Positions 1 through 64,000 of a DNA stretch of 64,000 nt are shown piece after piece (within the stretch, counting starts at the first letter, position 1; every line of letters begins with the position of its first letter). Source of the DNA: Lachnospiraceae bacterium (lineage in GTDB: Bacteria; Bacillota; Clostridia; Lachnospirales; Lachnospiraceae); contig JAFUXG010000059.1 of assembly GCA_017470935.1 (NCBI GenBank), positions 177,130 to 241,129 of the forward strand. Direction: 5' to 3'. The position numbers and the translations under genes were made by a program. Under the pieces are notes generated by a model that did no database searches, was not told where the DNA came from, and worked only from the letters and a program-made list of their open reading frames with translations.

Positions 1-855
1 GTATCCGGCGGAGACAAGACAAGAGAGGACTTAGATTCTCTGTTAGCTGAGCTTGACGGACTTATCGGGCTTGCCTCTGTAAAGGAGGAGGTTAAGAATC
101 TTATAAATCTATTGAAGGTTATAGAAATAAGAAGAAGTCATGGATTAAAGGCTCCATCAGTAACCAAGCACTTTGTATTCACCGGCAATCCCGGAACAGG
201 TAAAACCACCGTCGCCAGGCTTCTTTCGCAAATATACTGTGCACTTGGGATCCTATCACAAGGACACATGGTCGAAGTAGACCGTTCAGGACTTGTAGCA
301 GGATACATGGGGCAGACTGCCATTAAGGTATCCGAGGTTATAGAGCGTGCCAAGGGCGGTGTTCTTTTCATAGACGAGGCATACTCTCTTGTAAGCGAAG
401 GACAGAACGGGGACTTTGGGCAGGAGGCAATTGATACCCTTGTTAAAGGAATGGAGGATAACAGAGACGACCTTATAGTTATTGTTGCAGGTTATCCCAA
501 GGAAATGGAGAATTTCATCAACGCAAATCCAGGTCTCAAATCCCGCTTCCAGAAGACTATACATTTCCCGGATTACAGTGCAGATGACCTTTACATGGTA
601 TTCCTATCCTTCTGTAAGGAGAATGATTATACACTAAGCAGCGAGGCCTCAGTCTATCTGAAGGAACAGCTGGAAATATATGTGGCAAATGCCACCAAAT
701 ACTTTGGCAATGCCAGAGACATGAGAAACTTTTTAGATATGGCAATATCTGCCCAGGCGAATCGTCTGCTCTCAGAAAATGTCACCTCACCTGAAGCGTT
801 AATGACTCTCACTCCGGCAGACCTTAAAGGTATATTTACCTCCGGGCAGGCATGA
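1..855 (+). CDS. CbxX/CfxQ (SpoVK-like) AAA+ ATPase, 5' end cut by window
   Basis: The reading frame is open from base 1, so the first in-frame TTG at 112 is not the real start. Codons 1-37 already read as the conserved 'LDGLIGLASVKEEV' entry to a CbxX/SpoVK AAA module. Visible motifs are Walker A GNPGTGKTT (about 184-210), Walker B GGVLFIDEA (about 355-381) and a sensor/arginine-finger stretch around NPGLKSRF. The C-terminal lid ends in a normal TGA stop. Members of the family are hexameric ATPases that remodel protein complexes; SpoVK acts in sporulation and CbxX activates Rubisco. The partner here is unknown because the N-terminal part lies outside the window. LysR follows 30 bp downstream on the same strand. 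Confidence 0.88.
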   Translation, partial: VSGGDKTREDLDSLLAELDGLIGLASVKEEVKNLINLLKVIEIRRSHGLKAPSVTKHFVFTGNPGTGKTTVARLLSQIYCALGILSQGHMVEVDRSGLVAGYMGQTAIKVSEVIERAKGGVLFIDEAYSLVSEGQNGDFGQEAIDTLVKGMEDNRDDLIVIVAGYPKEMENFINANPGLKSRFQKTIHFPDYSADDLYMVFLSFCKENDYTLSSEASVYLKEQLEIYVANATKYFGNARDMRNFLDMAISAQANRLLSENVTSPEALMTLTPADLKGIFTSGQA

Positions 856-885
856 CAGCTATACATATCAATAAGGAGATAATCT

Positions 886-1761
886 ATGACCCTACTCTCA
901 TATCAGATATTTCAGACAGTTGTAGAACAGGGAAGCTTTCAAAAGGCAGCCCAGGTGATGAACCTCACCCCTTCTGCCATAAGCCACTCCATATCTACAA
1001 TGGAGAAGGAATTGGGATTTCCATTGTTTAACCGAAACAAGAACGGAATCACTCTTACAAGCTATGGTGAAAACCTGGAGCCCTATATTCTGACTGTACT
1101 TAACAGCGACTCAAAGCTTCAGCAGGCAATATCTGAATTCAACGGACTTACCCATGGCTCTGTTAAGCTCGGCACATTCTCTTCTGTCTGTACCGGCTTT
1201 ATTCCTGATATCATCGCAGGCTTTTCCAAAAAGCATCCCAATATTGAGATCAAGATATACCAAGGCACTTATGATGACGTATATACCTGGCTTAAGACCG
1301 GTGTGGTGGATATAGGTTTTTTATCTGATTCAAGCTGCAAGGATCTTACATTAAGTCCTCTTTACGAGGATGAGCTGCTTGTCATCACACCAAAGAATTA
1401 CAAGACAAAACACAGGGCATATATGGAGATCACTGAGCTTGACGGCGAAAAATTCATTTCCCAGCGTGAAAGTACCGACGCTGATATCCAGGAGCTTTTC
1501 CGCAAATATAAGCTGAACGTACACTCCTCCTGCCATGTTGTTGACGACCTAAGCCAGATCGCAATGGTGGCTTCAGGACTTGGAATATGCATAATGCCGC
1601 AGCTTGTAATGCAGAACATACCTTATGACGTTAACACTTATAGATTAAAGCCTTCTGAGCACCGTACCATAGGAATCTGTTCATTAAATGAAGAGCTTAT
1701 GGCACCTGCAGTGAAATCAATGTATAAGCATATTCTTAGCTTTTTTTCAACCCTATCTTAA
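886..1761 (+). CDS. LysR-family transcriptional regulator
   Basis: This 291-residue protein has the usual LysR length and layout. The N-terminal winged HTH (residues about 2-60) contains the 'GSFQKAAQVMNLTPSAISHS' pattern, and a periplasmic-binding-protein-like effector domain follows (about 90-290). The start is supported by AAGGAG six bases upstream of the ATG at 886. It lies 30 bp after the AAA ATPase and may be co-transcribed with it. LysR proteins usually regulate a nearby divergent gene, but no divergent partner is present here (serS converges on it), so the target is not evident. The effector ligand cannot be predicted from the sequence. Confidence 0.9.
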   Translation: MTLLSYQIFQTVVEQGSFQKAAQVMNLTPSAISHSISTMEKELGFPLFNRNKNGITLTSYGENLEPYILTVLNSDSKLQQAISEFNGLTHGSVKLGTFSSVCTGFIPDIIAGFSKKHPNIEIKIYQGTYDDVYTWLKTGVVDIGFLSDSSCKDLTLSPLYEDELLVITPKNYKTKHRAYMEITELDGEKFISQRESTDADIQELFRKYKLNVHSSCHVVDDLSQIAMVASGLGICIMPQLVMQNIPYDVNTYRLKPSEHRTIGICSLNEELMAPAVKSMYKHILSFFSTLS

Positions 1762-1830
1762 TATACAACGCTTTTTCCAAATAAGCCCTCTCATAATATA
1801 TATGTGTCTATACGAATCCCCTGCAACGTC

Positions 1831-1868
1831 AAAAAGCAGATACCTTCACACGAAGAATATCTGCTTTT
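1831..1868. terminator. Bidirectional terminator between LysR and serS
   Basis: An inverted repeat with arms AAAAAGCAGATA and TATCTGCTTTTA surrounds a loop of about 14 nt. The A/T tracts on both sides allow it to end transcription from the plus-strand LysR gene and from the minus-strand serS gene. Confidence 0.75.
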
Positions 1869-1965
1869 ATAATACTCTATATTATCCTTATATCATTCAG
1901 TAACGATCATGATCACCAGCTTTAGCAAATGGCTGTTATTAATATTACTTATTCTTATCTGACCC

Positions 1966-3243
1966 TTACTCTATCTTCTCCTTACCGCCCATATATGGCT
2001 GCAACACCTTAGGTATATTAACAGTTCCGTCAGCATTCAAGTTGTTCTCAAGGAAAGCAATAAGCATACGGGGAGGTGCCACCACTGTGTTGTTAAGAGT
2101 GTGGGCAAAATATTTGCCATCAGCACCGTCAACACGGATCTTTAATCTTCTTGCCTGGGCATCACCAAGATTCGAGCAGCTTCCCACCTCAAAGTACTTC
2201 TTCTGTCTAGGCGACCAAGCCTCCACATCTATCGACTTGACCTTAAGATCAGCAAGATCACCTGAGCAGCACTCTAATGTACGAACAGGAATATCAAGAC
2301 TTCTGAACAGATCAACCGTATTCTGCCACAGCTTATCAAACCACATAGGACTCTCCTCCGGCTTACATACAACGATCATTTCCTGCTTCTCAAACTGGTG
2401 TATCCTATATACGCCACGCTCCTCTATACCATGAGCACCCTTCTCTTTTCTAAAGCATGGTGAATAGCTTGTAAGGGTCTTTGGAAGCTGATCCTCCTTG
2501 ATGATAGTGTCGATGAACTTACCTATCATAGAATGCTCACTTGTTCCTATAAGATACAGATCCTCCCCCTCAATCTTATACATCATGGCATCCATCTCCG
2601 CAAAGCTCATAACACCCGTAACCACATTAGATCTGATCATAAATGGAGGCACACAGTAGGTAAAGCCCCTGTCAATCATGAAGTCTCTTGCATAGGAAAT
2701 GATGGCAGAGTGAAGTCTTGCAATATCTCCCATAAGATAATAGAAGCCATTACCTGCAACTCTGCCTGCTGCGTCCAAATCTATACCATCAAATTTCTCC
2801 ATGATCTCTGTGTGATATGGAATCTCAAAATCAGGAACAACCGGCTCACCAAACTTCTCAATCTCCACATTCTCACTGTCATCCTTACCAATAGGAACAG
2901 ATGGATCAATAATATTGGGAATAACCATCATTATTTTATTAACCTTTTCTGAAAGCTCTCTCTCCTGCTCCTCTAATGCAGCAAGCTCTTCTGATTTCTC
3001 TGTTACAAGCTTCTTGGTCTCCTCTGCCTCTTCCTTCTTACCCTGAGCCATAAGTGCACCTATCTGCTTAGAAATCTTATTACGCTCTGCTCTTAACGCA
3101 TCAGCCTTACCCTTTGCATCACGGCTCTTCTTGTCAAGGTCAATAACCTCATCCACCAGTGGAAGCTTCTCCTCCTGAAATTTGTTCTTAATGTTCTGCT
3201 TTACCACATCAGTATTCTCACGCAAAAATTTGATGTCAATCAT
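1966..3243 (-). CDS. serS: Seryl-tRNA synthetase (divergent type)
   Basis: Charges tRNA-Ser with serine in the cytoplasm (class II synthetase). The start at 3243 (MIDIKFLREN) is chosen because GAGGAG lies just upstream and SerRS proteins begin this way; an upstream in-frame extension of 25 codons is not conserved. It encodes 425 residues, the usual length. The N-terminal coiled-coil arm (about 30-105) and class II motif 2 (PCFRKEKGAHG, then GVYRIHQFEKQEM) are clear. The active site is unusual: the common TSExP/Q strand reads TSEHSMIG, and motif 3 reads NNTVVAPPRMLIAFLEN instead of the usual NGSGLAVGRTLVA form. The family assignment is firm, but the subtype is divergent. No other serS is in the window. 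Confidence 0.93.
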   Translation of the reverse strand: MIDIKFLRENTDVVKQNIKNKFQEEKLPLVDEVIDLDKKSRDAKGKADALRAERNKISKQIGALMAQGKKEEAEETKKLVTEKSEELAALEEQERELSEKVNKIMMVIPNIIDPSVPIGKDDSENVEIEKFGEPVVPDFEIPYHTEIMEKFDGIDLDAAGRVAGNGFYYLMGDIARLHSAIISYARDFMIDRGFTYCVPPFMIRSNVVTGVMSFAEMDAMMYKIEGEDLYLIGTSEHSMIGKFIDTIIKEDQLPKTLTSYSPCFRKEKGAHGIEERGVYRIHQFEKQEMIVVCKPEESPMWFDKLWQNTVDLFRSLDIPVRTLECCSGDLADLKVKSIDVEAWSPRQKKYFEVGSCSNLGDAQARRLKIRVDGADGKYFAHTLNNTVVAPPRMLIAFLENNLNADGTVNIPKVLQPYMGGKEKIE

Positions 3244-3280
3244 GTTCTTTCTCCTCTTATATTCATTATTACATGCAAAT

Positions 3281-3316
3281 GCGAAACTCTGATAATCAAG
3301 TACACCAGAGTTTCGC
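3281..3316 (-). promoter_or_regulatory. Hairpin in the serS leader
   Basis: A perfect 11-bp inverted repeat (GCGAAACTCTG / CAGAGTTTCGC) with a 14-nt loop lies about 38 nt upstream of the serS start codon. No U-run follows it on the serS strand, so it is not a simple terminator. It could be an mRNA stability or regulatory element. No T-box consensus is visible. Confidence 0.5.
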
Positions 3317-3335
3317 AATCGCTATTATTGATCAA

Positions 3336-3452
3336 TTATATTTACACCCATACAACATGCTGTCAGCAATCCAATGGATTTATTCTCAAAATATCTTCAA
3401 TTGCACGCAGGCAGACTTGTATCAATAGCACTTTGCTCATTACACCACATCA
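3336..3452 (+). repeat. Dispersed palindromic repeat, copy D (degenerate)
   Basis: This intergenic copy shares the blocks TTCTCAAAATATCTTC, TTGCACGC and CACTTTGCTCATTA with copies near 13.5, 36.1, 43.2 and 45.2 kb. It is less well preserved than the copies at 13.5 and 43.2 kb. It lies between serS and glgA. Confidence 0.55.
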
Positions 3453-3467
3453 TATAATCTCTTATTA

Positions 3468-4919
3468 CTAGCATCCCAGTAAAAGACTATACAGCTGCAT
3501 ATATTTCTCAGCAGACTTATCCCAAGAGAAGTCTTCCTTCATACCACGTACCACCATCTTGTTCCATTCATCTCTGTGGTCATAGTATACTTCCTTAGAA
3601 TAGTTGATGATCTTAAGCATTTCATCTGCATTATAGTTAGTAAATGAGAATCCTGTTCCTGTTCCCTCATACTCGTTATACGGAACAACTGTATCCTTAA
3701 GACCGCCTGTCTCCCTTACAATAGGAACTGTACCATATCTAAGGGCAATAAGCTGTGTAAGCCCACAGGGCTCGAATCTTGACGGCATAAGCATTGCATC
3801 AGCAGCAGCATATAACCTGTGAGCTCTCTCATCAGAGTAAAAAATGTTAGCTGATACTCTGTCAGAATATACCCACTGATAATGCTTGAACATATTCTCA
3901 TACTTAGGCTCACCTGTACCAATTACAACAAACTGTACATATGGATCCACAATACCTTCCATAACCCAGTCAACAAGATCAAGTCCCTTCTGGTCTGTAA
4001 GTCTTGATATGATACCTATCATATACTTTCCTTCATCCACAGGAAGACCAAGCTCCTTCTGCAGCTCCATCTTGTTCTGAGCCTTGCCCTTCTTATAGCT
4101 TCTGATATTATATTTCTTAAATATCTTATCATCCTTGTTAGGATCATATACATCATAGTCAATACCATTAACAATACCACAGAGCTTGTTGCTATGAAAG
4201 CGTAGCAGGTCATCTAACCCCTCACCATACTCAGGTGTCTGTATCTCACCTGCATAGGTGTCACTTACTGTAGTAATGTAATCAGAGAAAACCATTCCGG
4301 CCTTAAGCATATTACCGTCCTTATAAAACTCCATGCGGTCAGGTGTGAACACATAATCCGGAAGCCCTGATATATACTTGAATGTCTTAACATCCCATAC
4401 ACCCTGGAACTTAAGATTATGTATCGTCATAATAACCTTAGTACCTGCAAAGAATGGATTATCATGATATAAGGTTCTTAAATATACAGGCACAAGTCCT
4501 GCCTGCCAGTCATGACAATGTATAACATCCGGCTTAAAGTTAAGAACAGGAAGTATTGCCAATGCAGCCTTACTGAAAAACGTGAACTTCTCTATATCAA
4601 ACCTTATTGTACCGTATGGTGCCCATCCCGAGAAATAATATTCATTATCAATGAAATAATATGTAATACCATCAAGCTCACAGGTCATAATACCAACATG
4701 AACATTCTCAAAGCGTTGTCCAAGATCCATGTAAAAATGATGAACATACTGAAACTTCTCTCTATACTCCCACGGAATACATGTATAGTTCGGAATCACT
4801 ACTCTGACATCATACTCTTCCTTCGGAAACATCTTAGGCAGCGCCCCAACAACATCTGCCAGGCCTCCCGTTTTGATAAATGGAACACATTCTGAAGCAA
4901 CAAACAAAATATTCTTCAT
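3468..4919 (-). CDS. glgA: Glycogen synthase, ADP-glucose dependent
   Basis: Transfers glucose from ADP-glucose to a growing alpha-1,4-glucan in glycogen synthesis (GT5 family, GT-B fold). The N-terminus shows MKNILFVASECVPFIKTGGL with the KTGGLADV substrate motif. The C-terminal half has the PSRFEPCGLTQLIALRYG nucleotide-sugar motif and ETGGLKDTV. Its 483 residues match the family. The start is supported by GGAGGG upstream. No other glg gene is adjacent, and a good promoter sits just upstream, so it is probably expressed alone. Confidence 0.95.
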   Translation of the reverse strand: MKNILFVASECVPFIKTGGLADVVGALPKMFPKEEYDVRVVIPNYTCIPWEYREKFQYVHHFYMDLGQRFENVHVGIMTCELDGITYYFIDNEYYFSGWAPYGTIRFDIEKFTFFSKAALAILPVLNFKPDVIHCHDWQAGLVPVYLRTLYHDNPFFAGTKVIMTIHNLKFQGVWDVKTFKYISGLPDYVFTPDRMEFYKDGNMLKAGMVFSDYITTVSDTYAGEIQTPEYGEGLDDLLRFHSNKLCGIVNGIDYDVYDPNKDDKIFKKYNIRSYKKGKAQNKMELQKELGLPVDEGKYMIGIISRLTDQKGLDLVDWVMEGIVDPYVQFVVIGTGEPKYENMFKHYQWVYSDRVSANIFYSDERAHRLYAAADAMLMPSRFEPCGLTQLIALRYGTVPIVRETGGLKDTVVPYNEYEGTGTGFSFTNYNADEMLKIINYSKEVYYDHRDEWNKMVVRGMKEDFSWDKSAEKYMQLYSLLLGC

Positions 4920-4962
4920 ACACTACACCCTCCATTAGTTATCTTTAAAAAGCTTAGAATCT

Positions 4963-4991
4963 ATTATACCTTTTTTCCAAAATATTGTCTA
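4963..4991 (-). promoter_or_regulatory. Sigma-A-type promoter for glgA
   Basis: On the minus strand TAGACA (-35, complement of 4986-4991) is separated by exactly 17 bp from TATAAT (-10, complement of 4963-4968). It lies about 45 bp upstream of the glgA start. Confidence 0.65.
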
Positions 4992-5081
4992 TGAAAACAT
5001 TTGTTTTCTTTTACCAAATCTATAAATCTTTACCCAGGCTTTATATTCAGAACAAGAAGCTTTGTAAAATTAATGCATGTA

Positions 5082-5684
5082 TTACCTAAGCTCATCTAAG
5101 GTCTTCTTATATCCCTCCATAAATTCCTGGAAGAATACTCTGACCTCAGGCAGATCCATTTGTGTCAGCTTCTCATACACAGCAGCCTTTGCACTGCCAA
5201 ACTCCTTATTACCTGCCTTCTCCTCCTCTACACATTTAATATATGCAGATAACCTATCAGCAGCCTTAACAAGCTTCCATATATATTCCTCATCTTCTTC
5301 CCTGAAGAAAATTGACACATACTCCTCCCGAAGATATTCCGGCAGCAGTGACAAAAGCTCCTCTGCTGCCTGCCGCTCAACATTTTTGTACGCATCCTTG
5401 GTATCCTTGTTATAGTACTTAATAGGGGTAGGCATGTCTCCTGTTATTATCTCTGTGCTATCATGATACATGCCAATAACTGCAGCTCTCTCGGCATTAA
5501 GGTTATTGCCGAATCTTTTATTAGAAATGAGTGCCAATGCATGAGCGATCATCCCAACCTCTAGTGAATGCTCACTAAGATTTTCCGGGTATGAATTCCT
5601 CATAAGCGCCCACCTGTTAATATATTTCATACGAGATATCATGGCATAAAAAGTGCTGTTTTTCTCGTTGTTCAATTCATTCAT
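5082..5684 (-). CDS. HD-domain hydrolase, YfbR-like 5'-deoxynucleotidase
   Basis: A 200-residue HD-superfamily protein. The metal-binding motifs are EHSLEVGMIAHA (about 36-47) and HDSTEIITGD followed by MPTPIKYY, the pattern of YfbR-type nucleotidases that remove phosphate from deoxynucleoside monophosphates. The first possible start is a TTG only one base from the Shine-Dalgarno site, so the ATG at 5684 (GGAGG with 7-nt spacing) is preferred. It lies between glgA and tRNA-Gly with no obvious operon partner. The exact substrate is inferred from the family. Confidence 0.82.
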   Translation of the reverse strand: MNELNNEKNSTFYAMISRMKYINRWALMRNSYPENLSEHSLEVGMIAHALALISNKRFGNNLNAERAAVIGMYHDSTEIITGDMPTPIKYYNKDTKDAYKNVERQAAEELLSLLPEYLREEYVSIFFREEDEEYIWKLVKAADRLSAYIKCVEEEKAGNKEFGSAKAAVYEKLTQMDLPEVRVFFQEFMEGYKKTLDELR

Positions 5685-5756
5685 ACACAATCCTCCAAAA
5701 TCGTTTTGTTTATTATATATCAGATTACCACTAATTCAAAGTAAAAAATTTTTATA

Positions 5757-5816
5757 AAGTTAACCACCGAGACGGCAGCCGAGACGATCGAACTTTGAGC
5801 CCAGTATGGACTCGTT
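5757..5816 (-). other. tRNA-flanking element, copy next to tRNA-Gly
   Basis: Non-coding sequence just beyond the tRNA-Gly terminator contains ACCGAGACGGCAGCCGAGACG followed by ATCGAAC. It resembles the block after tRNA-Leu at about 59.76-59.80 kb (ACCGAAGCGGAGCGAAG, then ATTGAACCC). Its role is unknown. It is not a full tRNA. Confidence 0.35.
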
Positions 5817-5856
5817 ATGAGAAAAAGGACATCCGATTGGATGTCCTTTTTCTCAT
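5817..5856 (-). terminator. Terminator of tRNA-Gly
   Basis: An 18-bp perfect inverted repeat with a 4-nt loop (arms ATGAGAAAAAGGACATCC and its complement) follows the 3' end of tRNA-Gly directly. The stem carries a U-rich 3' arm. Confidence 0.85.
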
Positions 5857-5862
5857 AATAAG

Positions 5863-5934
<72 letters not shown>

Positions 5935-5954
5935 ATTTCTTAACAACATGTAAG

Positions 5955-5983
5955 ACTATATCACAAAAAGTACCTTGTGTCAA
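5955..5983 (-). promoter_or_regulatory. Promoter of tRNA-Gly
   Basis: A consensus -35 TTGACA (complement of 5978-5983), a 17-bp spacer and TATAGT (complement of 5955-5960) lie about 20 bp upstream of the tRNA 5' end. Confidence 0.8.
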
Positions 5984-6034
5984 TAAGTTTTATTTAAAAA
6001 ACGTAAAAGTTAGAATCAAACAATCTATATATTA

Positions 6035-6475
6035 TCACTCAGTCATCTTACTTCCTGCTGTTGGAAACACCATATGATCCGAAGTTTTTCCTCCATAATA
6101 AACCTCTACCCTATTTCTAGCGGCGTCTAAGGTATAATAGAAATTTCTGTCAAGCGGGTCATTATTAATATCCTTTTTGGATTCTCCTTGAAAAGAATTA
6201 ACGCCAAAGCTTTTGAACACTTCTTCTTTAAAGTCGCTGCCCTGCATAGAATTAACGTCAACAGGTGATGTCTGTTGGACTGCATCATCAAAAACCTTAT
6301 CGTTTGTTACTGCAGCCATGATAGCCCTGCCTATAGCAGCACCTGTATCAATATCCCTGCTAAGTCTTGATCTATTAATATACTTAATAAGTGCCGGAGC
6401 TATTGCTGCAGCTAATATTGCCATAATAGCAATCACAATAATAAGCTCTACTAATGAAAACCCTTTATTTTTCAT
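6035..6475 (-). CDS. Type IV pilin-like protein (prepilin)
   Basis: A 146-residue protein with the class III (prepilin) signal MKNKG|FSLVELIIVIAIMA. Family knowledge predicts cleavage after Gly5 by a prepilin peptidase, N-methylation of Phe, and a Glu at +5 of the mature protein, all compatible here. The hydrophobic alpha-1 helix (about 6-30) is followed by a small globular domain. A strong GGGGGAT Shine-Dalgarno supports the start. No prepilin peptidase, assembly ATPase or other pilin gene is nearby, so this is an orphan pilin or pseudopilin. The 698-residue protein upstream may share its transcript. Confidence 0.88.
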   Translation of the reverse strand: MKNKGFSLVELIIVIAIMAILAAAIAPALIKYINRSRLSRDIDTGAAIGRAIMAAVTNDKVFDDAVQQTSPVDVNSMQGSDFKEEVFKSFGVNSFQGESKKDINNDPLDRNFYYTLDAARNRVEVYYGGKTSDHMVFPTAGSKMTE

Positions 6476-6505
6476 ACTAATCCCCCATTATCTTACCATA
6501 GTATC

Positions 6506-6536
6506 AGGAACAAGGGGAAAAACTCCCCTTGTTCCT
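6506..6536 (-). promoter_or_regulatory. Perfect 12-bp hairpin between the orphan gene and the pilin gene
   Basis: Arms AGGAACAAGGGG and CCCCTTGTTCCT enclose a 7-nt loop. No U-run follows on the minus strand. The hairpin could be a processing or stability element that sets the ratio of the two gene products, or a weak terminator. Confidence 0.55.
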
Positions 6537-6542
6537 TAGTAA

Positions 6543-8639
6543 TCATAATGCTACCATATCATAGTTAAGCTTCTTAATAGTCTGAAGCGTCTTTGCTCTT
6601 AGCTCTTCTGCATCAAACAATGACAACAAGGTATCCTTATCAAACTTATTAGACATAAGCATCTCAACCCAATCCTCGATGTAATTCTTCACATACTCAA
6701 TATTCTCAGGTCTGCGATCCTTCAAGTTAGTCTCAATATTATTAATATGCTCAATTACCGTAGGCTCATTATTACCACTATTAACCGGCTTGTCATCAGA
6801 CTCATCAGAAAGTTCTATTACCTTTCCTGTCTTAGTGATAATGACCCTCTTGTTAGGCTTTGTTTCAGGTGTAACCTGGTCACCGCCTCTTACAATCAGC
6901 ATCTCAACAACTCTCACAAGACAAGCAACACTATATGTTGCCTCTTCGTCAGACTGTTTATCCCTATTCTTAAGCTTATACTGATTCCATAGCCACTCTG
7001 ACTTGCACAGCATCTCTTCGATTCCCGAATGATTATACATACGCATAAGATCAGAATTAGCCGCCGGAGCAGTAGCCTTTCCAAATCCGAACTTAGGAGC
7101 AGCTGTCTCATGCTTTTCTGCTGCGTAACGTGTAGGCAGATTAATCTTATTATATGTTTCACCAAACATCTTCTTTGCCTGCTCCATGCTGTAATCAGAA
7201 TTGATAATTGATTTGTCCTTGCCATTAAGGCTGTTCCTGATCATATCATCTGCAGCCAGAAATACAAGATGCTTCTGTCTATCCTCAAGAAGCTGCTTGA
7301 TCTCATAGCTGGTCTTACTCTTCTCAATAATAGTATTCTTACGGACCTTAAATGCCTTAATCTTTTCCTTCACACTGAAGAACATCTTCAGAAGAGAAGG
7401 ATTTGCATTAACGTAATTGCCAATCCATGTAAGCTCAACATATTGATGTTCGATCTTATTGGAAATCTCATATACATTATATCCATCAAAGATTACATTA
7501 AGGGTCGTATAAAGCAAGTCAAGTATCTCATACTTCTCTTCCCATGAGCGGGTAGAAAGATCCTGATTAACAAGCTGCTTAATCCCACACTCATAGAACA
7601 CAAGATTATATTCATACAGACCCTCAAAAACATTACTCTTATCACTAAGAGATGATCCCGAGCCCAGAATCTGAAGATTCTTCTTCATATTCGGTTCATC
7701 CTCGATGTACTTGTAAACCTTCTTAACAAATGCAGAAACTTCAACCAAAAGACTGTCAATCCTCTTATTATAAATATCCTGCTTTGAGATAGCAGAAATG
7801 ACAGATCTGCTTAGTACATTAGTATACTGTGTACTATTACAGTTACGGATAAGCTCCTTGAACTTCTCATATACCTTCATATTATCTACAGGTATATACT
7901 CAGCATTAAGCCCATAAAACTCAAAGGCCTTATCATAATCCTGCTTGCGTATAAATGAATTAAACAGCCCCATAGAGAACTGAATCTTATAATCATTGCC
8001 CACATGGGTATCCTCAACAAAGTAATCATAGAGAACCTCAAGATTATTGAGATATGCCTCTGAATTAGAAGCTGATGGTGGAAGATCCATCTCCATAACA
8101 ACATTGATAAGATCCATATAACCCATAACTGCCTTGTCATATGTAGCAGGACGGTCATCTGCATCTGTTATCTGATAACATGTATTAATAAGTAATGGCG
8201 CAACTCTCTCTCCAATCAACCTCATTGCCTCTCCAAAGCAATCAAGCTGATATAGATAGATCAGCCATATACTGTATCTATATATTCCTGTAGTATTGAT
8301 GATAGCATCAGTATCTGACGGTTCAATATCCCCATAAACAAATTTGAACAATGGCTCTATCCATTCCTCAATCTCATACTTCCCCGGTTTCTTGATGTTC
8401 TCATCAACGAATTCACCCAACTCATAAAGCTTAGTACATTGCGCCTTAACATCATCATCAACAAGCATTGATGAGAGATCAAAATTATGATCCTTAAGAT
8501 AATCAATTACTAACGCATAAAAACCCTCTTCAACCTGCTCATTCAAAAACCTGATGAGCATTCCCTTATTAGAGGATGCTGCAATCGAAATGATGTTAGT
8601 ATCATTCCCCCGAGTTACATTTGCCGGTAAATTCTGCAT
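6543..8639 (-). CDS. Unrecognised 698-residue, mostly helical protein
   Basis: I do not recognise a family. The start at 8639 (MQNLPANV) is supported by AAGGAGG seven to eight bases upstream; a longer frame reaching 8768 lacks such a site. There is no signal peptide or transmembrane segment, so it is probably cytoplasmic. The sequence looks alpha-helical throughout, with many Tyr/Leu/Ile/Glu repeats that could form a TPR-like solenoid. A flexible Gly/Ala/Pro patch occurs near 530-545 and an acidic linker near 620-640. It lies 68 bp upstream of the pilin gene on the same strand, so a link with the pilin is possible but only inferred. Confidence 0.8.
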   Translation of the reverse strand: MQNLPANVTRGNDTNIISIAASSNKGMLIRFLNEQVEEGFYALVIDYLKDHNFDLSSMLVDDDVKAQCTKLYELGEFVDENIKKPGKYEIEEWIEPLFKFVYGDIEPSDTDAIINTTGIYRYSIWLIYLYQLDCFGEAMRLIGERVAPLLINTCYQITDADDRPATYDKAVMGYMDLINVVMEMDLPPSASNSEAYLNNLEVLYDYFVEDTHVGNDYKIQFSMGLFNSFIRKQDYDKAFEFYGLNAEYIPVDNMKVYEKFKELIRNCNSTQYTNVLSRSVISAISKQDIYNKRIDSLLVEVSAFVKKVYKYIEDEPNMKKNLQILGSGSSLSDKSNVFEGLYEYNLVFYECGIKQLVNQDLSTRSWEEKYEILDLLYTTLNVIFDGYNVYEISNKIEHQYVELTWIGNYVNANPSLLKMFFSVKEKIKAFKVRKNTIIEKSKTSYEIKQLLEDRQKHLVFLAADDMIRNSLNGKDKSIINSDYSMEQAKKMFGETYNKINLPTRYAAEKHETAAPKFGFGKATAPAANSDLMRMYNHSGIEEMLCKSEWLWNQYKLKNRDKQSDEEATYSVACLVRVVEMLIVRGGDQVTPETKPNKRVIITKTGKVIELSDESDDKPVNSGNNEPTVIEHINNIETNLKDRRPENIEYVKNYIEDWVEMLMSNKFDKDTLLSLFDAEELRAKTLQTIKKLNYDMVAL

Positions 8640-8984
8640 TGTAACGCCTCCTTCTTGTCTCTCACTTATTGCGAAGTCTATATCTAAAAAGCCGCTTAAA
8701 ATACATATTACAATTATATTCTGACCATACTTAGATTGTTCAACTTGTTTGAAATATATAAACTTCACCTAGATAATTCATATAATATCACAATATTTAC
8801 CCTTTTACAACCTAAATTTTCTTTGATTTCAGTTATTTTTACATATTCTCATTGTATATTTTCAACAAAGTGATTGCTTTTTCTTATGCAGCGTATTAAA
8901 ATAAGTACATATTGCAGCTGTTTGAATTATTAAAAAGAACATAGCTGATTAATATTATGAAAAAAGTAAAGGAGAATTGGTATT
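8640..8984. promoter_or_regulatory. Divergent intergenic region with a candidate plus-strand promoter
   Basis: This 345-bp AT-rich gap separates the minus-strand orphan gene from the plus-strand gene at 8985. A possible plus-strand promoter is TTGCTT (8874-8879), a 17-bp spacer and TAAAAT (8897-8902). I see no gene, repeat or riboswitch here. Confidence 0.4.
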
Positions 8985-9572
8985 ATGGGAAAAAGGAACA
9001 ATGGTCTTGGCAAATTGATTGCCTTTACAACAGCAGTGGCAGCTATAGGCGGAATATTCTATATTTTCCGTGACAAAATTAAAGAAAGCTCCATTTACAA
9101 GACAGCCTCTGACAAAGCCGAAGATATTTATGGCTCAGTTAAAGAAAAGATAAACAAGGATGAAGACTTCTTTTTCGATGATTGGGATGATGATTTTGAA
9201 GAATTTGAGGATACAGCATCAAATGATGATAATAACCGGGGAACAAACAATCGGGAATACACATCAATATCTTCTGTAAACAACGATATATTTGCACATA
9301 CAGCTTCTTTTAATGAGTCTGCCTCTGTCCCTGCTGAAGACATAGAGGCTAAAGCTTCAGCCCAGGATTCTGCCATAGATTTAACACAAGCTTCTACCGA
9401 AGCTTCAGATGTGAATACAGATTCGAATTTAACAGAAGAAATACCAACAATAGAGTTTAACACTTCATCGTATAGCCTTGAATCCATTCCAGAGGCTTAT
9501 GAAAACGAAGGCTTATCAGACACATCAGAGGATCCTGATGTCCTTGAGGATCAGGACAAGCTGGATTTCTAA
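8985..9572 (+). CDS. Small membrane-anchored acidic protein (YtxH-like layout)
   Basis: A 195-residue protein of unknown function. One hydrophobic segment (about 9-27, LIAFTTAVAAIGGIFYIF) is followed by a short basic stretch and then a long, strongly acidic, low-complexity tail rich in Asp, Glu, Ser and Thr (for example DDWDDDFEEFED). The layout resembles YtxH-type or other single-span envelope proteins, but there is no diagnostic motif. AAAGGAG with 9-nt spacing supports the start. It is followed 9 bp later by hslO, so the two form an operon. Confidence 0.75.
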   Translation: MGKRNNGLGKLIAFTTAVAAIGGIFYIFRDKIKESSIYKTASDKAEDIYGSVKEKINKDEDFFFDDWDDDFEEFEDTASNDDNNRGTNNREYTSISSVNNDIFAHTASFNESASVPAEDIEAKASAQDSAIDLTQASTEASDVNTDSNLTEEIPTIEFNTSSYSLESIPEAYENEGLSDTSEDPDVLEDQDKLDF

Positions 9573-9581
9573 GCAGGTAAT

Positions 9582-10466
9582 ATGGCGATGAATATTATGA
9601 AGGATACACTAATACAAGGAATGGCTGCAGATAATCAGGTAAGGTTTTTTGCAGCCTACACAAGAAAGCTTACAGAAACCGCAAGAGTATTTCATAACAC
9701 TAGTCCTGTAGCAACAGCAGCTCTTGGACGGTTACTTACTGCCGGTTCAATAATGGGAAGCATGTGCAAGAATGACTCTGACGTACTCACCATAAGAATA
9801 CAATGTACAGGTCCCATCGGAGGACTAATGGTTACAGCCAATTCAAAGGCAGAGGTCAAAGGCTTTGCTAACAATCCTAATGTTATGCTTCCACCAAGCA
9901 GGAAAGGAAAGCTTGATGTGGGCGGAGCTCTCGAAAACGGCGTTCTATCTGTCATTAAAGACATTGGATTAAAGGAGCCTTATGTGGGGCAATCCAATCT
10001 GATTTCAGGAGAAATTGCTGAGGATCTGACCTACTACTTTGCTACAAGCGAGCAAATACCAACCTCTGTAGCATTAGGCGTCCTTATGGACAAGAACAAC
10101 ACAGTCAAGCATGCAGGCGGATTTATTATCCAACTAATGCCCTTTGCTGATGAACAGATTATTTCCCATTTAGAATCGAGACTTAACGATTTTTCTTCTA
10201 TCACTTCCTTAATGGATAAAGGAATGACACCTTCTCAAATGATGGAGAAGCTGTTCGATGGATATAGCATTGAATTTACTAATGAAACCACCCCTCTTTA
10301 CAAATGCGACTGCTCAAAGGACAGAGTATATAAAGCGCTAATGAGTGTGGGCAGAAGAGACATAGAAGAAATGATTTCAGAAGGCAAGCCGATACAGGTT
10401 GAATGCCACTTCTGCGACAAGATATATAGCTTCGATATAGAAGAGCTCAAAGAAATGCTGGCATAA
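9582..10466 (+). CDS. hslO: Hsp33 redox-regulated chaperonin
   Basis: Hsp33 is a cytoplasmic holdase chaperone switched on by oxidation of four zinc-bound cysteines. The N-terminal core (DTLIQGMAADNQVRFFAAYT, then GRLLTAGSIMG) is typical. The C-terminal redox switch shows the CDC pair (about 242-244) and the CHFC pair (about 275-278), so all four zinc ligands are present. The length of 294 residues is normal. It is translationally close to the upstream membrane protein and is followed by a strong terminator. Confidence 0.96.
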   Translation: MAMNIMKDTLIQGMAADNQVRFFAAYTRKLTETARVFHNTSPVATAALGRLLTAGSIMGSMCKNDSDVLTIRIQCTGPIGGLMVTANSKAEVKGFANNPNVMLPPSRKGKLDVGGALENGVLSVIKDIGLKEPYVGQSNLISGEIAEDLTYYFATSEQIPTSVALGVLMDKNNTVKHAGGFIIQLMPFADEQIISHLESRLNDFSSITSLMDKGMTPSQMMEKLFDGYSIEFTNETTPLYKCDCSKDRVYKALMSVGRRDIEEMISEGKPIQVECHFCDKIYSFDIEELKEMLA

Positions 10467-10498
10467 CAAATCAGTCATATACTTTATAACAAAATAAG

Positions 10499-10552
10499 AC
10501 ACACATGCTTTGTCAAACTAACCCTTGATAAGCATGTGTGTTATTTTTTCTT
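10499..10552. terminator. Terminator after hslO (shared by the convergent gene)
   Basis: A perfect 12-bp stem (ACACACATGCTT, 10499-10510; AAGCATGTGTGT, 10530-10541) is followed by a run of Ts on the plus strand. The convergent minus-strand gene ends at 10555, so the hairpin may serve both. Confidence 0.85.
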
Positions 10553-10554
10553 TT

Positions 10555-12414
10555 TTATTGAGCAGCCGGCAAAGCACATGCTGCATCTGGCATATTATTA
10601 TAGACCGGAATATAGAATACCATAGTGTCTGACATAACACCTATGGCAGCATATGCTGCCCTGGTCGTTCTTCCCTCAGCCCATGGAGCTTGAACATTAG
10701 TCATATACTGGTGTGTATAAAGCCTGGTCTGATCAGAAGGATGAACATTAAACTTCTGAAAATACAAGGTATCTTGTCCTATTGCAATATAATTCTTTGC
10801 TATATATGATGCTCCACCTGTGATGGATTTATAAGGGGTTGTCCATGGTCTTCCATAGGTTGTTGCATTTGTGGAACCACCTTTAGCCCAAAGAAGTCCC
10901 TTAGCCACTGCGTTTGCCCCGTCAGAAGCTCCAATATTGTAGAAGTTATATATCCCTTCATACCCCTTGTATACACCTGATGTTGAATTAGACCCCTTTG
11001 CTCCAACCTCCTGTTTACATCTCGCTGCAAGGAAGTATGGATTAGCTCCAGAAGACTTACCTGCATCCATGAAGGCTTGAACAAAGCTTCCTGTTGCAGC
11101 CTGTCCGGTAGCTGAATCAATCACACTGTAGTTGCCACTCATAAATGTATCCTTTAATATACTTTCAACCACTGTGCTGCTTTGAGAATCATTATAGGAC
11201 AATGCCTCAAACTGGAATATATCAACATCATTCAGGAAGTTTCTTGGATCCATGTAATATGCAATGACCTCGGGCGCTGCACTGTACCAATTAGATCCGT
11301 CAAAAACCTTATAAGTATTGGTAGAGGAATCATACGCTCCTGGTGCTTTAGACAAATATGATAATGGTGCTAATGTCGCTGTACCCTTAGGATAGTTGCT
11401 TTGTATTGTATTCTTTCCTGCTTCGCTTTCTGCTGCTACCGCACCAGCCCAATCAAGACCTGTATTAACAGCAACAAAATTCCAGTTAGGATAACTTGCA
11501 TGCAGCGCATTAATATTAGCCTTATAGCTTTCTGGAAAAGCAGCCAATTGAGTATCATAGTCAATATCTGCCACCAATGTATCCTGGTTATCAACAGTTT
11601 TCTCTTCTTTTTTTTGTTCAGGCTTGCCAAAACTTATGTATTCCTTAGCAACATATCCAACAATATCCTTTGAATCATATGCAGCACTTATCTTATACCA
11701 ATTTCCTAATGTGGCTGTAACCGTAACAACTGTTCCCTTTGGAATACGAGCAACTATTGTGCTATCAGTAGATGCGTTTTCCCTTACATTGAGAAATGTA
11801 GTGACCTTATCATTAACATAAGCCTCTTTAGGTTCTTCTTCAACCTCCTTCTTAGGAAAATTAACATCTATATAGCTGCCGAGAACATATCCCGTCTTAG
11901 TCTTGCCGCCATAAGAAACCTTTATTTTATACCAATAATTTCCGGAGGTCTTTTTGATACTCAAAACAGTAGTTTCCGTCTTCTTTGGAATCTTCAACAA
12001 GGACTTTGCAGATGTCTTAGCCTTCTTCCTAACATTAAGGGATGAGGTAACCTTATTATTAACCACTCCCTTAGGCTTAGATACCTTTTTAACATATGCT
12101 GAACTGATGTAGCCTGTCTTTGTCTTTCCGCTCTCTATCTTCGCTTTACACTTATACCAGGTAACGCCACCATTTTTTACATATCCAAGTATTGTTACAC
12201 TGCTTCCGGCCGGTACCATTCCGTAGCTTTTATACTTAAGTCCGGCTTTCTTTCTAATGTTAACAGTTGTCTTTGTTGTTCCCGGATAAGAAATAACTGA
12301 CTTACAAGTTACAGCAGCTTCTGTTTCTATAGTCCCTAAGGGTGTAGCGAAGACAACAAGCATTAATATTAGAAAACACAGTGTTTTACAATGTTTATGT
12401 ACTCTATTGTTCAT
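10555..12414 (-). CDS. Secreted SH3-repeat cell-wall glucosaminidase-like protein
   Basis: A 619-residue secreted protein. The start ATG at 12414 is favoured over a GTG at 12423 that overlaps the AGGAG site. The order is a signal peptide (CFLILMLVVFATPLG, cleavage near TEAAV), three bacterial SH3 repeats (about 30-100, 110-190 and 200-265, each with NVRKKA/NVREN and YIS/YVK/YID motifs), a linker, and a C-terminal glucosaminidase-like catalytic region (about 290-600). The catalytic part shows NPYFLAARCKQEVGAKGS, with a likely catalytic Glu, and YNFYNIGASDG, as in LytD/Auto-type N-acetylglucosaminidases. It probably remodels peptidoglycan. It stands alone. Confidence 0.87.
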   Translation of the reverse strand: MNNRVHKHCKTLCFLILMLVVFATPLGTIETEAAVTCKSVISYPGTTKTTVNIRKKAGLKYKSYGMVPAGSSVTILGYVKNGGVTWYKCKAKIESGKTKTGYISSAYVKKVSKPKGVVNNKVTSSLNVRKKAKTSAKSLLKIPKKTETTVLSIKKTSGNYWYKIKVSYGGKTKTGYVLGSYIDVNFPKKEVEEEPKEAYVNDKVTTFLNVRENASTDSTIVARIPKGTVVTVTATLGNWYKISAAYDSKDIVGYVAKEYISFGKPEQKKEEKTVDNQDTLVADIDYDTQLAAFPESYKANINALHASYPNWNFVAVNTGLDWAGAVAAESEAGKNTIQSNYPKGTATLAPLSYLSKAPGAYDSSTNTYKVFDGSNWYSAAPEVIAYYMDPRNFLNDVDIFQFEALSYNDSQSSTVVESILKDTFMSGNYSVIDSATGQAATGSFVQAFMDAGKSSGANPYFLAARCKQEVGAKGSNSTSGVYKGYEGIYNFYNIGASDGANAVAKGLLWAKGGSTNATTYGRPWTTPYKSITGGASYIAKNYIAIGQDTLYFQKFNVHPSDQTRLYTHQYMTNVQAPWAEGRTTRAAYAAIGVMSDTMVFYIPVYNNMPDAACALPAAQ

Positions 12415-12555
12415 CCTTTGCACTCTCCTAATAATAGTATAATAACGTTCAAATTAACATAACATAGTAACATAATACAATATAACAAAGACTTTTTCAA
12501 CCAAAATATGTATTTTTTTAAAAAAAATTTAACAATTATGTAATCTTTATGGAAA

Positions 12556-13437
12556 CTATTTATCCAAAACAGTTTGTCTTGTGTATAAAATATCATACTC
12601 ATCCTTGCCATCCTGATCGGTGGGATATATATCAAGAAACTGTTTAACCTTTTCAAATGCTGTATTATAATCCTTTATCTTCTCATAGTACACAATCTCG
12701 TCAAATAATATTTCTTTAATACTTGACTGATCCTCTATTGTTTTACCTGTTTCAATGTATGTAAGTGCGTTTTCCAAATCATTTTTATCAAGGGAAAGTG
12801 CCGCATACTGGGCATACATAAAGCTGTTCATTTCATTGTTCTGAAGGAAAATGTTGTAATAAATCTGCATATTATCATAATCCCCAAGCTGACCATAACA
12901 GCTTCCCACATATAAAACTAAATCCCTGTACCCATCCTCATAGGCCTTCTGCAATTTGGGAAGTGCTTGTCTGTAGTCCTTCCATTTATATAGCATTAGA
13001 CCATTTGCAATATTTTCAAGATATTTTACATTATCATCCGGCTCATCTGACCAAAACAATATTTTCTCATATTCATAAACTGCCATTTCATATTCTTCCA
13101 AATTTACATAGCAGTCTGCGAGATACATCCTTATATCATTATCAAACTTATTAATAAATGGGAGTTGCGGCTTTAATGCTTCTTCAAATAGACTAACGGC
13201 ACCTTGATAGTCACCGTCGTCATATACAGCCAAAGCCTTTGTTTTAAAATTATATTTTGAGCCATAGGAAAAAAAATAAATGAATACAAGAGCAGCAAAT
13301 GCAATTCCCATTAGCTTTAATATTCCTAAGACTGTAAATGGTTTATTCTTTTTTCTATTTTTTTTAGCTTTATTATAATTAGATATTTCATATATGCCAT
13401 ACTTATCACGTTTATTACGTCTTTTTCCCGAAGCCAT
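12556..13437 (-). CDS. Membrane-anchored TPR protein
   Basis: A 293-residue protein with a basic, Lys/Arg/Asn-rich cytoplasmic N-terminus (1-33), one transmembrane helix (about 38-60, VLGILKLMGIAFAALVFIYF) and a series of tetratricopeptide-like repeats (for example ALAVYDDGDYQGAVSLFEEAL, NLEEYEMAVYEYEKIL and KDYNTAFEKVKQFLDIYP). TPR domains mediate protein contacts; the partner is unknown. The start follows a GAGG site. The gene sits upstream of the SH3 hydrolase on the same strand, 141 bp away, so co-expression is possible. Confidence 0.8.
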   Translation of the reverse strand: MASGKRRNKRDKYGIYEISNYNKAKKNRKKNKPFTVLGILKLMGIAFAALVFIYFFSYGSKYNFKTKALAVYDDGDYQGAVSLFEEALKPQLPFINKFDNDIRMYLADCYVNLEEYEMAVYEYEKILFWSDEPDDNVKYLENIANGLMLYKWKDYRQALPKLQKAYEDGYRDLVLYVGSCYGQLGDYDNMQIYYNIFLQNNEMNSFMYAQYAALSLDKNDLENALTYIETGKTIEDQSSIKEILFDEIVYYEKIKDYNTAFEKVKQFLDIYPTDQDGKDEYDILYTRQTVLDK

Positions 13438-13476
13438 ATCTAAACCTCACAACAAATACTATAATCTTTCAATAAT

Positions 13477-13573
13477 CATTATTATACGTCGACTATCGTC
13501 TCCGTATGGGCATTCCCAAAATATCTTCGATTGCATGCAAGCATGCACCGAAGCCACTTTGCCCATTATTATA
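13477..13573 (+). repeat. Dispersed palindromic repeat, copy C
   Basis: Well-preserved copy. It contains CGTCGACTATCGTCTCCGTA, ATTCCCAAAATATCTTCGATTG, an inner palindrome TGCATGCAAGCATGCA, and CACTTTGCCCATTATTATA. The 10-mer CATTATTATA occurs at both ends as a direct repeat. It lies in the gap between carD and the TPR gene. Confidence 0.7.
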
Positions 13574-13594
13574 TCTCAGTATCCCTATAAAGTC

Positions 13595-13620
13595 AAAAGA
13601 ACCGATAACAATACCGGTTC
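13595..13620 (-). terminator. Weak terminator after carD
   Basis: A short inverted repeat (GAACCG / CGGTTC, 10-nt loop) is followed on the minus strand by TTTT. It lies about 45 bp beyond the carD stop. Confidence 0.5.
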
Positions 13621-13665
13621 CTTTAACATTTTACAAATCATTAAGTTACTAATAAAAACTGACAG

Positions 13666-14187
13666 TCATGACGCAGAAGCCATCTCCTTAAGAGCTATCC
13701 GACGCTCTACATAATCCTCAACCTCATCCTTAGCAAGCTTAAGACTTACTGCAAACTCACCATAAAGGTTGTCCTTTGCCTGCTTCAAATAACGCTCGTC
13801 ACATGCTGACATCTTCTTACCTGCAGCAAGACGCTCTTCCCTTCTTCTAAGGACAGTGTTGATAATACGGATAAATTCCCGACAATCACATGACTTAATT
13901 GCTTCCTTGTACGCCAGTTCCCGTTTCTTGTCATCTGTAACGACAATCTCTTCAATATCTCTCATCTCATCAATAAGATTACAGGCTTCCTGTTTACTGA
14001 TAACAGAACGTAACACAACCTTCTTGTTGTCCACCGGGGTAAACACCTGACTACCTCTTGTGTAAAGCGGTAACAATGTATAATACTGCTTATCGCTTTC
14101 CACGCCACCGAGTTCCATTGTTCCAATCTTCTCGACCCTGCATACGCCGTTAGCACCGTTAACGACATAGTCACCGACTTTAAACAT
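13666..14187 (-). CDS. CarD/CdnL-family RNA polymerase-binding regulator
   Basis: A 173-residue protein. The N-terminal RNA polymerase interaction domain starts MFKVGDYVVNGANGVCRVEK and is followed by a helical C-terminal region rich in Lys, Glu and Arg. Members bind the RNAP beta subunit and stabilise promoter open complexes at rRNA and other promoters. The start at 14187 is chosen because GAGGAG lies just upstream and the family begins at this point; a 24-codon upstream extension is not conserved. The gene has a 356-bp AT-rich upstream region of its own. Confidence 0.9.
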   Translation of the reverse strand: MFKVGDYVVNGANGVCRVEKIGTMELGGVESDKQYYTLLPLYTRGSQVFTPVDNKKVVLRSVISKQEACNLIDEMRDIEEIVVTDDKKRELAYKEAIKSCDCREFIRIINTVLRRREERLAAGKKMSACDERYLKQAKDNLYGEFAVSLKLAKDEVEDYVERRIALKEMASAS

Positions 14188-14543
14188 GCTACTCCTCTCT
14201 TTCTTACTGTAGTGCCTATGCACCAATCCTGCCCGCTGCCATTCGAACACATCCTCCACTTGACAACAATAGCGGGTACTTCCATTGACCTGTTACTCTC
14301 TTCACAAATTTATAATAACAAATTTTTCATGCTTTTGTAAGCCTTTTTCCAAATTTAAGCGATTTTCTGCATTTTTCACACTAGTGAAATTCCATTTTGT
14401 GCAACTTTACAAATGAATAAATCTTTACACTTAGCATATTTCTTATCTATATTTTTCCACTAAATTGACAAAATATACAAATAAAATACAATATATCATT
14501 ACAAATAAAAATGCCCCTACAATATGTAGGGACATCTGTATGA
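14188..14543 (-). other. AT-rich gap upstream of carD
   Basis: This 356-bp stretch carries the degV terminator at 14511-14535 and, closer to carD, very AT-rich sequence probably containing the carD promoter. I see no gene or repeat. Confidence 0.4.
14511..14535 (-). terminator. Terminator of degV
   Basis: The arms ATGCCCCTAC and GTAGGGACAT surround a 5-nt loop. On the minus strand the stem is followed by TTTTTATTT. It lies just past the degV stop. Confidence 0.85.
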
Positions 14544-15437
14544 TCATCTGTCATATTTTCTTACCAGACCGATCCCTAAAGGATAAGGACCTGTATGAAC
14601 TCCTATCATGGCTCCTATCTGGAAAATATCAATATCATTCTTAGAAGAATATTCCGAAAGACTTTCTATGAGCTCCTCTCTGAAGCTCACCGCCTCTTCA
14701 TAATCATATCCATACCCCACAACAATCTCATAATCGTCTGGTGACTCCCCGATCTCCTTAAAATGAGATCTGGTCTTTTCCAATATCTTTTGGATAGACT
14801 TTTTTCTGCTTCTTGCAACCCCAAAGGGAAATATCTCCCCTTCCTTGAGTATTATCATAGGGCGTATCTTTAATGCATTGACAGCGACCTTCATAACCTT
14901 GCCAACACGTCCTCCATGAATAAGGTAATCCATATTGCCTACCGTAAAGATGATCCTTCCTGTAGACTTAATCCTGTCCACATTACTGACCACCTCATCG
15001 TAGGAAAGCCCATTCTGCTGCATCCTCAAGGCCTCTAATACAAGTATCCCCTGAAGAACTGTATTAACAGTAGCATCGATCACAGTGATCCTTGCCTCTG
15101 GATAATCCTCTAGCAGCACATCCCTTGCAGAGGAAGCCGAATTATATGAGCCTGAAAACTTGGTGGTTATGCATATACAGATTATATCCACCCCATCCTT
15201 CACAAAGTGAGTAAATGCCTCGATATAATCCTCCACAGAGGGCAGTGATGTCTTCGGAAAAACATCAGGATTATCTACCATCCTCTGGTAAAACTCCCGA
15301 ACCTCAATCTCAACATTCTCTTTATAATACTTCTCTTGGTCAAAGGATACATAAAATGGTACAACATGCAGCTTGTTCTCCTTGACCATCTTATCCGGTA
15401 TGTCGCAGGAACTGTCAGTTATGATCTGATATGCCAT
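14544..15437 (-). CDS. DegV-family fatty-acid-binding protein
   Basis: A 297-residue DegV protein starting MAYQIITDSSCDIP, the standard N-terminal motif. It also has the TTKFSGSYNSA lipid-head-group motif and YLIHGGRVGKV. Members bind a long-chain fatty acid, and FakB homologues deliver it to the fatty-acid kinase FakA. No fakA is adjacent, so a FakB role is possible but not shown. AGGAG supports the start, and a terminator follows. Confidence 0.92.
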   Translation of the reverse strand: MAYQIITDSSCDIPDKMVKENKLHVVPFYVSFDQEKYYKENVEIEVREFYQRMVDNPDVFPKTSLPSVEDYIEAFTHFVKDGVDIICICITTKFSGSYNSASSARDVLLEDYPEARITVIDATVNTVLQGILVLEALRMQQNGLSYDEVVSNVDRIKSTGRIIFTVGNMDYLIHGGRVGKVMKVAVNALKIRPMIILKEGEIFPFGVARSRKKSIQKILEKTRSHFKEIGESPDDYEIVVGYGYDYEEAVSFREELIESLSEYSSKNDIDIFQIGAMIGVHTGPYPLGIGLVRKYDR

Positions 15438-15579
15438 GAATACTATCTCCTATTATATTCTAATGTTATAATCCACTTTTGTAATTACAACAGAAATGCC
15501 GCCAAACGTTACATAGTTTCAAAAACCATCTAACATAAGATACTATACCACATTTCTAAATATAATAAAAGACCCAACA

Positions 15580-15732
15580 TTAAAAAGTTATCTCTTTTCT
15601 GTCCATCAAAAGCTTGCCACCGTAAATGATCTGCATCACTCCAATGGCAATTCCCATAACGACTAATATAACTCCAAATGCAATACTCCATGCACCTGTC
15701 TTTCCCATTGTGTTATATATCTTCTCGCTCAT
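15580..15732 (-). CDS. Small (50-residue) single-span membrane protein
   Basis: A short gene in the pyrE-degV gap. It runs from an ATG at 15732, preceded by GGAGGG with good spacing, to TAA at 15580. The product begins MSEKIYNTMGKTGAW and has one hydrophobic helix (about 16-37, SIAFGVILVVMGIAIGVMQI), ending in a Lys/Arg-containing tail. It is of unknown function. It lies 38 bp downstream of pyrE on the same strand and is probably co-transcribed with it. The strong ribosome-binding site and clean hydrophobic profile argue that it is real. Confidence 0.75.
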   Translation of the reverse strand: MSEKIYNTMGKTGAWSIAFGVILVVMGIAIGVMQIIYGGKLLMDRKEITF

Positions 15733-15770
15733 AATTAAACCCTCCAAGCATTAAATAATATTAGTATTGG

Positions 15771-16445
15771 TTATTCAGCACCATACTGCTCATAATAAGC
15801 ATCAATAGACTTCTTTAACTCATCATTGATTATAATCTGGCCCTTATATGGTCTGTTGTACAAATGTTCAACCACCTCTTTCATTGTCACTATAGAAGTA
15901 GTCTTGAACCCATATTTCTCCTCAATCTCCTTGAGTGCTGATTTCTTACCCTGGCCACGTTCCATACGGTCAACAGAGACAACCATTCCCACCATTTCAA
16001 CATCACCCTGGGCTTTGATTATAGGAAGTGTCTCCTCAATAGATGTTCCGGCAGTTGTCACATCCTCAATAATAACAATCCTGTCCCCATCCTCAATAGG
16101 ACTTCCAAGAAGAATACCCTTGTCGCCATGATCCTTGACCTCCTTGCGGTTCGAACAATAGCGGATATCCTCATCATATACTTCAGCAATAGCCATAGTA
16201 GCCGCTACTGTGAGGGGGATTCCCTTGTAGGCAGGTCCGAAAAGCACATCAAAATCTGTCCCGAACTCATTATTAATGGCTTCCGCATAATACTCGCCAA
16301 GTCTTTTCAGCTGTGAGCCTGTCCTGTAGAATCCGGTGTTTACAAAGAATGGGGTCTTCCTTCCACTCTTGGTAACAAAATCGCCGAACTTCAAAACATT
16401 ACAATCGATCATAAATTCAATGAATTCCTTCTTGTATTGCTCCAT
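15771..16445 (-). CDS. pyrE: Orotate phosphoribosyltransferase
   Basis: Converts orotate and PRPP to orotidine monophosphate in pyrimidine synthesis. The PRPP-binding motif IVIIEDVTTAGTS (about 125-137) is intact, as are the N-terminal FVTKSGRKTPFF and GPAYKGIPL motifs. The 224-residue length is normal for the type I enzyme. AAAGGAG lies upstream of the start. It is separate from other pyr genes, and no PyrR or attenuator structure is evident. Confidence 0.95.
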   Translation of the reverse strand: MEQYKKEFIEFMIDCNVLKFGDFVTKSGRKTPFFVNTGFYRTGSQLKRLGEYYAEAINNEFGTDFDVLFGPAYKGIPLTVAATMAIAEVYDEDIRYCSNRKEVKDHGDKGILLGSPIEDGDRIVIIEDVTTAGTSIEETLPIIKAQGDVEMVGMVVSVDRMERGQGKKSALKEIEEKYGFKTTSIVTMKEVVEHLYNRPYKGQIIINDELKKSIDAYYEQYGAE

Positions 16446-16527
16446 ATCTTATAATTCTCCTTTAAGCACTCTAATATTCATCACATTCTAACACACTTTT
16501 TTTGTTAATTCAATCATTTGTGCCTGT

Positions 16528-18378
16528 TCACGCTATCTGCTCATACTGTGAATTGTAAAGCTCTGCATAGAATCCGTTCTTTGCCAGCAGCTCTTCGTGA
16601 TTACCCTGCTCTATAATATCTCCATCCTTCATGACAAAAATTATATCAGCATCACGAATAGTAGAAAGTCTGTGGGCAATAACAAAGCTTGTTCTGCCAC
16701 GCATTAGATTATCCATTGCCTTCTGGATTCGCACCTCTGTTCTTGTATCAACAGAAGATGTAGCTTCATCAAGTATCAATAGCTTCTTGTTTGCAAGAAT
16801 GGCTCTTGCTATCGTAAGGAGCTGCTTCTGTCCCTGGGAAACATTGCTTGCCTCTTCATTTAATTCCATATCATATCCGCCGGGCAGCGTCTGGATGAAA
16901 TGATGTGCATGAGCTGCCTTAGCCGCAGCGATGACCTCCTCATCCGTTGCATCAAGTCTTCCGTACCGGATATTTTCCATAATCGTACCCTTGAAAAGCC
17001 ACGTATCCTGAAGCACCATTCCAAATGCATTTCTCACCTCTGCCTTATCGAACTCATTTACATTGATTCCATCAATAAGGATATCTCCGGAATTAAGGTC
17101 ATAGAATCTCATCAAAAGCTTAACCAAAGTCGTCTTGCCGGCACCGGTAGGACCAACGATTGCCACCTTCTGTCCGTCCTTAACCTCTGCAGAGAAGTCC
17201 TTAAGAATGATCTTGTCAGGATAATATCCAAAGCATACATGGGAAAATGATACATTACCCTTAAGGTCGCCAACAGACTTATCTGTATGGTTATCTGCTA
17301 TAAGCTTCTCGTCAGGCTCTTCTAACATACCAAATACTCTCTCTGCAGCAGCTACTGTTGACTGCAGCATATTGGATATCTGCGCCACCTGCTGTATCGG
17401 CTGTGTGAACTGTCTGACATACTGTATAAATGACTGTATATCACCAACCTCTATAACTCCCTTGATACTCAGGTATCCTCCTAAAATCACAACACCCACA
17501 TAACCAAGATTTCCCACAAACACCATAATAGGCTGTGTCATTCCTGATATGAACTGGGCCTTCCACGCTGAATTGTATAGCTTCTCATTTGTTTCATTAA
17601 ACTCCTCAAGCACAATCTCTTCCCTTGTGAAAAGCTTAACAACGTTATGGCCTCCGAAATTCTCCTCAATCTGACCATTGACATCTCCTAAGAAATTCTG
17701 CTGCGCCACAAAATATTTCTGGGATTTCGTGAATATTATAGCCACACCAACAATAGAAATAGGAAGCAGCATAAGGGCAACTAGTGTCATAAGAGGCGAT
17801 ATAGTAAGCATCATAATAAGAATACCAATAAGAGTTGCCACAGAGGAAATGATCTGTGTCACCGACTGATTCAATCCCTGTGTCAATGTATCCACATCAT
17901 TGGTTATTCTTGAAAGCACATCTCCCACACTGTTCTTATCAAAATAATTCATGGGGAGACGATTGATCTTCTCAGATATCTCTCCTCTCATGCGAAATGC
18001 GATTTTCTGCACAATATTCGCCATGATAAGTCCCTGGATATAATTCATTACCATGGAGAAAAGATATAAGCCAAGAAGTAATAAAACTATATGCCCGAGC
18101 TTCGTGAAATCAATTCCGTCCCCGCCCCTGATCTTGCTAATTAATCCGTTAAATATCTCCGTTGTCGCCTTACCCAGCACCTTCGGTCCCATTATATTAA
18201 ATATAGTTGAAGCAGTTGTGATGATTGCAACAAATATGAGAAGCCCGTGATACTTTGATATATATGCTATAAGCTTTTTGAGTGTTCCTCTAAAATCCTT
18301 TGCCTTTTCCACCGGTCCCTGAGGTCCTCTTCCGTGCGGTCCTCTTCTTCTTGGCGGCTGTTTTATATTCTCTGCCAT
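16528..18378 (-). CDS. ABC exporter half-transporter with the catalytic (consensus) site
   Basis: A 616-residue half-transporter: six transmembrane helices (about 35-330), then a nucleotide-binding domain. The ATPase motifs are Walker A GPTGAGKTT, signature VSQGQKQ, Walker B LLILDEATSSVD with the catalytic Glu, and an intact switch His in AHRLST. The cytoplasmic N-terminus is Arg/Pro/Gly-rich. The stop codon of the upstream partner (18388) overlaps the Shine-Dalgarno of this gene, so translation is coupled. The pair forms a heterodimeric exporter of the TM287/288 or BmrCD type. The substrate is unknown; a multidrug role is inferred from the marR partner. Confidence 0.92.
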   Translation of the reverse strand: MAENIKQPPRRRGPHGRGPQGPVEKAKDFRGTLKKLIAYISKYHGLLIFVAIITTASTIFNIMGPKVLGKATTEIFNGLISKIRGGDGIDFTKLGHIVLLLLGLYLFSMVMNYIQGLIMANIVQKIAFRMRGEISEKINRLPMNYFDKNSVGDVLSRITNDVDTLTQGLNQSVTQIISSVATLIGILIMMLTISPLMTLVALMLLPISIVGVAIIFTKSQKYFVAQQNFLGDVNGQIEENFGGHNVVKLFTREEIVLEEFNETNEKLYNSAWKAQFISGMTQPIMVFVGNLGYVGVVILGGYLSIKGVIEVGDIQSFIQYVRQFTQPIQQVAQISNMLQSTVAAAERVFGMLEEPDEKLIADNHTDKSVGDLKGNVSFSHVCFGYYPDKIILKDFSAEVKDGQKVAIVGPTGAGKTTLVKLLMRFYDLNSGDILIDGINVNEFDKAEVRNAFGMVLQDTWLFKGTIMENIRYGRLDATDEEVIAAAKAAHAHHFIQTLPGGYDMELNEEASNVSQGQKQLLTIARAILANKKLLILDEATSSVDTRTEVRIQKAMDNLMRGRTSFVIAHRLSTIRDADIIFVMKDGDIIEQGNHEELLAKNGFYAELYNSQYEQIA

Positions 18379-18387
18379 AATGCCCTC

Positions 18388-20637
18388 CTAGTTCTTCGAT
18401 ATCTGTGACTCAGCAATCTGCTGATATATCTCATTATTTTCCATAAGCTCCTCATGGGTACCCTTACCCACGATCTGCCCATCCTCTAACACAAGTATCT
18501 GGTCGGCGTGCATAATAGTACTTATCCTCTGTGCAACTATAATAACTGTTGCATCCTTAACGTTCTGCTTTAATGCCTTTCTTAAAGCTGCATCCGTCTT
18601 ATAATCAAGAGCTGAAAAGCTGTCATCGAAAATATATATCTTAGGCTTCTTTGCAATGGCTCTTGCAATGGCTAATCTCTGCTTCTGTCCTCCTGACACA
18701 TTGTTACCGCCTTGAGCCACATCCGATTCATATCCCTTTTCCTTTTCATTTATAAACTCTGTTGCCTGGGCGATCTCAGCCGCCTTCTCCACCTCTTCCT
18801 TTGAGGCCTTCCGGTTACCGAACCTTATGTTAGATGAAATGGTACCTGAGAAAAGTGTTCCCTTCTGTGGAACAAAGCCTATCTCCCTTCTAAGCTCCTT
18901 CATCTTCACATCACGTATATCCACACCGTCAATGGATATGGACCCCTCAGTAACATCAAACAGCCTTGGTATAAGGTTCACAAGAGTTGTTTTTCCACAG
19001 CCCGTACTTCCGATTATGGCCGTGGTCTGACCTGCCTTTGCGGTGAAATCTATATCCTTTAATGCATCCTCCTTTGCATTGGGGTATGCAAAGGACACAT
19101 GAGAGAACACAACCTCTCCCTTTCCCTCTGATATATCCTTTGTTTCATCCTTATCAAGTATCAATGTCTTTGAGCTTAGCACCTCATCTATACGGTCTGC
19201 TGCAACCGCCGCACGTGGAAGTAATATGGCCACCATAGAGATAAACATAAAGCTCATTACAATGTGCATGGCATATATGAGAAATGCCATCATATCTCCC
19301 ACCTGAAGGGCACCTGTATCGATCTTTCCTGCGCCTGCCCATACAATAAGAACACTGACTCCGTTCATTATGAACATCATGGTAGGTGCCATAAGAGCCA
19401 TTGCACCGGATGTGAAGAGCTGTGTCTTCATAAGGTCTGTGCTGGCCTTTTCAAATCTTTCTTCCTCATACTTCTGCCTTCCAAATGCGCGGATTACAGG
19501 AAGACCAGTAAGAATCTCCCTTGACACAAGATTCAGATTGTCTATAAGCTTTTGCATGATCTTGAATTTTGGCATTGCTACCGTCATCAGAACAGCAATA
19601 AGAACACTGACTGCACATACCGCAACCACAACTGTCCACCCCATAGATGCAGCATTATGTACCACCTTGAGTATTGCGCCACCGCCCATTATAGGAGCAA
19701 AGACCACAATCCTGAAAAATATGGTAAGCACCATCTGCACCTGCTGTACATCATTGGTACATCTTGTTATAAGTGAGGATGTGGAGAAATTATTGATCTC
19801 CGCATTAGAAAAGCTCATTACCTTTGAGAATACCTTCAGTCTCACATCCATAGCCACATACGCCGCAAGCCTCGATGACAGGAAGCCAACGATAATACTA
19901 ACAACAAGGGCAATCACCGCAATTCCAAGCATTTTAACTGCCATAACCTTCAGATAATCCATCTGATATTTGTCCATATCAATATCAAGCCTTTCATATT
20001 CCGCCTGAACAAATGCTGTTCCCGAAGCCTCTAGCAAATATTCCGGATACTGCTCCAGCTGCTTTTTTAAGACTGATATAACACCTGCAGCCTGTACCTC
20101 TGGCATTTGTCTAAACACATCCATAAGACTTATACTGCCAAGCTGTTCCTCAGAAAGACCTAAGCCCTTTGCAAGCTGCCCCTGCATAGCCTTTGCCTCT
20201 TCACTGTCAGATGTAAGAAGGGTTGCCATCATTTCCGGCAGCAGCATCGCGCTTTTCAGATCATTTAATTCATCATCTGAAAGTGCCGCAATATCTGCAT
20301 AATATACAGTCCCACTGCCTTCGCCCGCGCTGTCATCAGACTTATCTTCATCCTTATCACTGTCAGCCTTGTCTGATGAATCATCTGTATAAGAGTAAAT
20401 CTCCTCCACAATAGATCTTTCATCAGCACTCATAAACAGCTTAAGATCATTAAACGATCCTTCCGAAATCTTCTCCGGAACAGGATACTCAACACCCTTG
20501 CTCTGTATTCCCACATCCACTATGTCTGATGTATAATCCGGAAGTGTCAGTTCACAATACACCTGTATAAACAAAAGAAGTATTATGAAAATGACCACAT
20601 ACCACTTATCCTTTGCAAACTTTAATACCTTAATCAT
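18388..20637 (-). CDS. ABC exporter half-transporter with a degenerate ATPase site
   Basis: A 749-residue half-transporter. The start at 20637 (MIKVLKFAK) follows GGAGG and overlaps the marR stop by 8 bp; a longer reading frame inside marR is unlikely. Between the first and second transmembrane helices there is an external insertion of about 150 residues with an acidic Asp/Ser/Lys stretch (about 65-100). The NBD has Walker A GSTGCGKTT and signature VSGGQKQ. Walker B reads IFDDSFSALD, Asp in place of the catalytic Glu, and the switch reads AQRIST, Gln in place of His. These two changes mark the degenerate subunit of an asymmetric heterodimer. Confidence 0.92.
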   Translation of the reverse strand: MIKVLKFAKDKWYVVIFIILLLFIQVYCELTLPDYTSDIVDVGIQSKGVEYPVPEKISEGSFNDLKLFMSADERSIVEEIYSYTDDSSDKADSDKDEDKSDDSAGEGSGTVYYADIAALSDDELNDLKSAMLLPEMMATLLTSDSEEAKAMQGQLAKGLGLSEEQLGSISLMDVFRQMPEVQAAGVISVLKKQLEQYPEYLLEASGTAFVQAEYERLDIDMDKYQMDYLKVMAVKMLGIAVIALVVSIIVGFLSSRLAAYVAMDVRLKVFSKVMSFSNAEINNFSTSSLITRCTNDVQQVQMVLTIFFRIVVFAPIMGGGAILKVVHNAASMGWTVVVAVCAVSVLIAVLMTVAMPKFKIMQKLIDNLNLVSREILTGLPVIRAFGRQKYEEERFEKASTDLMKTQLFTSGAMALMAPTMMFIMNGVSVLIVWAGAGKIDTGALQVGDMMAFLIYAMHIVMSFMFISMVAILLPRAAVAADRIDEVLSSKTLILDKDETKDISEGKGEVVFSHVSFAYPNAKEDALKDIDFTAKAGQTTAIIGSTGCGKTTLVNLIPRLFDVTEGSISIDGVDIRDVKMKELRREIGFVPQKGTLFSGTISSNIRFGNRKASKEEVEKAAEIAQATEFINEKEKGYESDVAQGGNNVSGGQKQRLAIARAIAKKPKIYIFDDSFSALDYKTDAALRKALKQNVKDATVIIVAQRISTIMHADQILVLEDGQIVGKGTHEELMENNEIYQQIAESQISKN

Positions 20638-21103
20638 TTCTGCCTCCATTATAGTTCCGCATCCCTGCTTCTTCTTCCTCAATTATATCAAACAGCTTAT
20701 TAACAAGCTCGAACATCTTCCTTGAATCCTCTTCACCCATCTTTGAAAGCACCCTTGTGACCCATTCGTGCTTCTTTCTTTTATCCTCTGCACAAATACT
20801 CTTCCCCTTGTCGGTGAGGATAATATTAACATTCCTTTTATCCTTAGCAGATACCTGTCTGCTGACATACCCCTTATTCTCTAAAATAGTAATCTTTTTT
20901 GACGCCGCCGACATAGTCATATCCGTACACTTGATAATATCTCCCAATGTAATCTCGTCATAGCCCTGTTCCTTTAACAATGATATCTCCATCAGCATAA
21001 AGAACTCAACATTTGCCAGCTCACTATGCTTGCTCACATTAGGTCTGCACTGATGAATCCGGTGCAGCAGCCTGTAAAATTCCTCAACTACAGAATCATT
21101 CAT
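20630..21103 (-). CDS. MarR-family regulator
   Basis: A 157-residue winged-helix regulator (MNDSVVEEFYRLLHR; recognition region TMSAASKKITILENKG; wing SAKDKRNVNIILTDKG). The ATG at 21103, with GAGGG eight bases upstream, is preferred over an ATG five codons earlier. It is the first gene of an operon with the two ABC half-transporters and overlaps the next start by 8 bp. It probably represses the operon and is relieved by a small molecule or drug, a role inferred from context. Confidence 0.9.
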   Translation of the reverse strand: MNDSVVEEFYRLLHRIHQCRPNVSKHSELANVEFFMLMEISLLKEQGYDEITLGDIIKCTDMTMSAASKKITILENKGYVSRQVSAKDKRNVNIILTDKGKSICAEDKRKKHEWVTRVLSKMGEEDSRKMFELVNKLFDIIEEEEAGMRNYNGGRND

Positions 21104-21272
21104 CTTATAATCCCTCATTCATCTTAATTATCACATCGGCACTGAGTTTTACATATGCCAATTTAATATTTATATGCTCTCTTAGTATCGGTGTTATTTT
21201 CATACATTCAGCAGTCACTGTCAATAAACACCCGGTCACCCACCACAAAATACTTTCCCAAGGCAAGTATCT

Positions 21273-21300
21273 ATTATAATCCTTTAAATGCAATTGTCAA
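21273..21300 (-). promoter_or_regulatory. Promoter of the marR-ABC operon
   Basis: TTGACA (complement of 21295-21300), a 16-bp spacer and TATAAT (complement of 21273-21278) lie about 170 bp upstream of marR. A clear MarR inverted repeat was not found. Confidence 0.65.
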
Positions 21301-21305
21301 TATTT

Positions 21306-21340
21306 AAAAAGGAAAACCGAACCTTGTCAGTTTTCCTTTT
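21306..21340 (-). terminator. Terminator of the LacI-GGDEF gene
   Basis: On the minus strand, arms AAAAGGAAAACTG and CGGTTTTCCTTTTT form a hairpin directly after the stop codon, with a U-rich end. Confidence 0.8.
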
Positions 21341-21344
21341 GTCT

Positions 21345-23678
21345 TTACTCTTTTTTGTACTCCGGCTTGTATATGACCTTCACCTTGTTCTTCTTCTCCT
21401 GATACAGTGCCGCATCTGCTTTATTAAGAATCTGGTCTATGTTGGTCTCCTCACCGATCACAAATTCATAAGTACCGATACTCATATTAACATAGTACAT
21501 CTTGCCGCTGGTATCGTTCATCCTTTTCAGGCTCTCTCTGATCCTTTCCTTGATCATCTCCCCAAAATTATCACCTGCCACCAGTGCAAAGGCTGCGAAC
21601 TCATCACCGCCCATTCTCGCCACTACGTCTGATTGTCTAAATGATTCCACCAGAGCCTTACCGATGGTCTTAAGGGCAAAATCACCGTCATCATGGCCGA
21701 ACTCGTCATTTACTATCTTAAGATTATCCATATCAGCATATACAGCAATGGCACGCTTACCCTGATAAACCTCACTCTCCATAATGGTCTTAACTCTGTC
21801 TAAGAAGCCACGCCTGTTAGAAATTCCGGTAAGAGGATCTGAACGGCTCATCTCATCAAGTATCTTATTGTTAGCCACTGTCTGTGCCAGATTCTTCTCA
21901 AGCTCCTGCTTTAACGCATTCTGCTTCTTAATAATCTCCAATACCTCTATAGATACACTTATCTGACATGCCAGCTGTGAAGCATAACGGAACTTGTCAA
22001 GTTCTGTCTCTAACAGCATCATACCATACTGCTCCTCCCCTGAATAAAGGGGACTCACAAGCATATCAAAGCGCCTGTCATTCGGAACAAACTTTGATGT
22101 GAAGATGTCATCAAAATCCACCGGACACTCAAGACCTTCATAAAGATGTGAATCTTCCTTGTTATAATATGCCTTGGCATACAGCTTATCCGGCTTCACC
22201 CATTCATCATCCTCCTTATGGGTAATACCTTCTGCATAGGTGAATACAAAGCCTGAGGGTGCATCCATTCTCTTGAATTTATTAAGGACCGACTGATATT
22301 TCTTCTTCTCCTCACGGGAAAACTGCATCATATCCCTTGTAATGTTGGTAAGAACGATCTCAAATATCTTACTCTGTTCGTCTGCCACTAATTTCTGCTT
22401 CATAATCGAGACCATCAGATTCTGATTAGCAATGGTCATTGTTCTTGAAAGCATAAGCTTATCCTTTATATCTGACAGCATACTGTCAAGACAGTCCTGC
22501 ATGATAAATCCAACCGAAAGAAAATGATTAAGATCAATATATCCTTCCGTATATGTCTGATAGAACTTCTCATACTCACCCAAGAATTCAGAAGCATCCA
22601 TACGAAGACGCCCATCCTCCCCTAGCATATTGAAGAAATATTTGAAATAATCCTTTACTAAATCCTTAATCTGTCTTGTTCTTTCGCTCTCAAAGAAGAA
22701 ATTAAAATACCTGTCAAACATCTTCTCTGCAAGTGTATCTATATTACCGGACTTAACCTCATTGATCATCATTGCTCCGTCATCTTCAACTGATGACCTG
22801 TCTCCACAGCCACAGGAATGATTGATTACAAGCTGGGAATTGACATACTCATGTACCTCTTTGTTCTTCACAACATTGGCACACTCCATAACAGCCCTAT
22901 ATGCCAGCTCCTTTGTATCTGCCTTAACTGTTGTTAGATGCGGCTCAAGAAGCATTGCAGCCGGACTGTTATCAAAGCCTGTCAAAAGAATATCATTACC
23001 CGGCTTAAGTCCTCTTCTCTCAATAGTATTATAAGCACCTATTGCCATCTGGTCATTAGCACATACTATTGCCTGAATATCCGGATGCCGTTCTATAAGC
23101 TCATCCACCACCTCTTCAGAAAACTCAGAGAAATTGCCATAAGCAATCCATGACTCTCCTGCATCAAGTCCCTTAGACTCCATGGTTTTCTTATATACAT
23201 CATACCGCTCTTTTGCATCCTGGCTTGTATCCACAGGACCACTCAAAAAACCGATCCGCTCACATCCATGCTCTTCTATCAGGTGAAGAATCGCCTGCTC
23301 AAGTCCTGCTTTATTATTAATTCCCACACTAGAATAGCCCTCTGCTTCTCCCGCAAGAAGGATAATAGGAGTATCTCCTTTAAGGGAAGCAAGAAACTCC
23401 TTCTTCTGCTCCTCATTGAGAAATGAAGCAACAGTTCCATATTCTATTATGATGGCGTCAAAGCCCTTTGATTTGGCACAGGAATAAAGAGTATTATATT
23501 GATAGCGGTAGCAGTTAGAATCGTAATCATCATACACCGCATTCTGAATACCTGCAGGAAGAATAAATAGATTTGCATCTATCTCCTTTGCACCTAAGAA
23601 AGCGCCTTCGCAGACCGCATATGAAAATTCATTCTCCAGCATTGCCACAAATAAAGCAATGTTCATTCGTTTCTCCAT
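21345..23678 (-). CDS. LacI-type sensor fused to a GGDEF diguanylate cyclase
   Basis: A 777-residue cytoplasmic protein. The N-terminal ~280 residues match the periplasmic-binding-like effector domain of LacI regulators (GAFLGAKEI, CERIGFLSGPVDTS, DIQAIVCANDQMAIGAYN, DILLTGFDNSPAA), but the DNA-binding HTH that normally precedes it is absent. A central helical region and a GAF-like region follow. The C-terminal GGDEF domain (about 605-770) has DPLTGISNRRGF and an intact RMGGDEFAAFA active site, so it should make cyclic-di-GMP. No RxxD inhibitory site is obvious. Ligand binding may control synthesis, and a sugar ligand is inferred from the family. GAGG precedes the ATG. Confidence 0.9.
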   Translation of the reverse strand: MEKRMNIALFVAMLENEFSYAVCEGAFLGAKEIDANLFILPAGIQNAVYDDYDSNCYRYQYNTLYSCAKSKGFDAIIIEYGTVASFLNEEQKKEFLASLKGDTPIILLAGEAEGYSSVGINNKAGLEQAILHLIEEHGCERIGFLSGPVDTSQDAKERYDVYKKTMESKGLDAGESWIAYGNFSEFSEEVVDELIERHPDIQAIVCANDQMAIGAYNTIERRGLKPGNDILLTGFDNSPAAMLLEPHLTTVKADTKELAYRAVMECANVVKNKEVHEYVNSQLVINHSCGCGDRSSVEDDGAMMINEVKSGNIDTLAEKMFDRYFNFFFESERTRQIKDLVKDYFKYFFNMLGEDGRLRMDASEFLGEYEKFYQTYTEGYIDLNHFLSVGFIMQDCLDSMLSDIKDKLMLSRTMTIANQNLMVSIMKQKLVADEQSKIFEIVLTNITRDMMQFSREEKKKYQSVLNKFKRMDAPSGFVFTYAEGITHKEDDEWVKPDKLYAKAYYNKEDSHLYEGLECPVDFDDIFTSKFVPNDRRFDMLVSPLYSGEEQYGMMLLETELDKFRYASQLACQISVSIEVLEIIKKQNALKQELEKNLAQTVANNKILDEMSRSDPLTGISNRRGFLDRVKTIMESEVYQGKRAIAVYADMDNLKIVNDEFGHDDGDFALKTIGKALVESFRQSDVVARMGGDEFAAFALVAGDNFGEMIKERIRESLKRMNDTSGKMYYVNMSIGTYEFVIGEETNIDQILNKADAALYQEKKNKVKVIYKPEYKKE

Positions 23679-23689
23679 AGCAACCTCAC

Positions 23690-23738
23690 AAAAAAAATAC
23701 TGAATACATTATAACTAGCAATATAATGTATTCAGTAT
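23690..23738 (-). terminator. Perfect terminator-like palindrome 11 nt before the GGDEF gene
   Basis: Perfect 17-bp arms (ATACTGAATACATTATA, 23698-23714, and its complement, 23722-23738) have a 7-nt loop, followed on the minus strand by eight Ts (23690-23697). The ATG of the GGDEF gene is only 11 nt further. It can act as the tetR terminator or as a leader attenuator. The right arm also contains a TATAAT-like hexamer. Confidence 0.8.
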
Positions 23739-23832
23739 ATCACAAATTATTCATTTTTCCAACATGGGCTGCCTTCGAAAATAATAATTTTTTATAAATA
23801 TATTGTAAACATTCTGTAAACAAGCCATTTTA

Positions 23833-24432
23833 CTACTCTTCAAAGGAATGAATCATTGTTATTATAAGGGGATACAGCTCCTTCTTAAGCTCAGGAAGTG
23901 TCACTGGCTGCTGATAGAGAATAACGGAATGAGCAGTGGAATTAACAAGCTCAGCTATCATAAACACCAGCATTTCTAAATTCCGTACAGGCCTGTCACT
24001 CTCCCTGGCAAGCTGCTCAATATAATCCGCTGCCGTTTCCCCATCATTGACCGGCACATTCTCAATGGAATGCCTTAATATTCCCCAGCTAAGATTCTTG
24101 GAAATGAATTTCAAAAGAATCTTATTATTGCTAAGCTGGTCAAGTATATTATCCACTATGAATATTATCTTATCCTCGAACTCTGTTATATTCTTTTCCT
24201 TAAGCTCCTCAATAGCGTTCTCGAAAATCTGGGCTGCCTTTTTTCTCACAAGGTAATCCCTCACCTCATATTTGTCCTTGAAGTACAGATAAAATGTACC
24301 CTTGGCAAGCTCAGCCTTTTTCATGATATCCGCAATAGAGGTATCCTTAATTCCATTATCGATAAACAGAGTAAATGCAGAATTGACTATAGCGTCCTTT
24401 TTCTTCTTCTTATTTTCTTCAACCTTACCCAA
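23833..24432 (-). CDS. TetR-family regulator
   Basis: A 199-residue regulator with an N-terminal HTH (residues about 12-58, AFTLFIDNGIKDTSIADIMKKAELAKGTFYLYF) and a helical ligand domain. It is the last gene of the MMPL / YhgE-like / TetR cluster, 126 bp downstream of the YhgE-like gene. A palindrome over the -35 box of the cluster's promoter (29133-29145) is its likely operator. The ligand is unknown. Confidence 0.9.
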   Translation of the reverse strand: MGKVEENKKKKKDAIVNSAFTLFIDNGIKDTSIADIMKKAELAKGTFYLYFKDKYEVRDYLVRKKAAQIFENAIEELKEKNITEFEDKIIFIVDNILDQLSNNKILLKFISKNLSWGILRHSIENVPVNDGETAADYIEQLARESDRPVRNLEMLVFMIAELVNSTAHSVILYQQPVTLPELKKELYPLIITMIHSFEE

Positions 24433-24558
24433 ATTATCATCTCCTGTTCGGCCGGGTTGTATTATATTACCAATACATCTGCCTTACACAATCAATCTTC
24501 TGTTATATGCTGCTCTGCCGCAGCAATCCTCTTTCATGAGCTGTGCACATCACCACTG

Positions 24559-26682
24559 TCAATCCTCTGCCTTGATCTCTGCTGTCTGGAAGATGAACTT
24601 GACCTTTCCGTTCATTCCATCTGCAAGACCTGAGAAACTGTTGTACTGGCCGGCCTCACCCGTAAGTGAATCGAAGCGGTCTAATACAGTCTTAACCTTG
24701 TTATTATACTCATTGCGGATCTTATCTGTTCCCTTAGTCTTGAACTGATCCATACCGTCTGCAAGCTTATCAGAGCCCTCTGAAAGCTTTCCGATACCGT
24801 CTGTAACCTTGCCTGTTGCAGTATTAAGAGAAGCTGCTCCTGTTGACAATGACTTTGCTCCCTTTGAAAGATCTGAAGCACCGGTGGTAAGAGACTTAGT
24901 ATTTGTCGTAAGCTGGCCTATACCACTTGTGAGAAGTGAGCCGCTCTTTTCAAGCGTATCAGCTCCTGTGGTAAGTGCGTCGTTGTTCTCGCTTAACTTG
25001 TTAATACCCTCATATATTCCTGTAATACCACCAGTAACAGATGTAATACCTGCACTGATATCCTTGTCATATCCTATTAATGTTGCTCCGCCCTTCTTTA
25101 GATCAGGAGCACCGGCATTTATTACCGCAAGACCAGCCGCAATCTTTTTTGCCCCATCATCCAAATCCTTTAGCTTTGAAGGATCGGCTGTTGCCTCTAA
25201 TCCTTTTAAAATATTTTCTTCAGCTGTTGCTGTTGCCTGCGCATTATCTAAGAGTCCTTTTAGGTTAGCAGCATCCGCCGGCGATATTGTTCCTTCAGAA
25301 TTTGTATCAGAATAAGTATGCTCATCTATATATTTAGATAATTTCTCAAGCTGCCCTGTTGTGTAAGCTTCCTCATTTTTACCCAGCTTTTGTATTTCAG
25401 TTGATGTGGCAGCAATTCCATTTACCAAGTCTGTAACACCCGTCGACACAGCAGCAGAGCCCATTGCCAGCTCATTTGCATTGTCCGCAATCTTATCTAC
25501 ATTAGTCACATAATTGTTAAGCCCTGCCGAAAATGCACTGTACTTTGTAGGGAAATCCTTGCTTCCATCATACAGCTTCTTCACGCCGTCAGCAACCTGC
25601 TTCTCACCTGCCACATATGCCTTGACTCCAGATGTAAGGCTTCCTGTACCCTTAATATAATCCTTTGTTCCGTCAGTGACAGTCTTTACACCGTCTGTAT
25701 ACTGGGTGATACCTGTTGACAGCTTCTTTGCACCTGCTGAAAGGCTTGATGCACCCTTGCTCACCTTGGATACTCCCGCTGCATAATCCTTGAAATTATC
25801 CTCAAGAGTTCCAATACCCTCTGACAATGTAGATGTACCTGATACTAATGCTTCAGAAGCATCCTCAAGTTCGTCAAGCGCATCCTCAAGCTCATCCATA
25901 TCACTGTTCTCATCAAGCTCTATCTCTGAAAACTCATCAGAGGTTGCAACAGTGTAAATGGAGCCCATCTCGAAATCTGTTACCTTAGCCTTAATTGTGA
26001 CTGTGTCACTTAACTTATCCTCTAACTTCTCTCTTGTGTCATCTGCAAGCTTTAAGCTGTCAAAAAGTCCCGGCATGCCATATGCCACCAATATCTGATT
26101 GCTTCCCTCTGAAACAACCTTGCCCTGGCTTACCTCGATATCTGAGAAGTTATCCACCGGCATAATAATCGCAGATGCCATAAGAAATGGACTCTGAAGC
26201 TTTGTGGTCTCACCGTCGATATCATCCTCATAGCTTGTATCGTTGGTGTACTTAAGTGTAATCTCAATATTTCCTGACTTGCCTGCAAGATCATCTGCAC
26301 TTACAGTCTTGCCATCAAGCTTATAAGAAATCTCTACTCCTACAGGGGGCTTTTCAGTTGTGGTGCCCTGATAATATATATCAGCATCATTTGCCTCCCA
26401 CGTAAGCTCACCATTGCTTTCTGTGAACTTCTCATTGCCCTTAACATTCTTGATGTCCTTAAGGCTGGACTTATCCTTGATGGTTCCTGTACCTGTTACA
26501 TTCTTGAGCCAGTCAGAAACCGTAATGCTCTTGATATCTCCCGTTGCAGTCTGGTTAACATATACTGTCTCTTCCTTCTCAACACTTTCTGCCGCATAGG
26601 CTGTAGTCACAGGTCCTGCAATAAGTCCTGCCACCATTGCTGCTGAAAGAGTAACTGCTGTTATACGTTTCAATGATCTCAT
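24559..26682 (-). CDS. YhgE/Pip-like secreted helical repeat protein
   Basis: A 707-residue exported protein. The signal peptide is residues 1-30 (ITAVTLSAAMVAGLIAGPVT, then AYAAE). A mixed N-terminal domain of about 230 residues is followed by a long run (about 270-680) of short helical repeats with Gly-spaced leucines (patterns such as LSEGIGTLEDN, ASSLSAGAKKLSTG and LSKGAKSLSTGAASL), as in the extracellular part of YhgE/Pip phage-infection proteins. The terminal membrane helices of classic YhgE proteins are absent, so it is probably released or held by its partner. It sits between the MMPL exporter and TetR genes. Confidence 0.85.
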   Translation of the reverse strand: MRSLKRITAVTLSAAMVAGLIAGPVTTAYAAESVEKEETVYVNQTATGDIKSITVSDWLKNVTGTGTIKDKSSLKDIKNVKGNEKFTESNGELTWEANDADIYYQGTTTEKPPVGVEISYKLDGKTVSADDLAGKSGNIEITLKYTNDTSYEDDIDGETTKLQSPFLMASAIIMPVDNFSDIEVSQGKVVSEGSNQILVAYGMPGLFDSLKLADDTREKLEDKLSDTVTIKAKVTDFEMGSIYTVATSDEFSEIELDENSDMDELEDALDELEDASEALVSGTSTLSEGIGTLEDNFKDYAAGVSKVSKGASSLSAGAKKLSTGITQYTDGVKTVTDGTKDYIKGTGSLTSGVKAYVAGEKQVADGVKKLYDGSKDFPTKYSAFSAGLNNYVTNVDKIADNANELAMGSAAVSTGVTDLVNGIAATSTEIQKLGKNEEAYTTGQLEKLSKYIDEHTYSDTNSEGTISPADAANLKGLLDNAQATATAEENILKGLEATADPSKLKDLDDGAKKIAAGLAVINAGAPDLKKGGATLIGYDKDISAGITSVTGGITGIYEGINKLSENNDALTTGADTLEKSGSLLTSGIGQLTTNTKSLTTGASDLSKGAKSLSTGAASLNTATGKVTDGIGKLSEGSDKLADGMDQFKTKGTDKIRNEYNNKVKTVLDRFDSLTGEAGQYNSFSGLADGMNGKVKFIFQTAEIKAED

Positions 26683-26791
26683 AAGAATTCCTCCTTGTTA
26701 TACTATGGCGTGTGCCTTACCTTGTTGCTGCGTCCTTTTTGAACGCAGCTAAATTTATATTAATAATTAATTCCTTACACATTATTATACT

Positions 26792-26830
26792 TGCGAACGA
26801 AATAATCTACCATTTTAATTCGTTTTCGCA
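26792..26830. promoter_or_regulatory. Inverted repeat between the MMPL and YhgE-like genes
   Basis: Imperfect arms TGCGAACGAA and TTCGTTTTCGCA lie in the 225-bp gap upstream of the YhgE-like gene. A second short hairpin with arms AATTGCC/GGCAATT is at 26852-26868. They may attenuate read-through or bind a regulator. Confidence 0.4.
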
Positions 26831-26907
26831 GTATATACAGTTCAACTAATCAATTGCCTTCGGCAATTAATAAGGTGAACCAGTATAATTGCCGGATTAT
26901 GCCGGTA

Positions 26908-29013
26908 TCATTCAGCTGCTGTCTCCTGCTCTGCCTTTCTGCCAAGCTTCACATGGCGAAGACCCCATGTGGTCTTGCAGATAACCGGATCAAATATCCA
27001 GAGCATTGCCGGAAGCAATGTGATAACCACAAACACACTGATCACTGCGCCACGGGCAAGCAGCGTACATATTGAAGCTATCATATCAATACTCGAATAA
27101 AGTGTTATACCAAAGGTTGAAGCAAAGAAGCATGAACCACTGGTTATGATGGACTTAACAGATGTCTTATGTGCAATGGAAACCGCCTCACGCTTGCCCT
27201 TTCCAAGTCCTCTTTCCTTTATATACCTGCTCGTCATAAGAATGGCATAATCAACTGTTGCTCCAAGCTGTATACTTCCTATTACTATACTTGCCACGAA
27301 CACAAGGGGCGTATGGCTGTAATATGGAAATGCCATGTTCACGTTGATGGCAAACTCTATGACCAGCACCAGTATTATAGGAAGTGAAATGGACTTAAAT
27401 GTAAACAGGATAATAACGAATATGGCTGCAATAGAGAGATAATTAACTCTCTTAAGATCCACATTGGTTGTATCCATCAGATCCTTGGTAAGAGGTGCCT
27501 CTCCGATTACCATAGAGGACTCATCAACCTCCTTGGCAATCCCTGTAAGCTCAGCAATCTGGTTATTGACCTCATCTGTTGCCGTCTTGTAGTTAGAGCA
27601 TACAAACATCAGCTCGTAATTATCACTGGAAAGCATCTCCTTGTACTTCTTAGGCACCATAGACTCAGGCACATCAGCACCAAGCACTGAGTTCATTCCG
27701 ATTACCCATTTAACACCATCAACCTTCTTCATCTTGTCAATGGCTGCTGTCTTTTCTGAAGACTCAAGCCCTGAGGGAAGCATTACAATATGCATAACGC
27801 TCATGTTGAATTCTTCCTCTAACTTCTTATTGGCAATTGATGAAGGAAGATCCTCCGGAAGTCCTCTGTCCAGGTTATAATATATTGATACATGATTGTT
27901 GCCGTAAAGTGCCGGAATAGCAATTATTATGAACAAAATGACCGCTATCCATCTGTGCTTTAAAATGAAATCCGAAAGCTTATGAAACTCCGGCATAAGC
28001 TCCTTGTGGCTAAACTTCTCAATCTGCTTATCAAATACAAGGATAAGACAAGGAAGAACAGTTACACATACGATCACACCAAGAAGCACTCCCTTTGACA
28101 TTACAAGTCCAAGATCACGTCCAAGTGCGAAGGTCATAACACACAGCGCCATAAAGCCTGCAACTGTTGTCAGTGAGCTTCCGCACACTGAAACGAAGGT
28201 ATTGGATATGGCATGTGCCATAGCACGCTCCCTGTCATCCGGATATTTCTTCTTATTGGCTCTGTAGCTCTCTAACAGGAAAATGGAGTAATCCATTGTA
28301 ACGCCTAACTGCAAAACTGCTGTAAGGGCTGTTGTAATATAGCTGGTCTCACCCAGGAAGTAATTGGTTCCAAGATTATATAAAACCGCCAGACCGATTC
28401 CTGATAGGAATATAATAGGTGTAAAAAATGAATCCATGGTAAGCAGTAACACAACAAGTGTACTGATTGCTGCTATTACAACGTATATAGGGATCTGGGA
28501 AAGTGCCAGATCCTTAACATCTGTAACAAGTGCTGTCATTCCTGATATATAGCACTGCTCGTTAACAACCTTTCTAATCTCTGTAACTGCATTCATGGAG
28601 TTATCAGCAGATGTGGTGTCATCGAAAAGAGCTATCATCATTGTGGCATCACCGTTAAATAATGCCTCCTGGTATTTATCCGGCAGCATCTCTGTTGGAA
28701 TTGTAATATCCATTATACTGTCATACCATATAACATCCTCCACATGATCTATCTTCATGATCTCTTCCTTAAGGGCACTGACATCCTTCATTTCCATGCC
28801 CTCCACAATGATCATGGAGAAGCCACCCATACCAAATTCATCCACCATGATGTTCTGTCCGGAAACTGTCTCTAAGGACTCCGGCAGGTAGCTTAACAGG
28901 TCATAATTAGTTCTGGTCTTAATCATTCCTATAACCGAAGGAATAATAAGTAAAACGCTCAAAATGATAATTATCGCTTTGTGTCTGGTAATCCATTTGC
29001 CGACTGCTATCAT
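26908..29013 (-). CDS. MMPL/RND-family membrane exporter
   Basis: A 701-residue transporter with two matching halves, each an extracellular loop domain plus a block of about five to six transmembrane helices (12 in total). The membrane motifs GVTMDYSIFLLESYR (first half) and GATVDYAILMTSRYI (second half) contain the proton-relay Asp-Tyr pairs of MMPL proteins. These carriers export lipids, glycolipids or drugs using the proton gradient. It is the first gene of the cluster with the YhgE-like protein and TetR. GGAGAG supports the start. Confidence 0.9.
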   Translation of the reverse strand: MIAVGKWITRHKAIIIILSVLLIIPSVIGMIKTRTNYDLLSYLPESLETVSGQNIMVDEFGMGGFSMIIVEGMEMKDVSALKEEIMKIDHVEDVIWYDSIMDITIPTEMLPDKYQEALFNGDATMMIALFDDTTSADNSMNAVTEIRKVVNEQCYISGMTALVTDVKDLALSQIPIYVVIAAISTLVVLLLTMDSFFTPIIFLSGIGLAVLYNLGTNYFLGETSYITTALTAVLQLGVTMDYSIFLLESYRANKKKYPDDRERAMAHAISNTFVSVCGSSLTTVAGFMALCVMTFALGRDLGLVMSKGVLLGVIVCVTVLPCLILVFDKQIEKFSHKELMPEFHKLSDFILKHRWIAVILFIIIAIPALYGNNHVSIYYNLDRGLPEDLPSSIANKKLEEEFNMSVMHIVMLPSGLESSEKTAAIDKMKKVDGVKWVIGMNSVLGADVPESMVPKKYKEMLSSDNYELMFVCSNYKTATDEVNNQIAELTGIAKEVDESSMVIGEAPLTKDLMDTTNVDLKRVNYLSIAAIFVIILFTFKSISLPIILVLVIEFAINVNMAFPYYSHTPLVFVASIVIGSIQLGATVDYAILMTSRYIKERGLGKGKREAVSIAHKTSVKSIITSGSCFFASTFGITLYSSIDMIASICTLLARGAVISVFVVITLLPAMLWIFDPVICKTTWGLRHVKLGRKAEQETAAE

Positions 29014-29117
29014 TTTCTCTCGCTCTCCTTTCAGAAATACTTTCTTCTACAAGCACCCTGGCTTTCAATGGCCTGTGCTTTAAAAAATGAACTTTAGTCA
29101 TTTTTCTTCCAAAAGAG

Positions 29118-29146
29118 AATATACTACAAAAATGACCATCGGTCAA
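29118..29146 (-). promoter_or_regulatory. Promoter of the MMPL cluster with a TetR-type operator
   Basis: TTGACC (-35, complement of 29141-29146) and TATATT (-10, complement of 29118-29123) are 17 bp apart. The perfect palindrome TGACC-ATC-GGTCA (29133-29145) covers the -35 box, an ideal place for repression by the TetR protein encoded at the end of the cluster. Confidence 0.75.
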
Positions 29147-29264
29147 TAGTTATTTTCACTTTCTTTTACATTTTCACATTTTATTCACAAATAGTAAAGA
29201 TTTTTTGCTTCTATTGAGAAATATAATCAACTATCGCATCTTTGTATTCCATGTAAAACCATGC

Positions 29265-29331
29265 AAAAAACAGCCGCAATATGGGTCACACTCCCTTAAC
29301 AGAGCAAGCTTGCATATTACGGCTGTTTTTT
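29265..29331. terminator. Long-stem bidirectional terminator
   Basis: Arms 29265-29283 and 29313-29331 pair over 19 bp with one mismatch (AAAAAACAGCCG core) across a 29-nt loop. It ends the htrA transcript on the minus strand and has T/A runs on both sides. Confidence 0.75.
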
Positions 29332-29426
29332 ATGATCTTACCTTATTAAATATAATTGTAAAGCTCTCAATAATATTCCTTACCTTTAAGAAATAACTAT
29401 ACTATAGCTTATTAATAAAATATATT

Positions 29427-31163
29427 TTACCGGTTGAAATACTCCTCAAACTGACGGAAGAAGTCTTCAGGATTCATGTCATTGTATCCATTGCCACCAT
29501 CTGAGTTCCAGTCATCACTGTCCGGATAATTATACTCATTGCCTCTATCCAAATCATTATCATTTTCTGATTCCTCATTATTATCGGCATCATTATTACT
29601 ATCCTTAGACTTCTTTGAACTGCTCTTATCATCAGACGGCATATCCTTCTTAGCTCCAAGGGTAACAGTAAGTGTTATCTCCTTATACTCACCCTTTTCA
29701 TCATTTCTCTGGACAACCATCTGAATCTCTTCGCCAGCTTCCTTCTTAGAAAGAATACTCTGAAGCTCCTCCATGCTGGATACTTCCCTGTCGCCGAATT
29801 TTGTAATAATATCACCTGCTTTAAGTCCGCATTTATCTGCCGGAGAATCCTCGATGATCTTAACTACATATACACCGTTAGGCATGTTGAAATTCTTGGC
29901 ATATTCATCTGTTATGTCATTGCCCTGAATTCCCAGATAGCCCTGCTCGCTCTCCTTGATCACCTTAGCATTCATTAAATCATTGATTACAGGTATTGCC
30001 TTGGAAATTGGAATTGCATAGCCCATACCCTCAACAGTGCTGTCCACATACTTCATGGTGTTAATTCCTATAACCTCACCACTTGCATTAAGAAGCGCAC
30101 CGCCACTGTTACCGGGATTAATAGCTGCATCTGTCTGGATAAGCTTCATTGTCTTACCCTCAGTATCAACCTCTCTGTCTAAGGCGCTGATATAACCCAC
30201 TGTTACAGATTGTCCATAACCAAGAGCATTACCGATGGCAATTGAAGACTCACCAACCCTTAGATCATCTGATGAGCCAAGTGCTGCCACCTTGATCTTA
30301 GAAAGAGTATCGCTTTCCATATCATCAGTCTTAACAACCAATACAGCCAGGTCCATTGCAGAATCTGTTCCCTTGATGGTTGCCGCCACAGAGGTATCAT
30401 CACAGAAGGAAACTGTTATGTCCCTTGCACCCTCAATAACATGGTTATTGGTTGCAACTAAGATTTCATCATCAGTCTGTCCGATAATAATTCCTGAGCC
30501 TGCACCCTCTACCTCCTGCTCATATGACTGGAACCATGAACGTACCGTCTGAACCGATGTATTGGTTATGGAAACGATCGAAGGCATTACCTCCTCTGCC
30601 ACATCTGCGACGCTGTTATCTGCACTCTTTTCCTTCATTCCGCTGTCGGATGTTGTCACTCTTGCAACCTCAGTAGTTGCTTTGTTCTTATTGCCTAAGG
30701 CTTTGTTGCCTAAAGCATTCACTCCAAACATGACGCCGCCTGCTATAAGACCAAATGCTGCGGCAGAAGCAATAAATGAAACAACCTTTTTAGCCTTTCC
30801 GCTTCCCTGCTTCTTAGCCTTTGCCTTCTTAGCCTTCTTTTTCTTCTTAGGCTCCTCTGCCTTTGCATAATCATTTCCTGTATATATGCCCTGTCCGTAA
30901 GCATTTCCATTCTGGTATGGATTACCGCCCTGGTACTGGTTCCCCGCCTGATACGGATTGCTGTTCTGATATGGGCTTCCACTCCGGTATGAATCACCGG
31001 CCATCTGTCTGTCTGAAACATCTTCTCTCTGAACAGGAACAGATTCCTTGTCTAAATGATATGTTGACTGGCTGCTTGTACCTTCTGACTGTACAGAATT
31101 TTCAACTTCTTTTTCAGCCTCTTGTTCAACCTTTTCTTCCTGATTCATATTCTCATTATCCAT
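29427..31163 (-). CDS. HtrA/DegP-type membrane serine protease
   Basis: A 578-residue trypsin-like protease of the Gram-positive HtrA type. The start at 31163 (MDNENMNQEE) is preferred over an ATG 12 codons earlier that lacks a ribosome site. The order is a long cytoplasmic N-terminus with acidic and Tyr/Gln/Asn/Gly-rich repeats (NPYQ, NQYQGGNPY), a Lys/Ala-rich patch, one transmembrane helix (about 125-145), the protease domain with the catalytic triad His in TNNHVIEG, Asp in SAMDLAVLVV and Ser in NPGNSGGALL, one PDZ domain (about 390-490), and a Ser/Asp/Asn-rich tail. It degrades or refolds misfolded exported proteins. Confidence 0.94.
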   Translation of the reverse strand: MDNENMNQEEKVEQEAEKEVENSVQSEGTSSQSTYHLDKESVPVQREDVSDRQMAGDSYRSGSPYQNSNPYQAGNQYQGGNPYQNGNAYGQGIYTGNDYAKAEEPKKKKKAKKAKAKKQGSGKAKKVVSFIASAAAFGLIAGGVMFGVNALGNKALGNKNKATTEVARVTTSDSGMKEKSADNSVADVAEEVMPSIVSITNTSVQTVRSWFQSYEQEVEGAGSGIIIGQTDDEILVATNNHVIEGARDITVSFCDDTSVAATIKGTDSAMDLAVLVVKTDDMESDTLSKIKVAALGSSDDLRVGESSIAIGNALGYGQSVTVGYISALDREVDTEGKTMKLIQTDAAINPGNSGGALLNASGEVIGINTMKYVDSTVEGMGYAIPISKAIPVINDLMNAKVIKESEQGYLGIQGNDITDEYAKNFNMPNGVYVVKIIEDSPADKCGLKAGDIITKFGDREVSSMEELQSILSKKEAGEEIQMVVQRNDEKGEYKEITLTVTLGAKKDMPSDDKSSSKKSKDSNNDADNNEESENDNDLDRGNEYNYPDSDDWNSDGGNGYNDMNPEDFFRQFEEYFNR

Positions 31164-31332
31164 AGCTAAAACCTGCCTTTCATAAGCGAGCCTGTACATT
31201 ACAGCTTGTTATACTGCTTTATATGTATGTTCGCTTGATTTATATTTTATGCTTGCTATCTTATCCCTCTTTTGTGACGAAATTGTGACGGAAATTTTTC
31301 ACTTTTGTGTTTATTTTATTGAATTTTTATTG

Positions 31333-31347
31333 AACAGTTCAACTGTT
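31333..31347. promoter_or_regulatory. Short palindrome upstream of htrA
   Basis: AACAGTT-C-AACTGTT lies in the 230-bp htrA upstream region. It may be an operator for a stress regulator, but no regulator was identified. Confidence 0.3.
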
Positions 31348-31395
31348 GAATATGGAAACCATTTATTTAAAAAACCATTAAGTTCTCTGTCAACC

Positions 31396-31423
31396 CAAAA
31401 AGAGGACCTTTAATAGTCCTCTT
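31396..31423 (-). terminator. Terminator overlapping the stop of the 89-residue gene
   Basis: Arms AAGAGGAC and GTCCTCTT (8-nt loop) span the stop codon at 31410 and are followed on the minus strand by TTTTT. Confidence 0.75.
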
Positions 31424-31679
31424 CAATCACCTGAAAATCAAGGAAGTCAAAATCAATATCCTCCACAAAGCTGTCCCTCGTGAACTTTGTTCTTGAATGC
31501 CTTATAAAATCCTCTTTATTGGTATCAAGCCAGATGGGCTTTGCCAGATCAAACTCATAGCACATCTCCTCAAGTGCCTGATATACCTTCTTTGTCCGGT
31601 TAAGTGTATAGTCATAATTCTCAACCACCATATCTTTCACCAGACGGTTGTTCTTCATTAATTTTCCCCAGATACGCAT
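31410..31679 (-). CDS. Conserved-looking small protein (89 residues), function unknown
   Basis: An 89-residue, acidic, soluble protein starting MRIWGKLMKNNRLVKD and ending in a very acidic DFDFLDFQVIEEDY tail. There is no signal peptide, membrane helix or known motif. A purine-rich AGAGAGAG stretch precedes the start and a terminator overlaps the stop, so it looks like an independent real gene. I do not recognise a family with certainty. Confidence 0.65.
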   Translation of the reverse strand: MRIWGKLMKNNRLVKDMVVENYDYTLNRTKKVYQALEEMCYEFDLAKPIWLDTNKEDFIRHSRTKFTRDSFVEDIDFDFLDFQVIEEDY

Positions 31680-31723
31680 ATGTTACTCTCTCTCTGAAAT
31701 ATTATATAATGTAAAAGTGTTTT

Positions 31724-31787
31724 ATGTTGTTCCGGCATACATCTAAGCAGCTTTGCCCGCTTATGCTGTATACATCCGGTACAACAT
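31724..31787. repeat. Long imperfect hairpin, possible degenerate member of the dispersed repeat
   Basis: ATGTTGTTCCGG (31724-31735) pairs with CCGGTACAACAT (31776-31787) with one mismatch, and the stem extends inward. The inner CAGCTTTGCCCGCTTATGC resembles the CTACTTTGCTCATTATAGC end of the dispersed repeat family. It ends at the stop codon of the ybjQ-like gene and may work as its terminator. Confidence 0.45.
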
Positions 31788-32101
31788 CAGTTAGTAAATT
31801 TTACAGCAGTACCATAGGCTATAACCTCTGCTGCTCCCTGCATAATGGCTGATGATGAATAGCGGATATTGACAATGGCATCTGCACCAAGTCCTTCTGC
31901 CTCCATTACCATACGCTTTGTTGCAAGTGCTCTGGCTTCATTCATCATCTGATTATAAGCACCAAGCTCACCTCCGACTAATGTCTTAAAGCCCTCCAGC
32001 ATATCCTTACCCACATTCTTGGATTGTATGGTGCTCCCCTTAACAAGTCCAAGCATCTCTAATTCCTTACCACTTATGTAATCAGTATTTACTAAGATCA
32101 T
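31787..32101 (-). CDS. YbjQ-family protein
   Basis: A 104-residue protein of the YbjQ/UPF0145 family, recognised by MILVNTDYISGKELEMLGLV, the middle NEARALATKRMVMEAEGLGADAIV signature (about 55-78) and the C-terminal VIAYGTAVKF. Members form pentamers; a heavy-metal-binding role has been proposed but not proven. The ATG at 32101 is preferred over a GTG that abuts the Shine-Dalgarno. Its start overlaps the end of the upstream membrane-protein gene, so the two are coupled. Confidence 0.88.
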   Translation of the reverse strand: MILVNTDYISGKELEMLGLVKGSTIQSKNVGKDMLEGFKTLVGGELGAYNQMMNEARALATKRMVMEAEGLGADAIVNIRYSSSAIMQGAAEVIAYGTAVKFTN

Positions 32102-32324
32102 CTTCTTCTCCACTCCTTATCTCATTAATTCTTTGCAAGCATACATATAACATAACCCCAGCTAGAATAAGAGGAATTATTCCAAGCAACACACCTGCTA
32201 TTCCCGGCACCATATGAATCAGGATCGTACCGTATATAATATAATAAATGATAACCAATGTCGTAATAATTATCGGCGCGATCATTTTCTTATTATGTTC
32301 ATTGTCCGATTGTTGTGTGCTCAT
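32082..32324 (-). CDS. Small two-helix membrane protein
   Basis: An 80-residue protein with two hydrophobic segments (about 15-35 and 42-62: APIIITTLVIIYYIIYGTIL and IAGVLLGIIPLILAGVMLYV) and short charged ends. The ATG at 32324 (MSTQQSDN) follows AGAGGA. It overlaps the YbjQ-family gene by 20 bp, which suggests translational coupling and a shared function. No known motif is present. Confidence 0.72.
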   Translation of the reverse strand: MSTQQSDNEHNKKMIAPIIITTLVIIYYIIYGTILIHMVPGIAGVLLGIIPLILAGVMLYVCLQRINEIRSGEEDDLSKY

Positions 32325-32517
32325 AGAATCATTTCCTCTTTCATAATCCGTCAATTCTTTGTTGCTTTATATTAATAACAATACAATAATAACATATATT
32401 TAATAACTTATACAAGGCAATTTTATTATTCCTTGATATACTTTGTAATCTGGGGTAAAATAAATAATAGTTATAGACATCACATTCAATTAAACTAAAT
32501 GAAAGCGAGGTAATAAC

Positions 32518-33060
32518 ATGGATGAGCAAGTAAATGATATATATACAATTGATTATATCTATTCTTTGCCTGATGGAAAGCGGGCTGAACTTATAGATGG
32601 GCAAATATATGACATGGCACCTCCTGCAAGAACACATCAGCGTCTTGTCAGCCAATTAAATGTAAAAATCGTCAATCACATTAATTCTAATTCTGGTTCC
32701 TGCGAGGTATATCCTGCTCCATTTGCGGTTTTCTTGAACAATGATGAACACACATATGTTGAGCCTGATATATCCGTTATATGTGACAAGAACAAACTAG
32801 ACGAAAGGGGCTGTCATGGTGCTCCTGACTGGATAATCGAGATTGTATCACCCTCAAGCATTCAAATGGACTATATGACAAAGCTTGCAAAATATAATGA
32901 TGCCGGGGTTCGCGAATACTGGATTGTAAATCCGATCAAAAACACTGTCATGGTTTATATCTTCGGTGATGAATGGGAGGCAAACCAATATTCCTTTGAT
33001 GATGAGATTCAGGTGCATATATATCCAAATTTCAGTATAAAGGTCGGAGATTTGCTATAA
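32518..33060 (+). CDS. Uma2-family (DUF820) PD-(D/E)XK nuclease-like protein
   Basis: A 180-residue protein with the Uma2 layout: RAELIDGQIYDMAPPARTHQ near the N-terminus, the active-site core VEPDISVI (Asp) and PDWIIEIVSPSS (Glu), then KLAKYNDAGVREYWIV. These predict a restriction-endonuclease-like fold. Family members are common in accessory DNA and their cellular role is unknown. It is one of only two plus-strand genes between 10.5 and 64 kb. The ATG follows GAAAGCGAGGT, and a strong terminator follows the stop. Confidence 0.88.
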   Translation: MDEQVNDIYTIDYIYSLPDGKRAELIDGQIYDMAPPARTHQRLVSQLNVKIVNHINSNSGSCEVYPAPFAVFLNNDEHTYVEPDISVICDKNKLDERGCHGAPDWIIEIVSPSSIQMDYMTKLAKYNDAGVREYWIVNPIKNTVMVYIFGDEWEANQYSFDDEIQVHIYPNFSIKVGDLL

Positions 33061-33095
33061 GTTTCCGAAAAACAACTCAGTTTTATAGACAAATG

Positions 33096-33136
33096 AAATA
33101 CCCCGTTCTGAATTACAGAAAAGGGGTATTTCTTTT
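33096..33136. terminator. Bidirectional terminator between Uma2 and the DUF6273-like gene
   Basis: AAATACCCC (33096-33104) pairs with GGGGTATTT (33123-33131), followed by CTTTT on the plus strand and A/T on the other side. It separates convergent genes. Confidence 0.8.
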
Positions 33137-33150
33137 ATCGATACACTATT

Positions 33151-35415
33151 TTATTTCTTTATTTTTACTTTCTTAACCGCGCTCCACTTTCCATATACTT
33201 TTGTATTTTGTGAATCAGTATTATATGCTCTTACCTTCACATAATATGTCTTACCCTTCTTCAGCTTCTTAGCAGTAAACGATACCTCTGACGAAGATGT
33301 TATATCTTTTGTTTTCTTGCTCTTAGTGAATTTCTTATTAAGCGCATACTTCACTTCATAACCCTTTACATCATTAACCTTCTTCCAAATAACCACAAAG
33401 GCTTTTGACTTATTATTCTTTACAGAAGCTATCTTTGCCTTTGCAGGTACAGTAACTTTTTCTTCCGTTGTCAGTTGTTCAGTAGATGCCTGCTGTTGTA
33501 CCGACTGCTGTGTTGACTGTTGCTGTTGTGTTGGTGCTTGTTGATTAGTTGTATTATGATCATTTGTTTCCTGTTTCTCTTTTTCTGCTTTAACCGCTTC
33601 CTCCTTTGTCTGCTTTTCAATCTCTGCAAGTTTTGCTTCAGCAGACTGAAGTACACTATAATTTGTCACCTTATCTTTAGCATTTTCAGACAATGCATTA
33701 TATGCCGCTCTTGCTGTCTCAATCGCAGCCTTGCTGTCCTTTGTTACGTCTCCGATTAAAGATATAAGACCAATCACTGAATTTGCCTCTGTCTGCGCCT
33801 CTATATTCTCAGACGTATCATCACTATCTGACGACACTATACCGACAGGCTTTACATATGAAGATGATAGATTAACATGTAAAACGGGACGCACAGCATG
33901 ATCATCGAAGTAGACACCACCGCCATAGTCTCGGCCACAGCAGAAGGAATCTACTCTTGCCGCAAAAGTAGTTTCAAAACCGGGTGAGCGCAGCCACCAG
34001 AAACAGTTGCCGACAGAGCTGCCACTGTTAAAATCTGCTCCATTAAGTTTTGCATAATCCGTTGCTTTTGCCTGTCTTGTTAAACTATCTGTATTGAACG
34101 TTTCATCAAAACCATATTCTGCTTTTGATGCCTCTGCTATGGATAACAGATACAACTTATCCTTGGTCGCCTCTCCACCTTCCGTATTATATGTCGGATT
34201 ATCAGGATTTTCCACTGTTGTCTCTATAATTGCACTTTGCTCTTCACTGTTAAATGCCTCATTAATGAATGCACTATCATTTGCATAATTATCTGTTCCG
34301 TTAAGCCAGTCACGAAGCGTACATGTCTCCCATGTACACTCTGCATACTCTGTATTGTACGGCTTACAGTCAAGTGCCTTATCGGCTATAACCAATGCAT
34401 CATTACCATCTACAGAAAGTACCCTCCACTCTATAGGTTTTTTATTAAAAACCGCCTTCTGTTTGTATTTACCAAAGTACACGCAGTCCCATGTTGTAAC
34501 ATCTCCGGACTTTATTGGCGTCTTATAGTCATTTTTGTTTTTTGTGGTGTTTGTTCCTTCTGTTACATTTCCATCTGACGTTACTGTACCAGCATACTTT
34601 ACATACGAAGATGATAGATTAATATGCAAAGCAGGACGCACCGCGTGCCTATGCATATCGTCGCTGACACCATCACCATTGTCGAGGCACCAGCCACCGA
34701 CATCAACGCTTGCCGCAAAAGAAGGTTCATGACCGGGTGAACGCAGCCACCACCAGTAACAGTTGCCGGCAGTGCTACCACTTTTAATGAAATATGCATT
34801 GTTCAGTTTTGCATAATCCGTTGCTTTTGCCCATCTTGTTGAACTATTCATATTTAACGTTTCGTCAAAACCATATCCTGCTTTTGATGCCTCTGCTATG
34901 GATAACAGATACACCTTATCCTTGGTCGCCTCTCCACCTTCCGTATTATATGTCGGATTATCAGGATTTTCCACTGTTGTCTCTATAATTGCACTTTGCT
35001 CATCAGCGGTAAATGCCACATTAATAAATGCATTATCATTTGCATAATCATCTGTTCCGTTAAGCCAGTCGCGAAGCGTGCATGTCTCCCATGTACACTC
35101 TGCATACCCTGTATTGTACGGCTTACAGTCAAGTGCCTCATCCGCAAGAAGAAAAGCATTACCTTCGCTATCAATATCAAGTATCCGCCACTTGATTGGC
35201 TCCGCTTCTAACTCTGCATCCTGATAATAGTTTCCAAATGTTATCTTATCCCATGTTACCGTTCCGTCATCTGCAATTCTAGGATTGCTGATAGTATCTA
35301 TCTCCGCCTTCGCTGTAATTTTTCCTATCACGACTGATAACATGGAAAAAACCATTAAAAATACTAGTGTACCCGATGTTATTTTTTTTATACATTTATG
35401 CCTTTTTTTCTTCAA
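33151..35415 (-). CDS. Secreted protein with a duplicated DUF6273-like domain and C-terminal FN3-like domain
   Basis: A 754-residue exported protein. The start codon is TTG at 35415, supported by AAGGAGG nine bases upstream; no closer ATG exists. The order is a signal peptide (about 13-36), domain copy 1 (about 55-273) and copy 2 (about 308-522), each with CKPYNT, TCTLRDWLNG and LRSPG motifs and ending HAVRP..H(I/V)NLSSSYVK. Then comes a helical FIVAR-like region (about 545-600), a Gln/Thr linker and an FN3-like domain (about 660-750). There is no sortase or membrane anchor. The two copies are nearly identical except in the segment after LRSPG. The XRE gene is divergent upstream and probably regulates it. 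Confidence 0.88.
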   Translation of the reverse strand: MKKKRHKCIKKITSGTLVFLMVFSMLSVVIGKITAKAEIDTISNPRIADDGTVTWDKITFGNYYQDAELEAEPIKWRILDIDSEGNAFLLADEALDCKPYNTGYAECTWETCTLRDWLNGTDDYANDNAFINVAFTADEQSAIIETTVENPDNPTYNTEGGEATKDKVYLLSIAEASKAGYGFDETLNMNSSTRWAKATDYAKLNNAYFIKSGSTAGNCYWWWLRSPGHEPSFAASVDVGGWCLDNGDGVSDDMHRHAVRPALHINLSSSYVKYAGTVTSDGNVTEGTNTTKNKNDYKTPIKSGDVTTWDCVYFGKYKQKAVFNKKPIEWRVLSVDGNDALVIADKALDCKPYNTEYAECTWETCTLRDWLNGTDNYANDSAFINEAFNSEEQSAIIETTVENPDNPTYNTEGGEATKDKLYLLSIAEASKAEYGFDETFNTDSLTRQAKATDYAKLNGADFNSGSSVGNCFWWLRSPGFETTFAARVDSFCCGRDYGGGVYFDDHAVRPVLHVNLSSSYVKPVGIVSSDSDDTSENIEAQTEANSVIGLISLIGDVTKDSKAAIETARAAYNALSENAKDKVTNYSVLQSAEAKLAEIEKQTKEEAVKAEKEKQETNDHNTTNQQAPTQQQQSTQQSVQQQASTEQLTTEEKVTVPAKAKIASVKNNKSKAFVVIWKKVNDVKGYEVKYALNKKFTKSKKTKDITSSSEVSFTAKKLKKGKTYYVKVRAYNTDSQNTKVYGKWSAVKKVKIKK
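33850..34494 (-). repeat. Internal domain repeat, copy 2
   Basis: Second copy of the ~650-bp internal repeat in the secreted protein, about 760 bp from copy 1. The central ~270 bp (34109-34380) is almost identical in DNA to 34869-35142, which indicates recent duplication or gene conversion. Confidence 0.85.
33883..34002 (-). other. Candidate variable segment of copy 2 (after WWLRSPG)
   Basis: Codons for residues 472-511. They differ strongly from the equivalent segment of copy 1 while the flanks stay almost identical. Many differences are at codon positions 1 and 2 with the third-position T or C kept. Confidence 0.55.
34597..35253 (-). repeat. Internal domain repeat, copy 1
   Basis: First copy of the ~650-bp internal repeat (residues about 55-273 of the secreted protein). 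It pairs with 33850-34494. Confidence 0.85.
34627..34755 (-). other. Candidate variable segment of copy 1 (after WWLRSPG)
   Basis: Codons for residues 221-263, equivalent to 33883-34002. This copy is longer by an extra Trp and by three codons before the conserved HAVRP end. Confidence 0.55.
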
Positions 35416-35468
35416 CCTCTTGCTCCTCCTTAATCTTTCTAATTTGAATATTTAATTTTACAACAATT

Positions 35469-35542
35469 AGCTGATATTAGTTATTATCTTATTTCAGTTA
35501 ATAACTAATATCAGTTATTTAATTATATACTAATATTAGTTA
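35469..35542. promoter_or_regulatory. Three near-palindromic operator sites between the secreted protein and XRE genes
   Basis: Sites share the core CTRATATYAG and flanks AA/TTA: AGCTGATATTAGTTA (35469-35483), AACTAATATCAGTTA (35503-35517) and ACTAATATTAGTTA (35529-35542). The first two also form a long inverted pair (TGATATTAGTTATTA / TAATAACTAATATCA). The third includes the perfect palindrome ACTAATATTAGT. They fill the divergent promoter region. Confidence 0.7.
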
Positions 35543-35567
35543 ATATGCAAGCATGAGGTGATTGCGT

Positions 35568-35768
35568 ATGATATCATTTGACAATTTATGGAATATAATG
35601 AGAGAAAAAAACGTGTCGCAGTATAAGCTGATTCACGAATATGGTATAAGCCCATCTCAACTTACTCGACTCAAAAGAAATGAAAGTGTCACTACCAACA
35701 CCATTGATACTTTCTGTAAAATACTTGATTGTGATATATCAGATATAATGACATTTACTAAAGAATAA
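35568..35768 (+). CDS. Small XRE/Cro-type helix-turn-helix regulator
   Basis: A 66-residue single-domain HTH protein (MISFDNLWNIMREKNVSQYK; recognition helix region GISPSQLTRLKRNESV; TFCKILDCDISDIM). This is the compact YozG/Cro-like type found in mobile and accessory DNA. The ATG at 35568 follows GAGGTG with 7-nt spacing. It is divergent from the secreted DUF6273-like gene, and three palindromic sites lie between them, so autoregulation plus control of the neighbour is the simplest model. Confidence 0.9.
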   Translation: MISFDNLWNIMREKNVSQYKLIHEYGISPSQLTRLKRNESVTTNTIDTFCKILDCDISDIMTFTKE

Positions 35769-35811
35769 AGGTCACGGATTTTGAAAACGATAATCCTTGA
35801 CCTTTATTATT
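35768..35811 (+). terminator. Terminator of the XRE gene
   Basis: AAAGGTCACGGATT (35768-35781) pairs with AATCCTTGACCTTT (35793-35806) with one mismatch, overlapping the stop codon, and is followed by ATTATT. Confidence 0.8.
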
Positions 35812-35816
35812 ATCCA

Positions 35817-35938
35817 CATTTTTTCTACGCACTTTTCAATACTATTCTACATTTTTTCCACGCACTTTTCAATACTATTCTACATTTTTTCCATGCACTT
35901 TTCAATGCTATTTTACATTTTTTCCACTCATTTTTATA
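35817..35938. repeat. 33-bp tandem repeat (about 3.7 units)
   Basis: Units start at 35817 (32 bp), 35849 (33 bp), 35882 (33 bp) and 35915 (partial). They share ACATTTTTTCCACGCAC and TTTTCAATACTATTCT. Units 1-2 are nearly identical and later ones drift. They lie in non-coding DNA after the XRE terminator. Confidence 0.85.
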
Positions 35939-35940
35939 TG

Positions 35941-36080
35941 ATTTTGTACCAGTATTTTGTACCAGACAAGAAAAGTAGACACAAAAAATGAGTACCATTT
36001 AATAGAGTTATTTATCTTTACAACAAAGGCAGGGCTTAATAATAGTTCCTGCCTTCATTTCTCATAATAAATTAATATGT
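35941..36080. other. Non-coding remnant region after the tandem repeat
   Basis: It begins with a 12-bp direct repeat ATTTTGTACCAG (35941-35952 and 35954-35965), followed by AAAGTAGACAC, which looks like mobile-element debris. A hairpin AAGGCAGG/CCTGCCTT (36026-36055) may be a terminator. No gene is visible. Confidence 0.4.
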
Positions 36081-36176
36081 TATAATGAGCAAAAATGTTG
36101 ATTTTGTGCTTGCACGAAAAATCAACACTTTTGCGAGTGCTCTCATGGAGCCGTCAGGCGGCATGTTATGATTATA
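36081..36176 (-). repeat. Dispersed palindromic repeat, copy A
   Basis: On the minus strand it reads CATAACATGCCGCCTGACGG, CTCCATGAGAGCACTCGCAAAA, an inner hairpin (TGTTGATTTTT / AAAATCAACA) and TTTTGCTCATTATAACAT. It is in the opposite orientation to the other copies and lies between the tandem repeat and the activase genes. Confidence 0.7.
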
Positions 36177-36214
36177 CCTAAATGATACTTAAACAGTAAC
36201 ATACCGCATATATC

Positions 36215-37618
36215 TTATCCTTCCCTTGCCACAGCCAGCATCAGCTTGATACGGTTCTCCTGATTAACCTTGGTTGCGCCCGGATCGTAATCAATAGGCA
36301 CAATGTTTGCCTGAGGATATATCTCCTTGACCTTTCTTATCATACCCTTGCCCACAATATGGTTAGGAAGGCATCCAAAGGGCTGGGCGCATATTATATT
36401 CTCATAGCCAGACTCAGCAAGCTCCAACATCTCAGCGGTAAGAAGCCATCCCTCACCCATCTTGTTGCCAAGACCTACAACGCCTGTAATAAGCTGCTTG
36501 ATATGGGCATACTTTGAAGGCGGCATGAAATCACTGTACTTGGAAACGCAGTCATAAAGCATTCCCTCTAGCATCTCACAGTACTTCATAAGCGCCTGAA
36601 CCACCTTCTTCTTCGCAAGGCTGCCACCATAGAGATTAATATCCTCTATACGGTTATCTATCTTGAACATCATGAATCCCATAACACCGGGAACCATGAC
36701 CTCACAATCCTGATCTACTAAGAAATTCTCAAGGTCATTATTAGCCATTGACGAATACTTTACATATATCTCGCCAACAACGCCGACCTTAGTCTTTGAC
36801 ACCTTGTTAAGCTTGATCTTATTGAAATCCTCTACGATCGCCTTCATATTTCTTTCCATTCCCTTAGGAGTGTATCCCTTACGATGACGGAACTGGGAAG
36901 AAAGTTCCTTGACCCATTTTGCAATAAGCTCATCCGCCTCCCCCTTGTTAACCTCATAGGATCGCACCTGGTTCTTAAGGAGCATGAAAAGGTCGCCGTA
37001 TGTAAGTCCGATAAGAGCCTGGTATAACATCTCCAGGGTAAGCTTAAATCCGCTGTTGCTCTCTAATCCCGAAAGGTTAAGAGAGATTACAGGAACCTGG
37101 CCTAAACCTGCTTTAACAAGTGCCTTTCTAAGCAAATGTATATAATTAGAGGCACGGCAGCCACCCCCTGTCTGGGTGATCATCAGCGCAACCTTATTCA
37201 CATCATACTTGCCGCTTTGCAGTGCACTTATCATCTGTCCGATAACAAGAAGTGCCGGATAGCATGTATCATTGTGAACATACTTAAGTCCTGTATCCAC
37301 AACTCTTCGTCCCGTGTTTTTCAGCAGTCCCACCTTATATCCATTCTGTAAAAAAATATTTCTAAGAAGCTTGAAATGAACCGGAAGCATGTCAGGAATC
37401 AGAATCGTATAATCCTTTTTCATTTCCTTAGTGAACTCTACCCTGCCGTCAACAACCTTAGCTGCATTATTTTCCTCATCAAAGTCCACTACACAGGTAT
37501 CTCCATCATCATTAAGAAAATCATCCGTAGATTCATTCATATAATCTTCTGTATCAGAAATATTCATTCCAGTATCATTATTCAATTCTTCACTTATAAT
37601 ATTCTTATTCTCTTCCAC
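36215..37618 (-). CDS. Acyl-CoA dehydratase activase-related protein, C-terminal part (separate gene)
   Basis: A 467-residue protein matching the C-terminal portion of the large acyl-CoA dehydratase activase-related proteins of Clostridia. Conserved cysteines appear in NDTCYPALLVIGQM, TQTGGGCRASNY and CAQPFGCLPNHIVGKG, likely Fe-S ligands as in 2-hydroxyacyl-CoA dehydratase-type subunits. The N-terminal ~60 residues are acidic and variable. Translation starts at GTG 37618 with GAGGAG upstream. It follows the 976-residue gene by 118 bp, and the two together (about 1,440 residues) equal the single protein found in many relatives. The substrate is unknown. Confidence 0.82.
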   Translation of the reverse strand: MEENKNIISEELNNDTGMNISDTEDYMNESTDDFLNDDGDTCVVDFDEENNAAKVVDGRVEFTKEMKKDYTILIPDMLPVHFKLLRNIFLQNGYKVGLLKNTGRRVVDTGLKYVHNDTCYPALLVIGQMISALQSGKYDVNKVALMITQTGGGCRASNYIHLLRKALVKAGLGQVPVISLNLSGLESNSGFKLTLEMLYQALIGLTYGDLFMLLKNQVRSYEVNKGEADELIAKWVKELSSQFRHRKGYTPKGMERNMKAIVEDFNKIKLNKVSKTKVGVVGEIYVKYSSMANNDLENFLVDQDCEVMVPGVMGFMMFKIDNRIEDINLYGGSLAKKKVVQALMKYCEMLEGMLYDCVSKYSDFMPPSKYAHIKQLITGVVGLGNKMGEGWLLTAEMLELAESGYENIICAQPFGCLPNHIVGKGMIRKVKEIYPQANIVPIDYDPGATKVNQENRIKLMLAVAREG

Positions 37619-37736
37619 AGAACCATCTCCTCATTTTGTATATAATAATCATATAACTTCAGAATCATTTATTAATTATATACGGTTGCGCACAATGCAC
37701 AGCTTCCATAACCAGGCACTCATTCACTGCAGGTAT

Positions 37737-40667
37737 CTACTCCTGCTCACCCTTATGTCCCGTAGCCGCAAACAAGCTTCTAAGTCTGATCTTAACAGCC
37801 CCTAAATTAGTGATCTCATCTATCTTGATCTGCGTATATATCTTGCCCTTTTCCTCAAGGATTCTTCTCACCTCGTCTGTTGTGATGGCGTCCACACCAC
37901 ATCCAAAGGATACCAACTGAACAAGATTAAGCTTTGGATCGTTAGAATCCGCCACATATTCCGCAGCAGCATACATTCTTGAGTGATACATCCACTGGTT
38001 AAGCACCTTGGTCCTAACAGGCTCAGCCATATCAGATACTGAATCCTCTGTAACCACCACCGCCCCCAGATCACATATAAGCTTGTTGATACCATGATTG
38101 ATCTCAGGGTCAAGATGGTACGGTCTTCCCGCAAGCACAATTACAGGCTTGTTCTCACGACCGGCAATCCTAAGATATTTCCTTCCCTCCATGCGTACAA
38201 GGCTCATATGCTTATCGTATTCCTCGTAGGCATAATTACATGCCATGGATACATCTGAAAATTTCATTTTGCCAAAATATTTTTCCAGCACCTTGTGGAA
38301 CTTCTTTGTGAAATCCTTTCTCCTGTGAATTCCAAGATACTCGTAAATGAACTTCACATCCCGAAGTGCCTTCACATTCGCCTCAAGGACCTCCGGATAA
38401 TAGGCAACCACAGGACAATTGTAATGGTTGTCACCAAGTCCCTCATCAAAATTATATGAAAGACATGGATAGAATATTGCATCAACATTTTCCTTAAGCA
38501 ATGCCTCAATATGTCCGTGCATGAGCTTTGCAGGGAAGCATACCGTGTCAGAAGGAATGGTATGCTGACCGCTTAAGTAAAGACTTCTTGATGAATTGGG
38601 TGATGTAACCACATTAAATCCAAGCTTTGTAAACAGGGTATACCAGAATGGCAGCAGCTCATACATATTAAGTCCCATTGGTATTCCAATAGTTCCCCTT
38701 GCCTTTCCTTCAGGTATCTCTGATTTCCTGTACTCCTCAAGAAGCTTGAGCTTATAAGTGTAAAGGTCATACTGTGGTCCCTCAGCCTTCTTCTGCGTAG
38801 GCTTATCACAGCGGTTACCGCTTATAAATCTTCTTCCATTATCAAATATATTAATCGTAAGCTTACAGTGATTACTGCAGCCGTTACATGTAGTCATCTT
38901 GATCTCATGGGTGAAGTTCTTAAGTCCCTCTTCATCAAGCACCTCACTCTTTCCATTGCTGTTTTCCATAGCATAGAGGGCGCAGCCGTATGCTCCCATA
39001 ATTCCTGCCATCTCAGGTCTTACCACATCATGTCCTATCTCCTGCTCAAAGGCGCGGAGCACTGCATTGTTAAGGAAGGTTCCGCCCTGAACAACTATAT
39101 GCTCTCCAAGCTGCTTAGCAGATGCAGCACGTATGACCTTGTAAAGTGCATTCTTAACAACAGAGATAGAAAGTCCTGCTGATATATTCTCAATTGAGGC
39201 TCCATCCTTCTGTGCCTGCTTTACTGACGAATTCATGAACACCGTACAGCGCGAGCCAAGATCCACCGGCTTATCTGCAAACAGACCAAGCTTTGCAAAC
39301 TCTTCTATTCCATATCCAAGAGCACCTGCAAAGGTCTGTAAAAATGACCCACAGCCCGAAGAGCATGCCTCATTTAAGAAAATGTTATCTATGGCATTAT
39401 TCCTTATCTGAAAGCACTTGATATCCTGTCCGCCTATATCAATAATGAAATCCACATCCGGCTGGAACTTCTTAGCAGCGGTAAAATGTGCCACCGTCTC
39501 CACAATACCAAAGTCAACGCCAAAGGCATTCATGATCATCTCCTCACCGTAGCCTGTTACCGCTGATGATTCAATGTGAATGTCCGGATACTGCTTATAC
39601 AGATCCTCTAAAAATTCCTTAATGATCGGTACGGGATTACCTCCGTTAGGAAGATATCTTGAGCAGAGAATATTGGCATCCTCGTCAACAACCACAGCCT
39701 TCACCGTAGTCGATCCCGCATCAATTCCAAGAAATGCGTGTCCTGTAAGACTATCCACATTTTTAATATGGTCGGAATTCTTCTTATGTCTTTCGATGAA
39801 CCTATCGTACTCATCCTGAGATGTAAATAACGGCTTACAGCTTGCATATCCGCCTGTGGCTGTATACCCGTCAATCTTCTTAATAAGCTCATCTATATCA
39901 AATGATCTGTTATCCTTCTTAAGAGCCGCACCCATTGCCACAAAGTAAAGAGAATTATCCGGTGCCACTCCCTCTAGCTTCAAGGTCTTGTCAAATGCCT
40001 TGCGCAATTCTGATAAGAATGTAAGAGGTCCGCCAAGATATACAACCTTACCCTCTATCTCACGTCCCTGGGCAAGCCCTGCTATAGTCTGGTTGACTAC
40101 CGCGTAGAATATACTTGCTGATATATCATTCTTCTGCGCACCCTGGTTAAGCAGCGGCTGCACATCAGACTTGGCAAACACACCACAGCGGCTGGCGATA
40201 GTATATATCTTCTCATAGCTCTTTGCTATCTCATTCATCTCCCCGGCTTCCATATTAAGAAGGGTTGCCATCTGGTCGATAAATGCACCTGTACCCCCGG
40301 CACAGGAGCCGTTCATTCTTACCTCAAGTCCGTCTGTAAGGAAAAGGATCTTTGCATCCTCTCCTCCAAGCTCTATAACAACATCAGTGCCCGGAATCAT
40401 TTTATTCACAGCAACTCTTGTGGCATACACCTCCTGCTCAAATGGGATTCCAAGTGTATCTGCAATTCCCATTCCGGCAGAGCCTGATATGGTAAGAGAA
40501 AATTCCTTCTCATCGGGAAACTTCTCCTTAATATCAGAAAGCATATGTACTGTCTTTTCAGTAATCTGTGAAAAATGTCTCTGGTAATCCTTATAGACGA
40601 TCTGATCATTATCGTCCAGCACCACGCATTTAAGTGTTGTGGAACCTACATCCAAACCAATTCTCAT
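37737..40667 (-). CDS. Double BadF/HgdC-type ATPase with DUF2229-like domain
   Basis: A 976-residue protein. Two ASKHA ATPase modules follow one another, each opening with a phosphate motif (IGLDVGSTTLKCVV at about 3; LGIDAGSTTVKAVV at about 317) and each with the cluster-binding Cys pattern of 2-hydroxyacyl-CoA dehydratase activators (GSCAGGTGAFIDQM; NEACSSGCGSFLQTF). A CNGCSNHC cysteine motif (about 595) and a DUF2229-like region (about 665-900) follow. Such proteins use ATP to drive electrons to a low potential. The gene starts after GAGGTG. Its partner lies immediately downstream. Confidence 0.88.
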   Translation of the reverse strand: MRIGLDVGSTTLKCVVLDDNDQIVYKDYQRHFSQITEKTVHMLSDIKEKFPDEKEFSLTISGSAGMGIADTLGIPFEQEVYATRVAVNKMIPGTDVVIELGGEDAKILFLTDGLEVRMNGSCAGGTGAFIDQMATLLNMEAGEMNEIAKSYEKIYTIASRCGVFAKSDVQPLLNQGAQKNDISASIFYAVVNQTIAGLAQGREIEGKVVYLGGPLTFLSELRKAFDKTLKLEGVAPDNSLYFVAMGAALKKDNRSFDIDELIKKIDGYTATGGYASCKPLFTSQDEYDRFIERHKKNSDHIKNVDSLTGHAFLGIDAGSTTVKAVVVDEDANILCSRYLPNGGNPVPIIKEFLEDLYKQYPDIHIESSAVTGYGEEMIMNAFGVDFGIVETVAHFTAAKKFQPDVDFIIDIGGQDIKCFQIRNNAIDNIFLNEACSSGCGSFLQTFAGALGYGIEEFAKLGLFADKPVDLGSRCTVFMNSSVKQAQKDGASIENISAGLSISVVKNALYKVIRAASAKQLGEHIVVQGGTFLNNAVLRAFEQEIGHDVVRPEMAGIMGAYGCALYAMENSNGKSEVLDEEGLKNFTHEIKMTTCNGCSNHCKLTINIFDNGRRFISGNRCDKPTQKKAEGPQYDLYTYKLKLLEEYRKSEIPEGKARGTIGIPMGLNMYELLPFWYTLFTKLGFNVVTSPNSSRSLYLSGQHTIPSDTVCFPAKLMHGHIEALLKENVDAIFYPCLSYNFDEGLGDNHYNCPVVAYYPEVLEANVKALRDVKFIYEYLGIHRRKDFTKKFHKVLEKYFGKMKFSDVSMACNYAYEEYDKHMSLVRMEGRKYLRIAGRENKPVIVLAGRPYHLDPEINHGINKLICDLGAVVVTEDSVSDMAEPVRTKVLNQWMYHSRMYAAAEYVADSNDPKLNLVQLVSFGCGVDAITTDEVRRILEEKGKIYTQIKIDEITNLGAVKIRLRSLFAATGHKGEQE

Positions 40668-40990
40668 TGTTACACCTCTTTTTCTAAATCACGTCACCTA
40701 TGGCTTCGTGTATTCATTTGCAAAATATATGCTATATAAATATATTATTCAAAGTTCACAGCAAGTACAATAATTACTCTTTTCTACAAATATCGCTCCA
40801 AACAGACATATTCTAACCTATATTAAATGTTTTAGCAAGTCCATTTTCTGCCACATAAATATATGCAGAACAAATCGGACAGGTAACCTGCCCGCCCGCA
40901 AGGCTGCGTGTTTCAGAGCAGCAATATTCCTAGTGCAGTCCCTGCGATAACAAAAAACCGGTACATATCTGCAATCGTCTTCCGTACCGG
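40668..40990 (-). other. Gap upstream of the activase genes
   Basis: 323 bp with no convincing gene. The block TGGCTTCGTGTATTCATTTG, then CAAAATAT (about 40701-40728) looks like a worn start of the dispersed repeat. A possible activase promoter is TTGTAC-17 bp-TAATAT on the minus strand at about 40747-40775. The ttcA terminator is at 40952-40992. Confidence 0.35.
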
Positions 40991-40992
40991 TT
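40952..40992 (-). terminator. Terminator overlapping the ttcA stop codon
   Basis: AACCGGTAC (40956-40964) pairs with GTACCGGTT (40984-40992), with TTTTTT following on the minus strand. The upper arm overlaps the ttcA stop at 40991. Confidence 0.85.
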
Positions 40993-41683
40993 AATACTGC
41001 CATATTCCTTTCTTAATAGCCGTCATCATCCTGTCCTTTGTTCCCGGTGCATGCTTTTCCATATCATTAAGCAGGTCCCTTACATATGTCCTTTCTGTAG
41101 CATTGTCAAATGGACATGGATTTTTCACTATAGGAAGCTCATTGCTTTTTGCAAAGCCCATAACCCTTCCTGCCGGAACATATATAAGCGGTCTTATCAG
41201 TGTTAAGCATGTATCATCATATCTCGTAACCGGCTGAAAGCATGATATTCTGCCTTCATACATAAGAGACAGCAGCATTGTCTCCACCGCATCATCTCTG
41301 TTATGGGCATATGCCATTTTGTTACAGCCAAGCCCAGAAGCCTTCTCGCCGAAGGCGCCCTTTCTGAGCCTTGCACACAAGGAGCAGCCCTTATCACCTG
41401 TCATTTCTGATATCCTGGTAGGCACCACATAATACTCTACATCCAGGCTGTCACAAACTCCTTTGATCAACCCGGTGTCAAAGCCTTCATACCCAAGATC
41501 TACAGTTATTGCCACTATATCAAACCTATCTGGATAAAATCTCCTTAGCCCTGCCAGCGCATACAATAAGGTATATGAGTCCTTCCCACCTGACATTCCG
41601 ACCGCCATCTTATCTCCGTCATCAATCATATTGTAATCATCAACAGCCTGTCTCACGTAGCTGTATAATCTCTGAAGCTTCAT
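40991..41683 (-). CDS. TtcA-family tRNA 2-thiocytidine-type thiolase
   Basis: A PP-loop ATPase of about 230 residues. The ATP motif MSGGKDSYTLL, the CSLC cysteine pair (about 122-125) and a later NPCPF cysteine fit the Fe-S-dependent TtcA branch, which inserts sulfur at C32 of tRNAs; TilS is less likely because TilS lacks these cysteines. The ATG at 41683 (MKLQRLYSYVRQAVDDYNMI) is chosen by comparison with the family. Other in-frame ATGs lie 3 and 9 bases upstream and the ribosome site is weak, so the exact start is uncertain. It follows eno and its terminator. Confidence 0.82.
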   Translation of the reverse strand: MKLQRLYSYVRQAVDDYNMIDDGDKMAVGMSGGKDSYTLLYALAGLRRFYPDRFDIVAITVDLGYEGFDTGLIKGVCDSLDVEYYVVPTRISEMTGDKGCSLCARLRKGAFGEKASGLGCNKMAYAHNRDDAVETMLLSLMYEGRISCFQPVTRYDDTCLTLIRPLIYVPAGRVMGFAKSNELPIVKNPCPFDNATERTYVRDLLNDMEKHAPGTKDRMMTAIKKGIWQY

Positions 41684-41707
41684 CATTATCATCCAATCTA
41701 TGAATAA

Positions 41708-41737
41708 ATACGGCTCCGCAAACAAGCGAAGCCGTAT
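41708..41737 (-). terminator. Terminator of eno
   Basis: ATACGGCT (41708-41715) pairs with AGCCGTAT (41730-41737), with inner CGC/GCG pairs, and is followed on the minus strand by TTTATT. Confidence 0.75.
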
Positions 41738-41769
41738 CGAATTAACATGTAATATGTTATTATCTATGA

Positions 41770-43113
<1,344 letters not shown>

Positions 43114-43172
43114 TTAACTCTAAGCCTTTGATATAAAATATTTCGGTCCGTCTCTTGCGAGACCCGCTTCGT

Positions 43173-43270
43173 CCATTATAGCATGTCGCCTGGCGGCTCC
43201 ATGTGGACATTCGCAAAATATCCGATTTTGCACACCTGTGTGCAAATCGGCTACTTTGCTCATTATAGCA
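43173..43270 (+). repeat. Dispersed palindromic repeat, copy B (best preserved)
   Basis: It contains GTCGCCTGGCGGCTCCATGT, GACATTCGCAAAATATCC, an inner palindrome CGATTTTGCACACC/TGTGTGCAAATCGG, and CTACTTTGCTCATTATAGCAT. The 11-mer CATTATAGCAT occurs at both ends as a direct repeat (about 43174-43184 and 43260-43270). It lies between eno and the tautomerase gene. Confidence 0.75.
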
Positions 43271-43299
43271 TAACAGGAAAAAAATAACAACATGGAAAC

Positions 43300-43641
43300 T
43301 TAAAAATTCCTGCCGTTCCAGCCCCAGTCAGGAGTAGTTCTGTATTCCACATATATGTGATTCCCTGGAATACCCAGTTCACTTTCATATATCTCACATA
43401 TCTTTGCTGTCATCTTTTCAAAAGCAGATGAATTTCCGGAGCCATAAATATCAACTGAAACATAAGCTCCCTTATCCAGCTTCTCCCCTGCAAAGTAAAG
43501 TGAATAACCGTCCTCAAATCCTATCATGACATAGCTTTCCGGCTTGCCTATTATACTGCACGCCTTGCCAAGCTCAGCCTTGATCTTCTCCTCTGTCTCC
43601 GGTCCCACCGGAACTGTCACCTTTGAATTGATAAATGGCAT
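43300..43641 (-). CDS. MIF/phenylpyruvate tautomerase-family protein
   Basis: A 113-residue protein of the MIF-like tautomerase superfamily. The start at 43641 (MPFINSKVTVPV) follows GGAGGAT. It places the catalytic proline immediately after Met, as the family requires. The middle VMIGFEDGYSLYFAG and C-terminal IYVEYRTTPDWGWNG fit the trimer-forming fold. The physiological substrate of bacterial members is generally unknown. It lies 31 bp after hydG on the same strand and is probably co-transcribed with it. Confidence 0.85.
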   Translation of the reverse strand: MPFINSKVTVPVGPETEEKIKAELGKACSIIGKPESYVMIGFEDGYSLYFAGEKLDKGAYVSVDIYGSGNSSAFEKMTAKICEIYESELGIPGNHIYVEYRTTPDWGWNGRNF

Positions 43642-43672
43642 ATTAATATCCTCCTCTTTATTGATAATACCA

Positions 43673-45121
43673 TCAGAATCGGAAATCACGTCTGTCCGAA
43701 TTCATGATCGCGTCTATGTGTTCTTTGGCTACTGCCCTTACCTTCTCATCAGGAATGGCAAGCAGTTCTTCGTTAATCAGCTTGATGCCGCTTTCCTTTA
43801 CCTTCGGTGATGCATAATCCATCATATACTCCGTAAGCGTCATAAGTGCATTTGGATGACAGCAGTTCTGAATCTGTCCTGTCTTACAAAGGCTCATGAA
43901 GCGGTCACCTGTCCGTCCAGCCCTGTAGCATGCCGTACAAAATGAAGGAATATATCCAAGCTCAATTAGCCACTCGATAACATCATCCAGGGTCCTTGAA
44001 TCCGACACATCAAACTGCTCTGTATCGTGTGGCCGTTCCTCCTCGGTATAGCCTCCAACAGAGGTACGGGATCCGCCGCTTATCTGGGAAATACCCATGG
44101 CAAGCGCTTTCTTTCTTACCTCCTCACTTTCCCTTGTGGAAATGATCATTCCGGTGTAGGGAACTGCAATTCTTATACATGCAATAATCTTAGTAAATGT
44201 ATCATCATCAATTCCGTTATCAAACATATCCGGATCAATGTCATCAGCTCTCTTAACCCTTGGTACACTTATGGTATGGGGTCCCACGCCATGAACTGCC
44301 TCAAGATGTTCGGCGTGCATCAAGAGCCCTGCAAATTCATATTTGTATTTTTCAAGACCGAATAAGACTCCAAGTCCCACATCATCAATACCACCGTCCA
44401 TGGCTCTGTCCATAGCTTCTGTGTGATATGCATAGTTATGCTTAGGACCTGTGGGATGAAGCTCCTCATACCCCTTCTTGTCATATGTCTCCTGAAACAG
44501 AATGTAAGTACCTATCTCTGCTTCCTTAAGCATTCTGTATTCCTCAACTGTTGTAGCTGCAATGTTGACATTGACACGTCTTATTGCACCATTCTTGTGG
44601 TGAATACCATATATAGTCTTAATACTGTCAAGAATGTATTCTATAGGGTTATTGACCGGATCCTCTCCTGCCTCAATGGCAAGTCTCTTATGTCCCATAT
44701 CCTGAAGAGCAATTACCTCAGCCCTAATCTCCTCCTGGGTAAGCTTCTTTCTGGGAATCGTCTTATTCTTAAGATGATACGGACAGTATAGACACCCATT
44801 TACACAATAATTAGATAAGTATAGCGGCGCAAAAAGAACAATCCTGTTGCCGTAAAACTCCAGCTTGATCTCTTCTGCAAGCTCATACATCTGCTTAACC
44901 TTAACGGGATCCTCACAGGCAAGGAGCACCGATGCCTCTCTGTGGGAAAGCCCCTTGCAGGACAATATTCCGCCGTTTCTTCTTGGCTTTGCTTTCTCTA
45001 ATATCTCATCGATCAAAGCCATATTGTTTTTGTTTTTTTCGGCGTATTCTAACGTCTCCAATATCTCCTCATGATTAATAAACTCTTCTGCCTTAAGCGA
45101 TTTGGGATTGTAAACTGCCAT
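43673..45121 (-). CDS. hydG: HydG, [FeFe]-hydrogenase maturation radical SAM enzyme
   Basis: Splits tyrosine to make CO and cyanide ligands for the [FeFe]-hydrogenase H-cluster. The radical-SAM motif CVNGCLYC (CxxxCxxC, about 106-113) is intact, and the C-terminal auxiliary-cluster cysteines appear in CTACYRAGRTGDRFMSLC. The 482 residues match HydG rather than the shorter ThiH. AAAGGTG precedes the ATG. hydE, hydF and hydrogenase genes are not in the window. Confidence 0.95.
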   Translation of the reverse strand: MAVYNPKSLKAEEFINHEEILETLEYAEKNKNNMALIDEILEKAKPRRNGGILSCKGLSHREASVLLACEDPVKVKQMYELAEEIKLEFYGNRIVLFAPLYLSNYCVNGCLYCPYHLKNKTIPRKKLTQEEIRAEVIALQDMGHKRLAIEAGEDPVNNPIEYILDSIKTIYGIHHKNGAIRRVNVNIAATTVEEYRMLKEAEIGTYILFQETYDKKGYEELHPTGPKHNYAYHTEAMDRAMDGGIDDVGLGVLFGLEKYKYEFAGLLMHAEHLEAVHGVGPHTISVPRVKRADDIDPDMFDNGIDDDTFTKIIACIRIAVPYTGMIISTRESEEVRKKALAMGISQISGGSRTSVGGYTEEERPHDTEQFDVSDSRTLDDVIEWLIELGYIPSFCTACYRAGRTGDRFMSLCKTGQIQNCCHPNALMTLTEYMMDYASPKVKESGIKLINEELLAIPDEKVRAVAKEHIDAIMNSDRRDFRF

Positions 45122-45169
45122 TTCTACACACCTTTCTTTAATGATGTCTTATTAACTGTGTCTTTATAT

Positions 45170-45254
45170 ATAATTTACATGCAGCATAACAGCCACATGT
45201 GTTCATTCGTAAAGGCCAGATTCATGCATAACACACTCTTGCTCATTTTTATAG
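45170..45254 (+). repeat. Dispersed palindromic repeat, copy E (degenerate)
   Basis: Shares ATTCGTAAAG, GATTCATGCA and CTTGCTCATT with the better copies. It fills the gap between hydG and the HD-GYP gene and ends next to the stop codon of the latter. Confidence 0.45.
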
Positions 45255-45255
45255 T

Positions 45256-47349
45256 TTAGCCCAGGGTATATCCCCGTGCCTTTGAATGCTCCTCAGCGAT
45301 TTCTCTTACACGTTCTCTGTTCTCTACAAAAATCTTGGCTATAACAGGGTCAAAATGTGTTCCTATACCCTCCTCTATTATCTTCATTGCCTCATCAAAG
45401 GTAAATGGTTTCTTGTAGCTTCTAACTGATACAAGCGCATCAAACACATCAGACACTGCCATTATTCTTGCAGACAATGGAATCTCCTCCCCCTTACGTC
45501 CCTCAGGATAACCGCTTCCATCCCACTTCTCATGATGGTATGTGGCAAGATTAAGGGCTTCGCTAAGATATCCTGTATCTCCTGTAAGCTCCATAGCACC
45601 TTTTATTATCTCCTGGCCGGCTGTGGTATGGGTCTTCATAATTGCAAACTCTTCATCCGTAAGCCTTCCCGGTTTGTTAAGTATTACATCAGAGATCACT
45701 ATCTTACCAACATCATGAAGAGGTGCTGAATTACATACATCTTCAATAAATTTGTCTGTTATGTATTCCGAATAAAGATTATTCTCCTTAAGAAGCTCTA
45801 ATATAAGCTTAACATACGCAGCAGTCTTTCTGACATGATCTCCGGTATTCTTATCCCTGCTCTCCACAAGGTCAGCCATTATGTATATAAGGCCATGCTG
45901 CATATTGGCGATCTGTTCACCCTTCTGCTTAACATCCTCTATATATCCCACAGTCTCACTAATTGTCTTTGTCAAAACCTTATACAGATTCTCTATCTCA
46001 TCGCCAGTGGAAACCTTAAGAGCTTTGAGCCTCTCAACTCCGATCTCTAAAGCCTCATCACTGTTATAGGCAAACTCTCCCGCTGCAAAGGTCATAGCAT
46101 CTATGGGATAAAGCACATGATAATCTGCAAACCACATCACAAGCACAAGTATGAGAATGAAAAAGCCCACAAACAGCGAAATTACCTTTGCAAGAAAGCT
46201 TATACCGTTAAGCCTGACCTCCTCCATATTGATATCTGCGCAGGCATAGCATACACACTCACCCTGGGAGTTGAACACAGGCTCATAATCAGTAAGAAGC
46301 CATCCAAAGGTATCATCCGTTACAATAGGGTCTATATTACTCCCCAGCAAAAGCTCAGGTACAAGCTCATTAAATGATTCATCAAAGGGAATGATGTCAC
46401 CCAATGCTGCTCCCTCAAGTTCTTCCGTATCAAGGTCAAATACAACGTGGCAGCCGTCCTCCCTTATCTGGTAAACATAGATATACTCAATATCATCAGA
46501 GCTATCCTTAATGCTATATAGTATATTCTGGGTGTTCTCATAGTCTGAATCCTTACCATTCTCAAGATAGTCGTTAACCTTGTCTCCATCAATAGCTGTT
46601 GCGGCAAGCTTTGCAATGTTCCTGCCCGTTGAGGTATACTGTCCTATAGCAAAATTCTTGTAAAGCACATAGCTTATTGTAGATGTAACAAAGGCTATGA
46701 ATATCATTATAATACTTATTATGATTACAATCTTGTTACGAAGGGATACCCCTCTTGTAGAAGCCTTTCTTGACAGCTTCTTCTCTTCGTCTGTAAGGGG
46801 CTTCTGACACCAGTCCGTAAGCTCTAGCATCAGAGAAAACTTCTTTGGCATAAGCTTAATAAGAATATAAGCTATAACAATTGTGATTGCCTTATCAATG
46901 AGATCCAGCTTGAAATCATTGAAAAGCTGTTCCGGCAAGGCAGCCTCTCCTGGTCCGTAAATGAACCATGTAAGCAGGGAGCCTACCACTCCTCCCACAA
47001 AGGCAAGAAATGGAATAGTAATAAGTGCCTTCCAAAACCTTTCAAAAAAGCCCTTTCTTGCAAAAAAGGATAAAGTAATTGCAATAAGAACACTAATACC
47101 AGCATAATAAGCATTAACCGGATCTGCTGTTGCATTAATAAGGTTGGTAATATAACCCACAAAAATACCTGGCAGGTACCCTCCAAGGACAGAGCCCATA
47201 GTTGTACCAACGTTGTCCACGTATAACGGAAGGTCAAAGGACTTTACCAGCCGGTTTAACGCAATATTAATTAATACAAATATGAGATATATAACTATCT
47301 GTTTGATTCTTCTTATATCCTTTTCCCTGGAAATAGAATTCTCACTCAT
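45256..47349 (-). CDS. Membrane-bound HD-GYP cyclic-di-GMP phosphodiesterase
   Basis: A 697-residue protein. The N-terminal hydrophobic module (about 15-185) has several helices with a glycine-rich VDNVGTTMGSVLGGYLPGIF motif like the S-component fold of ECF/QueT transporters. A second membrane helix pair (about 210-230 and 380-402) brackets an extracellular sensor region. A HAMP-like linker follows, then the HD-GYP domain with DHVRKTA, APLHDVGK and HHEKWDGSGYP motifs (about 490-680). All metal-binding positions are present, so it should degrade cyclic-di-GMP in response to an external or membrane signal. It lies upstream of hydG and after cheV. Confidence 0.9.
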   Translation of the reverse strand: MSENSISREKDIRRIKQIVIYLIFVLINIALNRLVKSFDLPLYVDNVGTTMGSVLGGYLPGIFVGYITNLINATADPVNAYYAGISVLIAITLSFFARKGFFERFWKALITIPFLAFVGGVVGSLLTWFIYGPGEAALPEQLFNDFKLDLIDKAITIVIAYILIKLMPKKFSLMLELTDWCQKPLTDEEKKLSRKASTRGVSLRNKIVIIISIIMIFIAFVTSTISYVLYKNFAIGQYTSTGRNIAKLAATAIDGDKVNDYLENGKDSDYENTQNILYSIKDSSDDIEYIYVYQIREDGCHVVFDLDTEELEGAALGDIIPFDESFNELVPELLLGSNIDPIVTDDTFGWLLTDYEPVFNSQGECVCYACADINMEEVRLNGISFLAKVISLFVGFFILILVLVMWFADYHVLYPIDAMTFAAGEFAYNSDEALEIGVERLKALKVSTGDEIENLYKVLTKTISETVGYIEDVKQKGEQIANMQHGLIYIMADLVESRDKNTGDHVRKTAAYVKLILELLKENNLYSEYITDKFIEDVCNSAPLHDVGKIVISDVILNKPGRLTDEEFAIMKTHTTAGQEIIKGAMELTGDTGYLSEALNLATYHHEKWDGSGYPEGRKGEEIPLSARIMAVSDVFDALVSVRSYKKPFTFDEAMKIIEEGIGTHFDPVIAKIFVENRERVREIAEEHSKARGYTLG

Positions 47350-47462
47350 CCTCTACATCCTTTATTCCATGATTTTTCTAATATATGTTACTCTTTATCT
47401 GCATTTCTTTTATTCAACGCTTCTACTAACCCATATTACTCTTTGTTATTACAGTTTACCTT

Positions 47463-48386
47463 TTATTCTTTTTCTACATTTCTTCCTTGGATAATAAGAT
47501 TGTCTATTATTCCCACAAGCTGGCCTATCTCCGGCTTTGATACCTGTGCATCAGCTCCAAGGCGCTCTCCCTTACGTCTCATGTCATCATTAATCAGGGA
47601 AGAAAATATTATTACAGGAACGTGGTCAAACGCTTCATCCGCCCTTATAAGTCTGATAAGTCTGTGACCATCCATCTGCGGCATCTCTATATCAGTAATA
47701 ATACATTTGACACCATAATTAATACCGTTATTCTTCTTAAGCTCCTTAAGCTTTTCCCAAGCCTCCTCACCATTGGCACAGCCGGTTACAGAGGTATAGC
47801 CTGCTGTATGAAGTGCATCCTCCACAAGCCTTGAAAGCATAGGCGAATCCTCGGCAAATATGATAGGCATATTGTTACGTTCTCTCTCTCCAAGACATTC
47901 AACCTCTGACATCTTAAGGCTTGTCTCAGGACTGATCTGACCGATAATACTCTCATAGTCAAGAACAATCATCAGCGTAGTATCCTTCTTAATGACTCCA
48001 ATTGCCACTCCGTTATCTGAAGCGTTAACCGTATTATCAGGCTTAATCATATCCAACCAGGAAACACGGTGAATTCCCACAACCATATCTACCTCAAAGG
48101 CAATATGAAGATTATTAAAATTGGTAACTATAAGCTGTTTGTTCTTGGAATCACTGCCATTGCCATAGCCTAAGAATCTTGCAAGGTCGATAACTGTAAC
48201 AACGGTATCTCTCGGCATGAACACACCCTTAATACAGGGATGTGAATTAGGCACAGGAGTAATATCCGTCACGGCAAGAATCTCTTTGATCTTTGCCACA
48301 TTGATGCCATAGCTCTTACCGCAGATCTTGAACTCAAGCACCTCTAACTCATTAGTTCCACTTTCCAATAAAATATTAGTATCCAT
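47463..48386 (-). CDS. cheV: CheV chemotaxis coupling protein
   Basis: A 307-residue protein with a CheW domain (about 14-150, VLEFKICGKSYGINVAKIKEIL) and a C-terminal receiver domain (about 170-295). The phosphorylation Asp is in IITDIEMPQMDG, and the conserved Lys is in VSKPEIGQL. CheV couples chemoreceptors to CheA and is tuned by phosphorylation. Its presence implies a chemotactic organism, although no flagellar genes are in the window. AAGGGG supports the start. It precedes the HD-GYP gene by 113 bp on the same strand. Confidence 0.95.
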   Translation of the reverse strand: MDTNILLESGTNELEVLEFKICGKSYGINVAKIKEILAVTDITPVPNSHPCIKGVFMPRDTVVTVIDLARFLGYGNGSDSKNKQLIVTNFNNLHIAFEVDMVVGIHRVSWLDMIKPDNTVNASDNGVAIGVIKKDTTLMIVLDYESIIGQISPETSLKMSEVECLGERERNNMPIIFAEDSPMLSRLVEDALHTAGYTSVTGCANGEEAWEKLKELKKNNGINYGVKCIITDIEMPQMDGHRLIRLIRADEAFDHVPVIIFSSLINDDMRRKGERLGADAQVSKPEIGQLVGIIDNLIIQGRNVEKE

Positions 48387-48510
48387 ATATAATCCCCTTA
48401 TCTGTCACATTATGTAGTACATTTGTACAACTATTCTTTGATTATACTATGAATATTCACTTTCTGCAATCACTCATTTTAATTCATATCCAATTCCTCT
48501 GCTATAAATA

Positions 48511-48550
48511 AAAAAGGGGTATCCTTAAAAATATAAAGAATTCCCCCTTC
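48511..48550 (-). terminator. Terminator of the suf operon
   Basis: On the minus strand AAGGGGGAATTCTT pairs imperfectly with AAGGATACCCCTTTTTT across an AT loop, just after the sufU stop, and is followed by a T-run. Confidence 0.7.
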
Positions 48551-48561
48551 ACTCACATCCA

Positions 48562-48990
48562 TCATTCCTCTTTAAGAATTTTTTCTAAGGTGTGCCATGC
48601 AAGGGTCGCACATTTTGCCCTTGCCGGCATGTGGGCAACATCCTGTAAGGCTGCCGCCTCGTCAAGCGTCTCCAGCTCCTCATCAGACACAGTTCCATGT
48701 ACCATTGCCATAAATGTATCCACCAGCCTAAGGGCTTCCTCCTTAGTAAGTCCTATAATCTGATCCATCATAATATCGGAGGATGCCTGTGACACCGCAC
48801 AGCCCGAGCCGTTAAATGAAGCCTCTGTTATAACGCCCTTATCATCAAGCTTAAGCTGTATATTAACATCATCACCACAGGTGGGATTCACTCCTTCTAG
48901 CACATAGGTTGGACTTATAAGATCATGCTTATGCCCCGGGTGAAGGTTATGCTCGTTAACTATTTCCCTATATATCTGCTTTAAATCCAT
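48562..48990 (-). CDS. sufU: SufU, Fe-S cluster assembly sulfur-transfer protein
   Basis: A 142-residue SufU. The three conserved cysteines are in NPTCGDDVNIQL (with the Asp next to it), GSGCAVSQASSDIM and ARAKCATLAW. In Firmicutes SufU is a zinc protein that accepts sulfur from SufS and passes it to the SufBCD scaffold. It is the last gene of the suf operon, 111 bp after sufS. Confidence 0.94.
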   Translation of the reverse strand: MDLKQIYREIVNEHNLHPGHKHDLISPTYVLEGVNPTCGDDVNIQLKLDDKGVITEASFNGSGCAVSQASSDIMMDQIIGLTKEEALRLVDTFMAMVHGTVSDEELETLDEAAALQDVAHMPARAKCATLAWHTLEKILKEE

Positions 48991-49101
48991 ATTCTAACCA
49001 TCCTTGTTTTAATCATTTCACAACAGTTATGACTTTAACATACTTATTGCAATGCCTGTTCTTAATATATGTGGTATTACGTCCATTATCATTAAACAGC
49101 T

Positions 49102-50316
49102 TCAGACATCATAACCCAACCAGCCTCTTACCCTTTTAAGGCCTTCCACGAATCTTTCCACCTCTTCCTCTGTATTGTAGAAATACATGCTTGCTCTTGC
49201 AGTTGCATTTACTCCTATATACTTAAGCAGCGGCTGCGCACAGTGATGGCCTGCCCTTATGCATATGTGCTCTGAGTCTAACACTGAGGATACATCATGA
49301 GGATGACATCCTTCTATATTGAATGTCACAATCCCGCTATGTCTTTCTGCCTCCTCTGCCCCATATAACGTTACATATGGAATATCCTTAAATGCAGAAA
49401 GTGTAAGGGCTGTCAGCTTTTTCTCCTGTGCTTCTATAAAATCAAAACCAACATCATTAATATAATCTATAGCCGCAGCAAGTCCCACTGCATCACCTGC
49501 ATTTACCGTACCCGCCTCAAATTTGTGTGGCACCTCAGCATAAGTGGCACTGTCCCTTGTCACAAGCTCTATCATCTCACCGCCTGTAAGAAATGGTGGC
49601 ATGTCCTCTAACAGCTTTTTCTTTGCATAAAGAGCACCTATTCCCATTGGAGCCAGCATCTTATGTCCGGAAAATGCATAGAAATCTGCATCTATATCCC
49701 TGACGTCAACCTTTTTATGAGGTGTACTCTGAGCACCATCTACTACAACAACCGCACCCTTCTCATGGGCGAGCTTAGCTATTTTCCTGATTGGATTAGT
49801 GACGCCGAGAACATTGGATACATATGTTACTGCAACCAGCTTAGTCTTATCTGTGATCTTACTAAGCTCTTCATCAGAAAACTCCAGCTTCTCATCATAC
49901 TCCATGTATTTCAACACCGCGCCTGTCTTTTCTGCCACCATCTGCCATGGGAGAATGTTACTGTGATGCTCCATGATAGAGATCACTATCTCGTCACCTT
50001 CATGCAGATTATAAAGCCCATAGGAGTATGCAACAAGATTGATGGCCTCTGTGGCATTCCTTGTAAATACAATCTCAGTCTCAGACTCGGCATTCAAAAA
50101 CTGTGCCACCTTGACCCTTGCCTTCTCATAAGCCTCTGTGGCTCCAACACTCCACTCATACAAACCTCTCAATGGATTTGCATTGGTGGTTTTGTAGAAA
50201 TCCGCCACTGCCTCAAGCACCTGCCGCGGTCTCTGGGAGGTTGCCGCATTATCGAAATATATATATCGCTCATCAGAAAGTATAGGGAAGTCGGCGCGTA
50301 TGTCCTTAATATCCAT
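49102..50316 (-). CDS. sufS: SufS cysteine desulfurase
   Basis: A PLP enzyme that takes sulfur from cysteine for cluster assembly. It has 404 residues. Motifs are DNAATSQRP near the N-terminus, the PLP lysine in FSGHKMLAPMG (about 223) and the persulfide cysteine in RAGHHCAQPLL (about 359), which is the SufS rather than IscS pattern. GAGGAG supports the start. It lies 37 bp after sufD. Confidence 0.96.
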   Translation of the reverse strand: MDIKDIRADFPILSDERYIYFDNAATSQRPRQVLEAVADFYKTTNANPLRGLYEWSVGATEAYEKARVKVAQFLNAESETEIVFTRNATEAINLVAYSYGLYNLHEGDEIVISIMEHHSNILPWQMVAEKTGAVLKYMEYDEKLEFSDEELSKITDKTKLVAVTYVSNVLGVTNPIRKIAKLAHEKGAVVVVDGAQSTPHKKVDVRDIDADFYAFSGHKMLAPMGIGALYAKKKLLEDMPPFLTGGEMIELVTRDSATYAEVPHKFEAGTVNAGDAVGLAAAIDYINDVGFDFIEAQEKKLTALTLSAFKDIPYVTLYGAEEAERHSGIVTFNIEGCHPHDVSSVLDSEHICIRAGHHCAQPLLKYIGVNATARASMYFYNTEEEVERFVEGLKRVRGWLGYDV

Positions 50317-50353
50317 GTCAATTCTCCTCTTTTTTAAACAAATTACTGTTTAT

Positions 50354-51619
50354 TTATGAAAATACATTACGTATATATTGCGTGATCCTTGCTTGCAGCT
50401 CTTCAGAAGGAATGCGGCTACTAATGGATGTAATGGAAGCCTCCACCATAAGCTCCTCCGCCTTCCTTTTATCGATGCCCCGGCTCTGCATATAGAAAAG
50501 CATATCATCTGAAAGCTTTCCTATGGTGGCTGCATGGCGTCCCTCCACATCCTCCTCTTCACCGAGGATCAAGGGTATTGTCTTGTTCACAATGTCTTCT
50601 CCGAAAAGCAGTACATCCTCCTGCTCATCCCCTGATGCAGCCTTACAGCCCTCCCGGAAATCCACTGTTCCACGGAAGGTCTTCTTTGCATTTCCAATAA
50701 GAGCCTCATTGAATCTCATTACACCATTAGACTTCTTTCCCCAGAACACATCATTGTAATTAATATCGCAGACAGTATCCGGAAGACCTATATATCCGTA
50801 GTTTACCCTGAAATCACTGCGGTAACCCATCTGAGCCTCATTAAGTCCATCGTATACATTGCCTGCCCCAAGCTCCAGCTTGGTTACCTCAAAGGATGAA
50901 TCTGCTTCAGAATAGCCGCCAATATCGTCAAAGAATAGAAATCCTTTATCTAACATCTGCACCTTTATAAGATGTACCTTGGCATTCTTCTCAAGGTATA
51001 CTCTTGTCTGGTTTCCGGAAAAGCCTTTTTTATCTGCGGTTAATATTCCCAATCGATCATCATTTATATCTGCAGTTAAATTATCAGATAAGCCAGTGTT
51101 TTTATCCGCAGCTAATTTACCGTCATCACCGGGCTTTATATCCGCAATCAGATCATCACAGGAGTAATACATGATAATGGTACTCTCCGAGCCTTCCTTT
51201 GCATGAATAAATGTATTATCAAGCACATTATCTCCATCAGCAAAAACATAATGTAACAATATCGGGGAGTCTGACTTATAAGAGCTGTCAATAGTATACA
51301 CATCAGCCCCTGTACCGGTGAGCTTCATAAGCTTATCTATGTCAGAGCCCATGCCTGTTGCAAAGCCCTGGGTATTGTATATGGGATATTTCCCCGCTAC
51401 TATCATTTCCTTAGGATTACCTATCCCAAGCTTTTTAAACCTGTCCGCCAGCTCATCAGAGCCCACGCCTGATTCCACTGTTATCCCTTTGGGGAGGCAG
51501 GCGGGCTTAAGTGTCCTGTTCTCTTTAAATTCAATATCTATATCAAGTGGTGCTGCATTAAGCTTCAATGAATTCATTGTCAGCACCGGAAGGTTATTGA
51601 CCTTTGCATTTAATTTCAT
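50354..51619 (-). CDS. sufD: SufD-like scaffold subunit with an unusual repeat insertion
   Basis: A 421-residue SufB/SufD-family protein in the SufD position. The beta-helix core ends with HAATIGKLSDDMLFYMQSRG and KRKAEELMVEAS. The ATG at 51619 is chosen because an earlier ATG overlaps the Shine-Dalgarno. An unusual in-frame insertion (about residues 165-210) is built from four 11-12-residue units containing (L/I)(T/A)AD, giving a polar surface loop. SufB and SufC are its partners in the SufBCD scaffold. Confidence 0.88.
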   Translation of the reverse strand: MKLNAKVNNLPVLTMNSLKLNAAPLDIDIEFKENRTLKPACLPKGITVESGVGSDELADRFKKLGIGNPKEMIVAGKYPIYNTQGFATGMGSDIDKLMKLTGTGADVYTIDSSYKSDSPILLHYVFADGDNVLDNTFIHAKEGSESTIIMYYSCDDLIADIKPGDDGKLAADKNTGLSDNLTADINDDRLGILTADKKGFSGNQTRVYLEKNAKVHLIKVQMLDKGFLFFDDIGGYSEADSSFEVTKLELGAGNVYDGLNEAQMGYRSDFRVNYGYIGLPDTVCDINYNDVFWGKKSNGVMRFNEALIGNAKKTFRGTVDFREGCKAASGDEQEDVLLFGEDIVNKTIPLILGEEEDVEGRHAATIGKLSDDMLFYMQSRGIDKRKAEELMVEASITSISSRIPSEELQARITQYIRNVFS

Positions 51620-51694
51620 ATCATACATCCTTTACTCAACCTGCATGTATTATCTGTTATCAAAAAGCTGCAGCCTTTATGGCTGAGAGGCACA

Positions 51695-53140
51695 TCAGCC
51701 TCCCTCCATCTCAAGCTTTATGAGATTGTTCATCTCTGCTGCATATTCAAGGGGCAGCTCCTTGCTCACGGGACTTGCAAAACCGCTTACTATCATAGCC
51801 CTTGCCTCTGCCTCCGTTATTCCGCGGCTCATGAGATAGAACACAGCCTCATCACTGATACGTCCTATCTTAGCCTCGTGTCCCACATCCGCCTTGTCCG
51901 TTCTCATTTCAATTGCCGGAACAGTATCAGAACGGGATATGGAATCTAACATAAGGGAGCCACAGTTAACTGATGCCTTTGCCCCCTCAGCATTTTTACC
52001 TATGACAACTGAGCTTCTGTATGTGCTTATTCCTCCACTCTTACATATGGATTTTGTATCGATGAAGGAGGATGTTCTTCTGCCGATATGGATCATCTTT
52101 GCACCGGTATCAAGGTTCTGTCCCTTTCCCGCAAAGGTAACACCGGTGAATTCCGCATGAGAGTCATCACCCTTAAGCACTGATGTGGGATACAGGTATG
52201 ATTCATGGGAGCCAAATGATCCCGAAATCCACTCTATAGTTCCACCCTCTTCCACCAGCGCCCTCTTGGTGTTAAGGTTATACATATTCTTAGACCAGTT
52301 CTCGATGGTGGAATAACGCAGATGGGCATTTCTTGCCACATACAGCTCAACACAGCCCGCATGGAGATTTGCCACGTTATATTTGGGGGCTGAACAACCC
52401 TCGATAAAATGAAGGTCCGCCTCCTCATCTACTATTATAAGTGTATGCTCAAACTGTCCGGCTCCCCTTGCATTTAGACGAAAATATGACTGCAGGGGAA
52501 TGTCCACCTTAACGCCCTTTGGAACATATACAAAGGAGCCTCCTGACCAGACTGCTCCATGAAGCGCGGCAAATTTGTGATCCGTTGGCGGCACCAGCTT
52601 CATGAAATGCTCCTTTACCATATCCGCATATTCCCCGGTAAGCGCGCTTTCCATATCAGTGTAAATGACGCCGTCAGCCTTCACATCCTCACGCACATTA
52701 TGGTACACAAGCTCAGAGTCATACTGGGCTCCCACACCTGCTAAGGCTTCTCTTTCCGCCTGGGGTATTCCCAGCTTTTCAAAGGCATTCTTAATATCCT
52801 CTGGCACCTCATTCCAGTCGCTTTTCATATCCGATTTGTGGCGCACATAGGTCACTATCCTGTCCATGTCGAGCCCGTCTATGGGCGGTCCCCAGTCAGG
52901 CACCTCTATATTATTGTATATTTCCAAGGATTTAAGTCTGAATTCTCTCATCCATTCCGGGTCGTTTTTCTCCTCAGAGATCTCTCTTATTATGTCAGGC
53001 GTAAGACCCTCATCTACCTTATAGAAATCCTCATCCTTTTCTTCATCCTTAAAATCATACAGTTCCCTATTGACATCATCCAAAAGGATCCCATCCTTAT
53101 CTTTTTCTATATCAATGGGGGTATCTTTTCTAATTTCCAT
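51695..53140 (-). CDS. sufB: SufB scaffold subunit
   Basis: A 481-residue core subunit of the SufBCD Fe-S scaffold. Typical motifs are the SufB tract VPKGVKVDIPLQSYFR, NMYNLNTKRALVEEGG, RTSSFIDTKSICK and, near the C-terminus, HEAKIGRISDEAVFYLMSRG. The start at 53140 (MEIRKDTPID) follows GAGG. It lies between sufC and sufD. This order (C-B-D-S-U) differs from the common Bacillus order C-D-S-U-B. Confidence 0.95.
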   Translation of the reverse strand: MEIRKDTPIDIEKDKDGILLDDVNRELYDFKDEEKDEDFYKVDEGLTPDIIREISEEKNDPEWMREFRLKSLEIYNNIEVPDWGPPIDGLDMDRIVTYVRHKSDMKSDWNEVPEDIKNAFEKLGIPQAEREALAGVGAQYDSELVYHNVREDVKADGVIYTDMESALTGEYADMVKEHFMKLVPPTDHKFAALHGAVWSGGSFVYVPKGVKVDIPLQSYFRLNARGAGQFEHTLIIVDEEADLHFIEGCSAPKYNVANLHAGCVELYVARNAHLRYSTIENWSKNMYNLNTKRALVEEGGTIEWISGSFGSHESYLYPTSVLKGDDSHAEFTGVTFAGKGQNLDTGAKMIHIGRRTSSFIDTKSICKSGGISTYRSSVVIGKNAEGAKASVNCGSLMLDSISRSDTVPAIEMRTDKADVGHEAKIGRISDEAVFYLMSRGITEAEARAMIVSGFASPVSKELPLEYAAEMNNLIKLEMEGG

Positions 53141-53230
53141 ATTCCTCTTCCATCCTAACAATCTGTCTAATTATATGCCAACAAATGTCTTCACGTTTTT
53201 CTTATCTGCCTCACTGCGATTGGCGCATTT

Positions 53231-53971
53231 TTACAGATATGCCTCAAATCCGTTCTCATTGATCTCCTTCACAAGGGAAGCATCGCCCGTCTTCACGATC
53301 TGTCCCTTCACGAGCACATGTGTATAATCCACCTTAAGCGACTCAAGTATCTTTGTACTGTGGGTGATGATAAGAAGCGCACCATCCTCGCTCTTCTGAT
53401 ACTCCTCTATTCCCTTTGACACATTCTTTACCGCATCCACATCAAGACCTGAATCCGTCTCATCAAGAATTGCAAACTTTGGATTAAGCATGAGAAGCTG
53501 CAATATCTCCGCCTTCTTCTTCTCTCCTCCGGAAAAGCCCACATTTAAATCCCTGTCAGCATAGGATGGATCCATGTTAAGCAGTCCCATCTTCTCCTCA
53601 AGCTCTTTCTTGAACTTAAGTATCCTGACCGCCTTTCCTGTCTTTTGCCTTATGGCATTGCGTATAAATGATTCCAGGGAAAGCCCAGGTACCTCTAATG
53701 GATTCTGAAATGAAAGAAACATTCCCCTGTTGGCACGCTTGTCCGCTGACTCATTAACGATCTCTTCCCCCTCAAAGGTTATGCTTCCTGACTCCACCTT
53801 ATAAACAGGGTTGCCCATCAACACATTACCAAGGGTAGATTTGCCTGCACCGTTAGGTCCTAACAGCACATGTGTCTCTCCCGGTCTTATATTAAGATTA
53901 ATATCCTTTAGTATCATTTCATTATCAACACTTGCTGACAAATTCTTTATTGAAAGTAAAACATCTGACAT
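53231..53971 (-). CDS. sufC: SufC ATPase
   Basis: A 246-residue ABC-type ATPase of the SufBCD scaffold. Walker A is GPNGAGKSTLG, the signature is FSGGEKKKAEI, Walker B is FAILDETDSGLD, and a switch His is in IITHSTKI. The ATG at 53971 is preferred over a GTG that overlaps the AAAGGTG site. It is the first scaffold gene after the rrf2 regulator. Confidence 0.96.
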   Translation of the reverse strand: MSDVLLSIKNLSASVDNEMILKDINLNIRPGETHVLLGPNGAGKSTLGNVLMGNPVYKVESGSITFEGEEIVNESADKRANRGMFLSFQNPLEVPGLSLESFIRNAIRQKTGKAVRILKFKKELEEKMGLLNMDPSYADRDLNVGFSGGEKKKAEILQLLMLNPKFAILDETDSGLDVDAVKNVSKGIEEYQKSEDGALLIITHSTKILESLKVDYTHVLVKGQIVKTGDASLVKEINENGFEAYL

Positions 53972-54085
53972 AACAGTCACCTTTCTATATTTTTATTAAT
54001 AATCATTGATCAGCCTTTCATACTGGCTATATTATTATACTTTTCACATACTGTCACTATCTGACAAATATCTCATAATGATCTC

Positions 54086-54523
54086 TTAGATTACATATTG
54101 GTCCGTATAAAGCTCCTTCTGCCAGTCCAGCATATCCGCTAAGGTTATTCCCTCCAGCACATCATTCAATGCGGCGTCTAATCTGCCCCACAGACGATAA
54201 TTGGCGCAGGTGGCTTTATTGGGACATGGCGGACTGTTTTCACCAAAGCAGTCAGTGGGTGCAATATCATTTTCCACTGCCCTGATTATCTGTCCTACCG
54301 TATACTGTTCGGGTGAATATCTTAAAGTATAGCCACCATTTTTGCCTCTTACACTGTTAACAAGCGAAGCTCGGTGAAGTCCCGATACAATCTGTTCTAA
54401 ATATTTCTCTGAAATGTTCTGGCGTTTTGCAATATCCTTAAGCCGTATCATCTCGCCTGTATTATAGGCCGCAAGATCCAGCATAAGCTTAAGCGCATTC
54501 TTGCCTCTGGTCGAAATAATCAT
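54086..54523 (-). CDS. Rrf2/IscR-like Fe-S regulator of the suf operon
   Basis: A 145-residue winged-helix protein of the Rrf2 family (MIISTRGKNALKLMLDLAAY; HTH RQNISEKYLEQIVSGL; wing SVRGKNGGYTL). Three cysteines (about 92, 100 and 106, in DCFGENSPPCPNKATC) can hold a [2Fe-2S] cluster as in IscR. It lies upstream of sufC in the same direction (114-bp gap). A palindromic site in its promoter suggests autoregulation of the whole operon according to Fe-S supply. Confidence 0.92.
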   Translation of the reverse strand: MIISTRGKNALKLMLDLAAYNTGEMIRLKDIAKRQNISEKYLEQIVSGLHRASLVNSVRGKNGGYTLRYSPEQYTVGQIIRAVENDIAPTDCFGENSPPCPNKATCANYRLWGRLDAALNDVLEGITLADMLDWQKELYTDQYVI

Positions 54524-54609
54524 GTCTCCTCCTTTTCAGTAACTGCTTTTCAAGCATCCTCCCCTATAAACATAAACAATGCCATATATCATTTTCCAGT
54601 TTGCATATT

Positions 54610-54638
54610 ATCATACTATGTTAGTAGGGATTTGTAAA
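54610..54638 (-). promoter_or_regulatory. rrf2-suf promoter with a palindromic operator
   Basis: TTTACA (-35, complement of 54633-54638), a 17-bp spacer and TATGAT (-10, complement of 54610-54615). Inside the spacer and touching the -10 is the palindrome TACTA-ACA-TAGTA (54614-54626), resembling Rrf2-family sites. Confidence 0.75.
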
Positions 54639-54675
54639 GTACTTTTCTTTTTTTCTTAAATAATTGATAAACTCA

Positions 54676-54709
54676 AATATGACGCCCATAATAATATGGA
54701 CGTCATATT
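54676..54709 (-). terminator. Terminator of gltB
   Basis: AATATGACG (54676-54684) pairs with CGTCATATT (54701-54709), with inner CCATA/TATGG pairs. It lies just past the gltB stop. Confidence 0.75.
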
Positions 54710-54720
54710 GTCAATTAATA

Positions 54721-57700
54721 TTATCCCACAAGCTCCGTAAATGCCTCAATCTGCGCCTGCTCTCTTTCCATGCCCTGCTCCTCATTGCGTGCAGTGAGCC
54801 TTAACATCTCTTTATAATCTGTCGGTATGATCTTCTTGAACCTTCCGATATACTCATCAAAGTTATCAAGAATACGCTGTCCCTTCCTTGAGCCTGTATA
54901 TTTCACATGGTTCTCTATAATTCTCTTAAGCTCCTCCTTGTCATTCTTAAGCTCTACCTTCTCCATAACAACAAGCTGCTTATTAAGATTCTTATAAAGG
55001 GTATTCTCCTCATCAAGCACATAAGCAACACCGCCACTCATACCTGCTGCAAAGTTCTTGCCTGTAGGTCCTAATATTACCGCATGCCCTCCTGTCATAT
55101 ATTCACATCCGTGTTCACCAACGCCTTCAACAACAGCGGTAACACCAGAATTACGGATACAGAAACGCTCTCCGGCCATACCTGCTATGTATGCCTCACC
55201 TGAGGTTGCGCCATATAGGGCAACATTTCCTATAATGATGTTCTCCTCGGGATCATACTTGGCATCCTCCGGTGCGTGGACAATAAGCTTTCCGCCTGAT
55301 AATCCCTTTCCAAAGTAGTCGTTGCTGTCACCTGTAAGCTTCATGGTAAGTCCCTTAGGAATAAATGCACCAAAGCTCTGCCCGCCTGAACCCGTGCAGT
55401 TAACCTCTATTGTATCCTCAGCAAGTCCCTCAGGATTATTTCTTGTGATCTCAGCACCAAGAAGTGTGCCGAAGGTTCTGTCTATATTAGTAAGCTTAAT
55501 ATCTATACTGCTCTTCTTTCCTTTTGATATTGAACCTTGAATTTCCTTACTTTCCAGCAATACCTTTTCATCCTTTGTATTTTCTAATTTGAAGTCATAG
55601 GCAAGCTCGGGATGAAATGTCTGCAATGACCTGTCAATGCCTGAAACATCCACTAGAATTTGACCAAGGTTAATTTTCGCCTGTTCATCGGTAAGACCAT
55701 CCTTTGTCTTCAAAAGATCTGTTCTACCAACCATCTCATCTATTGTCCGTACACCAAGTCTTGCCATGTATTCACGAAGCTGTCTCGCTATAAATATCAT
55801 GAAGTTCTCCACATACTCAGGCTTGCCGGCAAAGCGCTTTCTGAGCTCCGGATTCTGTGTGGCAACTCCCATAGGACATGTATCCTGATGACATACTCTC
55901 ATCATGACACATCCAAGGGTTACAAGGGGTGCCGTAGCAAAACCGAATTCCTCTGCGCCGAGAAGTGCCGCAATAGCCACATCCCTGCCGCTCATAAGCT
56001 TGCCGTCCGTCTCTATAACGACCTGATTTCTAAGTCCGTTGGATAGTAATGTCTGGTGTGTCTCCGCAAGTCCAAGCTCCCATGGAAGTCCTGCATTATG
56101 TATGGAGCTTAATGGTGCAGCTCCAGTTCCTCCGTCATAGCCGGACACAAGGATAACCTGTGCACCTGCCTTTGCTACACCGGCAGCAACTGTTCCAACT
56201 CCGGCTTCCGATACTAGTTTTACGGAAATACGTGCATTTTTATTGGCATTTTTCAAATCATATATGAGCTGCGCAAGATCCTCAATGGAATAAATGTCAT
56301 GATGAGGCGGCGGTGATATAAGGCTTACACCAGGCGTTGAATGTCTTGTCTTTGCAATCCAAGGATATACCTTCTTCCCAGGAAGATGTCCGCCCTCACC
56401 GGGCTTTGCTCCCTGTGCCATCTTTATCTGTATCTCCTTGGCACTTACAAGATATTTGCTGGTGACTCCAAAACGTCCGCTTGCTACCTGCTTGATGGCA
56501 GAGCTTCTGTCATGCTTTGTTCCGGCAGATGCAATTCTCTCGTCACTCTCTCCACCCTCACCACTGTTGGACTTTCCATGTAAATGATTCATGGCAATGG
56601 CAAGGGTCTGGTGCGCTTCTTCAGATATTGAACCGTAGGACATGGCACCGGTCTTAAATCTTTTTACAATTTCCTCCTCGCTTTCAACCTCGGAAATATC
56701 AATACCCTCCTCCGGATAATTGAAATCCATAAGGCTTCTAAGGTATCCTGTCTTTTCTGCATCCACCATCCTTGTATATTCAACAAATTTATCGTAATCG
56801 CCCTCTCTTGTGGCAAGCTGCAGCATATGGATGGTCTGGGGATTGTATCTATGATTTTCCCCCTGGCTTCTTGACTTATGCCGTCCCACTGCCGTAAGCT
56901 CAAGATCAGCAGCAAGCCCCAAAGGATCAAATGCACGGCTGTGCTGCTTGTCAACAGCCTTTGCAATATCATCTAAGGTTATACCGCCGACACGGCTTAC
57001 AGTTCCTGTGAAATAAGTATCCACAACCTCCTTTGAAATACCGATTGCCTCAAATATCTTGCTTCCCTGATATGACTGGATTGTTGAGATACCCATCTTA
57101 GAGGCAATCTTGACAATACCGTGAAGTATGGCACTGTCATAATCCTCAACAGCTGCATAATAGTCCTTGTCAAGCAGGTCACTATCCACCAGCTCCTTAA
57201 TGGTGGAATGGGCCAGATATGGATTAACGGCAGATGCACCAAAACCAAGTAATGTAGCAAAATGATGAACTTCTCTCGGCTCGCCCGACTCAAGAATAAG
57301 TGACATTGCTGTACATTTCTTAGTAACAACAAGATGTCTGTGAACTGCTGCCACAGCTAACAGTGACGGCAGTGCCACATGGTTTTCATCCACTCCCCTA
57401 TCGGAAAGAATCAGAATGTTAGCACCCTCTCTATATGCCTTATCCACTTCAACGAATAAATGATCTATAACCCTCTTAATGGGAGTGCTCTTGTAATATA
57501 ATATTGATACCTTTGCCACTTTGAAACCTTCTGCCTTAAGATTCTCTATCTTTAAAAGGTCAAGGTCAGTAAGTATGGGATTGTGAATCTTTAACACATG
57601 GCAATTCTCAGGTCTTTCCTCTAACAGATTACCATTTTTTCCTACATATACAGTACGGGAGGTAACGATTTTCTCACGCTCCGCATCAATAGGCGGATTG

Positions 57701-59271
57701 GTAACCTGGGCAAACAGCTGCTTGAAATAATAGAACAGCGGCTGGTACTCAGAAGAAAGAGCTGCAATCGGAGTATCCACACCCATAGCCCCTATCTGCT
57801 CGGTACCATTTAATGCCATATTAAGAATACCCTCATGATAATTCTCGTATGTATAGCCGAATGCCTTCTGAAGTCTCGTTCTCTCCTCATTCGTATATTC
57901 AGGAATCTTTGCATTGGGAATCTTGATATCCTTAAGCTTAAGCAGGTTGCTGTCAAGCCACTCACCGTAAGGCTCCTTGTGTGCGTATTTATCCTTGATT
58001 TCCTCATCGGAATATATTTTATTATTCTTCGTATCCACAAGAAGCATCTTGCCCGGATGCAATCTCTCCTTTTTCACAATGTGCTTCTCCGGAAGTTCAA
58101 GTACACCCACCTCAGAAGAAAGGATCAGTCTGCCGTCATCCATTACATAATATCTTGAGGGACGGAGTCCGTTACGGTCAAGGATTGCTCCCATTATATC
58201 TCCGTCAGAGAAAAGGATTGAAGCAGGACCATCCCATGGCTCCATCATGGTTGCATAGTACTGATAGAAATCCCTCTCCTCAGTGGTTAGCGTATCGTTA
58301 TGAGCCCACGGTTCAGGTATCGTGATCATTGCCGCAAGGGGAAGCTCCATGCCGCTCATCACAAGAAACTCTAATGTGTTATCCAGCATTGCGGAATCAG
58401 ACCCGCTTGAGGAAATGACAGGAAGCACCTTAGTCATGTCATCCTCTGACAACATACTTGTATGCATAGTCTCCTCACGAGCCAGCATTTTATCTGCATT
58501 ACCCTTGATAGTGTTAATCTCGCCGTTATGTACCATGAAACGGTTAGGATGGGCGCGGTTCCAGCTTGGATTGGTATTGGTGGAGAATCTCGAATGCACC
58601 ATGGCAATAGCTGATTCGTAATCCTTCTCCATAAGGTCTAAGAAAAATGTTCTCAGCTGCCCCACAAGAAACATACCCTTATACACGATAGTTCTGCATG
58701 ACAATGATGGAACATAAGTATTCACATTACTCTGCTCAAACTCACGCCTTATCACATAAAGCTTTCTGTCAAAATCAAAATCTGTCTCAAATCCCTCAGG
58801 TCTCTCGATAAAAACCTGCATGATAACCGGCATGCACTCTAACGCCTTGCTTCCCAGAACCTCCGGCTTCGTGTCCACCTTTCTCCATCCCAATATCTTA
58901 AGTCCTTCCTTGGCAACGATTATCTCAAACATCTTCTTAGCCTGACGGTTCTCAAGATCACTCTGGGGGAAGAAGAACATTCCCACACCATATCTTCTCT
59001 CTCCCGGAAGCTTTACATCCTGCTCTTCCATTTTACGAACAAAGAATTTATGTGGAATCTGTGTAAGAATTCCCACACCATCGCCAGTCTTGCCCTCTGC
59101 ATCCTTACCGGCTCTGTGCTCCAGATTTTCTACAATGCTTAATGCATCAGCAACCAGCTTATGGCTTTTCTTACCGTCAATCTGAATGATGGCGCCGATA
59201 CCGCAGTTGTCATGTTCAAACTGTGGATCGTATAAACCCTTTTGTCTAATCTTCTCAAATTCTCTGTTCAT
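54721..59271 (-). CDS. gltB: Glutamate synthase, large subunit
   Basis: Makes glutamate from glutamine and 2-oxoglutarate. It has 1,516 residues. The start at 59271 (MNREFEKIRQ) follows AGGAGG. The N-terminal class II glutaminase begins after a short propeptide with HDNCGIGAI, where the Cys becomes the catalytic N-terminal residue. The synthase domain has the FMN region (SYGSISEEAHQTLAIAM) and the 3Fe-4S motif VCHQDTCPMGVATQNPELR. The C-terminal GXGXG beta-helix is present. No gltD small subunit is adjacent, so the electron donor (NADPH or ferredoxin) is uncertain. Confidence 0.97.
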   Translation of the reverse strand: MNREFEKIRQKGLYDPQFEHDNCGIGAIIQIDGKKSHKLVADALSIVENLEHRAGKDAEGKTGDGVGILTQIPHKFFVRKMEEQDVKLPGERRYGVGMFFFPQSDLENRQAKKMFEIIVAKEGLKILGWRKVDTKPEVLGSKALECMPVIMQVFIERPEGFETDFDFDRKLYVIRREFEQSNVNTYVPSLSCRTIVYKGMFLVGQLRTFFLDLMEKDYESAIAMVHSRFSTNTNPSWNRAHPNRFMVHNGEINTIKGNADKMLAREETMHTSMLSEDDMTKVLPVISSSGSDSAMLDNTLEFLVMSGMELPLAAMITIPEPWAHNDTLTTEERDFYQYYATMMEPWDGPASILFSDGDIMGAILDRNGLRPSRYYVMDDGRLILSSEVGVLELPEKHIVKKERLHPGKMLLVDTKNNKIYSDEEIKDKYAHKEPYGEWLDSNLLKLKDIKIPNAKIPEYTNEERTRLQKAFGYTYENYHEGILNMALNGTEQIGAMGVDTPIAALSSEYQPLFYYFKQLFAQVTNPPIDAEREKIVTSRTVYVGKNGNLLEERPENCHVLKIHNPILTDLDLLKIENLKAEGFKVAKVSILYYKSTPIKRVIDHLFVEVDKAYREGANILILSDRGVDENHVALPSLLAVAAVHRHLVVTKKCTAMSLILESGEPREVHHFATLLGFGASAVNPYLAHSTIKELVDSDLLDKDYYAAVEDYDSAILHGIVKIASKMGISTIQSYQGSKIFEAIGISKEVVDTYFTGTVSRVGGITLDDIAKAVDKQHSRAFDPLGLAADLELTAVGRHKSRSQGENHRYNPQTIHMLQLATREGDYDKFVEYTRMVDAEKTGYLRSLMDFNYPEEGIDISEVESEEEIVKRFKTGAMSYGSISEEAHQTLAIAMNHLHGKSNSGEGGESDERIASAGTKHDRSSAIKQVASGRFGVTSKYLVSAKEIQIKMAQGAKPGEGGHLPGKKVYPWIAKTRHSTPGVSLISPPPHHDIYSIEDLAQLIYDLKNANKNARISVKLVSEAGVGTVAAGVAKAGAQVILVSGYDGGTGAAPLSSIHNAGLPWELGLAETHQTLLSNGLRNQVVIETDGKLMSGRDVAIAALLGAEEFGFATAPLVTLGCVMMRVCHQDTCPMGVATQNPELRKRFAGKPEYVENFMIFIARQLREYMARLGVRTIDEMVGRTDLLKTKDGLTDEQAKINLGQILVDVSGIDRSLQTFHPELAYDFKLENTKDEKVLLESKEIQGSISKGKKSSIDIKLTNIDRTFGTLLGAEITRNNPEGLAEDTIEVNCTGSGGQSFGAFIPKGLTMKLTGDSNDYFGKGLSGGKLIVHAPEDAKYDPEENIIIGNVALYGATSGEAYIAGMAGERFCIRNSGVTAVVEGVGEHGCEYMTGGHAVILGPTGKNFAAGMSGGVAYVLDEENTLYKNLNKQLVVMEKVELKNDKEELKRIIENHVKYTGSRKGQRILDNFDEYIGRFKKIIPTDYKEMLRLTARNEEQGMEREQAQIEAFTELVG

Positions 59272-59726
59272 AATATTCCTCCTATTATAGTTCCGCATCC
59301 TTGCTCCGACTCCCGGATGGTCAAGAACAATCCTTCCACTTCGCTTCAGGATTTGTTCTTAAGTCGCCGTCGCATAGATGCTATTTTTCCAGTTCCGTAT
59401 CTCCCCTTCGGTTGATACTGTTTGTTATAAAGCAATTTTAAGTGCGTATAGCTTTTCTCATACACGCAGAAAAGGGTGCTTCGAGTACAGACTCGAAACA
59501 CCCTTGCTTCTTACTTATTCAATATTCAATTCACATATACATATCACAATTCCGCCTTTGGAACATCTAGATACAGTATATGACTTTATTTTCAAAAGTC
59601 AAGTAAAATTTATGAATACATATACATGCGTACCTTAAGCGTACCTCTTGGAACTACAAAAACAGAAAGCCCTCAATCCTATATATTTCAATGGATTGAG
59701 GGTAAAAAAATAAATGCAGATGATGG
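59272..59726 (-). other. gltB leader region with hairpins
   Basis: About 450 bp upstream of gltB without a gene. It contains a strong hairpin (59472-59505; arms AAGGGTGCTTCGAGT and its near complement, 4-nt loop) followed on the minus strand by TTTTC. A second hairpin, CCCTCAATCC/GGATTGAGGG, is at 59670-59702. No known riboswitch consensus is recognised. Confidence 0.45.
59472..59505 (-). terminator. Terminator-like hairpin about 200 nt before gltB
   Basis: Fifteen base pairs with one mismatch and a 4-nt loop, with a short U-run on the gltB strand. It could be a leader attenuator or the end of an upstream transcript. Confidence 0.55.
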
Positions 59727-59815
59727 GGCGCTAAACGTCCAGTGGACGTTTGCTAGCGCCGACCGAAGCGGAGCGAAGATTGAACCCATGGGTTCAGGGC
59801 ACGCGTCTGCGTGCC
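59727..59815 (-). other. Cluster of three GC-rich hairpins beside tRNA-Leu
   Basis: Hairpin I is 59727-59760 (GGCGCTAAACGTCC with a near-complement arm). Palindrome II is TGAACCCATGGGTTCA (59781-59796). Hairpin III is GGCACGC/GCGTGCC (59798-59815). Between I and II is ACCGAAGCGGAGCGAAG, shared in outline with the flank of tRNA-Gly. No coding potential is evident. Confidence 0.5.
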
Positions 59816-59820
59816 AAAAG

Positions 59821-59853
59821 AAAATCCGATGCACTTAACGTGCACCGGATTTT
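59821..59853 (-). terminator. Terminator of tRNA-Leu
   Basis: AAAATCCGATGCAC (plus strand) pairs with GTGCACCGGATTTT with one mismatch and a short loop. The minus-strand stem ends in TTTT and it lies 12 nt after the tRNA. Confidence 0.8.
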
Positions 59854-59864
59854 CTTTTCTTGTA

Positions 59865-59947
59865 TGCAGTTGATGGGAGTTGAACCCACACGAGTGTTAC
59901 CTCACTAGAACCTGAATCTAGCGCGTCTGCCATTCCGCCACAACTGC
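59865..59947 (-). tRNA. tRNA-Leu (anticodon CAG)
   Basis: An 83-nt cloverleaf with a long variable arm. The acceptor is GCAGTTG/CAACTGC, the anticodon arm is CTAGA-TTCAGGT-TCTAG (anticodon CAG), the variable arm is TGAGGTAACACTC-like, and the T arm contains GGTTCAACTCC. CCA is not encoded. The long variable arm and the discriminator A fit tRNA-Leu. Confidence 0.95.
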
Positions 59948-59971
59948 AGGTCACATTCATGCGACTTGTAT

Positions 59972-60000
59972 ATAATATATCATTTAAGTGGAAAATGCAA
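59972..60000 (-). promoter_or_regulatory. Promoter of tRNA-Leu
   Basis: TTGCAT (complement of 59995-60000), a 17-bp spacer and TATTAT (complement of 59972-59977), about 25 bp upstream of the tRNA. Confidence 0.6.
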
Positions 60001-60039
60001 GAAAAAAATATGTTCAAAAAGAGCTTGATGATATCTATT

Positions 60040-61149
60040 TCAGATTCTATATTTCAACAATATATCCTCTCCTATTTGCTCGGATGAAATAAACCTGCAG
60101 CCCATAGCTTCGGTAGCCTTCTCCACTCCCTCTCCGCCTACCGGCGTATAAAATCCTGCCCCGCCAAAGAACTTGGGAGCAACATACACATGAATCTCTT
60201 TCACAATTCCTGCCTGCAGGGCTGCATAATTGAGTGTGGAGCCACCCTCTAGCAGAATTCCGTCTATCTGCTTTTCTCCAAGCTTTACCATAAGATCATT
60301 AAGGTCAAGCCTTCCGTCTATCTCATCAACAACTAAAACCTCAACGCCTTCCTTTTCAAGTTCATCCTTCTGTTCATGCCAGAAACGGTTATACTCAGCA
60401 TGGGGTTCGATAGTAGCCAGAATTGTAGGAACATCCTTTGCAGTTGTAACAACATTGGATGATAATGGAATTCTAAGCTTAGAATCACATATTATTCTCA
60501 CAGGGTTTCTCCCGTCAGGAAGGCGGCACGTAAGCCTTGGGTTGTCATTTAGAACCGTACCAATACCAACCATGATACCGGCAAGTGCATTTCGGGTATG
60601 CTGTACCATATCTCTGGACTCTTCTCCCGATACCCACATAGAATGACCTGTTCTTGTAGCAATCTTTCCATCTAATGTCATAGCATATTTCATAACAACA
60701 TAGGGGGTTCCTTCGGTTATATAATGAAAAAACACTGGATTAAGTGCATCACACTCTTCCTTCAAAAAACCTGTCTCCACATATATTCCCGCATTTCGGA
60801 GCATCTGTATGCCCTTGCCTGCCACTAATTCATTAGGATCATCTGAGCCTACATACACCTTAGATATTCCATGCTCTATTATCGCCTCGGTGCATGGCGG
60901 CTGTTTGCCATGATGACAGCAGGGTTCTAAGGTAACATACATCTCCGCCCCCTCTGCCAGCTTTGCATTTTCAAGGCTTCCAAAGGCATTCCTCTCTGCA
61001 TGGGGACCGCCGTATTTCATGTGATACCCCTCACCTATAATAATTCCATCCTTTACAATAACCGCACCCACCAAGGGATTGGGATTAACCTTTCCCTCTC
61101 CAAGCTTTGCAAGCTCTATGGCACGACGCATATAATCCTTTCTGTCCAA
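60040..61149 (-). CDS. ribD: RibD, riboflavin deaminase/reductase
   Basis: A bifunctional enzyme of riboflavin synthesis. The N-terminal deaminase (about 1-145) has the zinc motif GGPHAERNAF and PCCHHGKQPPC. The C-terminal reductase (about 146-365) has KYAMTLDGKIATRTG and LLEGGSTLNYA. It has 369 residues. The start is probably TTG at 61149, with GGTGAG five bases upstream; this keeps the conserved N-terminus, while an ATG six codons inside would shorten it. No ribE/BA/H and no FMN riboswitch are nearby. Confidence 0.95.
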   Translation of the reverse strand: MDRKDYMRRAIELAKLGEGKVNPNPLVGAVIVKDGIIIGEGYHMKYGGPHAERNAFGSLENAKLAEGAEMYVTLEPCCHHGKQPPCTEAIIEHGISKVYVGSDDPNELVAGKGIQMLRNAGIYVETGFLKEECDALNPVFFHYITEGTPYVVMKYAMTLDGKIATRTGHSMWVSGEESRDMVQHTRNALAGIMVGIGTVLNDNPRLTCRLPDGRNPVRIICDSKLRIPLSSNVVTTAKDVPTILATIEPHAEYNRFWHEQKDELEKEGVEVLVVDEIDGRLDLNDLMVKLGEKQIDGILLEGGSTLNYAALQAGIVKEIHVYVAPKFFGGAGFYTPVGGEGVEKATEAMGCRFISSEQIGEDILLKYRI

Positions 61150-61245
61150 CCAAACTCACCATCCTGACATATCCGGCAATCGAAAATATAATTTGATAAT
61201 TGCCACTATTTTTTTACTTATTATAATAATACATAATATAACAAA

Positions 61246-61268
61246 AGTCCTGCATATAATGCAAGACT
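61246..61268 (-). terminator. Terminator of the permease operon
   Basis: AGTCCTGCAT and ATGCAAGACT form a stem with one mismatch and a very short loop, followed on the minus strand by TTTTG. It lies between the permease gene and ribD. Confidence 0.6.
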
Positions 61269-61431
61269 CTGTTTATATCTTTTATATAAATTATTCTAAC
61301 TTTTGAATCATCTTATCTGTTACGCCCAGACAAGTTAACATAATATTACAAACATTCGACTCAATCATATTTTTTACACTTCTCAGCACATTTAGTTAAC
61401 ATAACAATTGCAACATGCAATTTTATCATCA

Positions 61432-62796
61432 CTACACATTTCTCCTCACCGCATCGATAGGTCTCATCTTCGATGCCCATTTTGCAGGAAGAAATCCGGC
61501 AAATATTCCTAACACCACTGCCAGCACAATTGATGATATTGCAAGCCAGGGAGGTATTACTGCGAGCTGGGTATTCTTAGGCATTTCAAGAAGCTTAACA
61601 CCTAGCTTATTGATACCAAACTTAGAAATACCAAAGGAGCATATAAGCCCTATTACACCGCCTATTCCACCAAGGATTCCGGATTCCAGAAGGAATAAGC
61701 CCATTAGCTCATCCGGGTCACAGCCAAGTACCTTAAGAACTCCTATCTCATTTATCCTGTCATAAACAGATGTTGTCATGGTGTTGCCGATTCCAATAAC
61801 TGCGACAACTAATGCTATTGCACCGATTCCGCCGAGCAGGATCTGAATGATCTTGATCTCCCTCTGCACCTCATCCACAAACTCCTTATTGCTCTCAGCC
61901 TGATATCCCATATCAGACAGGCGCTTAACTATGGTGTCCACATTCTCCACATCATCCACCTTCACAACCGCGTAGGAATATACCCATTCATTTATTGTAT
62001 TGCCATCCTCGTCTGTGGGCTGCCCCTCAATACGCCCGTCAACTGCATTACGCTTAAGAAGCTTTTTCAATGTATCCATATCACAATACATCTGATACTC
62101 GTACTCTGAAAGCATTCCTGCTATAGGAGTACGGATACTCTTACCCTCTTCATCAAATCCAAAATAAGCCTCCATATATTCCCCAGACAGATCATTCCAA
62201 CGCTTTGCGCCTCCGTAAGAGGAAGCCTGGGAATCATTTTCCTGATCTGATGATACATTCTCATCCTCTTCATCCATTTCCTTCTGCTCTTCCTTTGTAG
62301 GTGCATTTGCCTCCGCATAGGAAACACCAGTGTTCTCATTATAGAACAGATTAAGTGCACCTGACCCCATAAGAACAGAAAGCCTTGTACCATTTACCTC
62401 AGGTACACTTCCCTTCACCGGCTTCATTGCCTCAAGGTATGTTCTGGGAACTCCTGTAATCTCCATATAAGCCACATATCTGTCATATTTGATAAATGAA
62501 TTAGCCGAAAGCATTGGTGTAACACTCTCAATATGCGGAATTGCTTCAATGTCAACGATCCTTCGGTCAGTTATCATTTTGTCCTTACGCTTGCCCTCGT
62601 TGGAGCCAAATATTGTTATATCCGTCACGCTTCCATCCATAGTGGCCTCAGACAAAAGCTCATTCTTAACCCCCAGTCCAAGTGCCAGCATTGACACTAC
62701 TGAGATAACGCCTATCACTACACCAAGGATTGTAAGTCCTGTTCTGATTCCCCTCTGTTTCATATTTGCTATGCACAAACGCCATATAAATCCCAT
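61432..62796 (-). CDS. MacB/FtsX-type ABC transporter permease
   Basis: A 454-residue permease. One N-terminal helix (about 18-45, TGLTILGVVIGVISVVSMLALGLG) is followed by a large extracellular MacB-type domain (about 50-310, including an acidic Glu/Asp/Gln/Ser stretch near 170-195). Three C-terminal helices of the FtsX domain follow, ending PAKWASKMRPIDAVR. The start at 62796 is chosen by AAGGAG spacing. Its partner upstream encodes an exported protein. The ATP-binding subunit is probably just outside the window. MacB-type systems are usually mechanotransmitters that act on the envelope or expel peptides. Confidence 0.9.
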   Translation of the reverse strand: MGFIWRLCIANMKQRGIRTGLTILGVVIGVISVVSMLALGLGVKNELLSEATMDGSVTDITIFGSNEGKRKDKMITDRRIVDIEAIPHIESVTPMLSANSFIKYDRYVAYMEITGVPRTYLEAMKPVKGSVPEVNGTRLSVLMGSGALNLFYNENTGVSYAEANAPTKEEQKEMDEEDENVSSDQENDSQASSYGGAKRWNDLSGEYMEAYFGFDEEGKSIRTPIAGMLSEYEYQMYCDMDTLKKLLKRNAVDGRIEGQPTDEDGNTINEWVYSYAVVKVDDVENVDTIVKRLSDMGYQAESNKEFVDEVQREIKIIQILLGGIGAIALVVAVIGIGNTMTTSVYDRINEIGVLKVLGCDPDELMGLFLLESGILGGIGGVIGLICSFGISKFGINKLGVKLLEMPKNTQLAVIPPWLAISSIVLAVVLGIFAGFLPAKWASKMRPIDAVRRNV

Positions 62797-62870
62797 GGAC
62801 ATCTACTCCTTACTACTTTCACATAAGCTTCCACTCCACACGCTTATGTGTATTTCAAATTCGTTACCTC

Positions 62871-63782
62871 TCAGCCCACAAACTCGTCAAGTATCCTCTG
62901 CTTTCTTTTCCGGCGCCGATATAGCAGGTAGCCCACAACCGCAATTACCATAAGGATTCCGATCACCTTTGCGGTGTTTTTCCAGACTACACTACTATCA
63001 TTTCCCTCTTTAATCTTTTCCAGATTCTCATAAACCGGTACACCTACTATAAAATCTATTTCCATTTCCTGAGTTAATGATTCCCTGGCCTTATTCTCAT
63101 ATTCTATAACTAATTTATTTTTTGTGTGTTCACCCTGGGTTACTACATCCGCTTTTGTCAAAAGATCCAGGTTACCACTCTTGCCCTTTTCTATCGTACC
63201 CACATAGCTATCAGTTTCTACTATATTGTCACCCTCCACGCTTACCATCACGTTATAAAGAGCGCCCTCGCCCATGTTGTTGATAGATGCACTAATTTCA
63301 ACCGTATCCCCTACCACACAGCTCTCGCTGTCTATAAACAGATCAGTAACAGAAAGCCTCTGTTCAAGCTCCACAGGAAGAAATATGGACTCCTCTGACT
63401 TATACTCATATCCGCTTGGATTCTCATAATCGGTAACCACATTAACCTTGTAAGACTTCTCCTCCAAGCCGTCATTTGCTTTCATCTTAAATGAAACCTT
63501 ACTCGTTTCCCCTGCTGCAATGGTCTCTATATACTCACTACCGGCACTGCCTGCGGGAACAAAGTCGCCATTTTCAGTAGATATGGTTACCTTGATATTC
63601 TTCACCTGCTTAGCCGAATAATTCTTAAGAGTAAGCTCTAGCGTGAACTCCTTACCTGAAACCACCTGGCCTTCCTTCACCTTGTAATCATCAAGCATGA
63701 CCCGTGGGGTAGCGGCATGAGTGCATACGCCAAACTGCAGCACGAACAAGCTTATTAAAACTACAAACCTCATATACTTCAT
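62871..63782 (-). CDS. Membrane-anchored surface protein with CARDB/NEW3-like domains
   Basis: A 303-residue exported protein. The start at 63782 (MKYMRFVVL) follows AAAGGA. It has a signal peptide (1-24, ending THAAT) and two Ig-like CARDB/NEW3-type domains (about 30-125 and 140-250, patterns VKNIKVTISTENGDFVP and GEGALYNVMVSVEGDN). A C-terminal membrane helix (about 272-290) is followed by an RRRKRKQ stop-transfer tail. It lies 74 bp upstream of the FtsX-type permease and probably forms an extracellular part of the same complex. Confidence 0.82.
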   Translation of the reverse strand: MKYMRFVVLISLFVLQFGVCTHAATPRVMLDDYKVKEGQVVSGKEFTLELTLKNYSAKQVKNIKVTISTENGDFVPAGSAGSEYIETIAAGETSKVSFKMKANDGLEEKSYKVNVVTDYENPSGYEYKSEESIFLPVELEQRLSVTDLFIDSESCVVGDTVEISASINNMGEGALYNVMVSVEGDNIVETDSYVGTIEKGKSGNLDLLTKADVVTQGEHTKNKLVIEYENKARESLTQEMEIDFIVGVPVYENLEKIKEGNDSSVVWKNTAKVIGILMVIAVVGYLLYRRRKRKQRILDEFVG

Positions 63783-64000
63783 ATCTATCATCCTTTCTTA
63801 ACATATTACTGTTTAGTTAACTTTTGTTTTTGTATGGCGGACGCAGGTAAGCTGGCAGAATGGTGCGTTTTGTATGACTTTCTGTACGGTGATAAGAGTT
63901 TCTAAGTATCCCGTTAAAGCTATGATGACGTACGCGGCAAGGTGCTTAGTCGCCATCCATGGCTCCGGCGCACCTGCGAGGCATCCATGCCTCGCATCCG
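63783..64000. other. Gap at the window end with two hairpins
   Basis: No gene is visible. Arms AGGTGC (63940-63945) and GCACCT (63970-63975) enclose CCATCCATGG. A perfect hairpin TGCGAGGCAT/ATGCCTCGCA follows at 63975-63996. The stretch is more GC-rich than its surroundings. It may be the terminator of an upstream gene or part of a repeat continuing beyond the edge. Confidence 0.4.

What the first reader, a model, noticed from the sequence alone, without database searches (positions are those of the whole stretch)
33883..34755. Segments after the LRSPG motif show a DGR-like hypervariation pattern
In the secreted protein the two domain copies are almost identical before this segment and again at the HAVRP..LSSSYVK end, but differ strongly in the ~40 residues after (W)WWLRSPG. 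Aligned codons include CAT/TTT, CCT/ACT, TCT/ACT, AAT/TAT, AGC/TAC, GAC/TTC and GTC/TCC. The changes are mainly in codon positions 1 and 2 while the third-position pyrimidine stays, the opposite of ordinary drift. Diversity-generating retroelements mutate AAY codons to NNY in C-type-lectin-fold surface proteins and leave this footprint, and gut bacteria use surface proteins with such domains. Some pairs (AGC/AGA, GTT/GTA, GGT/GGC) do not fit. No reverse transcriptase or template repeat is in the window, so the call is an inference from the substitution pattern.
Basis: partly seen in the sequence, partly recalled or inferred. Interest (0 to 1): 0.75.

Follow-up and report, generated by a model that had tools for sequence, protein, structure and literature searches.

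The report
Orphaned retroelement-target surface protein, fading footprint
A secreted protein, probably of a gut or rumen Lachnospiraceae bacterium, carries two copies of a lectin-like domain that in relatives is rewritten by a mutation-making retroelement; here no such retroelement was found and the tell-tale mutation pattern is not visible, so it looks like a protein left behind after its diversity machine was lost.

Summary
The gene (33151-35415, minus) encodes a signal-peptide-like start, two DUF6273 domains, a linker and fn3. The stretch after LRSPG is hypervariable between species. Relatives support the DGR idea. Apparently intact chromosomal DGRs (Avd-template-RT-target) of other Lachnospiraceae rewrite this DUF6273 segment from an Asn-rich template, mostly at adenines. 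Two same-genus genomes carry a truncated Avd-RT or a broken RT beside DUF6273 genes. Five of 17 tandem domain pairs of the genus show a fresh footprint; the window's pair does not. Its differences lie mostly on template-Asn columns (11 of 17 versus 4 of 14, p=0.049). No RT, Avd or template was found in the window's genome (about 78% complete). Best reading: an orphaned, ageing DGR target. A DGR in unassembled sequence, or plain diversifying selection, remain possible. DUF6273 as a DGR target is already published for phages.

The parts
33151..35415 (-). secreted protein, 754 codons (TTG start): signal-peptide-like N terminus, 2x DUF6273, Q/T-rich linker, fn3
   Evidence: ORF; Pfam PF19789 (E 6.4e-56, 2 stretches) and PF00041; signal peptide read by eye
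34597..35244 (-). DUF6273 copy 1 (residues 58-273)
33850..34482 (-). DUF6273 copy 2 (residues 312-522)
34645..34731 (-). variable segment 1 (residues 229-257)
   Evidence: codon table; aligned to five template repeats of other genomes
33898..33978 (-). variable segment 2 (residues 480-506)
   Evidence: codon table
34801..35136 (-). part of copy 1 homogenised with copy 2 (about residues 94-205)
   Evidence: 10-11 nt differences per 159-168 within the window, 21-46 to G013
34042..34377 (-). part of copy 2 homogenised with copy 1 (about residues 347-458)
33211..33426 (-). C-terminal fn3 domain; similar end in the DGR target of Roseburia sp. (L166)

Best explanation
The protein is an orphaned target of a diversity-generating retroelement. 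Shown: in related bacteria DUF6273 segments of this kind match an Asn(AAY)-rich template from which they differ mostly at adenines; the template reads WWLRSPG-NN-x-NNA-x-NVNNNG and so on. Inferred: an ancestor of this gene was diversified the same way, and the cassette was then lost from this lineage, as it was partly lost in same-genus genomes G022 (Avd joined to the back half of the RT, no template on its 3.8-kb contig) and G025 (back-end of an RT with a stop). Since then the two variable segments have aged by ordinary substitution, third positions included, while gene conversion kept the middle of the two domains alike. The domain probably displays a ligand-binding face outside the cell (inferred from the published lectin-like fold and the signal-peptide-like start).
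For: Family: PF19789. Apparently intact cassettes with template: Roseburia sp. NALB_7861_19 (L166: Avd 7987-8433, TR from 8475, RT 8673-9851, target 9803-13864) and Lachnospiraceae bacterium MD308 (L228); TR-VR mismatches at A 19 of 43 and 19 of 38, at other bases 3 of 86 and 4 of 76. Other pairs: L192 22/36 vs 3/76, 17/33 vs 1/62, 6/14 vs 3/38; L162 14/25 and 11/25 vs 0/49 each; L111 19/38 vs 1/65; poorest L226 22/37 vs 16/77. The single DUF6273 of the L166 target aligns to both window copies (42%, 48%) and its end to the fn3 end (47%). Same genus: G022 Avd-RT ORF then a 2x DUF6273 + fn3 gene; G025 RT remnant with a stop just 5' of a DUF6273 gene. Of 17 adjacent domain pairs 5 have p<0.05, uncorrected (G011 12/9/0, G022 11/3/1, G001 10/7/2 and 13/15/6, G013 8/7/3). 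Two control subfamilies: segment not more variable than core. Window copies against G013 and G005 domains: changes lean to positions 1-2 relative to core in 6 pairs (p 0.0013-0.055). Window differences on template-Asn columns 11 of 17 versus 4 of 14, p=0.049; in 18 related domains diversity 0.88 versus 0.49, p=1.5e-4. No RT or Avd found in G000, nor in G005 (99% complete, six such domains in one contig).
Against: The window's own pair shows no codon-position bias and no excess third-base conservation; in the six cross-species pairs third-base retention is not significant either (p 0.075-0.72). Column tests that include the window are weak: p=0.13 with G013 alone (4 domains), 0.029 with two G005 domains added, 0.051 over 18 domains; another subfamily gives 0.023 with 5 domains but 0.58 with 12. 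All uncorrected. Surface selection could also pick the template-Asn columns. Some changes (GGC/TGC, TGG/TGT, CTC/CGA; GAA kept) do not fit adenine mutagenesis. No RT remnant lies beside this gene. In NCBIfam the G022 and L166 RTs score below every cut-off, with Drt3a or group II RT on top, and the Avd model is also below its cut-off; DGR type rests on 8ub7, PHROG Avd, Pfam bAvd (L166, above cut-off) and the TR/VR pairs. The lectin-like fold was not modelled.
Confidence: 0.6

Rival explanations
1. Never a DGR target: an exposed ligand-binding loop under ordinary diversifying selection, made conspicuous because gene conversion homogenised the middle of the two domains and stopped short of this segment.
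For: No position bias in the window pair; the N-terminal part, also outside the converted tract, differs even more (52 of 117 nt); no RT, Avd or template found.
Against: Same-genus proteins of the same architecture carry the footprint, and two genomes carry RT relics beside DUF6273 genes; template-Asn columns match the variable columns; two other DUF6273 subfamilies of the genus are not more variable there than in the core.
Confidence: 0.22
2. Active remote target: an intact DGR with a template for these segments sits in the part of the genome missing from the assembly.
For: Genome estimated 77.75% complete; one template can match several segments (L192: three VR-like segments in two ORFs, though its RT is now broken).
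Against: Two live VRs on one template should agree at third positions; here 9 of 28 differ. G005, 99% complete with six such domains in one contig, gave no RT or Avd match.
Confidence: 0.15
3. Assembly or recombination artefact in the repeated gene.
For: Tandem near-identical tracts can confuse short-read assembly (general knowledge).
Against: Open reading frame throughout; same two-domain layout in G013, G005 and own paralogues C7 and C39.
Confidence: 0.03

Closest known systems
Phage DGR targets with DUF6273: tentaclins and Faecalibacterium prophage targets (PMC10743442, PMC11792537; passages seen)
   Same: DUF6273 with a DGR variable region (at its C-terminal end in PMC11792537); Ig/fn3-type domains downstream in tentaclins; lectin-like fold by the models of PMC10743442
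   Different: those are phage DGR targets; here a chromosomal secreted protein with two DUF6273 copies and no RT found
Chromosomal Avd-TR-RT-DUF6273 cassettes of Lachnospiraceae found here (L166, L228)
   Same: same domain, similar fn3 end (L166), template matches the variable segment, signal-peptide-like target
   Different: no RT, Avd or TR found with the window gene, and its two segments differ at third positions too
DGR of Bordetella phage BPP-1 (RT entry 8ub7; that this entry is the BPP-1 RT is recalled)
   Same: closest solved relative by sequence of the G022 and L166 RTs; adenine-specific change of a lectin-type domain (recalled)
   Different: phage tail protein, not a bacterial surface protein
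IgA protease with N-terminal DUF6273 (9qa6; taken to be ThomasA of PMC12402451, an inference; passages seen)
   Same: DUF6273 in a secreted gut-bacterial protein; profile match
   Different: attached to an M64 peptidase; no DGR mentioned in the passages seen

Membership tests
DUF6273 (PF19789) | profile match above the curated cut-off | tested here: met
   189.3 bits against 23.5, two stretches
Diversity-generating retroelement system (active, in this genome) | DGR-type reverse transcriptase | tested here: not met
   0 matches in G000 with PF00078, the G022 RT (E<=1e-10) and the G015 RT; genome 77.75% complete, so absence is not proven
Diversity-generating retroelement system (active, in this genome) | template repeat near-identical to the VR outside adenines | tested here: not met
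Diversity-generating retroelement system (active, in this genome) | Avd accessory protein | tested here: not met
   matches in 1 of 26 genus genomes (G022), none in G000; the query missed an Avd-like ORF (by eye) in G015, so a divergent Avd could be missed
DGR target gene (past or present) | variation confined to codon positions set by template adenines, third base constant | tested here: inconclusive
   window pair 11/8/9, p 0.20-0.29; template-Asn columns 11/17 vs 4/14, p=0.049
DGR target gene (past or present) | lectin-like (CLec) fold around the VR | not testable with these tools
DGR target gene (past or present) | hypervariation among strains limited to the VR | not tested
   only one genome per species was available; between species the segment is 32-38% identical against 67-75% in the core (window versus G013)

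The most novel reading that the evidence does not exclude
Lachnospiraceae carry a chromosomal DGR lineage (Avd-TR-RT-secreted DUF6273 protein) that repeatedly dies by losing the template and the front of the RT, while its hypervariable target genes survive and multiply as RT-less orphans. The ratio of third-position to first/second-position changes between tandem copies then acts as a clock of time since the last rewriting, which would let fossil DGR targets be found in genomes that RT-based surveys score as having none.
Probability: 0.4. Interest if true: 0.62.

Novelty: new member of a known kind. Interest (0 to 1): 0.45.

Why it matters
A large 2021 DGR survey says its approach would not detect targets that are not next to the RT (PMC8144416, passage seen). 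A gene family whose members carry the template's pattern without an RT offers a way to recognise past diversification, to ask how long a diversified binding surface stays useful once frozen, and to find chromosomal, non-phage DGRs that rewrite secreted proteins of gut and rumen Lachnospiraceae.

Tried and rejected
Rejected: 'third-position pyrimidine is kept' as evidence inside the window. Synonymous-codon test for pyrimidine-ending codons in the variable columns: window copies p=0.076 and 0.16; the same test gives 0.98 and 0.81 for the G022 pair, whose footprint is clear, so it is a poor test as built. Same-genus G015 DGR: TR/VR pair, RT and an Avd-like ORF (by eye), but the target shows no DUF6273 motif and the neighbours look like phage tail genes by eye, so it was set aside. 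Phage collection: 2 of 50,697 records match domain copy 1, both at 27-29% identity. NCBIfam gave nothing for the window protein.

Dropped rows: one search kept 80 of 87 domain hits (7 did not reach the variable segment), from 22 of 26 genomes; could not place the segment in 2 pairs (G002) and reports 17. P values are uncorrected and the domains are related, so they are guides only. Segments already held in earlier loci were reused rather than fetched again. Literature searches made.

Full report
WHAT THE SEQUENCE SHOWS. The ORF at 33151-35415 (minus) encodes 754 codons: a basic then hydrophobic start like a signal peptide (by eye), two DUF6273 domains, a Q/T-rich linker and an fn3 domain. Neighbours are chromosomal genes: MMPL transporter, trypsin/PDZ protease, YbjQ, Uma2, a small HTH protein and CoA-activase genes.

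CHECK OF THE PATTERN. Codon by codon, the two copies differ at codon positions 1/2/3 by 11/8/9 in the variable segment (28 codons) and by 20/13/23 in the core (151 codons). Two thirds of random changes fall on positions 1 and 2, so there is no position bias. The middle of the domains is alike because of gene conversion: 10 of 168 nt differ between the copies in one part, against 44-46 of 168 to the G013 copies. In the N-terminal part copy 2 differs from G013 copy 2 by 14 of 117 nt and from its own sister copy by 52 of 117. When like copies are compared between species, the segment is still the fastest part: 34/78 and 38/81 nt, against 12-29% elsewhere.

COMPARISON WITH RELATIVES. Of the 26 genomes of the genus, 22 gave a hit to an Asn-rich template-like peptide (E<=10); the listed hits lie in open frames of 159 codons or more, and I saw no separate template. 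I compiled 80 DUF6273 domains. Among 17 adjacent pairs in one protein, five show a DGR footprint: G011 12/9/0, G022 11/3/1, G001 10/7/2 and 13/15/6, G013 8/7/3 (p 7e-5 to 0.025, uncorrected). Twelve do not, the window's pair (p=0.20) among them. Two other subfamilies serve as controls: in one the segment varies as the core does, in the other both are conserved. Column tests of third-base variability: clear for G022 plus G001 (p=5e-7), p=0.011 for G011 plus G003, and weak or absent in groups with the window (0.029, 0.051, 0.13) and in the largest set of another subfamily (0.58). With template repeats from other genomes aligned, the window's two copies differ at 11 of 17 template-Asn columns and at 4 of 14 other columns (p=0.049).

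THE MACHINE IN RELATIVES. RVT_1 matches occur in 17 of 26 genus genomes. RTs of DGR type, by my reading of motifs and by searches with two DGR RTs, were seen in three: G015 (a DGR with another target), G022 and G025. I did not classify every RT, and a 58-residue fragment in G001, under the cut-off, stays open. In G022 the ORF begins with an Avd-like domain (phrog_3206, E 2e-10; NF033474, under its cut-off) and continues as the back half of an RT whose best solved relative is 8ub7; NCBIfam's best RT match, under its cut-off, was Drt3a. A 2x DUF6273 + fn3 gene follows. In G025 an RT back-end with a stop lies just upstream of a DUF6273 gene. In other Lachnospiraceae the order Avd-TR-RT-target is present with a near-complete RT: L166 (Roseburia sp. 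NALB_7861_19) and L228 (Lachnospiraceae bacterium MD308), next to chromosomal genes (NuoF-like; release factor 3). TR-VR mismatches fall mostly on adenines. Of 21 distinct loci compared with the L166 cassette (23 entries, two of them repeats), 3 have a near-complete RT (L166, L228 and L113, the last in what looks like a prophage), 13 a truncated or broken one, 1 only an Avd piece, and 4 are cut by contig ends (tblastn E<=1e-3). The loci were picked because they had RT or Avd hits, and not all were checked for a DUF6273 neighbour, so these are not population frequencies.

EXPLANATION. The simplest account that fits is a former DGR target whose cassette has been lost, with variable segments that have aged since (confidence 0.6). 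The rivals are plain diversifying selection (0.22) and a live DGR in missing sequence (0.15). Shown: domain family, template in relatives, relics in the genus, no cassette found in this assembly, no fresh footprint. Inferred: that this particular gene was once rewritten, and its binding role.

KNOWN OR NEW. DUF6273 as a DGR target with a C-type-lectin-like fold is published for phages (passages), where similar genes in bacterial genomes were noted as 'probably in prophages'. The window protein is a new, chromosomal and apparently RT-less member. The recurrent decay of the cassette beside its targets, and the use of codon-position ratios to date it, are my inference; five literature searches did not show them in the listings or passages I saw, and I claim no more than that.

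Noticed in passing
L166:7987-13864; L228:708-7326: Apparently intact chromosomal DGRs in Lachnospiraceae, order Avd-TR-RT-large secreted DUF6273 target of about 1350-1590 aa, next to housekeeping genes.
   Followed up: partly
L051:120-1172 (G022:C36): In-frame Avd-RT fusion lacking the template and the front part of the RT; RT back-ends that begin near the YxDD motif recur elsewhere (L111, L214, L190, L180, L063). Decay or a reduced functional form is open.
   Followed up: partly
L110:4185-7154 (G015:C15): Same-genus DGR with RT, template and an Avd-like ORF whose target shows no DUF6273 motif, among what look like phage tail genes (by eye).
   Followed up: partly
L130 (G011:C32:138000-140600) and L141 (G003:C200): DUF6273 domains with the cleanest footprint of the genus (12/9/0 in the G011 tandem pair); the one RVT_1 match in G011 is not of evident DGR type and G003 has none.
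   Followed up: partly
L192:163-8630 (Eubacterium sp. S35_Bin1): Template and three VR-like segments in two neighbouring ORFs, with an RT broken into several frames.
   Followed up: partly
window 35816-35935: 33-bp tandem repeat (3.6 copies, 91% match) upstream of the gene, beyond a small HTH gene.
   Followed up: no
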